Of a stretch of DNA of 64,000 nucleotides, positions 1 through 64,000 are shown one piece after another. A program made the translations under genes and the position numbers. Numbering within the stretch: position 1 is the stretch's first letter; each line of letters starts with the position of its first letter. The stretch is from Dyadobacter fermentans. Its GTDB lineage: Bacteria; Bacteroidota; Bacteroidia; Cytophagales; Spirosomataceae. Under the pieces are notes generated by a model that was given only the letters and a program-made list of their open reading frames with translations, was not told where the DNA came from and did no database searches. Location: contig NZ_JAHXBN010000020.1 in NCBI RefSeq assembly GCF_019924045.1, positions 1 through 64,000 of the forward strand, given 5' to 3'.

Positions 1-111
1 ACTCCGAACTCAGGTGGTCAGTTTACTCCGAATTGGGGTGGTCAATTTCACGCGGAACAGGTGGTCAGTTTAAACCGAATTGAGGTGGTCAGTTTCACCG
101 AATTTTCCACA
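1..111. mobile_element. End of an IS21-family-like element (body lies left of the window)
   Basis: Four imperfect 23-24 base direct repeats lie at 1-24, 25-48, 49-71 and 72-95. Each ends in GGTGGTCAGTTT or GGTGGTCAATTT and most begin with a CCGAATT-like block. A partial fifth copy runs to about 110. IS21-family elements carry such multiple terminal repeats as transposase-binding sites, and read leftward this end starts TGTGGAAAATTCGG, with the expected terminal TG. No istA or istB gene is visible because the element continues beyond base 1. The exact boundary, near 110-111, is inferred from where similarity to the repeat stops. Confidence 0.65.
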
Positions 112-308
112 TTAGCTAGTCTTTTTTCGACGCGCTTGCGGATGTTGTGAAGCGTTGCCTTGGAATGAAGCTTATACTTTTCGCTAACCAATTCCGATAC
201 TCGGGTCTTCATGGCCCCTGGTTGACCAGCGAGGCGGTTAAACTCATTGAAAATTTCTAGTTCTCGGGCTTCTTTTTCGATAACAAATGGGGTTCTTAAG
301 TCTTCCAT
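48..308 (-). pseudogene. Small HTH-like protein truncated by the IS21-like end
   Basis: The leftward frame encodes 86 residues. About 66 N-terminal residues look like native protein; the remaining tail is a translation of the insertion-sequence repeats and stops inside them. The native part is charged and helical and ends in a segment resembling a helix-turn-helix (SELVSEKYKLHSKATLHNIR). It diverges from the S24-type repressor at 474 and shares its 165-base control region, an arrangement like that of early regulators such as Ner in transposable phages (inference). Its original C-terminus is lost or displaced left of the window. Product family not recognised. Confidence 0.5.
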
Positions 309-397
309 GTTAGTACCTTTAAATCAATTAATACTTACTTTTATACTTTTGTTTGTATTTTTGTTTTGATTACTAGCTTCGTTACTTACAAATATAC

Positions 398-416
398 ACT
401 AACGTTAATACTAACA
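398..416 (+). promoter_or_regulatory. Candidate operator in the divergent control region 309-473
   Basis: The 165-base AT-rich gap between the leftward small gene and the rightward repressor contains ACTAACGTTAATACTAACA, two ACTAAC units 12 bases apart. Further related TACTTAC and AAGTATA/AAGTAA-like motifs lie at about 330-440. The same 19-base site occurs inverted with two mismatches at 5314-5332, near the other edge of the island. Position and symmetry suggest binding by the repressor encoded at 474 and perhaps by a transposase; binding itself is inferred. Confidence 0.45.
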
Positions 417-473
417 GCAAGTATAAATGCAAGTAATTTTACTCATAACAATAATTTATATTAATTCTAAATA

Positions 474-1778
474 ATGGAAACATTACCCAAGCGGCTTCAA
501 TCTGTCTTAGATGAGCAAGGAATGACCGCTTACGCATTGGCAAAGGCGACTGGAATTTCTGAAGCTACAATTGGCAGAATTTTAAGAGGAGTTAACAATC
601 CTAGCCAGGCGTCAATATTGATGATCTGTGCAGAATTGAATATCGGTGTTGACTGGCTGAAAAGTGGGGTAGGAGAAAAGAAAGCGACTGGGGAACGCAA
701 GATTACTACAATTGATGTAGGTGGTAGGAATGGTGTTGGGGCGAGGTTGAATGCATACATAGATGCAAAGGGTATCAAACCCAGTCAGTTTGCAAATTAC
801 ATAGGAACTACGGCGCAAACGCTGGTTAATATCTTAATGGGTGTCTCTGATCCTCCCGTAGCACTGTTAACAAAAGCAATCCAAGTTAGTCCAGACTTGA
901 GTTTCGAGTGGCTTATGACAGGTAAGGGGGAGATGATCGATGGAGAGAAGTCTGCCATGGGTGGGTTTAATACAGGATTCGTCGGTCAAGCGAATATTAC
1001 CAATCTTGACCTGAGGGATGGAGACCGATTATTTGAGTATTTTGATAGCAAAGGACTTTCAATAGAGGAGGTCAGCACTTATATAAATATACCTGTCCAG
1101 AAACTGCAAGCAATAAGGAATGGCGATGAGCTCATAGATGTAAACATGGGTCTTCATATATCGCGATCCTATCCCGACCTTAATTATGAGTGGGTGCAGA
1201 CGGGAGAAGGCGACATGATGCTTAGTAAATCGGAGATCAAGAAGTCCAAGGAGTTAAGAGAATATATAGAGGGGAAGAGTCTTCCGGTGGTGCACGGTAT
1301 CCATTTAACCGAGATTCGCAAATTGGCTGACAAATTCTTAATCGTGGCCCCGCTAGTAGGTGAATTTGATAAGAGCGAATATGTTAGTACCTGGGGTACA
1401 AAGTACTATCCGGAAATTTCCCAATTTGCCGTCTCTGTCGATTCCATCACTCTCGGAAACTACCTATCTGTTTTTGTTCCAGATGACAGCATGGACGATG
1501 GGTCGAGCGCATCGATTTCAAAAAGGTCGATTGTCTTAGGCAAGGAAATCGCGAGGCCCGACTGGACTCACAAATCTGTACTTAACAGGTATAAGATTTT
1601 TATAATTCATACAACCAATGATATCCTTGTTAGGAAGATTGCGTCGTATGATCCGAGCAGCAACTCGCTTCGCTGTGAATCCTATAATCCCGACAAAACG
1701 CTATATCCTACAATTGATATTAAGGTTGATGACGTGAGGGAAATCTTCAATATTGAGGTTATTACTAAGAATCTGTGA
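474..1778 (+). CDS. Phage-type repressor with three HTH modules and S24/LexA-like C-terminal domain
   Basis: This 434-residue protein has an XRE-type helix-turn-helix at about residues 4-65. Two further modules of similar layout follow at about 84-150 and 183-250; each ends in a W(L/V)xxGxG(D/E)-like motif, so the module seems to have been triplicated. The C-terminal part (about 300-434) resembles the S24 peptidase domain of CI/LexA-type repressors: PDDSMDDG carries the expected serine, LVRKIASYD the likely lysine region, followed by a typical SYNPDKTLYPTIDI stretch. It should act as an autocleavable or sensor-type repressor of the island. The gene reads away from an AT-rich operator region and a divergent small gene. 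GC content is visibly lower than in the kdp genes. Function as repressor is inferred from domains. Confidence 0.8.
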   Translation: METLPKRLQSVLDEQGMTAYALAKATGISEATIGRILRGVNNPSQASILMICAELNIGVDWLKSGVGEKKATGERKITTIDVGGRNGVGARLNAYIDAKGIKPSQFANYIGTTAQTLVNILMGVSDPPVALLTKAIQVSPDLSFEWLMTGKGEMIDGEKSAMGGFNTGFVGQANITNLDLRDGDRLFEYFDSKGLSIEEVSTYINIPVQKLQAIRNGDELIDVNMGLHISRSYPDLNYEWVQTGEGDMMLSKSEIKKSKELREYIEGKSLPVVHGIHLTEIRKLADKFLIVAPLVGEFDKSEYVSTWGTKYYPEISQFAVSVDSITLGNYLSVFVPDDSMDDGSSASISKRSIVLGKEIARPDWTHKSVLNRYKIFIIHTTNDILVRKIASYDPSSNSLRCESYNPDKTLYPTIDIKVDDVREIFNIEVITKNL

Positions 1779-1860
1779 TTGAGAACGGAGTGCATAGCTT
1801 TTGCCCGGATATCTAGAATGACTTTGACCGTTAAATAAGTCAAAAGAGGAAAAGGATGCA

Positions 1861-3168
1861 TTGCCATACTTAACTATCGATAATACTTATCACCCCTCCC
1901 TGATAATGAGTACGATTGCAGAAGAGCTTGTTGAATATTTTAATAGTGATCAACTACGCGACACAATAGCTCGCTTGGATGGATCGATAGTGAATTATGG
2001 AGAATCTCCCAATTATCTTATTATTGAGAATTTCAAGAATGCAAAATTCACTGTTGAGTCGGCGATTCAAAAAGATTTGTTTTTAAGCATCCCGCATACG
2101 CGCCGCGTATCAATGCGAGATACAATGCGTAATGCTATCGCAAATCGAGGAAGTACCCAATCCTTTTTGCAGTCGCTTGACAACTTTGTCGATGCCGTCG
2201 AGGGTTCAAGTCTAGCTGTTAAAATTATCCCGAATATCGATGCAAAGAGAATTCTTTCAGAAGTAAGAAAACTCACTGAAAAATATAACCGGTTGGAAAA
2301 ACTGCATCGAGATTCTGTGTCCCAGGTGGATGGAATCAGAAATGCCCTGAGTGAGTCAGATACCTACCTACGGCAACAAACCGAAATAATATCAAACCTC
2401 AATCATGCTCAAGGCGTTGCTGACAGCGTGCTGGCAAGCATAAATGAGTACCGAAAACAATCGAGTGAAATTGTTGGAAATGTTAAGGAATACGAAAAAG
2501 AGATCGAGTCGAAGCGGCTTTCGATCGAAACATTCGCGACAAACATCGACGAGTATAAGCAAACAATCACAGTTATACAAAACGAGGCAGAGGCAGTGGT
2601 TAACAAGGGTAGCGAAGTTAGCCAGTTGATTGAACAAGCGCAAATAGCATTACAATTGAATTCGGCTGAGGGCGTGAGTGCGGCCTTTGCTGCCCAACAC
2701 AGAAATGCATCAAGCGGATGGCAGCTTTGGACATGGATCTCTGCCTGTGTGGTGTGCTTGGGAGGTGCCTTGTATTTAACAATAACCCTAATTAGTGAAA
2801 AGCATATTGCCATCCCCAAAGACAAAATCAGTCCACTCTTGCTTGCCTTTCCATGGCTTATCATTGTTGGTCGTGCAGTTTCTGTGAGTATATGTCTGTC
2901 GGCCGCAGCATTTTGTGCGCGTCAATACACGAAACAAAAACAACTTGCCGAGGATTATGCCTATAAATCTGTTTTAGCAAAGAGTATTGTTGCGTTTTCA
3001 CAGGAAATAAAGAAGAGCGACGATTCAAATGTTGCAGAGTACCTGACAACTGTTCTTGCAGAAATTCATCGCGATCCACTACGAAATAAACTAACGAAAA
3101 ACGATGCATTGACCCTAATTGACGTGAAATCGATAGCTGAGGCCGTTGTTGAAAAGATGAAAAAATAG
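1861..3168 (+). CDS. Coiled-coil protein with two transmembrane helices, unknown function
   Basis: This 435-residue protein is not recognised as a named family. Residues 1-110 form a soluble N-terminal part, about 130-275 is rich in charged heptad-like sequence (coiled coil), two hydrophobic helices lie near 288-310 and 325-350, and a C-terminal cytoplasmic tail of about 80 residues follows. The TTG at 1861 has an AGAGGA purine tract seven to eight bases upstream. The ATG at 1906, giving MSTIAEELVEYF, is an alternative start. The gene follows the repressor on the same strand by 82 bases and is also AT-rich. In a prophage-like island such a protein could serve in exclusion or defence, but nothing in the sequence proves this. 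Confidence 0.65.
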   Translation: MPYLTIDNTYHPSLIMSTIAEELVEYFNSDQLRDTIARLDGSIVNYGESPNYLIIENFKNAKFTVESAIQKDLFLSIPHTRRVSMRDTMRNAIANRGSTQSFLQSLDNFVDAVEGSSLAVKIIPNIDAKRILSEVRKLTEKYNRLEKLHRDSVSQVDGIRNALSESDTYLRQQTEIISNLNHAQGVADSVLASINEYRKQSSEIVGNVKEYEKEIESKRLSIETFATNIDEYKQTITVIQNEAEAVVNKGSEVSQLIEQAQIALQLNSAEGVSAAFAAQHRNASSGWQLWTWISACVVCLGGALYLTITLISEKHIAIPKDKISPLLLAFPWLIIVGRAVSVSICLSAAAFCARQYTKQKQLAEDYAYKSVLAKSIVAFSQEIKKSDDSNVAEYLTTVLAEIHRDPLRNKLTKNDALTLIDVKSIAEAVVEKMKK

Positions 3169-3206
3169 TCATCGGAGGCGGGTCATAGATTATGGTTTGT
3201 TCAATA

Positions 3207-3233
3207 AAAAAGCCGCCTGAGGAGCGGCTTTTG
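3207..3233 (+). terminator. Rho-independent terminator between convergent genes
   Basis: AAAAGCCGC and GCGGCTTTT form a perfect stem around a seven-base loop. It lies 38 bases after the coiled-coil gene and before the convergent small genes. A- and T-rich flanks on both sides make it plausible in both directions. Confidence 0.8.
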
Positions 3234-3265
3234 TTTGCATCAATATCCACCAATTCGGGTCATGA

Positions 3266-3529
3266 TTATGCCAGTGGAAGATCTGAGCCTCCACTGATAT
3301 AGCGTCCAAAAGTCGTTATTATAAGACTAAAGGCATGGTCTCTTTCTTGCTTCGTATCATAATCCCATCTTTCAATCTCAAAATTGTTTATATGTTTTGC
3401 CCCAAGTAAGAGTTTTTCAAAGTAGATAAAGAATTTGGATTCATCATCGGCTGGCCTTATCGAATCGACGTTCGCCAAGTTTACTGCGCGTTGTTGAGTT
3501 GAATCATAGATGATCGTTCCGTTGTTCAT
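3266..3529 (-). CDS. Small hypothetical protein, second gene of an overlapping pair
   Basis: This 87-residue protein has no recognised family, no signal peptide and no membrane segment. Its start overlaps the stop of the upstream gene (3526-3921) by four bases, indicating translational coupling. The N-terminal MNNGTIIYDSTQQRAVNL is beta-like and the middle is mixed and aromatic-rich. The pair sits inside the AT-rich island between the coiled-coil gene and the IS110 transposase. A tightly coupled pair of small unknown proteins can be a toxin-antitoxin or anti-phage cargo module, but this is only a suggestion from arrangement. Confidence 0.6.
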   Translation of the reverse strand: MNNGTIIYDSTQQRAVNLANVDSIRPADDESKFFIYFEKLLLGAKHINNFEIERWDYDTKQERDHAFSLIITTFGRYISGGSDLPLA

Positions 3530-3921
3530 TTTAATAATCCGATTAGTTGTAGATACTCATTAAAGTCTTTACCGGTCATGTCCGTTAGCTTAGCTGTAAA
3601 GAGTCTATCACGGGACTCCGCTACGTATTCCTTTCGAAACTCTTTAAGTTTTTCTGCGAAATAGTCTCTCTGGCGGCCTAGTAGTACCGATACGGAGTTT
3701 CCCTGTTCCTTGGTGTTACGGTATAGCTTCCCATAGTCTCGATTTTCAGTGGCATCGAAATTGTCAAGAAAATTCAATATGCAGCCGTCGATCTCTTCAA
3801 TTAATTCTTCGTGCTGCTTCCCGTTGTCGAAGTTCTTGACAGGATCATCGACTAAGATATCACGTAACAGGCGGTTCAATTTGCCAATGTCACCCAGTGT
3901 AACGTTTGAAAATTTATCCAT
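3526..3921 (-). CDS. Hypothetical helical protein, first gene of an overlapping pair
   Basis: The protein is 131 residues from the ATG at 3921 (MDKFSNVTLGDIGKL). A longer frame to 3978 exists but the added residues look non-native. It is mostly charged and alpha-helical, with no signal peptide or membrane segment, and no family is recognised. Its stop overlaps the start of the 87-residue gene downstream by four bases. The start region faces the IS110 transposase gene (4045) across 123 bases, so the two are divergent. AT-rich base use matches the rest of the island. Confidence 0.6.
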   Translation of the reverse strand: MDKFSNVTLGDIGKLNRLLRDILVDDPVKNFDNGKQHEELIEEIDGCILNFLDNFDATENRDYGKLYRNTKEQGNSVSVLLGRQRDYFAEKLKEFRKEYVAESRDRLFTAKLTDMTGKDFNEYLQLIGLLK

Positions 3922-4044
3922 AATAGTCAGATAGAGGTTACAAATTACCAATCTAAAATTAATCCCGGAGACCGACAATACCGTTAAATAGATGTTAGGG
4001 CAATAGATAACCTATTCGTTAACTATTTCAAACATGATTGCTTT

Positions 4045-5049
4045 ATGAAACAGTCCAAGGCTAAATTTTTCATAGGGTTTGATATTTCAAAATTGAGTAT
4101 CGATGTTGCTGTCGTAGCGGAAGATAAAAGGCATTTGGCGAGCTTTAGATTCGCAAATTCGGAGTCTGGCATTCAGGAGTTATTCAGGACGCTTCAAAAG
4201 GAGTATAAGTGTAGAATTGCCAATTCGCTCTTGTGTGCGGAAGACACGGGGCCGTATTCTTCATGCCTTAAGCAATACGTTGCGGCAAAGAAGGGCGCAC
4301 TTTGCTTAGAATCGCCGTTGCAACTAGCGCGATCAATAGGCGTACAGAGGGCCAAGACCGATAGTCTTGATGCTCTTAAGATCGCCAAGTATGCACTTGC
4401 GCATAGAGATTCGTTACGACTTTGGGAGCGACCAAGAGAATGTATTGAGCAATTAAAGGTTCTTTTAGCCATCAGAAGACGTCTATTAAAAATCCGCAAA
4501 AGCCTCGGGCAGGGTGACGAATCCTACGAGCCATTGAGTCTAAGTATAAAAGGGAAGTCGGTTGCATACTACAGCCAGCGAACCTCGTATGCAGTAAAAG
4601 AGGACATAAAGGATGTAGACAAAGAGATTCTCTCGCTTGTTTCGTCTGATCCTGAGCTGGCCAGATTACATAGGCTCATGACGTCTATTCCCCGAGTAGG
4701 AATTATCCTTTCCGCAAACATACTCATATCTACAAATGAGTTTAAGGGGATAACAACAGCGAAGAAATTTGCATGTTATTGTGGTGTTGCACCATTTGAC
4801 CGACTTTCGGGAACGAGTCTGAGAAAAGCGAGACGAGTTTCTAAATTTGCGAATAAAGAGCTCAAAGCACTACTTCATCTCGCGGCGATTGGTTTCGTCA
4901 ACCGAGAACAATTCTTCCTGGGTAGGTATTACAAGAGAAAGCTGGAGGAGGGGAAAAGGCCGATGGCCGTGATAAATGCGATTCGAAATAAAATCATCCA
5001 CAGAATTTATGCTTGCGTTAATGGTGGTATTGGCTACATTGATAATTAG
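4045..5049 (+). CDS. IS110-family transposase (DEDD recombinase)
   Basis: This 334-residue protein has the usual IS110 length. The N-terminal RuvC-like DEDD domain shows GFDISK (first Asp, about residue 13), an acidic CAEDTG near residue 66 and KTDSLDALKIAKYA (last Asps, about residues 106-109). The C-terminal Transposase_20 domain shows SIPRVGIILSANIL and CYCGVAPFDRLSGTS, the latter containing the family's catalytic-serine region. IS110 enzymes work with a structured bridge RNA encoded in the element's non-coding end. Here only about 120 bases separate the gene from its left neighbour, while about 450 hairpin-rich bases follow it, suggesting the RNA lies 3' as in the IS1111 group. The gene appears intact. 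Confidence 0.9.
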   Translation: MKQSKAKFFIGFDISKLSIDVAVVAEDKRHLASFRFANSESGIQELFRTLQKEYKCRIANSLLCAEDTGPYSSCLKQYVAAKKGALCLESPLQLARSIGVQRAKTDSLDALKIAKYALAHRDSLRLWERPRECIEQLKVLLAIRRRLLKIRKSLGQGDESYEPLSLSIKGKSVAYYSQRTSYAVKEDIKDVDKEILSLVSSDPELARLHRLMTSIPRVGIILSANILISTNEFKGITTAKKFACYCGVAPFDRLSGTSLRKARRVSKFANKELKALLHLAAIGFVNREQFFLGRYYKRKLEEGKRPMAVINAIRNKIIHRIYACVNGGIGYIDN

Positions 5050-5059
5050 TGGACGGTTG

Positions 5060-5275
5060 CAAAGGGATGCTGATTACTATCCGTACATGTAGGTGCGAAA
5101 CCTAGAGCTATACGCGAGTTTAGGCTCCTGCGCGGTGATGATTCAGTATATTACAAAAAGTGCCAGGTAATACCTAGTTAGCTGCGAAGTAACTGAGGAG
5201 CCGTATGCAGCCGTCTGCTTTACCAAAATTCCGAAATAGTAATTACTTTCGCCTTGGGTTGAGAGGCGGAGTCAA
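5060..5275 (+). ncRNA. Candidate bridge RNA / structured non-coding end of the IS110 element
   Basis: The 449-base gap after the transposase has no convincing gene. Its first 220 bases hold several local hairpins: CCTAGA with TTTAGG (5101-5124), AGGT with ACCT (around 5165-5175), AGTTA with TAACT around GCTGCGAAG (about 5177-5195), GCAG with CTGC (5207-5218) and CGCCT with AGGCG (about 5250-5268). This density is much higher than in other gaps. IS110-family elements encode a bridge RNA next to the transposase, so a structured RNA is expected here. Ends, strand of expression and target/donor loops are not determined. Confidence 0.4.
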
Positions 5276-5313
5276 TACGGGTTTTCTATCGAACGATAGG
5301 TAAGAGCTATCAA

Positions 5314-5347
5314 TGTTAGTTTTAATGTTAGTTCATCACTGTTAGTT
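5314..5347 (-). other. Triple ACTAACA sites near the right edge of the island
   Basis: On the minus strand this stretch contains ACTAAC three times (GTTAGT on the plus strand at 5315, 5327 and 5341). The first two form ACTAACATTAAAACTAACA, matching 17 of 19 bases of the site at 398-416 in opposite orientation. Clustered copies of an internal operator-like site near an element end recall the transposase-binding ends of transposable phages. The role is inferred; the remaining bases 5348-5466 show nothing recognisable. Confidence 0.4.
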
Positions 5348-5466
5348 TTTAAAATCGACGAAATGTTCTCAAAATGAGTCAATTTGGAAGTATTGTTCTT
5401 GTGAAGATTTACGACTATTGGGCCTATTGCCTGCATCCTAATCAATATCATTAGCCATTTCATTAA

Positions 5467-5486
5467 CCCGGGACTTAAGTCCGGGG
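5467..5486. repeat. REP-like palindrome, copy 1
   Basis: CCCGGGACTTAAGTCCGGGG is a palindrome with one mismatched pair. It has the GACTTAAGTC core shared with copies at 6952 and 50250, whose arms differ in sequence but keep pairing. It lies 12 bases before the start of the sigma-54 regulator gene, so it would be in or near that gene's leader. Confidence 0.7.
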
Positions 5487-5498
5487 CAAGCAGACTGC

Positions 5499-6836
5499 AT
5501 GAAGAAGATACTAATCGTCGACGACGAGGAAAAACTGCGTGGCCTGATGGCCCGCGTGATCAAGCTGGAAGGCTTTGAGGTGATCGAAGCGGGGGATATA
5601 AAAACGGCCTGGAAAAAGCTCGACCAGTTGGATATAGACGTGGTGCTTTGTGATGTGAAGCTGCCGGACGGGAATGGCGTGGAATTTTCGAAAGCCTTGA
5701 AGGAAAAATACCCCCTGCTGGAACTGATCCTGCTGACAGCCTATGGCAACATCCCGGACGGTGTGCAGGCAATCAAAAACGGTGCATTCGATTACATTAC
5801 CAAGGGCGACGACAACAATAAGATTATTCCGCTGTTGTACAAAGCCATTGAAAAAACAGAACTAAACCGCCGGGTGGTCAGTCTTGAAAAGCAACTGGGC
5901 GAGAGGCGATCGTTTGACGCGATTATTGGCAAATCCAAAAACCTGCTGGCCTGTATCGACCTCGCGCGCCGCGTGGCGCCTACGGACACGACGGTGCTCC
6001 TGCTGGGCGAAACAGGTACGGGTAAGGAGGTTTTTGCGCAGTCTATCCACCAGGCCAGCAACCGGGGCAAAAAGTCGTTTGTGGCCATCAACTGCTCGGC
6101 ATTTGGGAAGGATCTGCTCGAAAGCGAGATGTTCGGGCATAAGGCAGGCGCATTTACAGGTGCAGTGCGCGACAAAAAGGGGCTTTTCGAAGAAGCGAAC
6201 AACGGCACCATTTTTCTCGATGAAATTGGGGAACTGGCGCCGGAGTTACAAGCCAAGCTGCTGCGTGTGCTGGAATCAGGAGAATTCATCAAAATAGGGG
6301 AAACCCATCCTACCAAAGTGAATGTGCGCGTGATTGCCGCCACACACCGGGATTTACCCAAGCAAATAGAAGCAGGTGAGTTCCGCAGCGATCTGTTTTA
6401 CCGGCTTTCGGTTTTTCAGATTACATTGCCCGCGCTACGGGAGCGCACCGCCGACATAGGCGCGCTTGCAAGCAGTTTTGCCACGCAGTTTGCATTAAAA
6501 ACCAACAAGAAGGTCACCGCGCTTTCGCCGGACTTTATTCAGGCTTTGGAAAAGAACCCCTGGAACGGCAATATCCGCGAGCTTAAAAACGTGATCGAAC
6601 GGAGCGTGATCCTTACCGACGGCCCGGTGCTGGATATCGAGAGCCTGCCATTTGAAATGCAGCATCCAAGGCAGGAAGGCGGTAAAAACATGTCGGCATT
6701 CTCGCTGGCGAGCTCCGAAAAACTGCATTTGCAAAAAGTTCTCAACTACACCAACGGCAATAAAGCCGAAGCCGCAAGGCTGCTCGAAATAGGCATCGCC
6801 ACGCTCTACCGCAAGATCGACGAGTACAAACTCTGA
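5499..6836 (+). CDS. Sigma-54-dependent response regulator (NtrC type) of the kdp locus
   Basis: This 445-residue regulator has a receiver domain (residues 1-120, phosphorylatable Asp52 in LCDVKLPDG). It is followed by an AAA+ domain with Walker A GETGTGKE, the sigma-54 contact motif GAFTGA and FLDEIGEL as Walker B. A C-terminal Fis-type helix-turn-helix (about 405-445) ends the protein. It should oligomerise on phosphorylation and activate RpoN-dependent promoters. It is the first gene of the kdp locus and most likely receives phosphate from the kinase at 14969-16702. It replaces the OmpR-type KdpE known from enterobacteria. A terminator follows at 6875, so kdp has its own promoter. Confidence 0.88.
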   Translation: MKKILIVDDEEKLRGLMARVIKLEGFEVIEAGDIKTAWKKLDQLDIDVVLCDVKLPDGNGVEFSKALKEKYPLLELILLTAYGNIPDGVQAIKNGAFDYITKGDDNNKIIPLLYKAIEKTELNRRVVSLEKQLGERRSFDAIIGKSKNLLACIDLARRVAPTDTTVLLLGETGTGKEVFAQSIHQASNRGKKSFVAINCSAFGKDLLESEMFGHKAGAFTGAVRDKKGLFEEANNGTIFLDEIGELAPELQAKLLRVLESGEFIKIGETHPTKVNVRVIAATHRDLPKQIEAGEFRSDLFYRLSVFQITLPALRERTADIGALASSFATQFALKTNKKVTALSPDFIQALEKNPWNGNIRELKNVIERSVILTDGPVLDIESLPFEMQHPRQEGGKNMSAFSLASSEKLHLQKVLNYTNGNKAEAARLLEIGIATLYRKIDEYKL

Positions 6837-6874
6837 TTGCAAGCATCAGTACAGGCATTTCCATTCTGATAAAG

Positions 6875-6902
6875 AAGCTTATCATTTTGATAGGCTTTTT
6901 TT
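6875..6902 (+). terminator. Rho-independent terminator after the kdp regulator gene
   Basis: AAGCTTATCA pairs with TGATAGGCTT (one G-T pair) around a short TTT loop and is followed by a run of seven or more T. It separates the regulator transcript from the downstream kdp genes. Confidence 0.8.
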
Positions 6903-6951
6903 ATGTCCAAAAAATCATTTTCAATACATCTGATTGTAAATCAGCGCCCTG

Positions 6952-6971
6952 CCGTCGACTTAAGTCGACGG
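6952..6971. repeat. REP-like palindrome, copy 2
   Basis: CCGTCGACTTAAGTCGACGG is a perfect 20-base palindrome with the same GACTTAAGTC core as the copies at 5467 and 50250 but different arms. It abuts the candidate sigma-54 promoter of kdp, sharing GG at 6970-6971. It could be a repeat that landed here or, less likely, a regulator site. Confidence 0.7.
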
Positions 6972-6985
6972 AACAGGAGTTGCTA
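6968..6985 (+). promoter_or_regulatory. Candidate sigma-54 promoter for the kdp operon
   Basis: GG at 6970-6971 and GC at 6982-6983 are separated by exactly ten bases, within CGGAACAGGAGTTGCTA; the consensus is TGGCAC-N5-TTGC. A transcript would start near 6995, about 30 bases before the first small reading frame (7026). The upstream regulator is a GAFTGA-type activator that needs such a promoter. Caution: all three REP-like palindromes in the window have GG-N10-GC at this offset, so the match may partly reflect the repeat. Confidence 0.5.
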
Positions 6986-7025
6986 TATGCTGCAAAGAGT
7001 TTATTATAAAAAAATAAAAAAGACA

Positions 7026-7109
7026 ATGACAACACTCCTTCTTCTGGCAGCCGGCGCACTAAGCTTCGCCCTGTTTTACAAAACCGTTCACTATTTCGAA
7101 AAGATCTGA
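7026..7109 (+). CDS. 27-residue single-span membrane peptide upstream of kdpF
   Basis: A start at 7026 gives a 27-residue peptide beginning MTTLLLLAAGALSFALFY, one hydrophobic helix followed by a short tail ending EKI. A longer in-frame reading to 6903 runs through the promoter and palindrome and is not credible. It ends four bases before kdpF, starts about 30 bases after the expected transcript start and has the size of a small accessory subunit. It may assist the KdpFABC complex or be a leader peptide; no family is recognised with certainty. Confidence 0.55.
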   Translation: MTTLLLLAAGALSFALFYKTVHYFEKI

Positions 7110-7113
7110 AATC

Positions 7114-7191
7114 ATGCTCGCGCTATTCATCGTCTCGATCCTGGTCTTCGCGTACATGTGCTATGTGCTCGTGAAGCCTGAAAAATTCTAA
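7114..7191 (+). CDS. kdpF: KdpF, small subunit of the potassium-transporting ATPase
   Basis: A 25-residue peptide, MLALFIVSILVFAYMCYVLV ending in KPEKF, consists of one transmembrane helix with the short polar C-terminus typical of KdpF (the family ends in A-L-x-x-P/A-E-x-F). It starts four bases after the stop of the preceding peptide and ends 15 bases before kdpA. KdpF stabilises the KdpABC complex in the inner membrane. It is shorter than 30 residues, so it is easily missed by automatic gene calling. Confidence 0.85.
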   Translation: MLALFIVSILVFAYMCYVLVKPEKF

Positions 7192-7206
7192 AAAACACCC
7201 GATCCA

Positions 7207-8895
7207 ATGAACACTGAATTATTTGGCATAATCGCGTTATTCGTCGGTACGGTCGCTCTGGCAGTGCCGTTCGGTAAATACATCGCGAAAGTATATGGGG
7301 GAGAGAAAACGCTCCTCGACCCCGCGTTTGGCCCTTTGGAAAAAGGGTTTTACCGTTTGAGCGGTATCCGACCGAATGTAGAGATGAACTGGAAACAGCA
7401 TTTGTTCGCATTGCTGACGATCAACATGGTGTGGTTCTTTTTGGGCATGTTTGTACTGATGAACCAGGGTTGGCTCCCGCTCAATCCGGATGGTAACCCG
7501 TCGCAATCGGCTGATCTGGCGTTCAATACGGCCATTTCATTCGTCGTCAACTGTAATCTGCAGCACTATTCGGGCGAAACGGGCATGAGCTACTTAGGGC
7601 AGCTGTTTCTGATGTTCCTGCAATTCGTAACCGCCGGCACGGGTATGGCCGCCGCGGCCGTCGTGATCATCGCCCTCAAAGAACGCACAACCGACAAACT
7701 GGGCAACTTTTACGATCTTTTTGTAAAATCCTGCACCCGCATTCTCCTGCCCGTTTCATTTGTGATAGCATTGATCCTGCTAGCGAACGGTACGCCGATG
7801 ACATTCAACGGCAAAGACACTATGTACACCATGCAGGGCGATACCATCCAGGTTTCGACCGGCCCGGTGGCTGCATTCGTGCCGATCAAACACGTGGGTA
7901 CGAATGGCGGCGGCTTTTTTGGGGCCAACTCGGCGCACCCGCTGGAAAACCCTACATACGCAACCAATATGACCGAAATGTTCGGGCAGATGATCGTCCC
8001 GCTGGCGATGATATTTGCCTTGGGTTACTATGTGAAAAGAAAGAGGTTGTCCTGGATGATCTTCGGTGTGATGACGCTCGGCTTTTTGCTGCTGACCATC
8101 CCGACGATCGTCACCGAGCTACACGGCAACCCTAAAATCGCGCAGATGGGTGTAGACATGGGTTCGGGAGCGATGGAAGGGAAGGAGACCAGGTTTGGCA
8201 CCGCTGCCTCTGCATTTTGGAGTATAGCCACCACCGTTATCTCCACGGGATCTGTCAACTCCATGCACGACAGCTTCATGCCCGTTTCCGGGTTGACCCA
8301 AATGCTGTCCATGATGACCAACACATTTTACGGCGGCGCGGGTGCGGGGATCCTCAACTTTTACATATTCATAATATTGGCAGTGTTTATCAGTGGTTTG
8401 ATGGTCGGCCGTACGCCCGAACTGATGGGTAAAAAGATAGAAGCACGGGAGATGAAGATCGCGATGATCGTCGCCTTGCTGCACCCGCTGCTGATCCTGG
8501 CCGCTACCGCATTAGGCGTTTCGATGCCCGAACTGACAGCCGGCACATTAAATAATCCGGGTTTTCACGGTTTCAGCGAGATGCTGTACGAATACACCTC
8601 GTCGGCCGCCAACAACGGTAGCGGTTTCGAAGGCCTGGGCGATAACACACCATGGTGGAACATCAGCTGCGGTATCGTGCTTATCCTCTCGCGGTTTATC
8701 CCGATTATCGGTCCGGTAGCCATTGCGGGTATTCTCGCATCCAAAAAGCACGTCCCTGATAGCGCCGGAACGCTTAAAACCGATACCGGCACATTCGGTA
8801 TCATGGTGTTCGCTGTGATCGTGATCATCACCGCATTATCCTTCTTCCCCGCATTGACCCTCGGGCCGATCGCCGAATATTTTTCAATGCAATAA
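7207..8895 (+). CDS. kdpA: KdpA, potassium-binding and translocating subunit
   Basis: This 562-residue polytopic protein has the usual KdpA length and about ten membrane spans. Selectivity-filter-like loops are visible, including [20 protein letters not shown] (about residues 228-247) and later [11 protein letters not shown]. KdpA belongs to the K+ transporter superfamily and passes K+ to the ATPase KdpB in the high-affinity KdpFABC pump. It follows kdpF by 15 bases and precedes kdpB by 17, in a tight operon. Nothing abnormal is seen. Confidence 0.97.
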
Positions 8896-8912
8896 TTAAA
8901 AGAATAGCAGAA

Positions 8913-10952
8913 ATGAAAGCTCAAAATACATCCCTCTTCCAGGGAGACCTCGTACGGGAAGCGCTGGCGCAATCTTTTGTGAAGCTCAACCCCCGGATCA
9001 TGTTCCGTAACCCGGTGATGTTCACTGTCTGGATCGGTACGTTTGTCATGCTGATCGTGAATATCTGGGTCATATCCGGTGAAAAATCACAAGGAAGTAT
9101 GGTTTACAACATCGTGATATTCCTGATCCTTTTGCTTACCCTCCTGTTTGCCAATTTTGCCGAAGCCATAGCCGAGGCACGTGGTAAGGCACAGGCCAAC
9201 AGCCTGCGTAAAACCCGTGAGGAGACACCAGCCAAGTGGATCCAGACTGTGGGTGAAATGTATGTCAATGAAGTTAAAGTCGTTCCTTCCTCGCAGCTGC
9301 GTAAAGGTCATATCTTCCTGTGCGAAGCCGGTGATATTATCCCTACCGACGGTGAGATTATTGAAGGGCTCGCGACCATCGACGAAAGCGCTATTACCGG
9401 CGAGTCCGCGCCGGTAATCCGCGAGGCAGGCGGCGACAAAAGCAGCGTCACAGGCGGCACCAAAGTCCTTTCCGACCGTATTAAGGTAAAAGTAACCACT
9501 GAGCCGGGCGAAAGCTTTCTCGACAAAATGATTGCCCTCGTGGAAGGCGCCAGCCGTCAGAAAACGCCGAACGAAATCGCATTGACGATCCTGCTGGCCG
9601 GTTTTACATTGGTATTCATCATTGTGTGCATCACTTTGAAGCCGTTTGGAGATTTCGCGAACACGCCCGTTACCATCGCCGCATTCATTTCACTGTTCGT
9701 TTGTTTGATCCCTACCACGATCGGCGGTTTGCTCTCCGCCATCGGTATTGCCGGTATGGACCGTGCATTACGCGCCAATGTGATCACCAAGAGCGGTAAA
9801 GCCGTGGAAACAGCCGGTGATATCGATACTTTGCTGCTCGACAAAACCGGTACGATCACCATCGGAAATCGCAAAGCCACCAATTTCTGGCCTGCTAATG
9901 GCATCGATAAAAGCTACTTCATCAAAGCAGCTGCATTGAGCTCTATCGCCGATGAGACACCTGAGGGTAAATCGATTATTGAACTGGCCGATCTGCATCC
10001 GGACCAGCTACGCGTCGAAAACCCGACGTTCATCGAGTTCACCGCTGAAACGCGAAGCTCCGGCGTGAACTTCCTGGACACGCGCATACGCAAGGGCGCG
10101 TCGGACGCGATCCGCAAACTGAGCGAGAAAGCAGGCAATGTATTTCCGGCCGATATCGCGGAGAAAGTAAGAGATATTTCCAGCAATGGCGGTACGCCGC
10201 TGGTAGTGGCTGAAAACGAGGTGGTAATCGGGGTGATTGAGTTGCAGGATATTATCAAGCCCGGCATTCAGGAACGTTTCGAAAGGCTGCGTAAAATGGG
10301 CGTCAAAACCGTGATGGTAACGGGAGACAATCCGCTGACGGCCAAATTTATCGCCGAAAAGGCCGGTGTCGACGACTACATTGCCGAAGCCAAGCCGGAG
10401 GATAAAATGAATTATATCAAAGCCGAGCAGCAGAAGGGGAAGCTGGTAGCCATGATGGGCGACGGAACCAATGATGCACCTGCCCTCGCACAAGCCGACG
10501 TGGGCGTAGCCATGAACTCGGGAACACAAGCAGCGAAAGAAGCCGGTAATATGGTCGATCTGGACAACGACCCGACCAAACTGATCGAAATCGTCGAAAT
10601 CGGGAAGCAATTGCTCATGACCCGCGGTACGCTCACGACATTCAGCATCGCCAACGACGTCGCTAAATACTTCGCCATCGTGCCCGCGCTGTTCATCGCA
10701 TCCATTCCGGCCCTGCAAGGTCTTAATATCATGCGCCTCCACACACCCGAAAGTGCAATTCTGTCTGCGATCATCTTTAATGCCATCATTATCCCGCTGC
10801 TTATTCCATTAGCGCTGAAAGGTGTTGCATACAAACCCATCGGGGCCAGTGCACTGCTGAGACGAAACTTACTGATTTACGGATTAGGTGGGGTGCTGGT
10901 GCCTTTTGCAGGGATTAAGGCGATTGATTTGCTTGTTAGTGTTTGGTTTTGA
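8913..10952 (+). CDS. kdpB: KdpB, P-type ATPase subunit
   Basis: This 679-residue protein shows all P-type ATPase hallmarks: TGES in the actuator domain (about residue 162), the phosphorylated aspartate D310 in [24 protein letters not shown] and [12 protein letters not shown] in the P domain, and hydrophobic helices at both ends. It hydrolyses ATP to drive K+ uptake through KdpA. It ends three bases before the stop of the antisense toxin gene at 10955. The toxin-antitoxin pair separates it from kdpC by 568 bases, unlike the tight kdpABC of other bacteria. Confidence 0.97.
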
Positions 10953-10954
10953 GA

Positions 10955-11221
10955 TTATTGCTCGTAATGGCCATGGACGCTCATCACGTAAATTTCTCCG
11001 GAGGTAAGGACTTTGTAAATCAAACGGTGCTCATCAGTTATCCTGCGGCTCCAATATCCTTTGAACTGGTGTTTCAATCCTTCGGGTTTGCCGAGCCCTT
11101 CGAATGGATGTTTATGAATGTCGGCAATAAGTTCGAAAACCTTTTTAACCAGTTTGGGTTCAACTTTGGCCCATCGGGCAAGGTCTTCGAACGCAATAGG
11201 GTCGAAAACCGTGTTTTTCAT
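10955..11221 (-). CDS. YoeB/Txe-family toxin, antisense between kdpB and kdpC
   Basis: This 88-residue protein has the RelE/YoeB fold signature. GYWSRRITDEHRLIYKV holds the conserved Arg/Glu/His core and SVHGHYEQ is the C-terminal His-Tyr motif used for ribosome-dependent mRNA cleavage. Its start overlaps the upstream antitoxin stop by four bases. The pair lies on the strand opposite to kdp, exactly between kdpB and kdpC, so its transcript is antisense to a read-through kdpBC message. A second YoeB homologue lies at 37128-37400. Confidence 0.88.
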   Translation of the reverse strand: MKNTVFDPIAFEDLARWAKVEPKLVKKVFELIADIHKHPFEGLGKPEGLKHQFKGYWSRRITDEHRLIYKVLTSGEIYVMSVHGHYEQ

Positions 11222-11484
11222 TCTTTGTCTTCAAGGTGTTTAATGAATAGTTCAAGCGAATCTCCGCTGAAAGTAATCACATTACCTTTTTCGAGATCGT
11301 CAATGGCATTCTCTAAACGGGCAAAATATTCTTCACGGGTTTCCTCGCGAAGGATGCCTTTGGATGAATGTTCACTAATGCTGATTGTGATCTCAGAGTT
11401 TTCTTTCCCACGAATCAACCCCTTGATCTTCTCGATCAATTCATCCGTGAATTCCGAAGATTGAATCCTTAACACAGCATCCAT
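11218..11484 (-). CDS. Antitoxin partner of the YoeB-like toxin
   Basis: The protein is 88 residues from the ATG at 11484 (MDAVLRIQSSEFTDELIEKI); a longer frame to 11532 runs into the kdpC start region and is unlikely. It is acidic and helical, with REETREEYFARLENAIDDLEKG in the second half and FIKHLEDKE at the end, as expected for a toxin-neutralising tail. The classical Phd/YefM N-terminus is not obvious, so the family is assigned by position: it precedes and overlaps the YoeB gene by four bases. The start lies only 36 bases from kdpC, so its promoter must lie in or before kdpC. Confidence 0.75.
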   Translation of the reverse strand: MDAVLRIQSSEFTDELIEKIKGLIRGKENSEITISISEHSSKGILREETREEYFARLENAIDDLEKGNVITFSGDSLELFIKHLEDKE

Positions 11485-11520
11485 AATTTCTTTTTTATCA
11501 AAAATAAAAATTTCAAAACC

Positions 11521-12081
11521 ATGAAACAACACATTCTCCCAGCGATCCGGTTGACGATCGTGACGCTGATATTCTTTTCAGGCGTGTATACGCTGGTGAT
11601 TTTGGGCGTGGCCCAGTTCTTTCCGAACGGTGGTAAAGGCGAGGTGATCGAACAAAATGGAAAACGGTATTATGCCAATATCGGGCAGTTGTTTACCGAT
11701 GACAAGTACTTCAATTCGCGGCCTTCCGCGGTGGGTTATAATGCTGCGGGGAGCGGCGGTAGCAACAAAGGCCCTTCCAACGGGGAGTATCTGGGCGTGG
11801 TACAGGCGCGTATCGATACATTCCTGGTGCATAACCCAGGTGTAGAAAAGGCGGCTATCCCTGTGGAGCTGGTGACGGCGAGCGGTAGCGGGCTTGACCC
11901 CGACATTTCTGAAAAAGCGGCATTGGTGCAGGTAGAGCGCATTGCGAAGCTGCGTAATGTGCCGGTGCAGCAATTGCAACAGTTAGTGAAAGAACATATT
12001 AACGGCCCGTTGCTTGGGTTGTTTGGCCCGGCGAAAATCAACGTGCTGAAACTGAACCTTGCGTTGGATCAATTGAAATAA
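11521..12081 (+). CDS. kdpC: KdpC, assembly subunit of the potassium ATPase
   Basis: This 186-residue protein has one N-terminal transmembrane helix (about residues 10-33) and a periplasmic domain with GQLFTDDKYFNSRPSA and SASGSGLDPDIS-like family motifs (here TASGSGLDPDISEKAAL at about 120). KdpC joins KdpA and KdpB in the membrane complex. Because the toxin-antitoxin pair intervenes, it needs read-through from kdpB or its own promoter in 11485-11520; no clear promoter is seen in that short space. The gene itself looks intact. Confidence 0.95.
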   Translation: MKQHILPAIRLTIVTLIFFSGVYTLVILGVAQFFPNGGKGEVIEQNGKRYYANIGQLFTDDKYFNSRPSAVGYNAAGSGGSNKGPSNGEYLGVVQARIDTFLVHNPGVEKAAIPVELVTASGSGLDPDISEKAALVQVERIAKLRNVPVQQLQQLVKEHINGPLLGLFGPAKINVLKLNLALDQLK

Positions 12082-12170
12082 CTTATTAAAACGCCGCCCG
12101 TTTCCAGTGCCGTCGCGGCGGGTAGCGCTTCCTTTTACAGCGCGGCTATGATTGAACAGCTTACCATTTT

Positions 12171-13268
12171 ATGAAAACCTTGATTTTAAGCGGGCTTGCC
12201 ATTGCCTCTGTTTCACACGCTAATGCCCAGGATTCGGTAGCTGTGGGCACTAACACATCGCCATTCGCGGTGAGCGCTTACGTGGAGTCGTATTATCTGC
12301 ACGATTTCCGTAAAAACGATAACCATACAATGCCCGGTTTTATTTATAACCACAACCGCACCGGCGAGGTGAACCTGAACCTGGCGTTTCTGAAAGGCTC
12401 ATACACGGGCGACCGCGTGCGTGCGAACCTCGCATTGGCGGCCGGTACTTATATGAATGCGAACTACGCCGCCGAACCGGGTGTGCTGAAAAACATATTC
12501 GAAGCGAATGCGGGCGTGAAGATCGCGAAAAATCACAACCTCTGGCTCGACGCCGGCATTATGCCGTCGCATATCGGTTTTGAAAGCGCGATCGGAAAGG
12601 ACAACTGGGCCTTGACGCGCAGCCTGGTGGCTGAAAATACGCCCTATTTCGAAACCGGCGTAAAATTGGGGTATACCAGCCAGGACTCGAAATGGTACCT
12701 CGCCGCGACCTACCTCAATGGCTGGCAGCGCATTCAACGGGTGGCTGGCAACTCTACGCCCGCATTCGGGACACAGGTGACTTTTAGACCCACCGCTGCT
12801 GTAACGTTGAATTACAGTACGTTCATCGGCAGCGACGAGCCGGATAGCACACGACAAATGCGGTATTATCACAACATTTACGGGATATTCCAGCTATCGG
12901 ATAAATGGGGACTTACCGCTGGCTTTGACATCGGCAGCGAACAGAAAGCGAAAGGCAGCAGCGCCTGCAACACGATTTACGTGCCGGTCATGATCCTGCG
13001 TTTTTCGCCTTCTTCGAAAATCAATATTGCTGCCAGAGGCGAATACTACCATGATAAAAACGGTGTGATCATCGCCACAGGCACGGATAATGGCTTCCAG
13101 ACATTCGGAACGTCGCTCAACTTCGATTATCAGATCGCCCCCCAGGTCATGTGGCGCATTGAAGCGCGTAATCTCTGCAGCCGCGACGCGATATTCAATG
13201 GCAAGGGTAGTGATTTATCCAAAAGCAAAACCTACCTCACGACTGCCTTAACCTTTGCATTAAACTAA
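12171..13268 (+). CDS. Outer-membrane porin-like protein of the kdp operon
   Basis: This 365-residue protein starts with a signal peptide ending at about NAQ (residue 20). Many alternating hydrophobic strands follow with aromatic girdles (AYVESYYLHDF, NLNLAFLKGSYTGD, KIAKNHNLWLDAGIMPSHIG), and the protein ends ALTFALN, as an outer-membrane beta barrel should. It resembles the BBP2 (OmpL-like putative porin) family, which I recall in this operon position in other Bacteroidota. It probably lets K+ or other ions across the outer membrane for KdpFABC; the substrate is inferred from context. It starts 89 bases after kdpC, on the same strand. Confidence 0.8.
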   Translation: MKTLILSGLAIASVSHANAQDSVAVGTNTSPFAVSAYVESYYLHDFRKNDNHTMPGFIYNHNRTGEVNLNLAFLKGSYTGDRVRANLALAAGTYMNANYAAEPGVLKNIFEANAGVKIAKNHNLWLDAGIMPSHIGFESAIGKDNWALTRSLVAENTPYFETGVKLGYTSQDSKWYLAATYLNGWQRIQRVAGNSTPAFGTQVTFRPTAAVTLNYSTFIGSDEPDSTRQMRYYHNIYGIFQLSDKWGLTAGFDIGSEQKAKGSSACNTIYVPVMILRFSPSSKINIAARGEYYHDKNGVIIATGTDNGFQTFGTSLNFDYQIAPQVMWRIEARNLCSRDAIFNGKGSDLSKSKTYLTTALTFALN

Positions 13269-13275
13269 ATATCAG

Positions 13276-13306
13276 CCGGGCCGGGAGCGATTCCCGTCCG
13301 GTTTTT
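13276..13306 (+). terminator. Likely terminator or attenuator after the porin gene
   Basis: CCGGGCCGGGA pairs with TCCCGTCCGG (one bulge) around a short loop and is followed by five T. It ends 14 bases before the next gene and may reduce transcription into the downstream sensor genes. Confidence 0.6.
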
Positions 13307-13319
13307 AACCCATACAGCC

Positions 13320-13685
13320 ATGTTTACCCAGTTTCAAATCATTAACCTGCTCAGAAATGAACTTCCTGTTGTGGCCGGAGCGGATTGCGCGGCAGTATCA
13401 GCACATACTTTCAATTCTATCCATTCATCAATCCATTACCTGTCGGCTTGCACGAAAAACACGATGGAGCACCGGCATTTCAGGGCGGCGCGAAGCTGTT
13501 TCAGCCTTGCGGAAAAAGTGTACTGCGAAGGCGACGTGATGGTGAAACTGTTGATCGAGAATGTGTTTGTGTATGCCAATGTATGGACCAAAACCAGAAA
13601 CGCATCGTCGCCATTGCCCGCGGATATTGTTCCCGAAATTTTATACAAAATACATTTGAAACAACTTAACGATAGTGGATGCTAG
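13320..13685 (+). CDS. Hypothetical 121-residue protein between porin and KdpD
   Basis: The frame MFTQFQIINLLRNELPVVAG continues into a helical protein with repeated hydrophobic/charged helices (FRAARSCFSLAEKVYCEGD, VKLLIENVFVYANVW) and no signal peptide. No family is assigned with confidence. Two alternative overlapping frames exist in the same stretch but lack this helical pattern. It lies in the kdp locus on the operon strand, 51 bases after the porin gene, and is followed by the 7-base repeat array, which separates it from kdpD. Confidence 0.6.
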   Translation: MFTQFQIINLLRNELPVVAGADCAAVSAHTFNSIHSSIHYLSACTKNTMEHRHFRAARSCFSLAEKVYCEGDVMVKLLIENVFVYANVWTKTRNASSPLPADIVPEILYKIHLKQLNDSGC

Positions 13686-13694
13686 GTGGGCTGT

Positions 13695-13806
13695 GAGCTT
13701 TAAGCTATAAGCTATAAGCTTTAAGCTACGACTTACAGCTTACGGCTTACGGCTTACCGCTTACGGCCTACCGCTTACAGCTTACAGCTTACAGCTTATA
13801 GCTTTG
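13695..13806. repeat. Array of sixteen 7-base units with opposed halves
   Basis: From 13695 the sequence reads in 7-base register: first AAGCTAT-type units (four to five copies), then AGCTTAC-type units (about ten copies, variants GGCTTAC, CGCTTAC). AAGCTAT and its kin are near reverse complements of the AGCTTAC units, so the two halves can pair as a hairpin. The same unit recurs at 38924-39018. It lies between the small gene and kdpD; the bases after it (13811-13846) resemble the AAACTC-type repeat at 51686-51788. Confidence 0.85.
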
Positions 13807-13851
13807 GCACCACTCTAAACTCATAAACCCTGAACTCTCAACTCAAAAACA

Positions 13852-14967
13852 ATGGAAACCAGCGCTGAACATTTCCTGGAACTGATCAAAAAGTCGAGGA
13901 GGGGCAAATTCAAGATATATATCGGAATGAGCGCCGGGGTAGGCAAAACCTATCGTATGTTGCAGGAAGCCCATGCGCTCCTGCGCACGGGCATCGACGT
14001 GAAGATCGGTTACATCGAAACCCACAACCGCAAGGAAACTCATGAGCTGCTCGAAGGGTTGCCCGTGATCCCGCGGCGGCAGCTGTTTTACAAAGGGAAG
14101 GAGCTGGAAGAGTTCGATGTGCAGGCAGTGATTACCCTCCGGCCGGAGGTGGTGATCGTGGATGAGCTGGCGCATTCCAATATCGAGGGGAGCAAAAATG
14201 CCAAGCGCTGGCAGGACGTGCTGGATATCCTCGAAGCGGGCGTCAACGTGATTTCGGCGGTGAATATCCAGCATATCGAAAGCCTGAACCAGGAAGTGCG
14301 GGAGATTACCGGTGTGGAAGTGGCGGAGCGCATTCCCGACAAGGTGCTGGGCCTGGCCGACGAGGTGGTGAACATCGACCTCACCGCCGACGAGCTCATT
14401 ACCCGTTTGAAAGAAGGGAAAATTTACCGGGAGGAGAAGATCCAGGCCGCTTTGCAGAACTTCTTCAAACCGCAGCACATTCTGCAACTCCGCGAGCTGG
14501 CGCTGAAAGAAGTGGCCTCGCAGGTCGAGCGCAAGGTGGAAAGTGAAATCCAGCCGGGTATGGCGCTCAAACACGAGCGTTTTCTGGCGTGCATTAGCAG
14601 CAACGAAAAGACGGCCCGGAACGTGATCCGTAAAACGGCGCGGCTGGCTAATTACTACCGTAGCAGCTGGTTTTTGCTGTACGTGCAAACACCCGGCGAG
14701 TCGGCGAGCCGGATCGGACTGGCGAAGCAGCGGCATTTGATCAACAATTTCAAACTGGCCACCGAGCTGGGCGGGAATGTGATCAAAATGGAGAGCGGCA
14801 GCATTGCCAAAACGATCGTGGAAGTGGCCGAAAAGAACAAAATCACGACCATTTGCATAGGGAAGCCGCATTTGAACCTTTTCAAGGTGATTCTGGCCAC
14901 GAATGTGTTCAACGGGCTTTTAAATAAAATGTCTTCTTCCGACATTGACCTTGTAATACTTTCCTGA
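13852..14967 (+). CDS. kdpD: Stand-alone KdpD sensor module (KdpD N-terminal domain plus USP domain)
   Basis: This 371-residue protein covers only the cytoplasmic N-terminal half of KdpD. It has the KdpD domain with Walker A GMSAGVGKT (residues 25-33) and Walker B VVIVDELAHSN (100-110), and a universal-stress-protein-like domain at about 245-371. It has no membrane spans and no kinase core; those functions appear to be supplied by the next gene, which starts two bases after this one ends. In E. coli this region binds ATP and regulates the kinase/phosphatase balance in response to K+. A free sensor subunit implies protein-protein signalling to the neighbour kinase (inference). Confidence 0.88.
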   Translation: METSAEHFLELIKKSRRGKFKIYIGMSAGVGKTYRMLQEAHALLRTGIDVKIGYIETHNRKETHELLEGLPVIPRRQLFYKGKELEEFDVQAVITLRPEVVIVDELAHSNIEGSKNAKRWQDVLDILEAGVNVISAVNIQHIESLNQEVREITGVEVAERIPDKVLGLADEVVNIDLTADELITRLKEGKIYREEKIQAALQNFFKPQHILQLRELALKEVASQVERKVESEIQPGMALKHERFLACISSNEKTARNVIRKTARLANYYRSSWFLLYVQTPGESASRIGLAKQRHLINNFKLATELGGNVIKMESGSIAKTIVEVAEKNKITTICIGKPHLNLFKVILATNVFNGLLNKMSSSDIDLVILS

Positions 14968-14968
14968 A

Positions 14969-16702
14969 ATGAAGATCAAAACCAAACTGAGGCTGGGTAT
15001 CGGCCTGCTTTTCGCCATGATCACGGTGCTTGCCGTGGTCGGGATCAGGCAGGTGAGCCTGCTTTCGGCCGACTCGCGCAATATCCTCATCGCCAATCAT
15101 AACTCGCTGGAATACACACGGCAGATGCTTCGGGCGCTCGACGAGCTGGAAGTGCACGCAGGGGCATTGGACGCCTTCAAAAAGAACCTCGAAGCCCAGC
15201 AGAAGAATATCACGGAAATCGGGGAGAAAGAGCTTACCGCTCAGCTGGCGGGCCATTTTGAAAAACTGAAAGCCAACGTGCGCGACAAGGAAACCGTGGA
15301 GCTGATCCGCAATGATGCGCTGGAAATCATGAGCATTAACCTCGACGCCATCAACCGGAAAAGCCACATTGCGAGCCAAACAGCCAAAAGCTCGATGGTG
15401 TGGATCGGGATCACAGGCACATTGTGCTTCATTATTGCATTCACATTGTTCGTGAATCTGCCTGGCAACATTGCCAACCCGATCCGCGAGCTCACGGAAA
15501 GTATCCGGCAGATTGCCAACGAGAATTATACCGAACGGGTGCATTTCGGCAGCCGCGACGAGTACGGGCAACTGGCGCAGTCGTTCAATACCATGGCGGA
15601 GAAGCTGGAAGAGTACAACAGCAGTAACCTGGCCAGGCTGATGATCGAGAAAAAGCGGGTGGAAACGCTGATCGACAATATGCACGACCCGGTAATAGGC
15701 CTCGACGAAAACCGGAAGGTGATATTTGCCAATGAAGTGGCCCGGAAGGTAACCGGCTTGCAGGCATCTGAGCTGGTAGGCCGCAATGCGGCGGAAATTG
15801 CATTGCACAACGACCTCGTTCGCTCGCTGGTGAAAGACCTTTTCGAACCGCAGGCGAAAATCAACGGACAAAGTGCGGCCATGAAGATCTATGCCGACGA
15901 CAAGGAAAGCTATTTCGAAAAGGAATACGTCGATATTTCCATCGTCCCAACCGGCGAGCAGCAGCCGCGTTCGATCGGGCATGTGATCATTCTGCGTAAT
16001 GTGACGCCGTACAAAGAACTGGATTTTGCCAAAACCAACTTCATCGCCAACGTCTCGCACGAACTCAAAACGCCTATTTCTTCCATTAAAATAACCCTAG
16101 ACTTACTTCGCAACGAACGGGTAGGCGATACCAACGAGGAACAACGCAGCCTGCTCGACAGTATCCGCGAGGACGCCGACCGCCTGTTGAAGATCACTGG
16201 TGAGCTGCTCAACATTACGCAGGTAGAGAGCGGTAAAATACAGCTTAATATTGCAGGCACTTCGCCGAGCGAAATCGTGCGGTATGCCATTGCCGCCAAC
16301 GAAACTCAGGCCGAAAGCCGGGATATCCATCTCCAAATCGAAGATAAGGGCGTACAATCCAGCATCCTGGCCGATTCGGAGAAAACCGCTTGGGTGCTTA
16401 CCAATCTCGTTTCGAATGCGATCCGCTATTCCTACGATCATTCCAGCATCCGCATTATCCTGGAAGAAGACGCACAAACCGTGCGCATTGCCGTAGCCGA
16501 CAGCGGCCAGGGTATTTCACAGGAATACAAGGACAAGATCTTCGACCGCTATTTCCGGGTGCCGGGTTCCACCAAAGAGGGTACCGGCCTGGGCCTCGCG
16601 ATCAGCCGCGAATTTATGGAAGCCCAGGACGGTACGCTTACCGTCGAAAGCGAGCTGGGAGCAGGCAGCACTTTCACTATTGCGCTGAAAAAGCTCACCT
16701 GA
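14969..16702 (+). CDS. HAMP/PAS membrane histidine kinase, partner of KdpD module
   Basis: This 577-residue kinase has a transmembrane helix at about 8-28, a helical periplasmic sensor, a second helix at about 145-167 and a HAMP domain (about 168-220). A PAS domain (about 230-345), HisKA with H364 in NVSHELKTP and HATPase_c (about 465-577, with DSGQGI and GTGLGLAIS) follow. It begins two bases after the KdpD module, suggesting that the two act as one split sensor. It probably phosphorylates the sigma-54 regulator encoded at 5499, at the other end of the locus; no other response regulator is near. Confidence 0.88.
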   Translation: MKIKTKLRLGIGLLFAMITVLAVVGIRQVSLLSADSRNILIANHNSLEYTRQMLRALDELEVHAGALDAFKKNLEAQQKNITEIGEKELTAQLAGHFEKLKANVRDKETVELIRNDALEIMSINLDAINRKSHIASQTAKSSMVWIGITGTLCFIIAFTLFVNLPGNIANPIRELTESIRQIANENYTERVHFGSRDEYGQLAQSFNTMAEKLEEYNSSNLARLMIEKKRVETLIDNMHDPVIGLDENRKVIFANEVARKVTGLQASELVGRNAAEIALHNDLVRSLVKDLFEPQAKINGQSAAMKIYADDKESYFEKEYVDISIVPTGEQQPRSIGHVIILRNVTPYKELDFAKTNFIANVSHELKTPISSIKITLDLLRNERVGDTNEEQRSLLDSIREDADRLLKITGELLNITQVESGKIQLNIAGTSPSEIVRYAIAANETQAESRDIHLQIEDKGVQSSILADSEKTAWVLTNLVSNAIRYSYDHSSIRIILEEDAQTVRIAVADSGQGISQEYKDKIFDRYFRVPGSTKEGTGLGLAISREFMEAQDGTLTVESELGAGSTFTIALKKLT

Positions 16703-16708
16703 TGCGCG

Positions 16709-18613
16709 CTATTCGACCACCCGCACGCCCACGTACGAGGACACCCGGCCCGAGAGGTAAACCCGGTGTGTAGCCTTCTGAAAATCGGACGCATTGGCTT
16801 TGTAGATATTCACGAACTTTTGCGGATTGCGATCCACGAGCGGGAACCATGAGCTTTGCACCTGCACCATAATCTTATGGCCCTTTTTGAAACGGTGGGC
16901 AGCGTCCTGCATATCGAATTTCACATTTTCGATCTTGCCGGGCGTCATGGGTTCAGGCTTCGAGAAGCTTTTCCGGAACTTGGAACGCATTACCTCGCCG
17001 CGGATCAGCAGCTGGAAGCCGCCCATTTTCATATTCGGATTAACGGGGCTGTCGTTCGGCGCGTCGCCGGGGTAAACATCGATGAGTTTTACTACGAAAT
17101 CAGCGTCTGTGCCCGTTGTGGACACGAAAAGATCGGCAAATACATTACCGGAAATAGTTACGTCTTCTTTCAAAACTTCGGATTCGTACACGAGCACATC
17201 CGGGCGCGAGGCGGCGAAGCGCTGGTCGTCGTACATAAAATCGCTGCCGCGGATAATGCGGATTTCCGACGTGTACGGCACCGGCTTGTCCGGATCGCTG
17301 AGGTATTGGTGGAACGCCGGTTTGGCGCCTGCCTGCATGGTAGTCATTGTGGGCGAGAACGACAATGTGCCGTCCGGGTGCAGGTATAGCTTTTTCTCGA
17401 CGGTGTTTTTCGGTGGCCACTGGTCATATTTGCGCCATTCGTTTGCGCCGGTCTCAAAAATGTAGGCTTTCGGGAGGTTAGGGTCGGGCTGGTCTTTCAG
17501 GTAATGGTTGAAAACCGGAAGTTCGATTTCCTTTTGATAAAATGCGCTGGTTTTGGCACCAAAGCGGATGTTCCCGAGCGATTCCCCCGTACCCCGCGCC
17601 CAGCCACCGTGAATCCAGGGGCCCATAACGAGCCAGTTGGATGTTTGCGAGTTTTGGGATGAAACCGCCTGATACGTTTTCAGTGGCCCGTACAAATCTT
17701 CCTGGTCAAACCAGCCTCCTACGACCATCACGGCCGGTTTGACGTTCTTCAAATGGGGGACCGGCGTGCGGGCTTTCCAGAAATCGTTGTAGCTTTCGTT
17801 CTCCATCATCTGGTTCCAGATGCGGTTCTGCCCTTTGAAAATCTGTTCATTAAAGTTTTTCAGCGGACCCATTTTCTTATAAAACTCGTAGGAATCCGGC
17901 GTGCCGTATGCTACATATTGCGGCGAAGCTTTGGGCGTGGGCACGGGCCGCGGTGCACCATAAGAGGATAGGAATGCAAATGTGCCCATCAGGAAAAATG
18001 CGCCGTTGTGGTGCCGGTCGTCGCCCATGAACCAGTCGGTAACCGGTGCTTGCGGCGAAGCGATTTTCAACGCCGGATGCGCGTCCACGGCTGTCATGGT
18101 AGCATAGTACCCCGGCGCCGAAATGCCCCAGGTACCCACTTTGCCATTATTTCCCTCGATGTTTTGAATGAGCCATTCGATCGTATCGTAAGTGTCGGAG
18201 CTTTCGTCGATATCTGTTTTACCTTTTTTGACAGGGATAAACGGGCGGTAAGCCTCGAAATCACCCTCTGACATCAGTTTGCCCCTTACGTCCTGGTATA
18301 CAATAATATAGCCCTCCCGTGCAAAAAGCATACTCGGTCCGAGCGCGGTTTTGTATAAATTTTCGCCATATGGCGCAACGCTGTACGGCGTGCGGTTGAG
18401 CAGGATAGGGTAGGTTTTGCTTTTTGAAATATCCTTCGGCAGATAAATGGAAGTGAAAAGCTTCACACCGTCGCGCATCGGGATCTGCCGCTCGATCTTG
18501 GTGTAATGCTCACGGATGTAGAGGGAGTCTTCTTTTGCGGTGGTTTGCGCGTGTACGTTCGCGCCCGTGAGGATGACCAAAATGAGGAGTAGCGTCATGC
18601 AAGGCTGTTTCAT
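16709..18613 (-). CDS. Secreted CocE/NonD-type hydrolase (peptidase family S15)
   Basis: This 634-residue protein starts at 18613 with a signal peptide (MKQPCMTLLLILVILTGANVHAQ-like, cleaved after about residue 22); a longer frame to 18751 lacks a sensible start. It has the S15 alpha/beta-hydrolase core with RDGVKLFTSIYLP, DVRGKLMSEGDFEAYRP, a nucleophile serine in GTWGISAPGYYA and HxGGW-type later motifs, then the jelly-roll C-terminal domain. Relatives are X-Pro dipeptidyl peptidases, cocaine esterases and glutaryl-7-ACA acylases; the substrate cannot be told from sequence. It converges with the kinase gene, six bases apart. Confidence 0.85.
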   Translation of the reverse strand: MKQPCMTLLLILVILTGANVHAQTTAKEDSLYIREHYTKIERQIPMRDGVKLFTSIYLPKDISKSKTYPILLNRTPYSVAPYGENLYKTALGPSMLFAREGYIIVYQDVRGKLMSEGDFEAYRPFIPVKKGKTDIDESSDTYDTIEWLIQNIEGNNGKVGTWGISAPGYYATMTAVDAHPALKIASPQAPVTDWFMGDDRHHNGAFFLMGTFAFLSSYGAPRPVPTPKASPQYVAYGTPDSYEFYKKMGPLKNFNEQIFKGQNRIWNQMMENESYNDFWKARTPVPHLKNVKPAVMVVGGWFDQEDLYGPLKTYQAVSSQNSQTSNWLVMGPWIHGGWARGTGESLGNIRFGAKTSAFYQKEIELPVFNHYLKDQPDPNLPKAYIFETGANEWRKYDQWPPKNTVEKKLYLHPDGTLSFSPTMTTMQAGAKPAFHQYLSDPDKPVPYTSEIRIIRGSDFMYDDQRFAASRPDVLVYESEVLKEDVTISGNVFADLFVSTTGTDADFVVKLIDVYPGDAPNDSPVNPNMKMGGFQLLIRGEVMRSKFRKSFSKPEPMTPGKIENVKFDMQDAAHRFKKGHKIMVQVQSSWFPLVDRNPQKFVNIYKANASDFQKATHRVYLSGRVSSYVGVRVVE

Positions 18614-18824
18614 GAACCGGCAAATCAAGGAGTGAAGTAAGGCTGTTTTCAAAACGGTTACGGGATTTGTTTGAGCCAATTTAATATAAAACGCCTTACA
18701 ATCGCAGCAAAGCGGCTTTTTCGCAACTGTATTTTGTCGAAGCATTGCCATTCATCACATCACTGTTGCAGATTTAAAACCAGTACTGTATATTGCATAG
18801 TACCTTGTAAAACAATTTTTAGCC

Positions 18825-19229
18825 ATGAAAATGAAATCACTACTGATCTCCCCGATGATTATGGTCGCTATGCTGGTATCCTGTAACAATGGCGATGTGA
18901 GCATTGCCGTGAAGGACGAGGATGATTACTATCGCTTCAGGGCCCAATTCGGTGATAACCTGTCGCCCGATGTGAGCAGGTTTCTGAACGACCAGCTTTC
19001 GACTGTGCGGATCGATCCGGAGAAGGACTCCAAAATCATTACGGTGTTGCCGGACCAGACCAGGATCACCATAGAATCGTCGCCCGGTGAGGTGATGATC
19101 TACCTCGACAAGGACGAGAACAGCCGCGATTCTTACTATCGCGTTAAAAACCTTTGCGAAGGTGTGAAGGACGTTATTCTCAGACACAAGGGGAACAATA
19201 CCCGCTTGGAAAATTCCCGCTCAAACTAG
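18825..19229 (+). CDS. Putative lipoprotein of unknown function
   Basis: This 134-residue protein begins with a lipoprotein signal (MLVSCNN, lipobox cysteine at about residue 20). The acidic mature part contains DEDDYYRFRAQFGDNLSP and SSPGEVMIYLDKDENSRDSYYR. No family is recognised. It lies 51 bases upstream of the membrane-bound LuxR regulator on the same strand, so the two may be co-transcribed and could form an envelope sensor with its regulator; that link is from position only. Confidence 0.65.
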   Translation: MKMKSLLISPMIMVAMLVSCNNGDVSIAVKDEDDYYRFRAQFGDNLSPDVSRFLNDQLSTVRIDPEKDSKIITVLPDQTRITIESSPGEVMIYLDKDENSRDSYYRVKNLCEGVKDVILRHKGNNTRLENSRSN

Positions 19230-19279
19230 TCCGCTGAGCGAAAATTTTTATTTTTGGTAAACCAACAGACTGGTTACAA

Positions 19280-19765
19280 ATGGTTTCCAAAACGATCAGC
19301 GATTTTTACCGCAAACACAGGCAGGAGCTACTCTACGGTGTATCGCTTGCCTTGTTGCTTTTTGTGCTCAGATGGCTCGAATTGCGGTTTCTGGTCATGA
19401 GCCATATCATCGAAATTTACATAGGCGCCATTGCATTGTTATTCACCGGGCTGGGTATCTGGCTCGCGCATAAGCTCACCACGCCTAAAGTGGAGACACG
19501 CATTGTAGAGCGGGCGGTGTATGTGACAGCGGGGGATGATTTTACCGTCAATGAGCCGGAACGGATTCGGCTGGGGATCAGCCACCGCGAGCTGGAAGTG
19601 TTACAGCTCGTAGCCGAAGGGTTGAGCAACCAGGAAATCGGGGACCGATTGTTCGTGTCGCTCAACACGGTGAAGACACATTCGTCGCGGATATTCGAAA
19701 AGCTCGAAGTCCGCAACCGTACGCAGGCAGTGGAGCGTGCGAGGCGCATTGGGCTCATCGGCTGA
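19280..19765 (+). CDS. Membrane-anchored LuxR-type transcription regulator
   Basis: This 161-residue protein has two predicted transmembrane helices (about residues 17-35 and 43-64) and a linker. A complete LuxR/GerE helix-turn-helix occupies about 97-160 (ISHRELEVLQLVAEGLSNQEIG and VSLNTVKTHSSRIFEKLEV). There is no receiver domain, so control must come through the membrane part or a partner. Short membrane-bound LuxR proteins of this layout occur in Bacteroidota. The adjacent lipoprotein gene upstream and the inverted decamer array immediately downstream are its neighbours. Target genes unknown. Confidence 0.82.
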   Translation: MVSKTISDFYRKHRQELLYGVSLALLLFVLRWLELRFLVMSHIIEIYIGAIALLFTGLGIWLAHKLTTPKVETRIVERAVYVTAGDDFTVNEPERIRLGISHRELEVLQLVAEGLSNQEIGDRLFVSLNTVKTHSSRIFEKLEVRNRTQAVERARRIGLIG

Positions 19766-19780
19766 TGGGGGGGACGTTGT

Positions 19781-19973
19781 GGTCATGTATTGTCAGGTGT
19801 AGTCATGTATGGTCAGGCGTAGTCAAGTGTAGTCAGGTGTAGTCATGAATAGTCAGGCGTAGTCATGTTTGGTCAGGCGTAGTCATGTGTTGTTAAGTGT
19901 AGTCATGTATTGTCAGGTGTAGTCATGTTAGTCATGTATGGTCAAGTCAAGTCAAAGTCAAGTCAAAGTCAAT
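19781..19973. repeat. Left arm of inverted decamer array
   Basis: Fourteen contiguous 10-base units fill 19781-19920 with consensus NGTCANGTNT, for example AGTCATGTAT and GGTCAGGCGT. They decay into AAGTC-rich sequence until 19973. The consensus is the reverse complement of the right-arm unit (20001-20220). GTCA recurs once per 10 bases, close to one helical turn. No coding frame is credible here. Confidence 0.9.
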
Positions 19974-20000
19974 GTCTCATTAGCTTAGAGCGCCTAACGT

Positions 20001-20220
20001 ACTATACCTGACGACACATGACCAAACCTGACTACACCTGACTATTCTTGACGACACATGACCATACCTGACCACACCTGACTATTCATGACGACACATG
20101 ACCATACCTGACCACACCTGACTATTCATGACCACAAATGACAATACTTGACTATTCTTGACGACACATGACCATACCTGGCAACACCTGACTATTCATG
20201 ACCACAAATGACAACACCTG
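20001..20220. repeat. Right arm of inverted decamer array, with 40-base super-repeat
   Basis: Twenty-two contiguous 10-base units with TGAC once per unit (consensus ANACNTGACN after phase shift). Four-unit blocks repeat as a 40-base super-repeat: those starting at 20051 and 20091 are identical and 20011 and 20161 are close. The arm is complementary in consensus to the left arm across a 27-base unique centre (19974-20000). The gap 20221-20320 after it is plain and leads to the DUF4199 gene. Confidence 0.9.
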
Positions 20221-20320
20221 ACCAAACAGCCCCCGAATGCAAAATCACCCGAAAGTATGACGCAAAAACAGCTGGCACGCCTCAATTTCGCAGCATTATC
20301 GAACATTTAAATCAAATGAT

Positions 20321-20854
20321 ATGAACAGGATCGTCGTAATCTGCGGAATCATTTCTGGCGCGCTGGTGTCAACTTTCATGGTTTGCTCTATGGCAGTCTG
20401 CTACCAGAAAGAGGCCTTCGAGGGTAATATGCTGCTGGGTTATGCGGCTATGCTGCTATCGTTCTCCATGGTTTTTGTGGGCATTAAAAACTACCGCGAC
20501 AAATACTGCGGCGGCTCGGTGTCTTTTGGAAAGGCATTCAAAATCGGGCTGTACATTACGCTGGTGGCTTCAACGGTGTATGTGATCGTCTGGCTGATCG
20601 ACTACTACATTTTTATCCCCGATTTCATGGATAAATACACGGCGCATTTATTGAAACAGTTCCAGGCCGAAGGTCCGACCGCCGCCGAACTCGAAGCAAA
20701 GGTCGTAGAACTGGCCGGATATAAGGAGATGTATCAGAATCCGCTGATGGTGATCCTCTGGACTTACGCAGAGATTCTGCCGGTAGGGCTGGTTGTTACG
20801 CTCATTTCCGCATTGATTCTCAAAAAGCCCGGCACGGAGGCGCGGCTGGCTTAG
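20321..20854 (+). CDS. DUF4199 family membrane protein
   Basis: This 177-residue protein has four predicted transmembrane helices (about 5-27, 38-57, 75-98, 143-167). It has the DUF4199 pattern, including VFVGIKNYRDKYCGGSVSFG and FKIGLYITLVASTVYVIVW. The family is widespread in Bacteroidota and its function is unknown. It stands alone on its strand, preceded by the decamer array and followed by a 14-base inverted repeat that may be its terminator. Confidence 0.82.
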   Translation: MNRIVVICGIISGALVSTFMVCSMAVCYQKEAFEGNMLLGYAAMLLSFSMVFVGIKNYRDKYCGGSVSFGKAFKIGLYITLVASTVYVIVWLIDYYIFIPDFMDKYTAHLLKQFQAEGPTAAELEAKVVELAGYKEMYQNPLMVILWTYAEILPVGLVVTLISALILKKPGTEARLA

Positions 20855-20920
20855 GTGCGGCCGGCATAGGCGCGTCAGGTCACCTGCCGGTACATAAAAT
20901 TTAAAACTAATACTACGGAC

Positions 20921-20992
20921 AAGGGTTTGTGTTTCAAAGGTTTTTAGCTATAATCGCCTGAAAATCTTTTAGTAAACACAAACCCTTCTTTT
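20921..20992 (+). terminator. 14-base perfect inverted repeat before the LRR gene
   Basis: AAGGGTTTGTGTTT (20921-20934) and AAACACAAACCCTT (20974-20987) are perfect reverse complements separated by 39 bases and followed by CTTCTTTTT. It fits a long-loop terminator for the DUF4199 gene, but it ends only seven bases before the GTG start of the next gene, so it could also be a leader structure or operator controlling that gene. Confidence 0.5.
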
Positions 20993-20993
20993 T

Positions 20994-23336
20994 GTGAAAA
21001 AATTCTACCTCCTGCTGGTGGCATTGCTGCCATTTGCTGCATTCGCACAATGTCCCACGGACCTCGTTATCGGCGACCAGGCGACGCTCGATAATTTTGT
21101 TACCAACAATCCGGGCTGTGTGAACCTGCCGGGGGATCTCACGATAGAAGGGGCCGATATTGCAGATCTTAGTACGCTAAATACGCTTACAAGCGTCGGC
21201 GGGAGTATTACTGTGCGAAACAATCCGTTGCTGACCACGCTTGCCGGCCTGGATAATATTACTTCGGTAGGCTCTTCGGTGAAAATATTTGGTAATCCGT
21301 TATTGGAAAGCCTTACGGGGCTCGAAGGGCTTACCGCAGTGACGGGCAGCGTCGTGATCGATTCCAATGTTGTGCTGAAAGATGTTGCGGGCATCAAAAA
21401 CATCGTTTCTGTGGGCGATTCACTGGTAATAGCGCAGAGCGATTCGTTGAAGTCGATCGCGGATCTTAAGATCACGTCCGTCGGCTCGGTGGTGGAAATA
21501 TATGATAATGCGGCATTGGAAAGCCTTGCCGGGCTCGAAGGCCTTACCACGGTTCCCGGAGACCTGATTATCGATGGTAACCTGATACTCAAAAACCTGG
21601 CAGGAATCGGGAATATCGGTGCCGTGGGCGGTTCGCTGATCATCGGTACGACCGACTCTCTGACGTCCATCAATGATCTCACAATTGCTTCGGTCGCCAA
21701 CTCGGTTCGCGTTGGTTTTAATACGAACCTTGCCTCGCTTGCCGGGCTGGAAAGCATTACGCAGATTAACGGAGACCTCGAAATAACGAATAACTATTCG
21801 ATCAAGGACCTCGCGGGCCTGAACGGCCTCACTTCGGTAGGCGGTAACACTTATATCGATTTCAATGATAGCCTGCTAAACTTACAAGGCATTAACCAGC
21901 TGACTTCTATCGGCGGAGAGCTTTTTCTGGAATACAACTTGTTTCTCCAAAACCTGGGCGGACTCAATCAGTTGACTTCCATTGGCAGCCATCTTACGAT
22001 CGGCGACAGCGATAGCCTGACCACCATTTCGGCATTGAGTAATCTTTCTTCCATTGGCGGTGGATTGTATTTGTATGCAAACGCGTCACTTACCACCCTG
22101 GATGGCTTGCAAAACGTGCCTTCGCTTGGCAACGAGTTGGTGATTACGCTCAATGGGGCGCTGGAAAACCTCGACGGGCTGAACGGACTTACCTCTGTTG
22201 GAAGTCTGGGGGTGCAGATTGCCCTCAACTTTGCACTGCAAAATGTGGACGGGCTATCTTCGCTGGCAACCATCGACGGCGACCTGGCGCTGATTTACAA
22301 CTTTTCATTGACGAGCCTTGCAGGCCTGAGTAACCTACAGACGCTCGGACAAGAGGGAGCCCTGGTAGTAGCTATGAACCTTTTACTGCCTGATTTACAA
22401 GGTTTAACCAGCTTGACGACGGTCGATCGCCTCTTTGTTGAAGCAAACCCGAGCCTCAAATCGTTGGCAGGTTTAGACAATCTTACTTCGATAACAGATT
22501 CTTTGTCAATAACTCATAATGATAGTTTGGCTACCCTTAATAACCTTGCCGCGCTGCAAAGTATCGGCGGGGGCTTGTTGCTGGCAGAGGACTCACTCTT
22601 GACAAGCCTCGATGGTTTGACTAACCTCAACAGCATTGGCGGCACCATTACGATTGCCGATAATGCAGTGCTTGAAACGTGTGCTACCGCTAAATTTTGC
22701 GCGATACTCAAAACGAAAACGGCAGACCAGGTGCTGATCGAGAATAACCTCGGCGATTGCGAGACACGGGAGGCGGTGGACGCGGCCTGTGTGGCGCTAC
22801 CGGTGACACTGATTGCCTTTACGGCCAAAAAGGAAGGCCGAACGGCGGTACTCGAATGGTCGACAAGCGCGGAAACGAACAGCGACTATTTTGAAATACA
22901 ACAAAGCCATGGCAAGTCGTGGAGGGTTATCGGCAAAAAGATCGCCGCAGGAGAGAGCGCCGTGGTAAAACCTTATACTTTCACCCATTCCAACCCACAG
23001 AAAGGCAGCAACCTGTACCGTCTCAAAATGGTCGATAAAGACAGAACTTTCGCATTCAGCAGCATTCAGGCGGTGCAGTTCGATGATCTGCCGGTGTTTG
23101 AAGTCTATCCGAATCCTGTGGCGGCAAGCCTCGTCGTGCGTTCGGCGAATGGCGCCATCAAGGAAATTGCATTGTATAACGCCGCGGGCAAATGTGTCGT
23201 CATCAAATCGATCGACCCGACGGCCCAACCTGACCCGGAGACGATTGATACGAGCCACTTGCCCGGCGGAATGTACGTGGCAAAAGTCGTTTACGCCGAC
23301 GGTGCCGTGCATACGGGCAGGTTTGTCAAGAAATAA
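20994..23336 (+). CDS. Secreted leucine-rich / receptor-L-domain-like repeat protein with T9SS signal
   Basis: This 780-residue protein starts at GTG (MKKFYLLLVALLPFAAFAQ, signal peptide). From about residue 45 to 590 it carries some twenty repeats of 22-25 residues with LxGLxxLTSVGGSLxIxxNxxLxSL pattern, like receptor-L domains or leucine-rich repeats forming a solenoid. A cysteine-containing cap (CATAKFCAILKT) follows, then a FN3-like stretch. The type IX secretion sorting domain occupies about 700-780 (VYPNPV, LYNAAGK, LPGGMYVAKV, terminal KK). It is probably exported by the type IX system and attached to the surface, perhaps for binding ligands. The start uses no obvious ribosome-binding site. 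Confidence 0.85.
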   Translation: MKKFYLLLVALLPFAAFAQCPTDLVIGDQATLDNFVTNNPGCVNLPGDLTIEGADIADLSTLNTLTSVGGSITVRNNPLLTTLAGLDNITSVGSSVKIFGNPLLESLTGLEGLTAVTGSVVIDSNVVLKDVAGIKNIVSVGDSLVIAQSDSLKSIADLKITSVGSVVEIYDNAALESLAGLEGLTTVPGDLIIDGNLILKNLAGIGNIGAVGGSLIIGTTDSLTSINDLTIASVANSVRVGFNTNLASLAGLESITQINGDLEITNNYSIKDLAGLNGLTSVGGNTYIDFNDSLLNLQGINQLTSIGGELFLEYNLFLQNLGGLNQLTSIGSHLTIGDSDSLTTISALSNLSSIGGGLYLYANASLTTLDGLQNVPSLGNELVITLNGALENLDGLNGLTSVGSLGVQIALNFALQNVDGLSSLATIDGDLALIYNFSLTSLAGLSNLQTLGQEGALVVAMNLLLPDLQGLTSLTTVDRLFVEANPSLKSLAGLDNLTSITDSLSITHNDSLATLNNLAALQSIGGGLLLAEDSLLTSLDGLTNLNSIGGTITIADNAVLETCATAKFCAILKTKTADQVLIENNLGDCETREAVDAACVALPVTLIAFTAKKEGRTAVLEWSTSAETNSDYFEIQQSHGKSWRVIGKKIAAGESAVVKPYTFTHSNPQKGSNLYRLKMVDKDRTFAFSSIQAVQFDDLPVFEVYPNPVAASLVVRSANGAIKEIALYNAAGKCVVIKSIDPTAQPDPETIDTSHLPGGMYVAKVVYADGAVHTGRFVKK

Positions 23337-23340
23337 ATCC

Positions 23341-25452
23341 CTACTGAATCGCCAGTTTTTTGACCGTGCTTCTGCCATTGATGCTCACTTTCAGGAAGTA
23401 AATGCCTGCGGTGAGCTGGCTGGGCAGGAATACGGCGGGTGTCTGGCTGATCGTCATTTTGCGACTGTTCAATGTCCTTCCCGAAACGTCGCTAAGCGTC
23501 AGTTCTGCTATTTGCGTCGTTTGTCCGGTGGTACGGATCTGCATTTGGCTGGCTAATGACGGGTTTGGGATGATTTCTATTTCCAGCGATAGGTTAGGTT
23601 CGGCCGCGAGCACAATTTCGAAAAGTGAAACTTTCATGATGGGAGTGTACAACAACCGCTCATCCGCTGCCGTAGCGACGACGCGGTAATAATATTGCGT
23701 ATTCACGGGCAAAGTCGGGCTTTCCTGATCCTCGAACGTGTAATTCTTATTCTGTTGGGAGTTCGGACCGCCCGCTACTTTCGCTATTTGTGCAAAGTTC
23801 TGTGCGTCGGTAGACCGCTGTACGGCAAAATACGCGAGCTCGTTTTCATTACTCGTGGTCCAGCTCAGCGTTACCAGGTTCTTCTCGTCCTTTTTTGCAT
23901 TGAATCCTATGAATGTAGCTGGATCAGGTTTAGGAGCCGGTACTTTTACGTGAAAAACATCCTGAATGCAGTTTTGTCCGTCCTTTACCGTGTAGTCGGT
24001 ACTTTCTGTTGGTTTGACGGTGATAGCCCTTGTTTTTGAACCATTACTCCATACATAATCGCCCACAAATGACGCTTTTAGTTCAATGGACTGATCGCGG
24101 GCTATTTCCTGGGTCGTTTCCTTATTCACCCCCTTTTCCATCGTGAATTTGTCGCGGATTATGCCGTCGGCTGCGATCCATTTCAGATCCAGCCGGTTGC
24201 CTTCCACTTCGAGCATAAGCCCTCCGCCATGCTCGGCGTCGGAATGGTACATGGCTTTGTGTGGGAAGTCGGGTTTGGGATTGCCCAGTTGCCCGCCGGA
24301 ACCGGCTACCACATACACCGTGCCGCGGCTTTGAGGGGAGTTTTTGATGTAGGGACAGGAGTTGTCCGAGCCGTCGTAACGCGCGGAGGAGGCATCGATG
24401 ACGTGCTTGGATGCGTCGAAAGTGCTGCTGTATCCGTAATGCCCGCCCATCAGGCGCGAGCGCTCGTACACGTGGCTATGCCCGCAAATGATCAGGTCTA
24501 CGCCCAGGCGTTCGAGAATGCGGATGAAATTCTGGCGGATAGCCGTCATTTCGGGATCCCCATCCGATTCACGCGAGCCTTTCGAATAGGGTGGGTGGTG
24601 CCAGTAAGCCACTACCCAGTCCTTGTTTTTGTTAGCTGCAAGGTCTTTTTTAATCCATTGTACCTGCCTGCCGAGCGTGTCGTAAAGCCGCGTGGCATTG
24701 TCTTCCCGGCCGTACGAATCGAGCGAGAGGAAATGGACATTGCCGTAATCGAATGCATAAAATGCCTCCGTGCCGGAAGGTTCGCCGCCAGCCTCGCCCT
24801 TGGTCGGCATTGTGAACACATCGTAGTAAGGTATCTGATGGTCGTCCTGCCGGGCCGGGTTGTCATTATCGTAATCGTGGTTGCCCGGAGAAGGAAAGAG
24901 CGGATACGTTTTAAGCAGGTTATCCTTATACCGGTTGAAAAAATTGGACTGGTACTCCGCATCACGGCCAAAAGAATAGGCATTGTCACCGAGCAAGAGC
25001 CACGCGTTCATGTAGTTGGAGCCGAGATAGTCCATCATTCTTGCCCGTACTTCGTCCTGTATAATGGAGTTCGTGCCGCAGTCGCCCAGCAGGCCGAAAC
25101 GATATTTTCCCGGTTTGCCGGCCACGGCGGAAGTCTGGAAATAGTTGTGATCGCCCGTCTGCAAAACTGCGCTTTGCGAACCAATGGAATAGTAGTAGCG
25201 TGTTTCCGCTTGCAGGCCGGTGATTTTCACTTCATGTTCGGTGACGGGGATATTGTCGGCAAAAGTCTGGCTGAGCGATTGTGAACTGCTACCTACCTTC
25301 ACGACGGATTCGGAAGGCTTATCCGTGCGCCAGCGGATCACTATGCTGGTGGGCGTGGCCACCTGCAGGTAAGGCCCGCGCAGGAGCGTGCCTTGTGCAT
25401 GGGCGGCGATGAATGCGAGGAATAGAATAATGGTGAGTAAAATTGTTTTCAT
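23341..25452 (-). CDS. Purple-acid-phosphatase-like metallophosphoesterase with T9SS signal
   Basis: This 703-residue protein has a signal peptide (residues 1-19), a purple acid phosphatase N-terminal FN3-like domain (about 22-105) and a metallophosphoesterase core. The metal motifs GLLGDCG, LLGDNAYSFG, PGNHDYD, YWHHPPY and CGHSHVYERS are all visible (about 120-345). An Ig/FN3 region follows and a type IX sorting domain ends the protein (IIPNP, DVSGRTL, LTAGIYFLKVSINGR). It should be a secreted phosphatase or phosphodiesterase. Its start overlaps the stop of the peroxidase gene upstream by four bases, so both are translated from one message. It converges with the LRR gene, four bases apart. 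Confidence 0.9.
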   Translation of the reverse strand: MKTILLTIILFLAFIAAHAQGTLLRGPYLQVATPTSIVIRWRTDKPSESVVKVGSSSQSLSQTFADNIPVTEHEVKITGLQAETRYYYSIGSQSAVLQTGDHNYFQTSAVAGKPGKYRFGLLGDCGTNSIIQDEVRARMMDYLGSNYMNAWLLLGDNAYSFGRDAEYQSNFFNRYKDNLLKTYPLFPSPGNHDYDNDNPARQDDHQIPYYDVFTMPTKGEAGGEPSGTEAFYAFDYGNVHFLSLDSYGREDNATRLYDTLGRQVQWIKKDLAANKNKDWVVAYWHHPPYSKGSRESDGDPEMTAIRQNFIRILERLGVDLIICGHSHVYERSRLMGGHYGYSSTFDASKHVIDASSARYDGSDNSCPYIKNSPQSRGTVYVVAGSGGQLGNPKPDFPHKAMYHSDAEHGGGLMLEVEGNRLDLKWIAADGIIRDKFTMEKGVNKETTQEIARDQSIELKASFVGDYVWSNGSKTRAITVKPTESTDYTVKDGQNCIQDVFHVKVPAPKPDPATFIGFNAKKDEKNLVTLSWTTSNENELAYFAVQRSTDAQNFAQIAKVAGGPNSQQNKNYTFEDQESPTLPVNTQYYYRVVATAADERLLYTPIMKVSLFEIVLAAEPNLSLEIEIIPNPSLASQMQIRTTGQTTQIAELTLSDVSGRTLNSRKMTISQTPAVFLPSQLTAGIYFLKVSINGRSTVKKLAIQ

Positions 25453-27233
25453 AGACGGTCGGTGAGCGAATGTAAAAAGGCAATGATATCGGATTTTTCC
25501 TCTTCCGATAGATTAAGCGGTGTAGCGGGCAGTGTTTGGTCGGGAATAGTGAGGCCCAGGCCGGCGCCGCCGCCTTTGTCGTAAAACTCCATGACTTTTT
25601 CGAGGCTTCCCAAAGCGCCGTTGTGCATGTAAGGGGCAGTCACGGCAGCATTGCGGACGCTGGGTGTTTTAAATGCCCCGCGATAATAGGGAGTAGGGCG
25701 GGTTTCGAAGCGCCCCTGATCGGGATCCACTTTCGGGTGAAGTAAATCATCCGACGCAGTGGTACCCAGTATTTCAAACTCCGTGAGGGTGTAAACAGGC
25801 GGTATCAGCCCGTTGAACAGCGGTGCGAAATGGCACGTGCCGCATTGCGCTTTACCCATAAAAAGGTTGAACCCATTCACCTGATGATCGGTAAGGGCCG
25901 TATGATCTCCCGCAATATACTTGTCAAAATCAGAGTTGAATGGCTGCAACGTGCGCACATAGGCCGCGATGGCGTTGTAAATAATCGTATCATTCAAAGT
26001 ATTCCGCTTCCGGGACACTTTCCGGATCAGGCGGCGATAGGAGCGTTCCCTGGCCAGTTTAATAATCGTCTCAGCTGGTGTGCCATTCATTTCGAGCGTG
26101 TCGTGGATCACGGTGCGGATTTGTTCTTCCAGCGTTTTGGCACGACCGTCCCAGAATTGCGCGTGTTGGAATGTACTATATAGTAATGAAGGCGCATTAC
26201 GCCGCACCGCCTGCCCAGGATGAATGCCCATGCTGCGGGGCAGCCCATCGGTAAAATGCAAAGCAGGGTTATGGCAAGATGCACAGCTGCGGCTGCCGTT
26301 GGAGGACAAACGCGTTTCAAAAAACAGCTTTTTACCTAACTCGGCCAACGCAGGATGGGTGTTGGTCCTTCCGGCAAAAGCAGGGCCGGCAAACGCATCC
26401 CTGCTGAAAATGTGCTTGGCGTTGTAATTTAAAATACCCTTCTCATTGATCTCCAAACCCATCCCGCTGATCATCAGGCTAAGACTTTCCTGCAATGGCA
26501 ACGCATAGTTAGTCAGAAAGAACAGCCGGTCGAACTGGTCGAAATCTGTTTTTCCGGTAAGATAAATCTCGCAGGAATTCAGCAGTTTTCGGACAGAACC
26601 CTCGTCGGAATGCATTAAATAGGGATTCAATACTTCGTGAAGCGCTTGGAGTGAAACCAATGCTTCGCCGAGGCCGCTTTTAAGTAATGGCGCATCGAAA
26701 CCGCTGATGCTGAGCGTCAAAACGCGGATCAGTTCAAGGCGCACACTTTCAAGCACCTGCGCGTCGGTGGCCTTGAAATTGTAGAGCAATGCGGGCAGAT
26801 CTTCTGCGGAAGTTTCCAGAAACCGGCTTTGTCGCAGCAGTTCCGCCTTGTGCAAACCCGGGTTGTCGAACAACAGCGCTTCGATGTATTGCAGCCCGGT
26901 AGGTGCCCCGTATTCGAGGTGCGGCTCCTCGATTTCGTTCTTGGGGGGCCGGTTGTAAATGCGCGATGAAGTGAAAAAGAAGTAATCCAGAAAAAAGGCG
27001 ATCCGCTTGTAGGCCAGGCGCGTTTCTTTCAGCTTTGCTTTGGCATGCTCCATGCTACGGATGTCGGTAGAATCGGTCTTTTCGATTGCGATCCGCATTT
27101 CCCTCACAGCGACGGCAAATGCCCGGGCATCGGTCCGAAAGCGGTCGGTGCAATTTTGTACGCCGATGCTTTCCTGCCCCGATGCCGCAGCAAGCAGTAA
27201 CAATGCCATACCTAATGTAAGGGCTTTCCACAT
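25449..27233 (-). CDS. Di-haem cytochrome c peroxidase with N-terminal helical domain
   Basis: This 594-residue protein has a signal peptide (to about residue 20), an N-terminal helical region (about 28-250) resembling imelysin-like domains, and a MauG/CCP core. Haem-binding motifs are CASCH (317-321) and CGTCH (464-468), with APYMHNGALGSLEKVMEFYDKGG near the end. It should reduce H2O2 or carry out MauG-like oxidation in the periplasm. It is longer than the usual CCP (about 330) because of the N-terminal domain. It overlaps the phosphatase gene by four bases. The imelysin assignment is from pattern only. Confidence 0.85.
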   Translation of the reverse strand: MWKALTLGMALLLLAAASGQESIGVQNCTDRFRTDARAFAVAVREMRIAIEKTDSTDIRSMEHAKAKLKETRLAYKRIAFFLDYFFFTSSRIYNRPPKNEIEEPHLEYGAPTGLQYIEALLFDNPGLHKAELLRQSRFLETSAEDLPALLYNFKATDAQVLESVRLELIRVLTLSISGFDAPLLKSGLGEALVSLQALHEVLNPYLMHSDEGSVRKLLNSCEIYLTGKTDFDQFDRLFFLTNYALPLQESLSLMISGMGLEINEKGILNYNAKHIFSRDAFAGPAFAGRTNTHPALAELGKKLFFETRLSSNGSRSCASCHNPALHFTDGLPRSMGIHPGQAVRRNAPSLLYSTFQHAQFWDGRAKTLEEQIRTVIHDTLEMNGTPAETIIKLARERSYRRLIRKVSRKRNTLNDTIIYNAIAAYVRTLQPFNSDFDKYIAGDHTALTDHQVNGFNLFMGKAQCGTCHFAPLFNGLIPPVYTLTEFEILGTTASDDLLHPKVDPDQGRFETRPTPYYRGAFKTPSVRNAAVTAPYMHNGALGSLEKVMEFYDKGGGAGLGLTIPDQTLPATPLNLSEEEKSDIIAFLHSLTDRL

Positions 27234-27336
27234 CGGATAGAAAAGGGGGGCTTGGAAACTTCCGCAAGATACAGAACAGGTGGCAAATCACGAATAAGCG
27301 TTAAATTGCCGGCCCTGACCCAATTTCCGAATTGCC

Positions 27337-28209
27337 ATGCATGGTTCATTTCCCCGGCTCGACATCGGCCCGCTTTCCGAATACCGCGAAGACCATATCA
27401 TGATCGCGCGGTTTTCCGATTACGTTCACGAGCACCAGAGCCTTGTTTTTCCACATCGCCACAGCTTCTACCACCTGGTACTTTTCACCGAAGGGAGTGG
27501 CCGGCATACCATTGATTTTCACCATTTTCAGGCCAGGCCTTATCAAATCTATTTCATGATCCCCGGGCAAGTACATACCTGGGATTTCGAGGGGGATATG
27601 GAGGGATACGTGGTCAATTTTTCGGATTCCTTTTTCAAATCCTTCCTGCTGCAACCCGAATACCTCGATTCGTTCTCTTTCTTCGATCAGGACAGCAGCA
27701 ACAACGTGCTGACGCTCTCCGAATCGGTTCGCGCGAATGTTTGCAGGTTGTTCGAGGAATTGCTCAACCAGAACGCCCGCGCAAGTGCCTGGCGCGATGA
27801 TATGGTGCGCGTTTTACTCCTCCAAATTTTTATGATCATTGAACAGAGCGATTCGGTGGACCGGAAGAAGCATGCCGAAAAAGGGAAGAATGCGACGGTG
27901 CGGAACTTCATCCGCCTGATCGACAAGCATTACGACCGCCTGAGGCTGCCGGGCCAATATGCCGAAATGCTGAATGTGACGCCTAATCACCTGAATGCAT
28001 TATGCAAGGAACACGTGGGGATGCAGGCGGGAGAACTGATCCGTAACCGGATCGTTCTGGAGGCCAAAAGGCTGTTAATCAACCTCGATCTGACGGTTTC
28101 TGAAATTGCCTACAAGCTGAATTTCAACGATAACTCCTATTTTACCAAGTTCTTCCGGAAAGAAACCGGCATGACGCCGGAGGATTTCCGGAAGAGCCCA
28201 GCCTTATAA
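27337..28209 (+). CDS. AraC-family transcriptional regulator
   Basis: This 290-residue protein has an N-terminal cupin-like sensing domain (about 20-150, with HRHSFYHLVLFTEGSGRH) and a C-terminal AraC double helix-turn-helix (about 190-288, with LNVTPNHLNALCKEHVG and EIAYKLNFNDNSYFTKFFRKETGMTPEDFR). It diverges from the peroxidase/phosphatase pair across 103 bases and may regulate it, which is inference from position. The effector is unknown. Confidence 0.88.
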   Translation: MHGSFPRLDIGPLSEYREDHIMIARFSDYVHEHQSLVFPHRHSFYHLVLFTEGSGRHTIDFHHFQARPYQIYFMIPGQVHTWDFEGDMEGYVVNFSDSFFKSFLLQPEYLDSFSFFDQDSSNNVLTLSESVRANVCRLFEELLNQNARASAWRDDMVRVLLLQIFMIIEQSDSVDRKKHAEKGKNATVRNFIRLIDKHYDRLRLPGQYAEMLNVTPNHLNALCKEHVGMQAGELIRNRIVLEAKRLLINLDLTVSEIAYKLNFNDNSYFTKFFRKETGMTPEDFRKSPAL

Positions 28210-28214
28210 ATTTC

Positions 28215-28595
28215 CTATGCCCGTCCTTCGGAAGACACCGGCTTGATAAACAGCGCAAGCCAGGTGCGGCGCGCCATGCGGTAAAAGAGCGGCGTCAGGA
28301 TCACGAGGATCGGGATGATGCTTACCAGGAAATAGTCGAGGTATTGTTTGAAAAAGTTGACGAAAATCAGGAAGTAAATCACCATGAATGCCACGTAGAA
28401 CGCATAGCTGATGTACAACGCACCCTGATAGAAGCCGGGTTCGGGTACGAAATCCGCGCCGCAGTTGGGGCAATGGCGGTTCATCTTGTCGAAATTCCGC
28501 AGGTTGTAGGCGCTTTTGGTAATAAAAAAGTCACCCTCGCCGCATTGCGGGCATTTGTTGAATAGGACGCTGTATATTTTATTGGGCTTTGCCAT
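28215..28595 (-). CDS. DUF983 family membrane protein
   Basis: This 126-residue protein has two zinc-ribbon-like cysteine pairs (CPQCGEGDFF at about 15 and CPNCGADF at about 42) followed by two transmembrane helices (about 58-84 and 88-110), the DUF983 layout. The function is unknown. It converges with the AraC gene and stands alone, with a 103-base gap before cheB. Confidence 0.85.
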   Translation of the reverse strand: MAKPNKIYSVLFNKCPQCGEGDFFITKSAYNLRNFDKMNRHCPNCGADFVPEPGFYQGALYISYAFYVAFMVIYFLIFVNFFKQYLDYFLVSIIPILVILTPLFYRMARRTWLALFIKPVSSEGRA

Positions 28596-28698
28596 GATCT
28601 TACTGTTTTAAGCTCAATACAAATTTCCACAATAGCCTGTTTAAAAAGAAAGACTGAATCTCGCTTTTATGGTAGAAATCAACGATCGGTTGGCTAAA

Positions 28699-29280
28699 CT
28701 ACGTCAGTGAGTTAATGAAAGCGGCCATTTCTATGGTGTCGAACACATGGTCGATAGGCAGGTGGGTGAGGGCGTAATGCGGCATGAAGGGCATTTGGGC
28801 AGTGTCCGGATTCTGGACTACGGCCATGCCTCCGGCTTGCTTCACGGCCGTGAGACCGCTGGTACCATCCTCATTAGCACCCGAGAGCAATATCGCCACA
28901 AGCCCCGGCCCGTAGACTTCCGCGGCGGACTCAAACGTGACGTCGATGCTGGGCCGGCTGAAATTGATTTTTTCGGAGTAGTCCAGCGAAAAGGTCCGGT
29001 TATGCTCGATGAGCAAATGATAATCGGCAGGGGCGAGGTAGATCGTCCCGGGAGTTACCGGCTCTTTGTCTTCGACCTCGTGGGTCGGATTTAATGTCTT
29101 GGAAGCCAGCAATTCAGATAAGGTCGAATCACCGGAATTGCGCCGGTGCAGTACCAGCGCGACGGGAAACGGCAGATCGGCACGCAGCAGCGGAAGCAGC
29201 CTGAACAGTACTTCCAGGCTGCCGGCCGAACCTCCGATGAGCAGGAGTTCGCAAGTATGGTTCAAATGATTTTCTTCCAT
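28699..29280 (-). CDS. cheB: CheB-type methylesterase without receiver domain
   Basis: This 193-residue protein is the CheB catalytic domain alone: LLIGGSAGSLEVLF with the active serine, VALVLHRR (His) and LLSGANEDGTSGL (Asp). CheB removes methyl esters from glutamates of chemoreceptors. Here there is no receptor, CheA or CheW in the cluster, so the substrate may be a kinase input domain or coiled coil. Its start overlaps the cheR stop by 19 bases. It is the last gene of the signalling cluster. Confidence 0.85.
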   Translation of the reverse strand: MEENHLNHTCELLLIGGSAGSLEVLFRLLPLLRADLPFPVALVLHRRNSGDSTLSELLASKTLNPTHEVEDKEPVTPGTIYLAPADYHLLIEHNRTFSLDYSEKINFSRPSIDVTFESAAEVYGPGLVAILLSGANEDGTSGLTAVKQAGGMAVVQNPDTAQMPFMPHYALTHLPIDHVFDTIEMAAFINSLT

Positions 29281-30089
29281 ATTTTCTCCCGGTTCAGTTG
29301 CTTGAACTTGTGTTGTATAGCCGAGAATTTCAGGGTTTCTTTCGTCCCCAGTGCAAGGTAACCCAATGCACCCAGACTCGCATCGAACAGTGTCAGTACC
29401 CTGTCCTGCAATTCCTTATCAAAGTAAATCAACACGTTGCGGCACAAGATAAGGTCGAATTCATTAAAAGAGCTGTCCGAAACGAGGTTATGTGTCGAGA
29501 TAATGATCTTTTCCGAAAGCTCGCTGTCGAACTTTGCCTGTCCGTATTGAGCCGTATAGTAGCTCGAAAAATCCGCCATGCCACCCGATGAAATGTAACT
29601 TTCGGAGTATTGTTTCATCAACGCCAATGGAAAAATGCCTTTTCTGACCTTTTCGAGCACGCTGGGATTGAGGTCGGTCGCATACAGCAGCGAGCGCCGG
29701 AGGAGGTTGGCTTCTTTAAGCAGGATCGCCATAGAATATACCTCTTCGCCGGTAGAGCAGCCAGCATGCCAGATACGGATGAATGGCTTGGTACCTAATA
29801 CCGGAAGTACCTCTTCGCGGAGGGACTTATAAAATGCCGGGTCACGGAACATTTCCGTGACATTCACCGTCACTTCTTCCACGAACCGTTTGAGGTATGA
29901 CGGGTCGTTGCGGACACGGTAGCGCAGCTCAGCGAAGCTCGGAAATTTATCAAGTGAGCATAGCCGGATAATCCTGCGTTTCAGCGAAGCGCGCGAGTAC
30001 CGCGTGAAATCGTATCCGTAGAGATCGAACAGGTCGTTCAGCAGAAGGTCGATGTCTTCCTCTTCCATCATGGGATCAGATGTTACCAA
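29262..30089 (-). CDS. cheR: CheR-type methyltransferase
   Basis: This 275-residue protein has the CheR N-terminal helical domain (about 10-75) and a SAM-binding domain with IWHAGCSTGEEVYSMAILL, YATDLNPSVLEKVRKG and FDLILCRNVLIYF. It transfers methyl groups from SAM to glutamate side chains. It overlaps the upstream receiver gene by 14 bases if the first ATG is used (an ATG at residue 7 is an alternative) and the downstream cheB by 19. CheR-CheB pairs next to hybrid kinases occur widely in Bacteroidota; the methylated target is unknown. Confidence 0.88.
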   Translation of the reverse strand: MVTSDPMMEEEDIDLLLNDLFDLYGYDFTRYSRASLKRRIIRLCSLDKFPSFAELRYRVRNDPSYLKRFVEEVTVNVTEMFRDPAFYKSLREEVLPVLGTKPFIRIWHAGCSTGEEVYSMAILLKEANLLRRSLLYATDLNPSVLEKVRKGIFPLALMKQYSESYISSGGMADFSSYYTAQYGQAKFDSELSEKIIISTHNLVSDSSFNEFDLILCRNVLIYFDKELQDRVLTLFDASLGALGYLALGTKETLKFSAIQHKFKQLNREKIWKKII

Positions 30090-30441
30090 GTATCTTCAAC
30101 AGCTTGTCTACATCGATCGGTTTGGAAATATAATCGTTGGCGCCGGCATCGAGGCATTTTTCGCGGTCGCCCACCATCGCCTGTGCAGTGACGGCGATTA
30201 CCGGTACCGATTGCCTGTTTTCCAGGTCTTTGATGAGCGGAATGGCTTCATAACCATCCATTTCAGGCATCATCATGTCGATCAGCACGGCGTCTACCGG
30301 TTCACTGGTTCGCAGGATGTCGAGCGCCTCCACGGCGGCGGAGCAGGAAATGCAGTCGAAACCCTTCGATTTGAGGGTCGCCCTGAGCGCGAAGATGTTG
30401 CGGGCGTCGTCATCGACGATCATGATCTTTTTCTTTTCCAT
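30076..30441 (-). CDS. Single-domain response regulator
   Basis: This 121-residue protein is a lone CheY-like receiver. It has an acidic pocket DDD near residues 10-12, Asp55 in VLIDMMMPEMDGYE, and the conserved Thr/Lys region VIAVTAQAM and YISKPID. It has no output domain. It lies eight bases after the 1200-residue hybrid kinase and overlaps cheR, so it probably relays phosphate between that kinase and the CheR/CheB part (inference). Confidence 0.9.
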   Translation of the reverse strand: MEKKKIMIVDDDARNIFALRATLKSKGFDCISCSAAVEALDILRTSEPVDAVLIDMMMPEMDGYEAIPLIKDLENRQSVPVIAVTAQAMVGDREKCLDAGANDYISKPIDVDKLLKILGNI

Positions 30442-30449
30442 TGTGGGGG

Positions 30450-33400
30450 TCAGGATTTTTCATAAAGCCACACGCGGAGCAGCGACATGAGCTGGTCAAT
30501 ATCCACAGGTTTTGTAATATAGTCAGAAGCGCCGGCATTAATGCATTTTTCGCGGTCGCCGGTCATGGCTTTGGCTGTAACGGCGATCACAGGCAGGTTG
30601 CGCCATTGCGGGTTTTCGCGAATGCGTTTCGCGGTTTCGTAGCCGTCCATCTGTGGCATCATCATATCGAGTAACACCACATCCACTTCCGGGTTTTCGT
30701 GGAGCTTTTGTAAAGCTTCTTTGCCATCCAGTGCCGTCAGAACATTCATTTTGTAGTTTTCCAGGGATTTGGAAAGCGAGAAAATATTCCGGACGTCGTC
30801 ATCGGCTATGAGCACTGTTTTGTTGTTCAAAATCTCTCCGAGGCCGCCGAGTTTGCCGGGATCCGTGCCCTGGCGGGCATTTTTCTTATTCTCTTCCACC
30901 ACGTGAAGGAACAGCGATACTTCGTCGAGCATGCGCTGGTAGGAATGCGCGGTTTTGACGATGATAGAATCGGCGTACTGCTTGATCCGCAGCTCTTCCG
31001 TCATGGATAGGCTCTTGCCCGTGAAAATGATAATCGGCACGTGCTCAAAGCCGGGGTTCTTCTTTGCTTCTTCGAGCATATCGTAGGCTTTTTTATCGGG
31101 AATGCCCATATCCAGGATCACGCAATCGACCTCGTTGTTCGAGAGCGCGCTAACCCCTTCGTTGATATCGCTTTTCAGCTCCGAATGAATATCGAAAGTA
31201 CCCAGGTAATAAGCCAGTGCTTTGGCGTGCATCGAATTGTCCTCGACGATGAGTACTTTTTTTGATTTCTTACTGATCACATATTCGATTTTCCGGAAAA
31301 TTTCGTCCATCTTCTCGACCGCCACAGGCTTGTCGATGAAGTCGACCGCACCTTTTTGCAAGCTCTCGTTCTTCATCCGGTGCGACGACATGATGTGTAC
31401 CGGAATATGCCGCGTTTCGGGATCGTTTTTGAGCTGGTCCATTACTTCCCATCCGCTCACCACCGGCAGCTGGATGTCGAGCAGGATGCCCATAGGTCGG
31501 AAAGTTCGTGCCAATTCAAGACCCTCATCACCACGAACGGCCACAATGCCCTTGTAACCCTGTTTGCGGGTGTAATCCAGGAGTGATTTGGCAAAGAACG
31601 TATCGTCCTCGACAATCAGGATCGTTTTGGAGGCATCGTTTACTGTGGAGCGGTCGTCGGGGATACTTTCGGGAATGACGGTGCTGACAAACCGGTTTTG
31701 CGCCACAGACGATGGTTTAGCAGCGATATCCTCCTGGTAGGTGCCGAAGAAGTTACCCGTCTCCGGTTCGGAATTCCCATATGCCGGTCCGACAGGCACA
31801 AAAAGCGTGAACTCGCTGCCCTGGCCGGGTACGCTTGTGAGTGATATTTCTCCGCCCAGGAGTTTGGCCAGTTCGCGGCTGATCGACAGCCCCAGCCCGG
31901 TGCCGCCATATTTCCGCTTGGTGGAGCCGTCGGCCTGCTGGAATGCTTCGAAAATATGGTGTTGTTTTTCGAGCGGAACGCCTATCCCCGTGTCACGCAC
32001 GACGAAGCAAAGCATTTTATCATTTCCGTCATTCAGTTTGATGGAAATGTCCACCGATCCTTGTGCGGTGAATTTCAATGCGTTGGATATCAGGTTTCTA
32101 AGAATTTGTTCCATTCGCATTTTGTCTATGTCGATCACCGAGGGCACTCCTTTTGCGACGGTAACCGAGAAATCGAGTGCCTTTTCCCGTGCGATCGGCG
32201 CGAAAAGCCCCTTCATATCATCGCAGATCTCTTTCACCGACACCGTCACGTATTCGAGCTCCATCTTTCCGGCCTCGATCTTCGACAGGTCGAGGATTTC
32301 GTCTATCAGGCCCAGCAAGCCATTACCGGAAGACTGTATCACCGTCGCATACTCGATCTGGTCGCTGGTCAGGTTCTTGTCGTCATTTTCGGCAAGGAGT
32401 CGGCTCAACAGCAGGATCGAATTCAGCGGTGTACGGAGCTCGTGCGACATATTGGCGAGGAACTCGGATTTGTACCGGGTGGTCAGTTCCAGCTCCTCCG
32501 CTTTCTTCTGTATTTCAAGGTTCTTTTCTTCCAGGAGGCCGCTGCGCTCTTCCAGTTCCTCATTGGTTTGCTGCAACTCCTCCTGCTGCACGCGTAGCTC
32601 TTCCTCGGATGCCTGCAATTTTTGCGACTGCGCTTCGAGCTCCGCGTTCAGGTTTTCGAGCTCATTGTGCTGGGTTTGCAGCTCCTCGGCCTGGGCCTGG
32701 GTTTCTTCCAGGAAGTTTTGAAGCTTCACATAATCCAGCGCGGAATTCACGCCACTGGCGATCGTTTCCAGGTTTTCTTCCAGGAAACGCATGGTAAGGT
32801 CTTCCGGAGCTTTCAGAAAACCAAGCTCAATCACGCCTATGCACTCATAGGAGTACACGAGCGGGAGGATTGCGAGCGCCGTGGGGCTGGTTTCACCCAG
32901 GCTGGATGTTACTTTGAGGTAGTTCGCAGGTACGTCGTGTACGAGCAGGGGCTTTTTTGTTTCGATAACCTGCCCGCACAATCCCTGCCCCGGTGAGAGG
33001 ATTTCCGGTACATTTTGTGCCGCAAAGCTGCCGTTTAACCGGAAATTCCAGTCGGTGTCGATAATGTAAATGGTCCCAAGACTCGCGCCGGAATAGGCAG
33101 TGAGCGTGTTGATGAGGTTTGCCGACAGCTTTTTGAGCACCCGTTCACCACGAATCGCGTCATTGATTTTTACTTCACCGGCCTGCAACCAGTTTTGAAT
33201 ATGCAGATCGTTGAAAGTTTGTTCCAGCGAGCTGGTCATTTTGTTCAAAGCAACTGAAATCCGGCCGAGCTCATCGTCGTTTTCATCCGAGCTGCGGGCG
33301 GCATAATCGCCCTCCGATACTTTTTGGGCAACCTTTTCGATGTGCCCGATTCGTCGGTTTGTTTCAGCATATTTTTCCTCGTCAAGCTGCTGTTGGGCAA

Positions 33401-34052
33401 TTCGCTTGCCGATATCCGCACGAATGCGCAGGTACGAAGAGATGGTAATCAGGATCGATATCAACGCGGCTACCACTACCAGAATGGGCGTGTATTTGAT
33501 GTAGATCTGCTGTTGTTCGAGGCGTTGCGCCAACATGGTACTTTCCTCTTCCTTGATTCGCTCGGTGTTGAGCCGCAGGTCGTCCATGATCTTTTTTCCC
33601 CGAACCATTTCCCGCAAACGAGAATCGGTATCGTGCAGGAAGTTGGGGTTCTTTTTGGCCATGTCGATGATGTTCTGCATCTGGCCGAACTTGGCTTCAT
33701 AAAGTGCCTTCACCTCGCGCAGGTTTTTCTGCTGAACGGGATTGTCGGCGGTGAGCTCCACGAGATTGTTGTAGCTGTCGGTGGTTTTTTCGTAAGCGCC
33801 GTTATAGGGATCGAGAAATTGCGGATCCGAGGTAACCAGATAACCCCGCTGGCCGGTTTCCGCATCTTTCATGTGCGACATGATAGCCTCCGCCTCGATG
33901 AGCACTTCGTTGGTGTGGTTGACGAGCTCGGAGTTGTTAATCAGTTTCTGTGTGCTGTAATAGGATGCCAGAAGGCTGAAAAACAGGAGTAGAATGGAGA
34001 AGGAAAATACGATCTGTAATTGCTGGACGATCGAATTGGAAATTTTCTTCAT
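30450..34052 (-). CDS. Large hybrid histidine kinase with CHASE3, GAF and three receivers
   Basis: This 1200-residue protein reads, in order: transmembrane helix (about 13-33), CHASE3-type periplasmic four-helix domain (about 40-180), second helix, HAMP (about 210-265), GAF (about 300-450), long coiled coil (about 455-525), HisKA with H537 in MSHELRTPLNS, HATPase_c (about 645-770). Three receivers follow at about 825-940, 950-1065 and 1080-1195. The second receiver has LDMGIPDKKAYDM rather than the usual MPxMDG. It is the central kinase of the cluster and lies 13 bases after the other kinase gene. The signal is unknown; CHASE3 suggests an extracytoplasmic stimulus. Confidence 0.9.
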   Translation of the reverse strand: MKKISNSIVQQLQIVFSFSILLLFFSLLASYYSTQKLINNSELVNHTNEVLIEAEAIMSHMKDAETGQRGYLVTSDPQFLDPYNGAYEKTTDSYNNLVELTADNPVQQKNLREVKALYEAKFGQMQNIIDMAKKNPNFLHDTDSRLREMVRGKKIMDDLRLNTERIKEEESTMLAQRLEQQQIYIKYTPILVVVAALISILITISSYLRIRADIGKRIAQQQLDEEKYAETNRRIGHIEKVAQKVSEGDYAARSSDENDDELGRISVALNKMTSSLEQTFNDLHIQNWLQAGEVKINDAIRGERVLKKLSANLINTLTAYSGASLGTIYIIDTDWNFRLNGSFAAQNVPEILSPGQGLCGQVIETKKPLLVHDVPANYLKVTSSLGETSPTALAILPLVYSYECIGVIELGFLKAPEDLTMRFLEENLETIASGVNSALDYVKLQNFLEETQAQAEELQTQHNELENLNAELEAQSQKLQASEEELRVQQEELQQTNEELEERSGLLEEKNLEIQKKAEELELTTRYKSEFLANMSHELRTPLNSILLLSRLLAENDDKNLTSDQIEYATVIQSSGNGLLGLIDEILDLSKIEAGKMELEYVTVSVKEICDDMKGLFAPIAREKALDFSVTVAKGVPSVIDIDKMRMEQILRNLISNALKFTAQGSVDISIKLNDGNDKMLCFVVRDTGIGVPLEKQHHIFEAFQQADGSTKRKYGGTGLGLSISRELAKLLGGEISLTSVPGQGSEFTLFVPVGPAYGNSEPETGNFFGTYQEDIAAKPSSVAQNRFVSTVIPESIPDDRSTVNDASKTILIVEDDTFFAKSLLDYTRKQGYKGIVAVRGDEGLELARTFRPMGILLDIQLPVVSGWEVMDQLKNDPETRHIPVHIMSSHRMKNESLQKGAVDFIDKPVAVEKMDEIFRKIEYVISKKSKKVLIVEDNSMHAKALAYYLGTFDIHSELKSDINEGVSALSNNEVDCVILDMGIPDKKAYDMLEEAKKNPGFEHVPIIIFTGKSLSMTEELRIKQYADSIIVKTAHSYQRMLDEVSLFLHVVEENKKNARQGTDPGKLGGLGEILNNKTVLIADDDVRNIFSLSKSLENYKMNVLTALDGKEALQKLHENPEVDVVLLDMMMPQMDGYETAKRIRENPQWRNLPVIAVTAKAMTGDREKCINAGASDYITKPVDIDQLMSLLRVWLYEKS

Positions 34053-34065
34053 AAATGGGCGTCAG

Positions 34066-35661
34066 CTAAATGTCGGTTTTAATGGTCGTCAGTGCGTGTT
34101 CCTGCACGAACGGAAGTATCAAAATGAATTCAGAACCATGATTTTCGGTGCTGTGGGCGGAAATAAGGCCGTTATGCTTGTCCATGATTTTTTTCGCGAT
34201 AGCCAGCCCGATCCCCGTTCCCTCGTAAGCATTGATGTTGTTGAGCCGCTGGAAAATGACAAATATGCGGTCGAGAAATTTCTCGTCGAAACCAATGCCA
34301 TTATCGGCGATGATAATTCTGCAATAGGCGCCTTCGTTTGATGCCGGGCTGGAAAGATCCTTTTCCGCGGTGATCTCGCAGCGGATATCGATCGCCGGCG
34401 GCACATCGGGCCTGGAGAATTTCAGTGCATTGCTGATCAGGTTCTGAAATACCTGGCGGATTTGGCTGGGGATGGTTTCCACCACCGGTAGCTTATCTTT
34501 CCGGAAGCTGGCTTTCTTTTCCCGGATCGTTTCGTCAAAATCGGCGAGCAGCTCATCCACCAGCGCATTCAGGTCGGTAGGCTGGAAATAGGCGGTTACG
34601 GAAAGCCGCGAATAATCGAGCAGATCGCTGATCAGCCGGGACATCCTGGCCGAGGAGCTGATCGACCGGTTAAGGTAGGAGATTGCCTCTTCGTTACCGG
34701 ACAGGTATTTGTCTTTAATTAAATGGCTGAAAGTCTGGATCTTGCGAAGTGGTTCTTTCAAGTCGTGGGATACCACCCAGGCGAATTGCTGCAATTCGTG
34801 GTTAGTCGTTTCGAGTTCCGAGTTTTTATCGACCAGCTCTTTGGTGCGGAGCTCTACTTTGTGTTCGAGCAACTCATTGGCCATTTTTTGCTGGTGAATA
34901 TCAGTAAATGTGCCTACCCAGCGCACGATGGCGCCGTTTTGCAGAACAGGGATGATTTTAAGCAAAAAATACTTGTAGTCCTCCGAATCCAGCTGCCGTA
35001 ATCGGGCCTCTCCCGAAAATTCCAGGCCATTCAGGAAATATTCATTCCATCGCGTGTAGGTATGGTCGTCGGGATGAGTTTCTGGGAATGCACCGGCATC
35101 AGCGGCGTATTGGAACCAATGTTTGTTGACATACTCGATTTTGCCGTCGTTACGGATCGTAAATGCGATCTGCGGCAGCGATTCGAGAATGAAACGGAGC
35201 TCGTCCATCCGGATGGCCAGCTCTTCCTGCGCATGTTTACGGATGTCGATTTCACGACGGAGCGATTCCTGAATAGCTTTGAGCTCCTGCTGTTGTTCGA
35301 AAAGCCGGTAGAACGTTTTTACTTTCAGCAACAGAATATCGGGATCGACGGGTTTGGTGAGGTAATCGATACCGCCCGAGGTATATCCTTTTGTGATGAA
35401 TTTCTTCTCCGTGTTGACCGCCGAAAGGAAGATAATGGGCGTGTCTTTCGCCTTCCCGAAACCTGCGATCGCCTCCGCCACCTCGAAGCCGTCCATGCCC
35501 GGCATTTGCACATCGAGAATGATCACCGAATAGGTTTTATTGAGCACTTTTTTCAATGCTTCCTCACCCGACTCCGCAGTGTCGGTGTTGAAATTGTGGA
35601 GTTCCAGGATTTTTTTAAGCGGTAAAATATTTTCCGGCCTGTCGTCGACAATAAGAATCAT
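34066..35661 (-). CDS. Receiver-PAS-histidine kinase
   Basis: The protein has 531 residues from the ATG at 35661 (MILIVDDRPEN); a frame to 35730 adds unlikely residues. It has an N-terminal receiver (Asp50 in ILDVQMPGMDGF), a PAS domain (about 165-270), HisKA with H299 in VVSHDLKEPLRK and HATPase_c (about 400-525, with GIGLAIAKKIMDKHNG). It has no membrane span, so it is a cytoplasmic kinase controlled by phosphorylation of its own receiver. It is the promoter-proximal gene of the five-gene signalling cluster. Confidence 0.9.
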   Translation of the reverse strand: MILIVDDRPENILPLKKILELHNFNTDTAESGEEALKKVLNKTYSVIILDVQMPGMDGFEVAEAIAGFGKAKDTPIIFLSAVNTEKKFITKGYTSGGIDYLTKPVDPDILLLKVKTFYRLFEQQQELKAIQESLRREIDIRKHAQEELAIRMDELRFILESLPQIAFTIRNDGKIEYVNKHWFQYAADAGAFPETHPDDHTYTRWNEYFLNGLEFSGEARLRQLDSEDYKYFLLKIIPVLQNGAIVRWVGTFTDIHQQKMANELLEHKVELRTKELVDKNSELETTNHELQQFAWVVSHDLKEPLRKIQTFSHLIKDKYLSGNEEAISYLNRSISSSARMSRLISDLLDYSRLSVTAYFQPTDLNALVDELLADFDETIREKKASFRKDKLPVVETIPSQIRQVFQNLISNALKFSRPDVPPAIDIRCEITAEKDLSSPASNEGAYCRIIIADNGIGFDEKFLDRIFVIFQRLNNINAYEGTGIGLAIAKKIMDKHNGLISAHSTENHGSEFILILPFVQEHALTTIKTDI

Positions 35662-35991
35662 GGTTTTGGGTAAGTAGGCAGTAATCTGGTATTGGCGATG
35701 TTGGGTGTCGGCCACCAGCTTTCGGAACACCGGAATCTATATACGGTTGTCTCGTTGAAACACAAAATTTTCTAGTGTGTGTACAAGTGTTACCGTGTGT
35801 GTAGTATGGGTTGGATACAAAAATTGTACCAGTTCCAGTCTTCGGAGGCTGTTTTTTGTAATGCCCTGTAAGAAAGAAAGAAGTGACCGGCAGTTGCGCT
35901 ATGTAAGCTGGTTAAAACCTGTGCTCCGAGGTGCGATTGGGGAATTTCCGCCCGGGTGTGCAGCGTTTCTTGGATATGGTTTACGCCAGCT
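35662..35991. other. 330-base gap, no gene supported
   Basis: Two overlapping frames of 85-91 residues on opposite strands exist here, but they lack protein-like composition and run into the next gene. The stretch contains GT-rich sequence (35774-35812) and presumably the promoter of the leftward signalling cluster. No repeat or RNA was recognised. Confidence 0.5.
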
Positions 35992-36564
35992 CTATAAACT
36001 TCTGATCTTGATCCGGATATCGTGGGGTGCGACTTCGTCGCCGCCAAAGTAGGGGAGCAGCTTGTACGCCACCCCTACACCGCCCGAGCAATGGCGGGGC
36101 ATCACGGTTTCGATTCCGTGATAGGTAAACACATAAGTATTCTCGCGTATATCGATCCGGAAGCTCGTGATCTCGTTCAGCTCAGCTGTGCCAAGCTCGC
36201 GTTCCTGGCGGACGCCATTCACATATATGTACGCGTAAATGCGTAACGCACCCTCGCGCCAGTTCCAGCCGAAGCGTGCGCTGTTGTTCTGGTGCTGCGA
36301 GCTGCAATCTGAGAAACCGTAGAGCTTGTTGATATCATGCTGGTTTTCAGGAATGTTCGTTTTGTAAATACAGCTGCTATCGAACAGCGCCTGAAAACGC
36401 ATCGACGAGCCGGTGAACAGGGTATTCAGGTTCCGCTCGACTTCGTGATTGCCGGCCTTGATATCATAAGTAATAAAATCGTCCCCAAAACTCGGCGTGT
36501 TGCCGATCCAGTCACAGGAAACAGCGCCGATCAGGAGGGTGAGCGCCATCAGATATCGTTTCAT
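35992..36564 (-). CDS. Putative lipoprotein of unknown function
   Basis: The protein has 190 residues from the ATG at 36564 (MKRYLMALTLLIGAVSCDW, lipobox cysteine at residue 17); a longer frame to 36681 adds unlikely residues. The mature part is beta-rich with SDCSSQHQNNSARFGW and FRIDIRENTYVFTYHGIETVMPRH. No family is recognised. It stands alone on its strand with a 315-base gap upstream. Confidence 0.65.
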   Translation of the reverse strand: MKRYLMALTLLIGAVSCDWIGNTPSFGDDFITYDIKAGNHEVERNLNTLFTGSSMRFQALFDSSCIYKTNIPENQHDINKLYGFSDCSSQHQNNSARFGWNWREGALRIYAYIYVNGVRQERELGTAELNEITSFRIDIRENTYVFTYHGIETVMPRHCSGGVGVAYKLLPYFGGDEVAPHDIRIKIRSL

Positions 36565-36879
36565 CGGTTCTGGTTTTAATATAAATGCCTGCCGAAATTT
36601 AGCATAGGAACGTACAATCGGGCCGAAAATTGGATGACCAATGGCCGGCGAGGTAATTTTTGAAGCAAAATATAGCGTCATATCTACACATCCAGTGAGT
36701 GAGACTGCCGCATCGATGCTTATTAAAAGGTAACAATTTTACAGTCAATATGATAGGACAGCATGCGATAACCTGGGAAAATTGCTGGAAATTGAGACCG
36801 TGTGAGTATGTCAGCCGTGGGAAATGAAATTAATTGTGTGTAAATTGTGTATCAAATTGGTACATAAAAATGAAAAACG
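36565..36879. other. 315-base gap holding divergent promoters
   Basis: This AT-rich gap separates the leftward lipoprotein gene from the rightward yefM/yoeB pair. Just before yefM, TGTGTAAATTGTGTA (36836-36850) contains a short direct repeat that could be part of the antitoxin operator. Nothing else is recognised. Confidence 0.4.
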
Positions 36880-37131
36880 ATGCTTGTGATCAGCTCCCGC
36901 GAATTCCGCGACAATCAAAAAAAATATATGGACCTCGCCGATAATAATCAGCAGGTCATCATACAGAGAGGGAAGGGGAAAGCCTATGCCTTGACACCGG
37001 TCAGTGAAAAGGACCGTTACTTCATGGACCCTGAAGTCATGGCCGAGATCAGGGAAGGAATAGAGCAGTACCGTGCCGGAAAAACCACAAAAGTAAATAA
37101 GGCGGACTTAGATCAACTGCTTGGATTATGA
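36880..37131 (+). CDS. yefM: YefM/Phd-family antitoxin
   Basis: This 83-residue protein starts MLVISSREFRDNQKKYMDLA, the canonical Phd/YefM DNA-binding N-terminus, followed by QQVIIQRGKGKAYALTPVSE and a C-terminal tail (about 55-83) that should wrap the toxin. It overlaps the toxin start by four bases and should repress its own promoter together with the toxin. Confidence 0.92.
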   Translation: MLVISSREFRDNQKKYMDLADNNQQVIIQRGKGKAYALTPVSEKDRYFMDPEVMAEIREGIEQYRAGKTTKVNKADLDQLLGL

Positions 37132-37400
37132 GTTATCAGCTTGCTTTCACTGACAAGGCGCTGGAAGGGATCGAAAAGCTGAAAAAGTCAGGGAACAAGC
37201 CTGTGCTCATAAAACTTCGTAAACTACTCGACGAGCTCACTCAACATCAGTATACCGGTACCGGGCAGCCGGAGCAGTTGAAGTACGATATGGCGGGTCT
37301 CTGGTCGCGAAGGATCAACCAAGAACATCGCCTCGTGTACGCCGTCAATGAAAACGAGATAACCGTAACAGTAATTTCTGCCAAAGGACATTATAAATAG
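37128..37400 (+). CDS. yoeB: YoeB-family toxin
   Basis: This 90-residue RelE-superfamily endoribonuclease has the YoeB signature LWSRRINQEHRLVYAV and the C-terminal SAKGHYK (His-Tyr). It cleaves mRNA in the ribosomal A site when free of YefM. It is coupled to the antitoxin by a four-base overlap and ends before a hairpin terminator at 37411. It is a different sequence from the YoeB-like protein at 10955. Confidence 0.93.
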   Translation: MSYQLAFTDKALEGIEKLKKSGNKPVLIKLRKLLDELTQHQYTGTGQPEQLKYDMAGLWSRRINQEHRLVYAVNENEITVTVISAKGHYK

Positions 37401-37410
37401 GCATAAAAAA

Positions 37411-37445
37411 ACGAAGTCCGGATGTTCGTATCATGCGGACTTCGT
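37411..37445 (-). terminator. Terminator for the small leftward gene (and perhaps yoeB)
   Basis: ACGAAGTCCG pairs perfectly with CGGACTTCGT around a 15-base loop. The run of seven A to its left gives a U tract on the minus strand, so it best terminates the leftward gene at 37483; the convergent yoeB ends 10 bases away. Confidence 0.75.
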
Positions 37446-37482
37446 CTCAACTTAGGAACCATTTAACAGGTGCATTTGAATG

Positions 37483-37650
37483 CTACCTTGGCTGTTTTCC
37501 CAGACTGTGATTCTCTTTCTGGTTGCTGGTAATATGATTACCTTTTACCATTTCTTCCTCACGATGTCTGCTATCCAGATTGTCTTTGTTTTCAGGCCTG
37601 TTCCGGACCTGGCCTTGCGGCATGGTTCCTGAACTTTGTGAATGTTTCAT
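37483..37650 (-). CDS. 55-residue hydrophilic small protein
   Basis: A reading frame from the ATG at 37650 encodes MKHSQSSGTMPQGQVRNRPE and continues to a stop at 37483. It is very polar, rich in N, Q, E, H and K, and lacks hydrophobic segments, so it should be disordered. A strong terminator oriented for this strand follows at 37411-37445, which supports real expression. No family is recognised. Confidence 0.55.
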   Translation of the reverse strand: MKHSQSSGTMPQGQVRNRPENKDNLDSRHREEEMVKGNHITSNQKENHSLGKQPR

Positions 37651-37752
37651 GACAATTTTTCTAAATGGTTATGTCTTATATTATCTAAATATTATGCCAA
37701 AGTTGCCATGAATTAGAGCCTGAAATCGTCGTCGCATAGGTGGAAAATTGGA

Positions 37753-38916
37753 TTATACCCTTCTCGAACCCTCATAAAGCTCGTATTCCAGCAGCCTGCA
37801 ATCGATTTTTCCGGAATAGAACTCGATTCTACGCTTGGCTTTGAGACCTATTTTCTTGGCCAGGTCGAGGTTTCCGGTGAACACATATCCGTAATATCCT
37901 CCACACTTCTGTTTCATAAAATCACCAATCCGTCCATAAGTTTCTTCAAGTTCGCTGATTTCGCCGAGGCGTTCACCGTACTCCGGATTCACGAAGAACA
38001 CACCCTTGTTGTCCTGCGGCACTTCGGTCTCCGCAAAATCGCAGAGCCCGAACTCGATCATATCGGCCACGCCGGCTGCGATTGCGTTCTTTTTGGCATT
38101 GGTAACCGCATTCTCATCGTAATCCGTGGCAATTATGCGCATTTTAGGCGCTTCAATGATCTGCGCTTCCAGCTTATCCTGCGCGTTGAAATACACTTCC
38201 TCGTCGTAGCCGAGCAAATGCATGAATGAGTAATTGTCCCTGAAAAGCCCGGGGCGACTGTTGGTAGCGATCAATGCAGCTTCGATCGCGAGCGTACCCG
38301 AGCCGCACATGGGATTGATAAATGCCGAATTGCGGTTCCATTGGCTGGCCAGGATCGTCGCCGACGCGAGGGCTTCGAGCATCGGAGCCTTGCCTGGGAT
38401 TTTGCGGTAGCCGTGCCGCGCCACCGTTTCGCCGGAGGTATCGATGAAGATTTCAGCACGATCGTCCTTCCAAAACAAATGCACTACGGCCCCTTTCAGC
38501 TCCGAGCCGGTCGACGGCCTTGCGCCCTTTTTGTCACGGAGCCTGTCCACGATGGCGTCCTTCACGCGCAGGTTCGCAAACATGGTGTTGTTCACTGTCG
38601 CGGTCATCACATTGCTGGTAACCGAGAAATACGCGTCGTCGGCCAGGATATTCTCCCATTGCATTTTGGACAAAAACCGGTACACATCGTCGGGATGCTG
38701 GGCGCTGAATGTGCCAAGGCTGTACAGTACCTGACTTGCGCAGTAGAGGTTCAGGTTCAGTTTAATGCAGTCGTTGACCGTACCCCGCAGCCGGACGCCG
38801 GTAGCAAATGTCTCTTCCACCCGGTAGCCCAATTCCGTCACCTCCTTTTCGAGGAACGGCGCGAGGCGTTTGTAACAGGTAATGATAATGGGGGCGGTTG
38901 TTTTGAATAGGGACAT
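37753..38916 (-). CDS. THUMP-domain RNA methyltransferase (RlmL N-terminal-like)
   Basis: This 387-residue protein has an N-terminal ferredoxin-like/THUMP region (about 5-155) and a class I SAM methyltransferase domain. The latter shows FINPMCGSGTLAIEAALIA (about 205), IIATDYDENAVTNAKKNA and the target-base motif FVNPEYGERLGE (an NPPY variant). It is in the family of YpsC/RlmL-N, which makes N2-methylguanosine in 23S rRNA. The NPEY form of the motif is normal for this branch as far as I know. It stands alone between the small gene and the 7-base repeat array. Confidence 0.87.
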   Translation of the reverse strand: MSLFKTTAPIIITCYKRLAPFLEKEVTELGYRVEETFATGVRLRGTVNDCIKLNLNLYCASQVLYSLGTFSAQHPDDVYRFLSKMQWENILADDAYFSVTSNVMTATVNNTMFANLRVKDAIVDRLRDKKGARPSTGSELKGAVVHLFWKDDRAEIFIDTSGETVARHGYRKIPGKAPMLEALASATILASQWNRNSAFINPMCGSGTLAIEAALIATNSRPGLFRDNYSFMHLLGYDEEVYFNAQDKLEAQIIEAPKMRIIATDYDENAVTNAKKNAIAAGVADMIEFGLCDFAETEVPQDNKGVFFVNPEYGERLGEISELEETYGRIGDFMKQKCGGYYGYVFTGNLDLAKKIGLKAKRRIEFYSGKIDCRLLEYELYEGSRRV

Positions 38917-38923
38917 TGTTTTT

Positions 38924-39018
38924 AGGCTTTAAGCTTTAGGCTGTAAGCTATAAGCTGTAAACTGTGAGCTATCAGCATATTCCCTGTGGCTTACAGCTTA
39001 AAGCCTATTGCTTATAGC
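38924..39018. repeat. Second 7-base unit array with opposed halves
   Basis: Left half (38924-38983) reads in 7-base register as AGGCTTT, AAGCTTT, AGGCTGT, AAGCTAT, AAGCTGT and so on. The right half (about 38996-39018) has the reverse-complement type GGCTTAC, AGCTTAA, AGCCTAT, TGCTTAT. It is the same family as 13695-13806 and lies between the flavoprotein gene end and the RNA methyltransferase start. Confidence 0.8.
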
Positions 39019-39051
39019 ATCCTGCAAATCTACCATATTGCAACACGTCAA

Positions 39052-39960
39052 TCAGTACTCTTCATTGATTAATTCATGATTGAGCCTTGCTCCGGCGGTT
39101 GTACCCGCGGCCATGGCTCCCGTTAACCCCCTGAATGCACCGCTGTTATCGCCGGCGGCGTAAATGCCGGCAACTGTCGTTTTTTGTGCTTCATCCACTT
39201 TGATAAAACCCTGCGGATTGAGCTCGCAACCCAGCTGTTCGGGTATCAGCGAATGCTGAACAAACGCAGGGCGGTGGTAAAGGGCGGTGATATCGCAGAC
39301 TGTACCATCGGCCAGGCGGAGCGATTTCAGGTAACCATCTTCGTGGTCCAGTGAGGCAATGGGCTGCTCCACGATCACCGCGCCGAATGCGAGCATCTTT
39401 TCGCGTGCTGTTTCGTCGAATGCGGCCGGGCCGTTGGTATAGAGGGTCAGGTCGGCGGTCCAGTTTCGGATCATTTTAAGGTATTCCAATGCCATCTCAC
39501 CATTCATGAGGACTCCGGTGCGGGCGTCGCTGTACTCGTAACCGTGGCAATAGGGGCAATGGATCGCGCTGATACCCCAGCTCTCGGCGAAGCCCGGGAT
39601 GTCGGGTATGATGTCGCGGATACCGGTAGTGAAAATCAGCTTTTTAGCTTGCAATGGATGTTTTTCATCCACCATCACGGTGAATGCGCCATCCGTGCCA
39701 GTTACTTGCGTGACCAGCCCTGCGCGCATTTGGACGGTCGGGTAGGCCAGCACCTGCTCACGTGCGAGCGCGGAGATTTCGGCGGGCGTCTTGCCGTCGT
39801 GGGTAATGAGGTTGTGCGAATGCGGTGTCTGGCGGTTGCAGGGTTTGCCGCTGTCGATGATGATTACCTTACGTCGGGCACGGCCCAATGTCATGCCGGC
39901 CGAAAGTCCGGCGTAGCTGCCGCCGATAATCGCGACGTCGAATAGTTGTTGATTAGTCAT
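39052..39960 (-). CDS. Thioredoxin-reductase-like FAD/NAD(P) disulfide oxidoreductase
   Basis: This 302-residue flavoprotein has an FAD-binding Rossmann motif at the N-terminus (AIIGGSYAGLSAGMTLGRA), a central redox pair CPYC in AIHCPYCHGYEYSD, an NAD(P)-binding region and the C-terminal FAD motif GIYAAGDNSG. The CPYCHGYE form differs from the CATC of true thioredoxin reductases and resembles the GliT/HlmI-type dithiol oxidases. It should oxidise or reduce a small dithiol or protein disulfide. The TetR gene lies 52 bases upstream on the same strand and probably regulates it. Confidence 0.85.
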   Translation of the reverse strand: MTNQQLFDVAIIGGSYAGLSAGMTLGRARRKVIIIDSGKPCNRQTPHSHNLITHDGKTPAEISALAREQVLAYPTVQMRAGLVTQVTGTDGAFTVMVDEKHPLQAKKLIFTTGIRDIIPDIPGFAESWGISAIHCPYCHGYEYSDARTGVLMNGEMALEYLKMIRNWTADLTLYTNGPAAFDETAREKMLAFGAVIVEQPIASLDHEDGYLKSLRLADGTVCDITALYHRPAFVQHSLIPEQLGCELNPQGFIKVDEAQKTTVAGIYAAGDNSGAFRGLTGAMAAGTTAGARLNHELINEEY

Positions 39961-39976
39961 AAATTGAAATGTATGA

Positions 39977-39995
39977 ATGTCTCAAAAATGAGACA
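39977..39995. promoter_or_regulatory. Candidate TetR operator before the flavoprotein gene
   Basis: ATGTCTCAAAAATGAGACAT is an inverted repeat (ATGTCTCA and TGAGACAT) lying between the TetR gene and the oxidoreductase start at 39960. A related ATGTCTCA followed by TGTGACATT occurs at 40589-40609, upstream of the TetR gene itself. Two such sites at the two promoters fit autoregulation plus control of the flavoprotein; binding is inferred. Confidence 0.6.
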
Positions 39996-40012
39996 TGATT
40001 GGGTAAAAAATT

Positions 40013-40567
40013 TTAGATACCTATTCCCTTACTAAATGAAAACCATGCAAGCTCCCGTGCCTCTGCGCGGCCAAGCGTCCCTTTTTGCTGCGAGTTAATG
40101 AACACCACCACCACGCTTTGGAAGAAGTTGTGGATCCAGTCGACGGTCATGCCCTGGTTGATTACGCCTTCGGTAAGCAGTAGTTGCAGGTTACCCTTCC
40201 AGAGCTCGAATGTGTGGTCATATTTGGAGCACGCTTCATCGGCGGTCTGGTGTTTATGGTCGTGGAGTGTGTGTAGTTTATGTAAAAAAGTATTTTTGGA
40301 ACCACAATCAAGCCCGGCATAAAACATGGCTTGCAGCCGCTCCCGGGGATTCTCAGTCGTATTGTATGCATTGAACATCGCCACCGCACACGCCTTTCGA
40401 ATCTCCTTCTGGCATTTGTCCATCAGTTCCTTCCGGTCCTTGAAATACCGGTGCAGAGTCCTGCGTGTTACCTGCGCCTGATCCGCCACTTTTTCCAGCG
40501 GTGCAGAGAGGTCCTCATTAAAAATCAGGATCGCAGCTTCGATAATGCTTTGCTCGGTATCTTTCAT
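40013..40567 (-). CDS. TetR-family transcriptional regulator
   Basis: This 184-residue protein has the N-terminal TetR helix-turn-helix (about 5-50; LEKVADQAQVTRRTLHRYFKDRKELMDKC) and an all-helical ligand domain. A near-palindromic TGTCTCA-type stretch upstream (about 40590-40610, AAATGTCTCATATTTGTGACATT) and similar TGTCTCAAAAATGAGACAT-like sequence at 39978-39996, before the oxidoreductase gene, look like its operators. It precedes the flavoprotein on the same strand. Confidence 0.87.
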   Translation of the reverse strand: MKDTEQSIIEAAILIFNEDLSAPLEKVADQAQVTRRTLHRYFKDRKELMDKCQKEIRKACAVAMFNAYNTTENPRERLQAMFYAGLDCGSKNTFLHKLHTLHDHKHQTADEACSKYDHTFELWKGNLQLLLTEGVINQGMTVDWIHNFFQSVVVVFINSQQKGTLGRAEARELAWFSFSKGIGI

Positions 40568-40688
40568 GATCTTGCAAAGGTAGTAAAATGTCTCATATTT
40601 GTGACATTACTAGGGCAAAGTTTTGAGTTGATACTTGGTGGCTAAATCAGACTCTGTTGATTTCGACAAAATATATATATTGAAGCAT

Positions 40689-41045
40689 ATGGGATGGACA
40701 TTTAAGACCTTGATTTTATGCTTCATTGTTACAGCAGCATTTTCGTGTGATCGGGTAGCCACGTGCGCCGAAGCTGCGGAATCAAAGCGTGACGACTATT
40801 GCAACATCATCATCGATGATTTTTCTGACAATGAATATCGCTTCTATTTGAAAGGAAGAAATCCGGAAACTTGTAGAGTAAATACATTCAGGAGAATTAA
40901 CTATCTGTGGGGCGATCGGTTCGTCGATAAAATTGCTAAAGGTGATACGGTCGTAAAGAAAAAGGGAGAGTTGAAATTCTACATTCATAAAAAAGGGAAT
41001 GTTCTTAGCTTCCCTTTCAAATGCGGTGGGAAGACTTTCAACTAA
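40689..41045 (+). CDS. Putative lipoprotein of unknown function
   Basis: The protein has 118 residues from the ATG at 40689 (MGWTFKTLILCFIVTAAFSC, lipobox cysteine at about residue 20). A longer frame to 40635 would hide the signal. The mature part has several cysteines (CAEAAE, DYCNII, ETCRVN, FKCGG) and basic stretches. No family recognised. It ends 14 bases before the next small membrane gene; the two probably form an operon. Confidence 0.6.
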   Translation: MGWTFKTLILCFIVTAAFSCDRVATCAEAAESKRDDYCNIIIDDFSDNEYRFYLKGRNPETCRVNTFRRINYLWGDRFVDKIAKGDTVVKKKGELKFYIHKKGNVLSFPFKCGGKTFN

Positions 41046-41059
41046 ACGCCGGAGAACAA

Positions 41060-41317
41060 ATGAGAAACATTGTCAAAATATGGCTTTGCATTTCCCTGGT
41101 CCTGTTGGTCGGAATTGGATATGCGTTGCTAAATACCTACGTGTCCATAAAATATGAGGTTGACGATGCGAAAGTGACCGGACTAACGGATGAACATCTT
41201 CGCGAAAAGGGACGGTTGCTAAACGAGCTCGCGTTTCTCTTGAAGGTGGGCGGGGGATATGTGCTTGCGAATGTAGTCCTTGTGGGGAGATGGTTGGTTG
41301 ATCGCCCAGATACGTAG
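41060..41317 (+). CDS. Small two-span membrane protein
   Basis: The protein has 85 residues from the ATG at 41060, which is preceded by a good GGAG at 41051; an earlier ATG at 41021 overlaps the lipoprotein gene and has no such site. It has a transmembrane helix at about 5-25, a loop with YEVDDAKVTGLTDEHLREKG, and a second helix at about 60-78. No family recognised. Confidence 0.6.
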   Translation: MRNIVKIWLCISLVLLVGIGYALLNTYVSIKYEVDDAKVTGLTDEHLREKGRLLNELAFLLKVGGGYVLANVVLVGRWLVDRPDT

Positions 41318-41356
41318 AATTGCTTGGTGTCAATTTTTTATAAACTAGCCACAAAA

Positions 41357-41383
41357 AAAGGCGCCCCTTGCAAGGCGCCTTTC
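41357..41383. terminator. Bidirectional terminator
   Basis: AAAGGCGCC pairs with GGCGCCTTT around an eight- to nine-base loop, with A-rich and T-rich flanks. It lies between the convergent small membrane gene and the cytochrome gene. Confidence 0.8.
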
Positions 41384-41405
41384 ATTCATAATCAACAACA
41401 TACCA

Positions 41406-43727
41406 TCAAATACCGTTAAGCTCGGCTTCGGTGAATGCTTTTTCGCGGCCGGTGAGTTTCGTGCGGACTTTGGTCACTTCTTCGGTGGTGACTTTGTCGG
41501 CATTGTTGCGCCATGAGCGACGGATGAAACTTAACAGCTGTGCAATGTCTTCGTTGGGCATGTCCTTGTCGTAGCCGATGCCGGGCATATCGCCGCTTAC
41601 TTCGGGTGTCTGGTACACGTGGCCATTCACTTTCACGGGGCCGGTAAGGCCAAAAAGGACGATGGAAATGAGTTTGTCTTTATTACCTGTCACCCATTCC
41701 GATTGGTTCAATGGCGGCGCGAGCGATTTCACGCCACCGCCATCGGCACCGTGGCAGGTCTGGCACACAGAAGTGAACAATGCTTCACCTTTGGGAAATT
41801 CCTTTTTCAGCATTTCGGGGTTGCGGTTGCCTTGAGCGCTGCGGACCGCGGTTACTACGCGGGCCAGTTGCTTGTTAATGACAGCATTCTGATCGGATAC
41901 AGAAGTTGAAATGGCACTTTGGAAGCTTTCTTCCTGATCCTGCAAGTTGCTGATAATCGCGTCGGACACGTAGCGGTTGTTCGGATATTTGGCGGCCAGC
42001 TTGTTGAGTAGCCCGCGGGATGCATTCTGGTCGAATTTTTCGATGCTTTTGGCAAGCAACGCAATGTAAGGCGCCGCGAGCGTATCGCCCGAATCGACGA
42101 TGCCGTCAAATGCGGTAGCAAATTGCTGGTAAGAGGTCGGTGTGATCACTGCCGTGGATGCATATAGCCCCTGCGCACGGAAAGGCCAGGCCGACTGCCG
42201 GATCCAGCTCAGTGCCTCTTCCGGTTTCAGGGAGTTCAGTCCTTCGAGCGTCCACAATGCGTGGATGGCCAGCAATGGATCGGCCGTTTGTTTGATAGCC
42301 TCCCGAAGTGCGGGGACAGTCTGGTTGTATTTCCCGTCGATCAGCTTTTGTTGGGCGCGGTCGCGTACCCAGCCGTTGGGGTGGCCGAGCAGTTTCACCA
42401 ATTCCTGCGCGCCATCGGGAATGGTTACCGGTTTGGGGCTCGTGCCTTTCGGAACGATCTTGTAAATGCGGCCAGCCGAAAGCGGTTGCGTCAGGTCGCG
42501 TTTCCCGATCTGGTCTTTGAGGTAGGGTGTCAGATAAGTTTTGTGCTGGATAATGCCGCGGTACATGTCGAGCACGAACATGCTGCCGTCAGGGGCATTG
42601 TAGAGGCTCACTGGACGGAAACGCTCGTCGGTGCTGGCGAGGAATTCCTTGCCTTTGTAAGCAATATCCCCTTTTACGACGTAGCCTTTTTCATTGAGAA
42701 AATCGCGTTTGATCAGGTTCGCGGAAGGCTCCGGTACGAATGCATTGAAATCGTAGTTTTTGCCAAACAGGTCACCCCGGTAAATGACGGGTGCGGCGGC
42801 AGCTGTAAACTCATTCAGGCGCAGACTGTCGTCGAGGACATTCTTCATGTAGCCGCGGTTCACACCTGGCGTAGCGTGGAGCGGGTACACTTTATTGTTG
42901 GCCACCGATTTCTCATTATAACCGGCAACGCCTCGCTGGTTCTTGTTCCATGCACCAAGGCCGGCAGGGAAATAGTCGCCCAGGAGATTTTGGGAATTGT
43001 TGTTGTAATAAAGACGGCCGTAGTTATCCTGGCAAATACCCCATTGACCACGGAAGTGGGTATGCTCGATCACCCATTTGCCACCCACATGGCGGTAGCG
43101 CTTGTCGGACTTGGCATTATAAATCCAGTTGTCCATCGCTCGGAGCAGACCATTAGGCTGGTGCTCCACGTTGCCGCCCTCGGTGTATTTAGGATCTACA
43201 AGCGTCTTTTTGACCACCTGATCGTTTTTCAGTTCATAAAACCAAAGATTAGTTGGCTCAGCTACGAGGATACCGTTTTCGATCAGGCAGATCGCGCGCG
43301 GAAGCACGAGCGAGTCGATCACCACTTTGCGGTCGTCATAAACGCCGTCCTTATTTTTATCATCGAGGATTACGATGTTACCATTCGGGATGTCTTCGCC
43401 GGTACCGATTGTGTCGGGCATGTAGCCTACCATCTCCACGACCCACATTCTGGCTTTATCATCGAACTGCATGGCCACGGGGGCGCTCACGAGCGGCTCG
43501 GCGGCAACGAGTTTGACTTCAAAACCATCCTCTATCACCATTTTGCTAATGGTTTCGGAGGCGGGAATGAAAGGAGACTTTCCGGCAGTAGAGGCAAGTT
43601 TTTCTTCTTTCGCAACGGTTGTCGTGGCGGAAGAGGTGGTTTGCTGACTGGCCTGCTTGTTGGTTTTACAATATACCAACATCGACGAAACAGCCAGAAT
43701 AAAAAGGGGATAACGGTACTTCTTCAT
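41406..43727 (-). CDS. Lipoprotein dehydrogenase-like beta-propeller with HEAT repeats and cytochrome c domain
   Basis: This 773-residue protein begins with a lipoprotein signal (SSMLVYCKTNKQ, Cys about residue 20). It has a beta-propeller like membrane-bound sugar dehydrogenases (about 65-440; MVGYMPDTIGTGEDIPNG, DMYRGIIQHKTYLTPY), HEAT-like helices (about 455-620) and a cytochrome c domain with CQTCHGADGGG (about 660) and GDMPGIGYD with the Met ligand. It resembles PVC-type haem-binding dehydrogenases of unknown substrate, acting in the periplasm. It follows the MFS transporter gene by 48 bases on the same strand, so sugar or sugar acid oxidation is a reasonable guess. Confidence 0.8.
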   Translation of the reverse strand: MKKYRYPLFILAVSSMLVYCKTNKQASQQTTSSATTTVAKEEKLASTAGKSPFIPASETISKMVIEDGFEVKLVAAEPLVSAPVAMQFDDKARMWVVEMVGYMPDTIGTGEDIPNGNIVILDDKNKDGVYDDRKVVIDSLVLPRAICLIENGILVAEPTNLWFYELKNDQVVKKTLVDPKYTEGGNVEHQPNGLLRAMDNWIYNAKSDKRYRHVGGKWVIEHTHFRGQWGICQDNYGRLYYNNNSQNLLGDYFPAGLGAWNKNQRGVAGYNEKSVANNKVYPLHATPGVNRGYMKNVLDDSLRLNEFTAAAAPVIYRGDLFGKNYDFNAFVPEPSANLIKRDFLNEKGYVVKGDIAYKGKEFLASTDERFRPVSLYNAPDGSMFVLDMYRGIIQHKTYLTPYLKDQIGKRDLTQPLSAGRIYKIVPKGTSPKPVTIPDGAQELVKLLGHPNGWVRDRAQQKLIDGKYNQTVPALREAIKQTADPLLAIHALWTLEGLNSLKPEEALSWIRQSAWPFRAQGLYASTAVITPTSYQQFATAFDGIVDSGDTLAAPYIALLAKSIEKFDQNASRGLLNKLAAKYPNNRYVSDAIISNLQDQEESFQSAISTSVSDQNAVINKQLARVVTAVRSAQGNRNPEMLKKEFPKGEALFTSVCQTCHGADGGGVKSLAPPLNQSEWVTGNKDKLISIVLFGLTGPVKVNGHVYQTPEVSGDMPGIGYDKDMPNEDIAQLLSFIRRSWRNNADKVTTEEVTKVRTKLTGREKAFTEAELNGI

Positions 43728-43775
43728 CAGAATGCTATGCTAGCAATATTAACAGCTTGGTGATTTTTCGGGAGA

Positions 43776-45074
43776 TCAGTTGTTTAACGATTCTTCCACC
43801 GGTTTCATATTGGACGTGAGGAAATGGATGGCAAGCCAGGCAATGATGTAGGCGAGCCCGCAAACGATGAACAGGATGTTGTAGCCTGCCCCGATATTTC
43901 CTGTGCCTTTATAGTGGTCGAGCAATGCGCCGACCAGCAGTGGGAAGAATGTAGAGCCGAGGGAACCGGCCATACCGCCGATACCTACCACGGAGCTCAC
44001 GGCGCGTTTCGGGAAAATATCGGAAACGATCGTGAAGATGTTCGCGCTCCATGCCTGGTGCGCGGCGGTAGCGATGGCGATAATGCCTACGACAGTCCAG
44101 ATATCCGTTGCGAATTGGGCAAGGATAATCGGCATCACGGCGAACGCCATGATCAGCAATGTGGTTTTGCGGGCGCGGAGCGGCGTCCAGCCTTTTTTGA
44201 TCAGGTACGACGACAGGTAACCGCCGCCAATGCTGCCGAATGTGGTCGCCGTGTAAACGATCGCCAAATGCATGCTTGGCTTTTTAAGATCCAGCGCGAA
44301 TGTGGTAGCGAAATAGGATGGCAGCCAGAACAGGAAGAACCACCAAACAGGGTCGGTGAGGAACTTGCCGATAATGAACACCCATGTTTGCGGCAGTCTG
44401 ATCAATTTGGTCCAGTGAATGGTCTTTTGATTCTCGCCGTCGCCGGCTTCGTTATCACTATGAATGAATGCATATTCCTCCGCACCCAGTTTCTTGTGGC
44501 GGGACGGGATTTCGTACATCAGCCACCAGAATATCAGCCATACAAAGCCGATCGCACCCGTGATCAGGAATGCGCCTTGCCAGCTGTAAGTGCTAAGCAG
44601 CCAGGGTACGAGAATAGGGGCCGCCACTGCACCGATACTCGTACCGGAGTTGAAAATACCGGTTGCAAGTGCACGTTCGCGTTTAGGGAACCATTCTGCG
44701 GTCGCTTTTACGGCGGCCGGGAAGTTACCTGCTTCGCCAAGACCCAATACGGCGCGGACAGCGCCGAAGCCGAATGTGCTTTTGACAAATGCGTGCGCCA
44801 CCGCAGCGATACTCCAGATGATAATGGAAACGGCATAACCGAGCTTCGAGCCGATCTTGTCGATGATGTTACCGAACACGATATAACCGGCGGCGTAACA
44901 GCCTGCGAATACCATTACGATGTTCGCATAGTCGCTTTCGGTCCAGTTGAATTCTGTTTCGAGGGTCGGTTTTAGTAATCCAAGAATCTGTCTGTCGATG
45001 TAGTTGATGGTGGTTGCAAAAAAGAGTAATGCGCAAATAACCCAGCGATAGTTGCCAATATTGGTTTGTTTCAT
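43776..45074 (-). CDS. MFS transporter, hexuronate/sugar-acid type (ExuT-like)
   Basis: This 432-residue protein has twelve membrane segments and the anion:cation symporter pattern: NYIDRQILGLLKPTLETEF, FGNIIDKIGSKLGYAVSI, GLGEAGNFPAAVKATAEWFPKRERALATGIFNSG. ExuT/GudP relatives import hexuronates such as galacturonate or glucarate with protons. The substrate is inferred. It is upstream of the dehydrogenase-like lipoprotein and likely in one operon with it. Confidence 0.85.
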   Translation of the reverse strand: MKQTNIGNYRWVICALLFFATTINYIDRQILGLLKPTLETEFNWTESDYANIVMVFAGCYAAGYIVFGNIIDKIGSKLGYAVSIIIWSIAAVAHAFVKSTFGFGAVRAVLGLGEAGNFPAAVKATAEWFPKRERALATGIFNSGTSIGAVAAPILVPWLLSTYSWQGAFLITGAIGFVWLIFWWLMYEIPSRHKKLGAEEYAFIHSDNEAGDGENQKTIHWTKLIRLPQTWVFIIGKFLTDPVWWFFLFWLPSYFATTFALDLKKPSMHLAIVYTATTFGSIGGGYLSSYLIKKGWTPLRARKTTLLIMAFAVMPIILAQFATDIWTVVGIIAIATAAHQAWSANIFTIVSDIFPKRAVSSVVGIGGMAGSLGSTFFPLLVGALLDHYKGTGNIGAGYNILFIVCGLAYIIAWLAIHFLTSNMKPVEESLNN

Positions 45075-45194
45075 GATGGGGAAAAACTGATTTCTTGGAT
45101 TCAGGAATTTGTAAAAATACGTCTGTCTTGGGGATAAGACTACATTTTTCCCATTCTACCCCTTAATGGATTTGCAAAAGACTTTCACAAAAAA

Positions 45195-45222
45195 GATCCC
45201 GCACCTGGTTGGGGCGCGGGAT
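45195..45222 (-). terminator. Terminator of the surE gene
   Basis: Read leftward, GATCCCGC pairs with GCGGGATC and the stem is followed by six T (AAAAAA at 45189-45194 on the plus strand). It lies about 80 bases after the surE stop. Confidence 0.8.
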
Positions 45223-45302
45223 CAGGGATATAGAAGGAACGTTTCGTAAATAATTCACTAACCACACTTTCTTTTCAAAGTGGAGGTGCGGCGGAATTTA
45301 CC

Positions 45303-46037
45303 TTATGTGATAGGGTAGGCCAGCTGCGCCTTCATGAGCTCCGCTTCGTTGGTCAGGTCAAGGCGGAGGGGCGTGATGGAGACAAATTGATTTTCAATGG
45401 CCCAGCGGTCGGTGCCTTCCTCGGCGGGTTCCAGCGGTACTACGGTAAACCAATAATGCTTTCGGCCCATTGGGTCGAGTGCCGGAACGATATTGTTGTC
45501 GTACAGCCGTACCGATTGCCGCGTCCAACGTACGCCTTTGGGGTCGTGCGGGAAATTGACATTCACCAGATTCAGGTGCGGGTTCTTGAAAAGCAGGTCC
45601 AGTGCCTTTTCCACAAACGGATCGAGTTTCTCGAAATCGGGTTCGACATCGGTGGGGGTACTCAATGCAATGCCTTTGATCCCGAACAGCACTGCCTGCT
45701 TGGCTGCGGCGAGCGTGCCCGAATGCCACATCGCATTCCCCAGGTTAGGCCCCAGGTTGATACCCGAAAGCACCACGTCGGGTTTGTCCCACAGGTGTTG
45801 CCCCAATGCCACGCAGTCGGCGGGTGTGCCATTCACGCGGTAGGCGTCGATACCCTCAAATTCGATCGGGGATTTTTTATAGGAAAGCGGCCTGGACGCC
45901 GTAATCGCGTGGCCCATAGAGGATTGTTCCACATCCGGGGCCACTATTTTCACTTCCCCGAACCGCGAGGCGATTTTGGCAAGCGCCGCAAGGCCCGGGC
46001 TGTATATTCCATCGTCGTTCGTTACCAGGATTTTCAT
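45303..46037 (-). CDS. surE: SurE 5'/3'-nucleotidase
   Basis: The protein has 244 residues from the ATG at 46037, giving MKILVTNDDGIYSPGLAAL, the family N-terminus with metal-binding Asp-Asp; the longer frame to 46115 is not needed. SVxSMGHAITASRPL-like (here QSSMGHAITASRPL), YRVNGTPADCVALGQ and LSGINLGPNLGNAMWHSGTLAAAKQA are all typical. SurE dephosphorylates nucleoside monophosphates. It diverges from the lipid kinase gene over 84 bases. Confidence 0.95.
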   Translation of the reverse strand: MKILVTNDDGIYSPGLAALAKIASRFGEVKIVAPDVEQSSMGHAITASRPLSYKKSPIEFEGIDAYRVNGTPADCVALGQHLWDKPDVVLSGINLGPNLGNAMWHSGTLAAAKQAVLFGIKGIALSTPTDVEPDFEKLDPFVEKALDLLFKNPHLNLVNVNFPHDPKGVRWTRQSVRLYDNNIVPALDPMGRKHYWFTVVPLEPAEEGTDRWAIENQFVSITPLRLDLTNEAELMKAQLAYPIT

Positions 46038-46121
46038 AACGTATAGCGTTTTCAGGTGGTTATTAATAAAATTATGCCTGGTATGTTTTTTATGAAACCG
46101 GGATATGCTATACATCCGGAT

Positions 46122-47033
46122 ATGAAAAAAACGACCCTTTTACACAACCCGACAGCCGGGGATAATGACTTTTCCAAAAAAGAACTGGTCAAACTGATTA
46201 AGAAAGAAGGCTTCGAATGCACCTATTCGTCCGTGAAGGAGGAAGGTTGGGATACGTTCGAAAATAACACCGACTTCCTGATCGTAGCCGGTGGAGACGG
46301 AACCGTAAGGCGCGCCGCCAAAGCGCTCATGAAACGCAAGCGGCTCGACAAGCAATTTCCGTTGGCGCTTTTGCCGCATGGGACCGCCAATAATATTGCC
46401 ACCGCATTGCAAATCGAGGGGCATCCAAAGGAGATTATTCCGCATTGGCACCATTTCCGCCTTAAACCGTTCGACATCGGCCGGGTACATGGCGTGGGTG
46501 AGGACCTGTTTTTCCTGGAAGCGTTTGGCTACGGTATCTTCCCGCGCCTGATGAAGGTGATGAGCAAAATAGAGGGTGATATTGGTGATACCGCCGAAGA
46601 GAAGCTAAAAGCGGCCCGCGCTGTCCTGCTCGAAATTGTGCAAAGCTATGAAGCCCGGCCCTGTACGATTGTCGCGGACGGTGTGGAGCATTCGGGTAAT
46701 TATATTATGGTAGAAATCATGAATATCCGCTCTATCGGTCCAAACCTCGTGCTCGCGGGCGAGGCCGACCCGGGCGACGGGATGCTGGATGTAGTGATGG
46801 TTTCGGAACAAAGCCGCAGCAAGTTCGAGTCCTTTCTGCTCAGCCGCATTAATCATGAGGACAAGGAATTCAGTTTTTCAACGATTCGCGCCCGGAAAGT
46901 GAAGATTTTCTGGGAAGGGAAAGACGGGCATATCGACGATGAACGGTTGAAAATCGAGGTGCCGGTGGAAGTGGAGATCGAAATACAGCCTGATATGCTG
47001 CAATTTATGGTTACGGAGGGTTTGAACCCATAA
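46122..47033 (+). CDS. Diacylglycerol/lipid kinase family protein
   Basis: The protein has 303 residues from the ATG at 46122 (MKKTTLLHNPTAGDND); upstream in-frame ATGs at 46056, 46074, 46083 and 46092 give longer but less likely starts. It has the DAGK catalytic features VAGGDGTVRRAAKAL and LPHGTANNIATAL, and DPGDGMLDVVMV in the C-terminal beta domain, as in YegS/DgkB. It phosphorylates a lipid hydroxyl with ATP at the inner membrane; the exact lipid is unknown. Confidence 0.87.
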   Translation: MKKTTLLHNPTAGDNDFSKKELVKLIKKEGFECTYSSVKEEGWDTFENNTDFLIVAGGDGTVRRAAKALMKRKRLDKQFPLALLPHGTANNIATALQIEGHPKEIIPHWHHFRLKPFDIGRVHGVGEDLFFLEAFGYGIFPRLMKVMSKIEGDIGDTAEEKLKAARAVLLEIVQSYEARPCTIVADGVEHSGNYIMVEIMNIRSIGPNLVLAGEADPGDGMLDVVMVSEQSRSKFESFLLSRINHEDKEFSFSTIRARKVKIFWEGKDGHIDDERLKIEVPVEVEIEIQPDMLQFMVTEGLNP

Positions 47034-47135
47034 CTTTTGGTTATAGCGGATAACCAATTGTGATTGGCGAACGATGTGAATGAGCGCTACTTTTGGAATA
47101 TCAAATTTTTCCAAAGTTCTCATTCACATTGAATT

Positions 47136-48140
47136 ATGATTCACACAGATATTTGCATTATCGGAGCGGGGCCAGTAGGGCTCTTCGCGGTTTTCGAGGC
47201 CGGACTGCTCAAAATGCGTTGCCATCTCATTGACGCGCTGCCCGTAGTAGGCGGCCAGCTTGCTGAAATTTATCCCCAAAAACCCATTTACGATATTCCC
47301 GGCGCGCCGGCCATCATTGCCGAAGATCTTGTAAACAACCTCATGAAGCAGATTGAGGAGTTCAAACCGGGGTTCACATTAGGCGAAAGGGTAGAAGCGC
47401 TCGAAAAGCAGGACGACGGCAGCTATATTGTCCGCACCAACGAGGGAACCGACGTGCATTGCCAGGTGGTGGTGATAGCGGCGGGACTCGGCAGCTTTGA
47501 ACCTCGGAAACCGGCTGTTGAGCAACTGGAATATTTCGAAGGCAAAGGCGTGCATTATATGGTGAAAAAGCCGGAGCAGTTCCGGGGACGGAATGTGGTG
47601 CTGGCCGGTGGCGGTGATTCCGCGCTCGACTGGACGATCTTCCTGGCCGATATCGCCTCCCGCGTTACGCTCGTGCATCGGGGCGATACCTTCCGCGGCG
47701 CGCCGGATTCGGCCGAAAAAGTGTACGATCTGGCCGGAAAGGGCAAAATCGACCTCATTTTGCAAGCACAGGTGAATAAGCTGGGGGGCAACGGTGTGCT
47801 CAAAGAGGTCTCTATTTTGGGAAATGATAAATCGGTCACCACCATTCCTACCGACGATTTCATCCCGCTTTTTGGCCTTAGTCCCAAACTTGGCCCTATC
47901 GCCGACTGGAATCTGGGCGTCGAGAAATCGGCGGTGATCGTGGATACTTTCGACTACTCCACGAATGTCGAACGCATTTACGCGATAGGCGATATCAACA
48001 CTTATCCGGGCAAGCTGAAACTCATTTTGTGCGGCTTTCACGAAGCGGCCATCATGATGCAGAGCGCATTCAAGTACGTTTACCCCGATCAGAAATTAAG
48101 TTTCAAATACACAACTGTAAACGGTGTTAATCCATTTTAG
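47136..48140 (+). CDS. Ferredoxin--NADP+ reductase (thioredoxin-reductase-like type)
   Basis: This 334-residue protein is homologous to YumC-type FNR. It has an FAD motif CIIGAGPVGLFAVFEAGLL, VVGGQLAEIYPQKPIYDIPG, an NADP motif VVLAGGGDSALDWTIFLA and the FAD C-terminal YAIGDINTYPGKLKLI. No redox CxxC is present, as expected for this FNR group. It ends two bases before the ferredoxin gene, so the two form an electron-transfer operon moving electrons between NADPH and ferredoxin. Confidence 0.92.
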   Translation: MIHTDICIIGAGPVGLFAVFEAGLLKMRCHLIDALPVVGGQLAEIYPQKPIYDIPGAPAIIAEDLVNNLMKQIEEFKPGFTLGERVEALEKQDDGSYIVRTNEGTDVHCQVVVIAAGLGSFEPRKPAVEQLEYFEGKGVHYMVKKPEQFRGRNVVLAGGGDSALDWTIFLADIASRVTLVHRGDTFRGAPDSAEKVYDLAGKGKIDLILQAQVNKLGGNGVLKEVSILGNDKSVTTIPTDDFIPLFGLSPKLGPIADWNLGVEKSAVIVDTFDYSTNVERIYAIGDINTYPGKLKLILCGFHEAAIMMQSAFKYVYPDQKLSFKYTTVNGVNPF

Positions 48141-48142
48141 CC

Positions 48143-48466
48143 ATGATCAATATATTCATAGAGAATGATTTAGGGGAACGTCAGGCGCTGGAAGTACCCA
48201 CCGATATGGGTTTCAACCTGATGGAGATCCTCAAAGCATACGAATACGATATCCAGGCAACCTGCGGGGGAATGGCACTTTGCGCGACCTGCCATATCGA
48301 AGTGCTGGAAGGCAAGGAAAAGCTGCCGGAATCCAACGACCAGGAACTCGATACGCTCGATACATTGCCGAATGCCGATGGTAATAGCAGGCTCTCGTGC
48401 CAGCTCCGGCCATCCGACGAAATGGACGGGTTAGTGTTTCGCCTGAAAGCCTTGCAGGAAGCTTGA
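48143..48466 (+). CDS. 2Fe-2S ferredoxin (adrenodoxin type)
   Basis: This 107-residue protein has the four cluster cysteines in CGGMALCATCH (three) and RLSCQL (fourth), an arrangement of adrenodoxin-like ferredoxins used with cytochromes P450 or Fe-S assembly. It follows the reductase gene by two bases, so it is very likely its partner. It ends before a strong bidirectional terminator. Confidence 0.93.
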   Translation: MINIFIENDLGERQALEVPTDMGFNLMEILKAYEYDIQATCGGMALCATCHIEVLEGKEKLPESNDQELDTLDTLPNADGNSRLSCQLRPSDEMDGLVFRLKALQEA

Positions 48467-48501
48467 AATAAGGTTATTAGAATTTTGGAATAATAGTACA
48501 T

Positions 48502-48533
48502 AAACCTCCGCTGGCCATGCAGCGGAGGTTTTT
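48502..48533. terminator. Bidirectional terminator
   Basis: AAACCTCCGCTG pairs perfectly with CAGCGGAGGTTT around a six- to eight-base loop, then TT. It separates the ferredoxin gene from the convergent DinB-like gene. Confidence 0.9.
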
Positions 48534-48537
48534 AGTT

Positions 48538-49359
48538 TTAGGCCATCACTGCAATCAGGTTTAATGTAATGCCCGCAAGTTCCTTATTGCCGGTTAAACG
48601 GGCTTTGGCCAGTGCTTCGTCGGGTTTGATGGCTTTGGTAAAAAGCTTCCAGGCTGTGTCGGCGTCGAGCTGCACGGATGCTTCCGGGGCGGTTTCGGAG
48701 GTTTCGTCGATGATCCAGCCATTTTCTGTTTTAACTAAAAACCATTCAAATACCTCTTCCAGCACGATGCCTATGCGCACGGAGGTACCCTCGGGCGCGT
48801 GCGTGTGCCTGTACGTATGTGGGAGCCCGCGCAGGAAGGTCTCGATGAGCGGGCGGAAGAGCCGTGGCGTCATTATGCCGGGCCTGTTTACCGCGTCGCG
48901 GATCTGTTGCTGATGATGCCATTTTTCGGTGTATTCGCGGGCGATGTGGAACCAGTTTTTGGATACCGTTTCACCGGCCCAGGACACGGAAAAGATCGCG
49001 TCGGCTTCCAGGTCCTGCCGCTGCATGATTTGCGAATATTGTTTACCAGTGCTTTCAAGAAGCTCGGTAAGCAGGGCAGGGCTCATTCGTTTGGAGGCTT
49101 TTACCCAATCCGCATTCAACTGGTTCAGGTAAGCCACCAGATCGTCGTAGCTGTTGATTTCCCGGTCGGGCGATGTGAAGTGGCCGTCGCGGTACATGGA
49201 TATCACCCGAATATTGCCGTCGAGCAAATGCGCGGCAACGTCGCGGACTTTCCACAGGCGGGCGACGGTCGGTTTTTCCCAATCTTCGGGCGTGAGGGAT
49301 CTGAGCAGCGCAATGAGGTGTTCGTCGAGCTCGGCAAACAGGTGAACGGAGTGGATCAT
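48538..49359 (-). CDS. DinB/maleylpyruvate-isomerase N-terminal-like protein
   Basis: This 273-residue protein has the DinB four-helix pattern with metal-binding histidines (VRDVAAHLLDGN, HIAREYTEKWHHQQQIRDA) and a C-terminal domain (about 185-273) like mycothiol-dependent isomerase C-terminal or sterol-carrier-like domains. The family covers thiol-dependent S-transferases and isomerases; the substrate is unknown. It starts at the ATG at 49359 and its start codon region overlaps a spurious longer frame on the opposite strand. Confidence 0.75.
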   Translation of the reverse strand: MIHSVHLFAELDEHLIALLRSLTPEDWEKPTVARLWKVRDVAAHLLDGNIRVISMYRDGHFTSPDREINSYDDLVAYLNQLNADWVKASKRMSPALLTELLESTGKQYSQIMQRQDLEADAIFSVSWAGETVSKNWFHIAREYTEKWHHQQQIRDAVNRPGIMTPRLFRPLIETFLRGLPHTYRHTHAPEGTSVRIGIVLEEVFEWFLVKTENGWIIDETSETAPEASVQLDADTAWKLFTKAIKPDEALAKARLTGNKELAGITLNLIAVMA

Positions 49360-49465
49360 GGCGGTGGTATGGACTTGTTTGGCCTTAAATATCGATGAAA
49401 AAGGGATTTGTTGTGATGTTCAGGATGTGATTTGGTATTTTTGGGCTGGTTCAAAGTGCAGAAAA

Positions 49466-50188
49466 ATGACTTATTGTTTAGGAATAAAAGTGAAAGAGGG
49501 CCTTGTGGCCCTGGCTGATACGCGGATCACCGCAGGTACCAATACCACGACCAAAAAGAAGATGTACGTCACCCAGCAGGACAACTATTCGATGTTCATC
49601 ATGACCAGCGGGTTGCGGTCCGTACGCGACAAAGCGGTACATTATTTCGAAGAGCTGATCAGCGAAGGTGTCGTTTATAACAAGCTTTACAAGGCTGTCA
49701 ATGCATTCGGAGAGCAGATTAAACGCGTAGCCGAGGAAGATAAAGCAAGTCTGGAAAGGTCGGGCCTGAAATTCAACCTCAATACCATTGTAGGCGGCCA
49801 GTTGAAAGACGACAAGGACCACAAGCTGTTTCTTCTTTATTCGGAAGGCAACTGGGTGGAGCTCGACGAGGGCTCTCCTTATGTGATTATCGGTAACTCC
49901 GGTCAGGGAAAAGCCATTCTAAACCGCGTGCTGAATGAAAACTCGACGATGAAGCAGGCGCTCAAAGCGGGCTTTCTCTCATTCGATTCCACGCGGGTTA
50001 GCAACAACGATGTAGATTTTCCAATCGATGTAGTATTATACAAGAAGGACAGCTTCGCCATTGCGGAACATCGTTACGAGCAGAAAGACATGGAGGAAAT
50101 TTCGAGAATCTGGGCCGAAAAGCTCAAACAAGCGCTGGACGACATCCCCGAGGATTGGATGGACAAAACCTTCGAAAAAATGCCATAA
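49466..50188 (+). CDS. Proteasome-type (Anbu-like) peptidase
   Basis: The protein has 240 residues from the ATG at 49466, beginning MTYCLGIKVKEGLVALADTR. The Thr after Met is the expected catalytic nucleophile, and ADTRITAGTNT and the lysine context match the Ntn-hydrolase/proteasome beta fold (Anbu or BPH family). A longer frame to 49358 would bury the nucleophile. Later motifs include YVIIGNSGQGKAIL and FPIDVVLYKKDS. In many bacteria Anbu is clustered with a transglutaminase, an alpha-E domain protein and an ATP-grasp enzyme; none of these is adjacent here. Confidence 0.85.
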   Translation: MTYCLGIKVKEGLVALADTRITAGTNTTTKKKMYVTQQDNYSMFIMTSGLRSVRDKAVHYFEELISEGVVYNKLYKAVNAFGEQIKRVAEEDKASLERSGLKFNLNTIVGGQLKDDKDHKLFLLYSEGNWVELDEGSPYVIIGNSGQGKAILNRVLNENSTMKQALKAGFLSFDSTRVSNNDVDFPIDVVLYKKDSFAIAEHRYEQKDMEEISRIWAEKLKQALDDIPEDWMDKTFEKMP

Positions 50189-50191
50189 GAC

Positions 50192-50213
50192 AAAGGGGAC
50201 TTTTGGTCCCCTT
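50192..50213 (+). terminator. Terminator of the Anbu gene
   Basis: AAAGGGGAC pairs perfectly with GTCCCCTTT around TTTT, starting four bases after the stop. It is symmetrical and may also act on the leftward M28 peptidase transcript. Confidence 0.85.
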
Positions 50214-50249
50214 TGTTATGGAGGGCCAGCGGCCCGGTACATTCCCCAT

Positions 50250-50269
50250 CCAGGGACTTTAGTCCCTGG
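50250..50269. repeat. REP-like palindrome, copy 3
   Basis: CCAGGGACTTTAGTCCCTGG is a palindrome apart from its centre and shares the GACTT(A/T)AGTC core with the copies at 5467 and 6952. It lies between the convergent Anbu and M28 genes, and is followed by GGGCAGGGACAGGC, like the tails of the other copies. Confidence 0.75.
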
Positions 50270-50282
50270 GGCAGGGACAGGC

Positions 50283-51665
50283 TTAGAGGCCATATTTGTC
50301 GATCAGGTACAGCATAGAGGCCATCGCGGCGGCACCGAGTTCCAGCTCGCGTTTGCTTACGGTCTCAAACTTATCGTTAGCGGCATGGTGGTAGTCGAAA
50401 TACCGTTGCGTATCGGGCATTAACCCCAGCAGCACCGTACCCTGCTGCGCCAGCGGCCCGATATCCGCACCTCCGCCGCCCGGCCCGAGCTCGTGTACGC
50501 CATAAGCCGCAAAGAGCTTCGTCCATTGTTGTATTTTAGCTTTTTGCTCCGGCGTACCTACAATCCCGAAGCCGCGTGGTGAAAAGCCTCCGTGGTCGGA
50601 TTCAATGGCCGCGACATGGGTCTCTTTCCTGGATTTGGCAGAATCGGCGTAAGTCACGCCACCCTTCATCCCATTCTCCTCGTTCATAAACATCACCGCG
50701 CGAAGCGTGTTATTAGGCTGGTAACCCAAGGCTTTCAGGATCCGCACCGCTTCGATGGACTGTACGCAGCCAGAGCCGTCGTCGTGCGCACCCTGGGCAA
50801 AGTCCCACGAATCGAGGTGGCCGCCTACGGCAATGTATTTGCTCGGAGCTGTTTTCCCCTTCAATTCCCCAATCACATTATGAGAAGGAGCATCGGGAAG
50901 CGTTTCGCAGTTTTGTTCAAAATAGAATTCTGTTTCCGGATTTGCTTTCAGTGTTTTGGTCAATAATTCGGCGCCGTTCGTGCTGATGGCCGCGGCCGGG
51001 ATCATAGGCGCGCCGCTGGCGTAGCGCATGCTGCCCGTATGCGGGAAATCATCGAGGCGCGTTGTCATGGAACGGGTAATGGAACCTATCGCGCCCAATT
51101 TCGCGGCCTCGCTCGCACCCGCGGCCCGCTGTTCCACCGCACCCGCGTATGCTTCGAATGTATTGATTTTGGTAGGATCCATCGGGCGGTTGAAGAACAC
51201 GATTTTACCCTTCACTTTCTCAGTGCCCAGGTCGCGAAGCTCCTGGAAACTCTTCACCTCGATTACTTTGCCTTTGACACCGCCTTTGGGAGTAGCGATC
51301 GAACCGCCCAACGCCGCAATTGGGACGTCTGTTTTTTGTTTGCCATTAATTACCTGCGCTTTCTCCTTCGCGCCGCGCACCCAATGTGGTACCATCACAT
51401 TTTGTAGAAAAACATGATCAAAATGCTCCTCTTCCATCACCGATTTGGTATACACGACAGCCTTAGCGGCGCCCTCCGAGCCGCTCAGTCTTGGCCCCAC
51501 TTGCTGGGTGAGGTGCCGCAGCCATTCGTAGGATTTGCCTTCGCCGAGCGCTGTATCGTAGATTTTACGGATAAAGATAGAGTCGGCCTGGAAGTTGGTT
51601 TGGGCCGAAACGGGAAGCGCTATCCCCGTAATGGAAAGGGACAGCGCTGCAAAGAATTTTCTCAT
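50283..51665 (-). CDS. Secreted M28 family zinc aminopeptidase-like
   Basis: The protein has 460 residues from the ATG at 51665 (MRKFFAALSLSITGIALPVSAQ, signal peptide); the longer frame to 51743 lies in the repeat. It has a PA-domain-like insert (about 130-270) and the M28 zinc core: VGGHLDSWDFAQGAHDDGSGC, MFMNEENGMKGG, AIESDHGGFSPRGF and later YFDYHHAANDKFETV. It should release amino acids from peptides in the periplasm or outside. It is convergent with the Anbu gene. Confidence 0.9.
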   Translation of the reverse strand: MRKFFAALSLSITGIALPVSAQTNFQADSIFIRKIYDTALGEGKSYEWLRHLTQQVGPRLSGSEGAAKAVVYTKSVMEEEHFDHVFLQNVMVPHWVRGAKEKAQVINGKQKTDVPIAALGGSIATPKGGVKGKVIEVKSFQELRDLGTEKVKGKIVFFNRPMDPTKINTFEAYAGAVEQRAAGASEAAKLGAIGSITRSMTTRLDDFPHTGSMRYASGAPMIPAAAISTNGAELLTKTLKANPETEFYFEQNCETLPDAPSHNVIGELKGKTAPSKYIAVGGHLDSWDFAQGAHDDGSGCVQSIEAVRILKALGYQPNNTLRAVMFMNEENGMKGGVTYADSAKSRKETHVAAIESDHGGFSPRGFGIVGTPEQKAKIQQWTKLFAAYGVHELGPGGGGADIGPLAQQGTVLLGLMPDTQRYFDYHHAANDKFETVSKRELELGAAAMASMLYLIDKYGL

Positions 51666-51685
51666 GATAGTGACAGGAGTTATTA

Positions 51686-51788
51686 GAGTTATAAGTTTAA
51701 AGTTTATGAGTTTAAAGTAAACATAATTAAACTTTGGACTCATAAACGCTAAACTCGTAGACTTTAAACTCTAAACTCACAAACTTTG
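51686..51788. repeat. AAACTC-type inverted short-repeat array
   Basis: GAGTT/AAGTTTA units fill 51686-51719 and ACTTT/AAACTC units fill 51729-51788. The left 18 bases at 51701-51718 pair with 51731-51748 at 15 of 18 positions around a 12-base centre. This is the same style of opposed short-unit array as at 13695, 19781 and 38924, with different units; fragments of this type also lie at 13811-13846. It separates the MMPL gene from the M28 gene. Confidence 0.75.
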
Positions 51789-51796
51789 CACTCCAC

Positions 51797-54118
51797 TTAG
51801 CTCGGTTTCACATTTTTCCCCTGACGTTTGGCAATTGACAGCAATAATGCCGGCAAAAGGATCAGATTGGTACACATTGCCACCAACAAAGTGATCGATA
51901 CCATCACACCCATCGCCGCCGTCCCGCCGAAGCTGGATGCCGCAAAAATAGAGAACCCGCAGAACAGGATCACCGCCGTGTAGATCATACTCAAACCAGT
52001 TCCGAAAATAGATGCCGTTACCGCTTTGGACGGCGTCAGGCCTTTTTTGTACAGCTCCTCGCGGTAGCGTGTCAGGAAGTAAACCGTTCCGTCGGACGCG
52101 ATACCGAACGTAATGCTGAAAATGAGGATCGTCGTCGGTTTGAAATAAATATCGAAATAGCCCATGATACCGGCCGTCAACGCGAGCGGGATCAGGCAGG
52201 GGAGTTTTGAAAGCAGGATAATGGGGATCGAGCGGAAAAGCGCCATGCCCACAATCGCGATCAGGACGATCGCAATGATGAGGCTTTCGTACAAATTGCT
52301 GAGCAGGTAGTCGTTGCTTTTCAGGAACACCAGGCTGTGGCCGGTGAGACCTACCTTGTATTTCTCAGGGCTGAAAATCGAATCAACTTTCGGGCGGATG
52401 CGGCCCATAAGCTCCTTAATGCGCTCGGAACCGACATCGGCCATCTGGAAACTAACCCTGGTAACGCTTTTGTCCTCGTTCAGGAAGGAAGTCAGCTGCT
52501 TGGCCGCGCCTTGCTGGCTTTGCAGATACGGGGCCATTTTGTTCAGTTCCAGCACGCCGGGAAGCGCATAATATTTGGCATCGCCGCCACGGTAACCCTG
52601 GTAAAGGAATTTGGACGCCTCCACAATGGAAACCGGTTTGGAAAACTCTGGGAACTTGGCCATTTCATTTTGCAATGCCTTGATCTTGTACAAAGTCTTG
52701 GCCTGGTCCGCGAAAACGCCGTTTGGCTGTTGGGTATTGATCATCACCTCGAAAGGCAATACACCATTGAAGTTCTTCTCAAAAAAGCGGAGGTCGGTGT
52801 ACACGACATCCTTTTTAGGCAAATCATCCACTACATAACCGATCGTCTTGATCTTGGTCATACCGAATACCGAAACGACGATCAATACCACCATGGCAAT
52901 GTAAATCTCTTTCCGGCGATTGTGTACCAGGTTGTTCACCATCCTGAGGAACCCGAATGCCCATTTTCCTTCGAGGTGTTTCAAATGGCGCGGCTTAGGC
53001 GTGCTCATGTAATGCAGGGTAATGGGCAGCAGCACGAGGCAAAGTACGTAGGTAACCATCACGCTAATGGCCGCCACAACGCCAAACTCCACCAGCAAAA
53101 TGCTATTCGTGAAATAAAACACCCCAAAACCAATCGCCGTGGTCATGTTCGCCAGGAATGTTGACAACCCGATTTGCCGGATCATTTCGCGTAACGCCTC
53201 GTCCTTGTTATTATGGGATACCAGTTCCGCCTGATATTTGTTGATCAGGAACACGCAGTTAGGGACCCCGATGACGATGAGCAGCGGCGGTATGAGGCCG
53301 GTAAGGGCGGTGATTTTGTAGTTAAACAAATGCAAAATTCCCACGGAGAACACCACACCAATGAGCACCACTACAATGGAGAGCAAAGTAAGCCGGAATG
53401 AGCGGAAAAAAGCCCAGAGAATGAGCAGCGTTACGAACACGGCCAGACCCATGAAAAGCTCCATTTCGCCGGAGATCTTCTTCATGTTCACAGTGCGGAT
53501 GTAAGGCATCCCGGAATAATGCAGATCGGTATTGTATTTGGTGGCGAACGTTTCGGACATTTTCTCAATGTCGTCGACGATCGTCAGGCGACGTTTCGAG
53601 TTGAGCTCCTTATCGTTGAAGGTGATGACGATGAGCGTCGCATTCGTTTTGCTGTTGAGTACCAGTCCTTCGTAAATAGGTAGGTTGGCAATCTCCTTTT
53701 TAATGCTGTCGGCCTCTGCCTGGGTGTTGGGAATATCGCGGATAACCGGGGAAAAGTCGAAACGGGTGAGGCTGTCGTTGCGGGCGATTTTGTAGACATT
53801 CGCCAGCGAAAGTACGTTCTTGATGCCCTCCGTCTCCTTGATTTGCTGCGAGAGTTTGCACCAGTCGCGGAATTTGTTGATCTCGAAAAGCTGCGGGTCC
53901 TGCCAGCCGATCACCATCACACTGCCGTCTTCGCCGAAAAGCTTGCGGAAGTCCTGGTATTCTTTCTCTACGGGGTCGTTGGAGGGCAGGATGCGTGCGA
54001 AATTGTAGGAGAGTTCAATTTTGCTGGCTTCATAGGCCATGAAGACCGTCGATACTAACACTAATGCAACCCACAAAAGCCGGTAGCGGATGATGTAAGT
54101 TGCTATTTTATTCCACAT
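51797..54118 (-). CDS. RND-superfamily (MMPL/SSD) exporter
   Basis: This 773-residue protein has twelve membrane segments in two sets of six, each following a periplasmic loop. The sets include LILWAFFRSFRLTLLSIVVVLIGVV, FLINKYQAELVSHNNKDEALREMI and SDGTVYFLTRYREELYKKG with IFGTGLSMIYTAVILFCGF. The loop at about 30-220 and a second at about 430-615 match RND porter domains. Such proteins move lipids or hopanoids across the envelope (HpnN/MMPL group); the substrate is unknown. It has no adjacent membrane-fusion partner. Confidence 0.88.
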   Translation of the reverse strand: MWNKIATYIIRYRLLWVALVLVSTVFMAYEASKIELSYNFARILPSNDPVEKEYQDFRKLFGEDGSVMVIGWQDPQLFEINKFRDWCKLSQQIKETEGIKNVLSLANVYKIARNDSLTRFDFSPVIRDIPNTQAEADSIKKEIANLPIYEGLVLNSKTNATLIVITFNDKELNSKRRLTIVDDIEKMSETFATKYNTDLHYSGMPYIRTVNMKKISGEMELFMGLAVFVTLLILWAFFRSFRLTLLSIVVVLIGVVFSVGILHLFNYKITALTGLIPPLLIVIGVPNCVFLINKYQAELVSHNNKDEALREMIRQIGLSTFLANMTTAIGFGVFYFTNSILLVEFGVVAAISVMVTYVLCLVLLPITLHYMSTPKPRHLKHLEGKWAFGFLRMVNNLVHNRRKEIYIAMVVLIVVSVFGMTKIKTIGYVVDDLPKKDVVYTDLRFFEKNFNGVLPFEVMINTQQPNGVFADQAKTLYKIKALQNEMAKFPEFSKPVSIVEASKFLYQGYRGGDAKYYALPGVLELNKMAPYLQSQQGAAKQLTSFLNEDKSVTRVSFQMADVGSERIKELMGRIRPKVDSIFSPEKYKVGLTGHSLVFLKSNDYLLSNLYESLIIAIVLIAIVGMALFRSIPIILLSKLPCLIPLALTAGIMGYFDIYFKPTTILIFSITFGIASDGTVYFLTRYREELYKKGLTPSKAVTASIFGTGLSMIYTAVILFCGFSIFAASSFGGTAAMGVMVSITLLVAMCTNLILLPALLLSIAKRQGKNVKPS

Positions 54119-54189
54119 AATTAATTATTCAGTTCACAAAAAGTTGCAAATATAGCTATTACGAAGGGAAAAGGGGCATTTTTGAGGCT

Positions 54190-55374
54190 TCAAATGCCCG
54201 TCAATCTTTCAAGGTGATGGTATTCAATGCCAAAGAACCGCTTGGCTTCCCGGATCTTTTCGAGCGCTGCCGCCTGTGATTTTTCGGTCCTTTTACCCTT
54301 CGTTCCCACTATCAGGACGTTTTTGGGCGTGTGGGCATCGGAAATAAATTCGAACACCTTCGTTTTGTAGCCGAAATATTCCAGCACCAGTGCGCGGATA
54401 CCATCGGTTACCATTTCCGCTTGTCTTTCCAGGAAAATACCGTGCCGCGTGAGGAAGCTCACGTCGTTTTCAATTTTGTGTTGCTCAATTTGCCTGCGGA
54501 TTTGCTTGTGGCAGCAGGGGGCAACCACGATCAGGTCGGATCCGGCCTCGATGCCCTTGAATATCGCATCATCGGTAGCTGTGTCGCAGGCATGGAGCGC
54601 GATGAGGATATTCGTGCCGGCAGCGTCGAACTGGTCAATCGTCCCTTCCCGGAACGAGAGTCCCTCGAATCCTGCGTTTTGCGCGATCTGGTTGCATAAT
54701 GTCACCAGATCCTCCCGAAATTCGATACCGGTTACTTCCGGTGCGAGTTTCAGGACATTTTTAAGGTAATCGTACAGGGCAAATGTGAGGTAACCCTTGC
54801 CCGAGCCCATATCCGCCACCCTGACCGCATTTCCGGGATTAATTTCCCTGATCAGGCTGCTCAGAATGTCGATGTAGTGGTTGATTTGCCGGTATTTGTC
54901 TTGCGCATTATGGAATACATTGCCCTGCTGGTCGGTGATTTTAAGATCGAACAGGTAGCCTTTGCCGTTCGATGAAATGAGGCGGTTTTTGTTCTTGTCG
55001 TGGCTCAGCGAGGGCATATCCCGGTTGGCGACAGCCTTTTTCTTCAAAGTCGCCTTGCCGCTCGGGTGCATTTCAAAAAGCACATCGGAATCGGTCATTT
55101 GCAAAGTCGCCACGCGGAAATCGCTTCCGAGCCATTGCGCGAGCATCCCGGTCACCTCCTCGTACGTGTGGTTTTTGGTGATATCGCGCGTTTTGTGGCG
55201 ATAGGTGAGGCTGAGCCGCGGCTCTTTCTTGATAAGGACTTTCTTGATGTAGATGTTTTTCAGGCTTTCATCGGCGCCATGGTAGTTGCCGAGCGAGAGT
55301 TTGACGAACGAGTCGTTATGAAGACTATTCTCGCTCTCGGCAATGAATTCCTGAGCCTTTTGGGTAATATTCAT
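54190..55374 (-). CDS. SAM-dependent methyltransferase (Methyltransf_32-like)
   Basis: This 394-residue protein has an N-terminal region of about 180 residues and a methyltransferase domain with VADMGSGKGYLTFALYDYL, TGIEFREDLVTLCNQIA and ALHACDTATDDAIFKGI followed by APCCHKQIRRQI. This is the METTL25/RRNAD-like pattern, with an HACD/CCH signature. Substrate unknown. It stands alone between the MMPL and the TPR kinase genes on the same strand. Confidence 0.8.
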   Translation of the reverse strand: MNITQKAQEFIAESENSLHNDSFVKLSLGNYHGADESLKNIYIKKVLIKKEPRLSLTYRHKTRDITKNHTYEEVTGMLAQWLGSDFRVATLQMTDSDVLFEMHPSGKATLKKKAVANRDMPSLSHDKNKNRLISSNGKGYLFDLKITDQQGNVFHNAQDKYRQINHYIDILSSLIREINPGNAVRVADMGSGKGYLTFALYDYLKNVLKLAPEVTGIEFREDLVTLCNQIAQNAGFEGLSFREGTIDQFDAAGTNILIALHACDTATDDAIFKGIEAGSDLIVVAPCCHKQIRRQIEQHKIENDVSFLTRHGIFLERQAEMVTDGIRALVLEYFGYKTKVFEFISDAHTPKNVLIVGTKGKRTEKSQAAALEKIREAKRFFGIEYHHLERLTGI

Positions 55375-55446
55375 GAGGGTGCTTCAATCTTTTCTATAAA
55401 GGGTAACGACCAAATGTGCCGTTACAGTCTCATTGCTTTGGGAAAA

Positions 55447-57249
55447 TCACTTGATGATCACTTTCGGGATCTCGATTTGGACACGAATGCCGTTTTGGTC
55501 CTCGCTGTGGATTTGTATTTTACCATGCAGGCTTTCCACACGGCTTTTGATGTTTCTTAATCCAACTCCCTGCCTGCTGGGCTCGATCATCCCGGTGCCG
55601 TTATCGCTCACCACGAGAACAATCGTTTTGAGGTTTTCGGTCAGGTCTACGGATGCCTCGGTGGCACCGGAGTGTTTGATAATGTTGTTGGTCAATTCCA
55701 ATACAATGCTGTACAGCTCGAACTCGATCTTGTTGTTGAGCCGGTTGTTCATTCCTTTCTGGTTGAAAGCGAATGCGATATTCTTGTTTTCATTCAGTTT
55801 GCTGATGAGGCGGTGCAGGGCCATGATCAGCCCATGCTCTTCGAGCTCAGCCGGCATCAGGTTGTGCGAAAGGCTCCTTACTTCCTTATAAGCGGCACCT
55901 ACCATCTGGTGTACGCTTTCGTAGATTTTTTGTTCTTCTTCGGAAAGTACCTTTTTATCAATTCCATACAAATACCAGTTGAGCGACGCCAATGTACCAC
56001 CCAGGTGATCGTGCAGTTCGGCCGCGACACGTTTTCTTTCGATCGTCTGTCCTTCGATGAGCGCTGCTTGTATTTCGGCGTTTTTCCGGCGGAGCTTTTT
56101 GTTATTAAACCAGAGGAAGATCGCAAACAGGATCACGAGGCAGGAAAAGCCGATCAGGAACCGCTGCACGGTACGTTGTTCGCTGATGATTTTCTGCTGA
56201 ATTTCGGAGTCCATCAGCTTGTTATCGTACATCAGTTGGTACATCGTATACTGGCGCTTGATCGTCTCGTCATGGATCATCCGTCGTGTGTAGTTCACCG
56301 CCTGGCTGTAATTCAGTGCCACATCATACATCTCTTTTGCTTTGTAGGAGCGGGAAAGCGTTACCAGCGCCCAGTTCGTTTGCTGGGTCGAATGGTATAT
56401 TTTGGAATAGGTCAAAGCCCTGAGGCCGGCTTCAATGGATTCGTCGTACTTTTTCTGGTAGTAGTAAATATTGCTGAGGTCGTTCAGGCAGTTCAGCTCT
56501 CCATATCGATTCTGTATTTTCCGGAACAGCGCAATGCTCTGCAAGACGTATTTTTCGGCCTCGGCATAGTTGGCCGTACGCACCTTCATGTAGCCGATAC
56601 TTTGCAGAACGGTGGCGCGGCCCCAGTCGGAATTCATTTTGTCGAACATCTTATACGACTGGTCGTACAGTTTCGCCGCTATATCGTACCTACTTTTTTC
56701 GCGGTAGCAGTTGCCCAGATTTTCGATGCTCAATGCGAGCGAGCTGTCGGCTTTCAGTTGGGTAAAAATCTGTATGGCATGCTCGTAATTGATCCGGGAA
56801 GAGTCCCATTGGCGGTATTCAGAGTAGCTTTCACCCAGGAACCGTTTGCCATGGGCAGTGAACATAGGCATACTCAACTGTTTCGAGAGGGTAATCGTTT
56901 CATTGGAAAGCTCCCGCAGAACGTCGTAGCTGCCGTCCAGCAAATAGTATGTGCTCAGCAGGTTGTAGGCGAGGAGTTTCCCTTTTGCCCATTGATGTTT
57001 TTGCGAAAGCCTCAGTACATGTTTGGAATAGAACATCGATTTTTCCGCATCCTGAAACAGATACTCGGAGGCAAGCCTGTGGTATTTGTGGATGAGGACG
57101 GTGTCTTCGGCAAAGCCTTCCTGCGGCTTGGATTCCACAATCTCGGTGCTTCTTTTTGGCTCGTTGCCCTGGCCGATGGAAGTGCATTGACTGAAAGTGA
57201 GGATACACCCTAACGAGAAGAGGAGAATTAGTTTGTAGAATTCATTCAT
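55447..57249 (-). CDS. TPR-containing lipoprotein-like histidine kinase (HisKA_3)
   Basis: This 600-residue protein has an N-terminal lipoprotein-like signal (FSLGCILTFSQCTS, lipobox at about residue 22). About seven TPR-like repeats (about 50-340) and a transmembrane helix (about 365-385) follow, then a NarX/UhpB-type kinase with H413 in AAELHDHLGGTLASL and HATPase_c (about 500-600, ELTNNIIKHSGATEAS, GVGLRNIKSRVESLHG). It is of the LuxR-regulator-partnered type, but no response regulator gene is nearby. Signal unknown. Confidence 0.87.
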   Translation of the reverse strand: MNEFYKLILLFSLGCILTFSQCTSIGQGNEPKRSTEIVESKPQEGFAEDTVLIHKYHRLASEYLFQDAEKSMFYSKHVLRLSQKHQWAKGKLLAYNLLSTYYLLDGSYDVLRELSNETITLSKQLSMPMFTAHGKRFLGESYSEYRQWDSSRINYEHAIQIFTQLKADSSLALSIENLGNCYREKSRYDIAAKLYDQSYKMFDKMNSDWGRATVLQSIGYMKVRTANYAEAEKYVLQSIALFRKIQNRYGELNCLNDLSNIYYYQKKYDESIEAGLRALTYSKIYHSTQQTNWALVTLSRSYKAKEMYDVALNYSQAVNYTRRMIHDETIKRQYTMYQLMYDNKLMDSEIQQKIISEQRTVQRFLIGFSCLVILFAIFLWFNNKKLRRKNAEIQAALIEGQTIERKRVAAELHDHLGGTLASLNWYLYGIDKKVLSEEEQKIYESVHQMVGAAYKEVRSLSHNLMPAELEEHGLIMALHRLISKLNENKNIAFAFNQKGMNNRLNNKIEFELYSIVLELTNNIIKHSGATEASVDLTENLKTIVLVVSDNGTGMIEPSRQGVGLRNIKSRVESLHGKIQIHSEDQNGIRVQIEIPKVIIK

Positions 57250-57319
57250 ATAACACTGATCTCTTGTGAGTTAGGTGCGTAGCGGGTTGTCGAAGGCTGG
57301 TTTAATAAGGCACGTGGAG

Positions 57320-57943
57320 TTAGCCTTTACTTACAAAAATATTGTCTTTTATGTAATATCTGTAAGGAAGTTCACGGCCGACATTAATGCCGATACGCGG
57401 GCCGCTTGTAATCGCCTGAGGAGCAGCGACTGGCGCGCGGAGGTACAATGCATCGCCGGTGAGCAGGGTAGCATTATGTTTGTCACGCTCGATGCCCATG
57501 GCTTGTACCAGTTTGCCGGGGCCGCGGCAAAGTTCTTTGAGCGCGACCTTACCGGTGGGGGACATAGCGGGGAGTTTCCCGGGCCGGAGCAGCCTGCGCA
57601 TTTCCATGAGTTCGATGCCGGCCGTAGGTTGCAATGCACGGATCAGCACCGCTTCCCCGGTGCCTTCCGCATTGCTGACAATGTTGAAGCATTGGTACAT
57701 CCCATAAATCAGGTATACATACACCGTGCCGGCGATGCCATACATCGGCTCGGTACGCGGGGTGCGGCGGTTGAATGCATGGCACGCGGGATCGTCCTGC
57801 AAATAGGCCTCCGTTTCGACGATTATGCCGCTCGTGAGGCCATCCGGGCTTTCATGTACCAGTTCGCAGCCGAGCAATTTCTGCGCGAGTGTTCGGGTAT
57901 CATAATCGGAAAAGAAGGAAAGAGGAAGCTTCTCTCCGGGCAT
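57320..57943 (-). CDS. DNA-3-methyladenine glycosylase (AAG/MPG type)
   Basis: This 207-residue protein has the Aag fold signature: LAQKLLGCELVHE, GIIVETEAYLQDDPACHAFNRRTPRTEPMYG (catalytic Glu region and intercalating Tyr), VYLIYGMYQCFNIVS and the late GPRIGINV. It removes alkylated purines from DNA. Its ATG shares one base with the stop of yicC upstream (TGATG), so the two are translationally coupled. Confidence 0.93.
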   Translation of the reverse strand: MPGEKLPLSFFSDYDTRTLAQKLLGCELVHESPDGLTSGIIVETEAYLQDDPACHAFNRRTPRTEPMYGIAGTVYVYLIYGMYQCFNIVSNAEGTGEAVLIRALQPTAGIELMEMRRLLRPGKLPAMSPTGKVALKELCRGPGKLVQAMGIERDKHNATLLTGDALYLRAPVAAPQAITSGPRIGINVGRELPYRYYIKDNIFVSKG

Positions 57944-58830
57944 CAGATAATGTTCATCGTTTGCTCCTTGATCTTTTCGAGCTCGTCCTTCATTTGTACT
58001 ACCAGGTGTTGGATCGTAGCGTCGTTGGCTTTCGAGCCGATGGTGTTGATCTCCCGGCCGATCTCCTGCGCGATGAAATTGAGCTTTTTACCATTGCTTT
58101 CCGAAGCCTTCATCGTTTCGGTGAAATAGGTAAGGTGGTTAGCCAAACGGATCTTCTCTTCGGAAATATCGAATTTCTCGACATAGTAGATCAGTTCCTG
58201 CTCGAAGCGGTTCGGATCGAAGTTGTCGTCGGTGAGCAAATCCCTTACCTGTTTTTCGAGGCGTTCGCGGACAGCCGGAATACGGGTCTTGTCCTGTTCG
58301 GCCACCTGGTCGAGGAGGTTCTGGATGGTTGCGATGTATTCGGCGAATTTGTCGGCAGTCATGCGGCCTTCCTGCTCGCGGAAAACAGAGCATTTGCGGA
58401 GTGCTTCCATCACGGCAACCTTGATCTGCGACCAGTCATTTTCCCTGCTCGACTCGTCTACCGTTTCGTTGTTGTAGGCATTCGGCATTTGCAATGCAAT
58501 GCGCAGCAGCTCGGTCGTGTCCGGTGTGAAGCCCAGCGAACCCGCCGTTTCCGACAAATCCTGGTAGTAAGCGCTTACCAACGGGCGGTTCACTGAAGTC
58601 GATGCTACGGCTTTGCCCACCGGCTGGACAGTCAATGTAAATTCCACTTTGCCACGCTCGAGCGACTGAGTAATGAGGTTACGGATTTCGATTTCCCTTT
58701 CGGAGTAATTGCGCGGTACGCGGCAGTAAATATCCAGGAATTTGGAGTTCAATGTCTTGATTTCCACTGTGACATTGATCGATTCGGATTCGATGTTGGA
58801 TACACCGTATCCGGTCATTGATTTGAGCAT
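57943..58830 (-). CDS. YicC-family endoribonuclease
   Basis: The protein has 295 residues from the ATG at 58830, giving the family N-terminus MLKSMTGYGVSNIESESINV; a longer frame to 58992 runs through an inverted repeat. Characteristic regions include NSKFLDIYCRVPRNYSERE and the C-terminal NTIGSKANDATIQHLVVQMKDELEKIKEQ. YicC proteins act as RNases on small RNAs. The gene is coupled to aag by a one-base overlap. Confidence 0.92.
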   Translation of the reverse strand: MLKSMTGYGVSNIESESINVTVEIKTLNSKFLDIYCRVPRNYSEREIEIRNLITQSLERGKVEFTLTVQPVGKAVASTSVNRPLVSAYYQDLSETAGSLGFTPDTTELLRIALQMPNAYNNETVDESSRENDWSQIKVAVMEALRKCSVFREQEGRMTADKFAEYIATIQNLLDQVAEQDKTRIPAVRERLEKQVRDLLTDDNFDPNRFEQELIYYVEKFDISEEKIRLANHLTYFTETMKASESNGKKLNFIAQEIGREINTIGSKANDATIQHLVVQMKDELEKIKEQTMNII

Positions 58831-58893
58831 AATGATGTGCGTTGGTTCCGGTTGGGGAACGGTTAAATGTTTATTGACCGCGATTGGTTTTTT

Positions 58894-58990
58894 GACTGCT
58901 GACGGCCGACCGCTGATCGGGAATTGCATTTCGGCAACGGGCAATGATAGCTGAGTGCAAACTGCAATCGGCGGTCGGCCGTCAGCGGTC
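58894..58990. repeat. 24-base inverted repeat between pdxA and yicC
   Basis: Arms at 58894-58917 and 58967-58990 are reverse complements at 22 of 24 positions; the inner core GCTGACGGCCGACCGC is perfect. They are separated by 49 bases. It is GC-rich and lies between the pdxA stop (58996) and yicC start, with the right arm followed by AAAAATTAG. It may be a terminator-like hairpin for pdxA or a short mobile repeat. Confidence 0.8.
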
Positions 58991-58995
58991 AAAAA

Positions 58996-60102
58996 TTAGT
59001 TAAATCTCTGCTTCCCGCCCGATTTTGCCGGGTGTTGGCTTTCAGACGGTTGTGGCTTCGAGACCAATGCGTTCTTTTCCATATCTGCATTGAAAATACG
59101 GAACCGCGATACGTCGCAGGCCAGGTACAGCGCTTGGAGCAATGAGCCGGGTTCCGCCAGGTTTTTGCCTGCGATATTGTAAGCCGTACCGTGGTCGGGC
59201 GAGGTACGCACGGCCGAAAGTCCGGCGGTGAAATTCACCCCTTCGTTGAATGCCAGTGTTTTGAATGGGATCAGGCCCTGGTCGTGGTACATGGCGAGCA
59301 CGGCGTCGTACTGGCGGTAAGTACCTGCTGCGAAGAAGCCATCGGCAGGGAATGGCCCTACCACTAAGTTCCCTTTTTCTTTAAACTGCTTGATCACCGG
59401 CTGGATAATCTCGATTTCCTCCGAGCCGAGCAAACCGTTCTCACCCGCGTGCGGGTTGAGGCCCAGCACAGCCAGTTTAGGCTTTTTAATACCAAAATCG
59501 CCTTTCAACGATTGCAAAATCTGCTCGATCTTGGCGGTGAGTTTTTCAGCCGTGATGTGATCGCGCACGTTTTGCAGGGGCATATGGCCCGTAAGCACGC
59601 CCACACGCAGGTCGCCTGCGACCATGAACATCAGCGCATCATCTTTACCGAATGCTTCGGCCAGGTATTCGGTATGGCCCGGGAATTTGAAATCGTCGTT
59701 CTGGATATTATCCTTATTGATCGGACCGGTAACGAGGGCCTGGATTTTTCCTTCTTTGAGATCTTCGACGGCACGCTTCAATGATGCAAAAGAACCCTGA
59801 CCTGCTTCGGCGGTGATTTTTCCGGGCTGGATTTCGGTCTGATGGTCGTGCCAGCAGGTGATAACGTTCGTGAGTTTATGGTTGGCCTGTTCGGGTTTCT
59901 GGATGCCGTGCAGGTTCCAGTCTTTCATTTCAAGCAGGTTGCGGTACTGGTTCAATACTCTCAGGGAGCCGTAAACGATTGGTGTGCACAATTTTGATAA
60001 CTGGTTCCCCTCTAATGCTTTAAGGATTACTTCCGGGCCAATGCCGTTATAATCGCCGATTGTGATCCCGATGACCGGTTTATCACTGTGTTGTTCGCTC
60101 AT
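58996..60102 (-). CDS. pdxA: 4-hydroxythreonine-4-phosphate dehydrogenase
   Basis: The protein has 368 residues from the ATG at 60102 (MSEQHSDKPVIGITIGDYNGIGPEV); the frame to 60174 overlaps the divergent gene's promoter. PdxA motifs are GITIGDYNGIGPEVILKAL, GHTEYLAEAFG, LTGHMPL, LGLNPHAGENG and DAVLAMYHDQGLIPFK. It is the NAD-dependent step in vitamin B6 synthesis. It diverges from the SerA-like gene across 95 bases. Confidence 0.95.
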   Translation of the reverse strand: MSEQHSDKPVIGITIGDYNGIGPEVILKALEGNQLSKLCTPIVYGSLRVLNQYRNLLEMKDWNLHGIQKPEQANHKLTNVITCWHDHQTEIQPGKITAEAGQGSFASLKRAVEDLKEGKIQALVTGPINKDNIQNDDFKFPGHTEYLAEAFGKDDALMFMVAGDLRVGVLTGHMPLQNVRDHITAEKLTAKIEQILQSLKGDFGIKKPKLAVLGLNPHAGENGLLGSEEIEIIQPVIKQFKEKGNLVVGPFPADGFFAAGTYRQYDAVLAMYHDQGLIPFKTLAFNEGVNFTAGLSAVRTSPDHGTAYNIAGKNLAEPGSLLQALYLACDVSRFRIFNADMEKNALVSKPQPSESQHPAKSGGKQRFN

Positions 60103-60197
60103 GTAGGTAAATGCTGTTCTATGTGTTCTCCTGCGTAATTCTGTATTACTTTTGCCGAACGGTTCAACCGGCAAGTTACAAAAAATCCTGTGCTACT

Positions 60198-61124
60198 ATG
60201 AAAATCCTGATCGCAGACTCCATGCATACCTCATTATTCGGGATGCTGGACGAGCAAAAGTGGGAATACGATTACCATCCTGAATACAAAAGAGAAGACA
60301 TAAAGAACGCATTGCCCGGTTACGACGGGCTGATGATCCGCAGCAAGACGTTTCTGGATCGTGAAATGCTCGAAAACGCGAAAAATCTACGCTTCATCGC
60401 GCGGGCAGGTGCAGGACTCGACCTGATCGACCTGGATGTGGCGAAAGAACTGAATATCGAAGTGTTTCATGCCGGTACAGGTAACCGCGATGCAGTGGCC
60501 GAACAGGCTTTGGGCATGCTGCTCGCACTGTTTAACAACATCCTGCGCGCCGACCGGCAGGTACGGAGCGGCGTTTGGGATCGTGAAGGCAATAGGGGAG
60601 TGGAACTGATGGGCAAGACCGTCGGGTTGATCGGCTACGGAAATAATGGCTCAGCTACCGCTAAGAGACTGAGCGGCTTCGGCTGCAAGGTGCTTGCGTA
60701 TGACAAGTACCGTGACAACTACGGCGACGCATTTGCGACGGAGTCGTCTATCGAGGAAATCCAGCGCGAAGCCGACATTCTCAGCCTGCATATTCCATTG
60801 ACCGATCTTACCCGTTACCTGGTTAATGACGAATTTATTAGCAGCTTCGCCAAGCCATTTTATTTAATGAACTTATCCAGAGGTGAAGTGGTGAAATTAA
60901 AGGCGGTTACCGGGGCTTTGGAAAGCGGTAAAATCAAAGGCGCCTGCCTGGATGTGCTTGAAAATGAAAAGATCGGAAAACTGACGGCCGAACAGCAGGA
61001 AGTTTTTGATTATTTGTGTGCGTCGGATCGCGTGGTACTTACACCGCACATCGGCGGGTGGACGCATGAAAGCTATGTCCGGATCAATAAAGTGTTGGTA
61101 GAACAAATCCGGAACTGGCTATAA
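60198..61124 (+). CDS. D-2-hydroxyacid dehydrogenase (SerA-like)
   Basis: The protein has 308 residues from the ATG at 60198 (MKILIADSMHTSLFGML); earlier in-frame codons to 60111 lie over the pdxA start. It has the substrate lobe with LRFIARAGAGLDLIDL and the NAD lobe with GKTVGLIGYGNNGSATAKRL, LHIPLTDLTRYLVN and LTPHIGGWTHES. It lacks the C-terminal ACT domain of some SerA proteins. In Bacteroidota such short forms serve as phosphoglycerate dehydrogenase, but another 2-hydroxyacid is possible. Confidence 0.85.
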   Translation: MKILIADSMHTSLFGMLDEQKWEYDYHPEYKREDIKNALPGYDGLMIRSKTFLDREMLENAKNLRFIARAGAGLDLIDLDVAKELNIEVFHAGTGNRDAVAEQALGMLLALFNNILRADRQVRSGVWDREGNRGVELMGKTVGLIGYGNNGSATAKRLSGFGCKVLAYDKYRDNYGDAFATESSIEEIQREADILSLHIPLTDLTRYLVNDEFISSFAKPFYLMNLSRGEVVKLKAVTGALESGKIKGACLDVLENEKIGKLTAEQQEVFDYLCASDRVVLTPHIGGWTHESYVRINKVLVEQIRNWL

Positions 61125-61131
61125 ACAAATA

Positions 61132-61150
61132 TGCCGACCAATGGTCGGCA
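61132..61150 (+). terminator. Hairpin after the SerA-like gene
   Basis: TGCCGACC and GGTCGGCA pair perfectly around AAT, eight bases after the stop. There is no clear T run, so its terminator strength is uncertain; it also lies close to the convergent bL25 gene end. Confidence 0.6.
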
Positions 61151-61184
61151 CGTTTGCATCTATTAGCCATGAAAAATAAAATAC

Positions 61185-61751
61185 TTACTTGCCAAGTGTA
61201 CCGCGAAGCGCACGTGGGATTTCAACTGATGCGATCGGGTTGCTTGCCGCTGTCAATATAACAAAATTTTCAGCTTTGAGTGCACCAACCTTCACAGATT
61301 TTCCTAAATCTAGTTCAGTCACATCAACATTTACATAGTCAGGGATGTTATCCGCAAGACCCTGTACGCGCAATTTACGCAATTTTTGGTTCATTTTACC
61401 ACCTTTCATTACCCCAGCAGATGTACCGGTCAATTTGATAGGTACTTCAACTTTAATTTCTTTTCCGGGAATGATTTGCAGAAAATCCGCATGGATCAAC
61501 GCATCGTTTACCGGGTGGTATTGTGTTTCCTGAAGAATCGCATTGTATATAGTACCTTCGATGTTCAGTGTAACGTTAAAAATATCCGGTGTGAAAAGCA
61601 ATTCACGGAACAACATAGCTGGCGCATAGAAATGCACTTGTTCAGCACCTCCGTACAGCACGGATGGAACATAACCCTGAGCGCGCAAGTTTTGTGATTC
61701 CACCTTGCCGAGATTCGCTCTTTTAAACCCTACAATCTCAAGACTTTTCAT
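61185..61751 (-). CDS. rplY: 50S ribosomal protein bL25 (CTC type)
   Basis: This 188-residue protein belongs to the longer CTC form of L25: KSLEIVGFKRANLGKVESQNLR at the N-terminus, VPSVLYGGAEQVHFYAP, QEIQYHPVNDALIHADF-like (here QETQYHPVNDALIHADF) and a C-terminal beta domain with TGTSAGVMKGGKMNQKLRKLRV. It binds 5S rRNA. It follows prs by 35 bases on the same strand, the order often seen in Bacteroidota. Confidence 0.95.
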   Translation of the reverse strand: MKSLEIVGFKRANLGKVESQNLRAQGYVPSVLYGGAEQVHFYAPAMLFRELLFTPDIFNVTLNIEGTIYNAILQETQYHPVNDALIHADFLQIIPGKEIKVEVPIKLTGTSAGVMKGGKMNQKLRKLRVQGLADNIPDYVNVDVTELDLGKSVKVGALKAENFVILTAASNPIASVEIPRALRGTLGK

Positions 61752-61786
61752 AAGAATTTTTATAAGAAAGTTAAATAAAAGAAAAT

Positions 61787-62737
61787 TTACTGAGAATTTA
61801 TAAACAATGAACTAATAGATTCGTGATCGCGGATCCGGCCTATTGCCTTTGCAAAAATTTCTGCAACAGACAGTACGCGGATTTTTTCATTCTGTTGCTT
61901 AAGAGGGATAGTATCTGTTACTATCAGCTCTTCGAGCACCGAATTGGCAATATTTTCATGCGCCTTGCCCGACATAATCGCGTGGGTACTGATCGCCCGT
62001 ACGGACGTCGCACCTTTTTCCATGATAATCTCGGCTGCCTTGCAAAGCGTACCACCCGTGTCGATCAGGTCGTCTACCAGCACTACATCCATCCCTTCCA
62101 CATCTCCGATCACCTGCATGCTCGCGATTTCATTGGCGCGTTTCCGGTGCTTGTCGCACAGGATCATGTCCGCGTTCAGGAACTTGGCAAAATTCCGTGC
62201 ACGTGCGGCGCCGCCTACGTCGGGCGATGCGATCAGCAGATTTTTGAGGTTCAGGGATTTGATATAAGGAACAAAAATCGAGGTTCCTTCGAGGTGGTCG
62301 ACAGGCAGGTCTAAAAAGCCCTGGATCTGTCCGGCGTGTAAGTCTATGGTCATCACGCGGTCAACTCCCACTGCCGTAAGGAGGTTCGCAACGACTTTCG
62401 CTGCAATAGCCACGCGTGGTTTGTCTTTTCTGTCTTGGCGGGCGTAGCCGAAATAGGGGATTACCACCGTCACATAGTGCGCCGAAGCACGACGGGCCGC
62501 ATCCACCATCAGCAATAGCTCCATCAGGTTATCGGCAGGAGGGAACGTAGATTGAATGAGAAAAACATCACAACCCCTGATTGACTCCTCGAAACTTGGC
62601 GACAGCTCACCATCGCTGAATTTCCGCAATGTGTAGCCTCCCAGTTCCTTACCATAATACCTGGCAATGTCTTTGGCCAAATATTCGGACTGACTCCCCG
62701 AAAATATTTTAACTGTATTGAATGAACCCATGGCCAA
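61787..62737 (-). CDS. prs: Ribose-phosphate pyrophosphokinase
   Basis: This 316-residue enzyme has GSQSEYLAKDIARYYGKELG, the flexible-loop/ATP region VTVVIPYFGYARQDRKDKPR, MTIDLHAGQIQGFLDLPVDHL and the PRPP loop VVLVDDLIDTGGTLCKAAE. It makes PRPP from ribose 5-phosphate and ATP. Start ATGs at 62737 or two codons later are equally good. It is followed by the bL25 gene. Confidence 0.96.
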   Translation of the reverse strand: MAMGSFNTVKIFSGSQSEYLAKDIARYYGKELGGYTLRKFSDGELSPSFEESIRGCDVFLIQSTFPPADNLMELLLMVDAARRASAHYVTVVIPYFGYARQDRKDKPRVAIAAKVVANLLTAVGVDRVMTIDLHAGQIQGFLDLPVDHLEGTSIFVPYIKSLNLKNLLIASPDVGGAARARNFAKFLNADMILCDKHRKRANEIASMQVIGDVEGMDVVLVDDLIDTGGTLCKAAEIIMEKGATSVRAISTHAIMSGKAHENIANSVLEELIVTDTIPLKQQNEKIRVLSVAEIFAKAIGRIRDHESISSLFINSQ

Positions 62738-62769
62738 ACTAAAATTTGCGCAAAATTAAATAAAACCAG

Positions 62770-63348
62770 TTAATTAAGATAGTATCTTTTTAAAAAAATA
62801 TAATAAAGCTGCACAATGCAGTATCCTACCAGCAATCCGACGAGCGCTCCAACGAGGATGTCGAGCGGGTAATGCACCCCCACATACACGCGGCTATATG
62901 CGTAAACGACCGCCCACACGAACAAAAAGGCCATTTGCGGTACCTTATTTTTAAGCAAGCTGAACCAAGCGATTGCTAGTGCAAAACTTGTGGACGCATG
63001 GGACGAAGCGAAACCGTACAAGCCGCCGCAGTCGGTTACGTGGTGCATTACGGTGGTGATCGTGGGGTCGTGGCAAGGTCTTAACCTTAAAAAGTAGGGC
63101 TTCATAAACCCGGAAGTGACCTTGTCGGCCACGGCGACCGCCAGCACCACGGTAATCACGATGAAGCCACCTTTTTTCCAGCCTTCCGCGCGGATTGTCA
63201 ATGCGATGAGCAAAATGTACAACGGTACCCAGGTGAATTTATAGGTAACCCAGTACATCACCGTGTCGAGCCAGGGCGTGTGGTGGCCGTTGAGCCATAA
63301 AAACAGCTCCTGGTCGGCGCGGACTATGCTATGTACCGCATCCGTCAT
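62770..63348 (-). CDS. PAP2-family membrane phosphatase
   Basis: This 192-residue protein has several transmembrane helices and the three PAP2 motifs: KPYFLRLRPCHDP (about 78-90), YGFASSHAST (about 111-120) and SRVYVGVHYPLDILVG (about 152-167). Relatives dephosphorylate undecaprenyl diphosphate or phosphatidic acid lipids at the periplasmic face. It starts four bases inside the trpS stop region (overlap 63345-63348). Confidence 0.9.
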   Translation of the reverse strand: MTDAVHSIVRADQELFLWLNGHHTPWLDTVMYWVTYKFTWVPLYILLIALTIRAEGWKKGGFIVITVVLAVAVADKVTSGFMKPYFLRLRPCHDPTITTVMHHVTDCGGLYGFASSHASTSFALAIAWFSLLKNKVPQMAFLFVWAVVYAYSRVYVGVHYPLDILVGALVGLLVGYCIVQLYYIFLKRYYLN

Positions 63349-64000
63349 GAACTGAAACCGAGCACTTTTCTCACCTTGCCGATTGTTTCCTGGGCGATTT
63401 CACGCGCTTTCGCCTCGCCTTCCACGAGAATGCTTTCCAGTTCCTCCGTATTTTCCATATAATAATTGAAAATGCGGCGCGGCTCAGCGAATACTTCCAT
63501 AAAGCATTCAAAAAGCGCCTGCTTGGCATGTCCGTAGCCGTAGCCGCCATTCAGGTAGTTCCGGCGCATGGTTTCAACGTCCGCTTCCTTCGCCACGAGG
63601 CTGTAAAGCTGGAAGGTAATGTCGTTGTCAGGATCTTTGGGTTCTTCAAGCTGTTTCGAGTCGGAGAGGATCTTTTTAGTGACCTTTTTCAGTTCGTTCT
63701 CCGGCAGGAAAATATCGATGTAATTGTGGTAGGACTTGCTCATTTTCTGGCCGTCGAGTCCCGGGATCGTCATAATGCGTTCGTCGATCTTCGGCTCGGG
63801 CAACACCAGAATATCTTCACCCGCCAGGATATTGAAGCGGTTGGCAATGTCTTTGCTCATTTCAAGATGCTGCTTCTGGTCCTTGCCTACCGGGATGATA
63901 TTCGCATTATAAAGTAGAATATCGGCTGCTTGCAGGACGGGATAGGTGAAAAGCCCTGCATTTACATCTGATAATTTCTCCGATTTATCTTTGAAAGAAG
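63345..64000 (-). CDS. trpS: Tryptophan--tRNA ligase, 3' part (5' end outside the window)
   Basis: The frame is open from the window edge: translation of 63861-64000 continues the enzyme with SEKLSDVNAGLFTYPVLQAA and VGKDQKQHLE, then the ATP motif GQKMSKSYHN and the C-terminal anticodon-binding helices to the stop at 63345. About 218 residues are visible, so roughly the N-terminal third, including the HIGH motif, is missing beyond 64000. An internal Met at 63860 is not the start. It overlaps the PAP2 gene start by four bases. Confidence 0.95.
   Translation of the reverse strand, partial: SFKDKSEKLSDVNAGLFTYPVLQAADILLYNANIIPVGKDQKQHLEMSKDIANRFNILAGEDILVLPEPKIDERIMTIPGLDGQKMSKSYHNYIDIFLPENELKKVTKKILSDSKQLEEPKDPDNDITFQLYSLVAKEADVETMRRNYLNGGYGYGHAKQALFECFMEVFAEPRRIFNYYMENTEELESILVEGEAKAREIAQETIGKVRKVLGFSS

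Follow-up and report, generated by a model that had tools for sequence, protein, structure and literature searches.

The array

The decamer array occupies positions 19776-20228 of the window, by which is meant the whole 64,000-nucleotide stretch of DNA analysed, and lies between a gene for a LuxR-type regulator and a DUF4199 gene (Table 1). Pfam places GerE (PF00196) at residues 101-153 of the upstream gene product (E = 1.7e-20); its N-terminal hydrophobic stretches were read by eye. The first core of the left arm is found 16 nt past the LuxR stop codon. The array was present as first described, with TGAC or GTCA phased in 10-base steps in both arms. The preliminary description had 14 decamers facing 22; there are 14 exact GTCA cores at 19782-19922 and 21 exact TGAC cores at 20009-20219, and one unit in each arm is altered (GTTA at 19892 and TGGC at 20179). 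The 40-base blocks were also confirmed, 20049-20088 being identical to 20089-20128. Beyond 19922 the spacings of the left arm are 9, 10, 5, 5, 6, 5 and 6 bases, ending at 19971. This short-period GTCAA tail is absent from the first description, and the centre, given there as 27 unique bases, is rather about ten bases longer, depending on where the tail is cut. Part of the centre, ATGTCTCATTAGCTTAGA, recurs in two relatives (D. jiangsuensis, L002, and genome G003, L005).

Table 1. Features at the locus (window coordinates)
Feature	Position	Strand	Basis
Upstream gene, two N-terminal hydrophobic stretches and C-terminal LuxR-type HTH	19280-19765	+	ORF, Pfam
Left arm, decamers with GTCA at the end (read as TGAC on the minus strand)	19776-19945	-	spacing and pattern scans
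Inner end of left arm, GTCAA tail, step down to 5 or 6 bases	19946-19971	-	core spacings
Centre (loop), about 37 bases	19972-20008	.	sequence reading
Right arm, 22 unit positions beginning TGAC (21 exact), 40-base blocks	20009-20228	+	spacing and pattern scans
Conserved motif AAAATCACCCGAAAGTATGA, candidate operator	20241-20260	.	by eye, relatives upstream of the DUF4199 gene
Downstream gene, DUF4199 (PF13858)	20321-20854	+	Pfam

A three-unit pattern gave 28 matches in the window and none in 100 dinucleotide shuffles. The ORF scan of the window found no ORF of at least 60 aa covering the array, and the earlier statement that it is non-coding needs qualifying only at its edge, where a 61-aa minus-strand ORF extends into the first bases, as far as 19786. 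The units are contiguous, with no unique spacers between the repeats as already noted in the preliminary description, and a CRISPR was rejected on that ground.

The same spacer in relatives

The window locus was compared with 27 loci of relatives in which a LuxR-HTH gene is followed by a DUF4199 gene. An array or a remnant was present at 6 of these 28 loci (the window, three full arrays and two remnants), with spacers of 155-555 bases, and unit number and block structure differed between sister species at the same spacer. The other 22 were array-free; the script measured 14 of their spacers, all of them 100-123 bases long. An assembly error was dismissed as unlikely, because in five other species the assembled sequence has an array (L002, L003, L005) or remnants of one (L004, L006) in this spacer, and the numbers of units are different.

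A form of the motif TCACCCGAAAGTATGA precedes the DUF4199 gene in the 12 array-free spacers inspected in the right orientation, and in about 10 of these 12 an inverted, usually imperfect copy was seen by eye right behind the LuxR stop codon. The six loci with an array or remnant retain the right copy only (20241-20260 in the window) and the left copy is missing. L007 and L008 have neither an array nor the inverted copy behind the LuxR stop. Absence of the left copy and presence of an array are not linked. The one array-free spacer of the ancestral type that was folded (L020) was not unusually stable (z = -0.39), and for that reason we do not call this type of spacer a proven hairpin.

A dispersed family with a fixed unit grammar

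A four-unit TGAC-N6 pattern had 610 matches in the 8.0-Mb D. fermentans genome and none when reversed. A sample of 2.13 Mb, 26.6% of the genome, contains 149 of the 610 matches in 25 decamer loci, none of them in genes, from which approximately 100 loci are expected genome-wide. The array in the window is one of these roughly 100 expected copies of a degenerate decamer family, which is built of inverted arms around a short centre. Given so many sites, its association with the LuxR gene looks incidental: the array does adjoin the regulator gene, as first noted, but a LuxR-specific operator was rejected given the genome-wide family. A striking array beside a regulator may thus be unconnected with that regulator.

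The units follow the grammar TGAC-H-A-Y-H-M-M, with similar composition in both arms, and the variable positions contain little G (1-7%). Among 242 internal units, alterations at core positions 1-4 and 6 affected 0.8-4.1%, and positions 5, 7, 8 and 10 had entropies of 1.3-1.7 bits; these units were selected by their flanking exact cores, which favours conserved arrays. The spacing between neighbouring cores was exactly 10 in 691 of 795 cases and 9 or 11 in 33. Arms reach about 36 units, with median spans of 55 and 64 bases, and elsewhere in the genome there is an array of 17.5 twenty-base repeats. The two arm lengths of a locus correlate weakly (rho = 0.35, p = 0.017, n = 47). The centres of 44 loci share 8-mers in 128 pairs (shuffle mean 22, maximum 40); most of these words resemble altered units (GTTA/TAAC) that continue into the centre, and we therefore do not claim that the centres are unrelated.

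A conserved TGAC-NA core with an exact 10-base step, among neighbouring positions that vary, makes phased protein binding possible. A DNA- or RNA-binding protein might read the core once per helical turn, cover one side of each arm and act at the ends of genes as a roadblock, as an insulator or at a nucleoid site. The 691 exact spacings and the contrast between core and variable positions speak for it, the latter with the reservation that the unit selection just mentioned favours conserved arrays. We consider this reading unlikely in view of the polarity and the sister families described below. In a bolder and distinctly unlikely form of it, a trans-acting factor (protein or RNA) would recognise the TGAC-NA decamer at every helical turn behind dozens of genes, forming a genome-wide 3'-end network in Dyadobacter and its relatives in which array length tunes the sites, with parallel networks of 7-, 8- and 9-base codes, sometimes nested in the hairpins of one another.

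Placement and polarity

Placement was examined at 67 Dyadobacter loci, drawn from the 2.13 Mb of D. fermentans and from 43 matches listed elsewhere in the genus. Genes were called by an ORF and hexamer script, not taken from curated annotation. Array clusters within 300 bases of the end of a sequence were left out, and spacers bearing arrays are counted in the background. The arrays are intergenic and begin mostly just past stop codons, favouring convergent spacers and avoiding divergent ones. Among the matches listed, none of the 67 loci was inside a gene; 19 were in convergent spacers (background 173/1145, p = 0.005) and 3 in divergent spacers (background 252/1145, p = 0.00016). In tandem spacers, again among the matches listed, the array was closer to the upstream stop in 35 of 45 cases (p = 0.00025), with median distances of 17 nt from that stop and 60 nt on the other side; each distance was taken to the outermost exact three-unit run, which overstates the gap.

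The arms have a nearly fixed order. The GTCA arm came first (left) in 48 of 49 two-arm loci among the matches listed; in D. fermentans 17 of 18 two-arm loci pointed the same way, or 19 of 20 with a looser pattern. Transcripts predicted to leave a stop codon within 80 nt of an array would meet GTCA first in 62 of 68 cases among the matches listed, and the 17 single-arm faces near a stop were split 13 GTCA-first to 4 TGAC-first (same matches). Phased binding gives no reason for one polarity in 48 of 49 listed loci.

The arrays might also be a neutral or selfish short-period satellite, generated by slippage and block duplication and persisting only in spacers where it causes little damage, past stop codons and away from promoters, with the hairpin as a by-product. 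Purging at promoters could produce the 3' bias without any function, and TAG stops are commoner where a gene 3' end faces an array (31/83 against 443/1849, raw counts among the matches listed), as would follow from arrays extending into the ends of genes. The 48 of 49 polarity among the listed matches is unexplained by a satellite unless the copies descend from one two-armed founder. Nor does a satellite account for a constant core next to free variation at positions 5, 7, 8 and 10. Satellite origin is taken up again with the evidence on turnover.

Folding and pairing of the arms

The predicted folding energy of the RNA of 19770-20320 was -222 kcal/mol, shuffled sequences averaging -142 (z = -11.7), with the complementary arms folding on each other. 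A 146-base piece of the left arm alone did not fold on itself beyond chance (z = +1.95). Three readings had been offered in the preliminary description: a phased protein-binding array, a long RNA hairpin and a product of template switching. The hairpin fits best of the three, because the arrays lie at gene 3' ends with fixed polarity, and because the arms pair while the left-arm piece does not pair with itself; phased binding is possible, and template switching is unsupported here.

Native arms were compared with arms swapped between loci where both arms were at least 30 nt. This retained 18 of 21 pairs from D. fermentans (one locus gives two pairs), 27 of the 43 named loci listed for other Dyadobacter, and, after removal of duplicates and short arms, 7 of 11 chosen loci from other genera of the family. 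In D. fermentans native arms gave -21.9 kcal/mol and swapped arms -24.4 (n = 18, p = 0.99), so individual loci there do not preserve pairing between their own arms. In other Dyadobacter the values were -25.2 and -22.5 (n = 27, p = 0.006, among the matches listed), and in other genera of the family -35.5 and -22.5 (n = 7, p = 0.0014). The missing native-arm preference in D. fermentans is direct evidence against selection on pairing in that genome, and it also favours a satellite; native arm pairing in other genera is something that a satellite leaves unexplained.

Template switching from arm to arm was rejected for D. fermentans, where arms of the same locus match no better than arms of other loci: unit likeness was 2.76 of 6 positions within a locus and 2.85 between loci (18 loci, permutation p = 0.95), and mirror identity was 0.65 in both cases (p = 0.72). 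It could apply in other genera of the family, because the arms match closely there; in other Dyadobacter they do so weakly.

No intrinsic terminator was found on the plus strand of 19200-20400, in the sense of a GC-rich stem followed by a T-tract, and no terminator-like T-tract follows the array on that strand. The minus strand of the same region has two terminator-like stems with a T-tract, one at 20255-20230 beside the array (shuffle mean 1.0). Rfam matched MIR4371 on both strands at 19835-20061 with 49.6 and 43.4 bits (gathering score 110) and, weakly, mir-1017 at 20927-20986. With scores weak or far below gathering, both were taken as chance matches of hairpins.

Turnover and possible spread

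Nine stretches of the D. fermentans genome were compared with D. jiangsuensis (G018). Arrays at 93.4 kb and 38.9 kb are conserved in both species, those at 13.7 kb and 51.7 kb are present in one species only, and those at 58.9 kb and 123.9 kb stand in the same place with other units. At 95.1 kb one species has a decamer array and the other an unrelated CTTCGACTTCGCTCAG palindrome, and at 111.5 kb a CTTCGACTTCGCTCAG palindrome adjoins a decamer palindrome. The empty sites in D. jiangsuensis were too diverged for a target-site duplication, one of the marks of a MITE, to be read by eye. The two CTTCGACTTCGCTCAG palindromes of D. jiangsuensis are at 14739-15009 of L076 and 12278-12523 of L077; one replaces a decamer array of D. 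fermentans and the other is beside a decamer palindrome. The exact CTTCGACTTCGCTCAG word occurs at no place in the 2.13 Mb of D. fermentans.

Within the arms of D. fermentans, adjacent units were alike at 2.91 of 6 positions, compared with 2.97 for units of an arm in general; next-but-one units were somewhat more alike (3.26). Because neither adjacent units nor the arms of a locus are more alike, slippage by single units and copying between arms play no leading part here. The main reshaping in this genome is by blocks of 20, 40 and 60 bases. Block duplication of this kind suits a satellite, as do the 40-base blocks in the window, the twenty-base repeats elsewhere, the likeness of next-but-one units and the fact that sister species differ, within one and the same spacer, in how many units they have and how the blocks are arranged. 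Together with the points on its other side given above, we regard a satellite without function as a possible but somewhat unlikely explanation.

If the arrays formed a REP-like element, a RAYT (Y1 transposase) might have mobilised them. They are palindromic, intergenic, dispersed and often near stop codons, like part of the E. coli REPs as described in PMC12306157, and Y1_Tnp genes are present in 19 of the 20 Dyadobacter genomes examined. The numbers of Y1_Tnp matches overlap, however, between 9 array-rich genomes (1-6) and 11 array-free genomes (0-4), and D. beijingensis (G002), with 134 pattern matches, has only 1. Arms of up to about 36 units do not fit the plan of a REP, in which one unpaired tag adjoins a palindrome of 20-40 bp, and no fixed or shared end sequence was seen by eye in the flanks inspected (up to 26 per side). 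These points weaken mobilisation by a RAYT, which we consider very unlikely.

Other short-period families

Sister families with periods 7, 8 and 9 coexist with the decamers in the genome, and for phased binding this means that the helical step is not general. The patterns of the families were written after examples had been seen, so the counts are not blind. In the 2.13 Mb of D. fermentans polarity was fixed in all two-arm loci of GCTNTAA/TTANAGC (12/12), GACC.../GGTC... (7/7) and GGAGGAAAG/CTTTCCTCC (12/12); GTTTAAA and TGAATGAY had few such loci (2 and 1). All two-arm loci of these families in the 2.13 Mb were outside genes. With the 9-base pattern, one arm sufficing, 5 of 28 loci were inside genes. 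Decamer arms were nested in the arms of another family at 3 of the 25 loci (0.25 expected, p = 0.002); a fourth nested case (C80, 93.4 kb) was too short to be included among the 25.

Several such arrays were seen in the window itself. Heptamer inverted arrays of GCTNTAA/TTANAGC are at 13690-13804 and 38921-39018, the first absent from and the second conserved in D. jiangsuensis. A GTTTAAA-like heptamer inverted array at 51689-51787 is absent in that species, and a GACCGCC-like one at 58889-58995 has different units there. About four copies of a 24-base repeat with the core GGTGGTCAGTTT, at 4-104, are outside the decamer family.

Distribution

The array family, whose absence from all relatives had been named as grounds for discarding the observation, is present in 35 of the 48 genomes of the genus, including our own. 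In the family sample the pattern matched 50 of 200 genomes and 5 of 36 genera, Dyadobacter included and some with a single match; the reversed control matched 2 genomes. In the phylum sample 11 of 395 genomes matched, our own included, against 6 for the reversed control. As the 10 matches besides our own are near this control rate, only the four phylum-sample genomes from outside the family with TGAC-N-A-Y units throughout are counted (G254, G349, G525 and G448, from two other families); G448 has one G at unit position 5. Occurrence of such units in other genera of the family and in these four genomes is a further point for phased binding.

Among the matches listed, the grammar was found outside Dyadobacter in Spirosoma, Mangrovibacterium and several Bacteroidales and other MAGs, with outliers in Amazonocrinis, Ignatzschineria, a Fusobacteria MAG, Mesorhizobium, Kitasatospora and two Planctomycetota MAGs. 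The outliers from other phyla are mostly one-armed, several being near-identical tandems, and L201 is the only one among the matches listed that is clearly two-armed. This locus lies outside Bacteroidota, in a Planctomycetota MAG (possibly misbinned), and its grammar is largely the same. Scanning viral contigs for the grammar gave 15 stretches, most of them near-identical tandems, with varied units in one arm in L325 and L327. By eye, none of the 15 had a second arm of at least two exact units in the surroundings inspected.

A dispersed element was seen in the Bacteroidales MAG Tobar18m-G2 (L193, L207, L213, L214, L224, L225, L247). In it a GTCA arm is separated by 105-107 bases from a TGAC array, and each copy has its own set of array units; the three copies inspected hardly vary in the middle part.

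Interpretation

The reading we favour, with moderate confidence, is that the array belongs to a dispersed, fast-evolving repeat which would form a hairpin at mRNA 3' ends. The working unit would be a hairpin in the RNA, located where the mRNA of the upstream gene ends; this hairpin may end or protect the transcript and insulate it from the next gene. Structure and position would be kept and the order of the units left free. The family probably spreads as a ready-made two-armed element that is later reshaped by block duplication and deletion, and spread in that form would explain the fixed polarity. The hairpin reading explains least well the conserved TGAC-A core across loci and genera.

Short-period repeats of bacteria are often treated as slippage noise. 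Here a strict unit grammar, fixed polarity, 3'-end placement and the replacement of one palindrome by an unrelated one in orthologous spacers can be measured within one genus, so that the proposition of a hairpin kept while its sequence drifts becomes testable.

Comparison with known repeats

The literature searched, from which most subscription journals are absent, gave no description of the decamer family. Repeats of this kind are known from other bacteria, and the decamer family would be new among them. The tandem heptanucleotide repeats of Calothrix carry the label STRR. Such tandem heptanucleotides of Calothrix are mentioned in PMC4692102, and the P6b hairpin of the Nostoc trnL(UAA) intron is described in PMC3488679 as built of degenerate heptanucleotides which pair in the RNA and whose copy number and indels vary between relatives. 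Like these cyanobacterial repeats the Dyadobacter units are short, degenerate and tandem, with facing arms that pair. They differ in having a period of 10 rather than 7 (the predominant 10-base spacing excludes a heptanucleotide repeat), in belonging to Bacteroidota, in lying in spacers behind stop codons and not in an intron, and in the single polarity of nearly all two-arm loci among the matches listed.

Arrays of the heptamer TAACTGA occur in Beggiatoaceae, Cyanobacteria and five Bacteroidetes (MacGregor 2015, PMC4679880). As presented in the relevant passages of that paper they resemble the decamers in being dispersed, intergenic, patchy across phyla, long in some Bacteroidetes and in some cases lacking where a close relative has the corresponding spacer. 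According to those passages, TAACTGA is repeated exactly and in direct orientation, in the main genome mostly ahead of start codons, and no structure is predicted for it, whereas the decamers are degenerate, inverted and at 3' ends. The GGGAATC and GGGGA(C/T)T repeats of Xanthomonas and Nostoc resemble the decamers in being intergenic, in part inverted and very variable in length and sequence, most of these heptamers having the same neighbouring genes in a pair of related species; by the account in the same source they form G-quadruplexes, and their unit and period are others (PMC4692102). The BrickBuilt minisatellite-MITE of Porphyromonas gingivalis, characterised in PMC4596501 by a 23-base repeat with leader and tail, is likewise a tandem array in a dispersed intergenic element of a Bacteroidota. 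Compared with that account, the decamers are inverted and degenerate, and no conserved ends were seen.

REP elements are extragenic palindromes, some of which lie no more than 20 nt from a stop codon, and for which roles in termination, mRNA stability and translation are proposed in the portions of PMC3733652 and PMC12306157 devoted to them. The decamer arrays differ from REP elements and REPtrons in that no single 20-40 bp palindrome with an unpaired GTAG or CGTC tag at one end was seen; the numbers of Y1 transposases overlap between genomes with and without arrays. Like REP elements, they are extragenic and lie near the 3' ends of genes.
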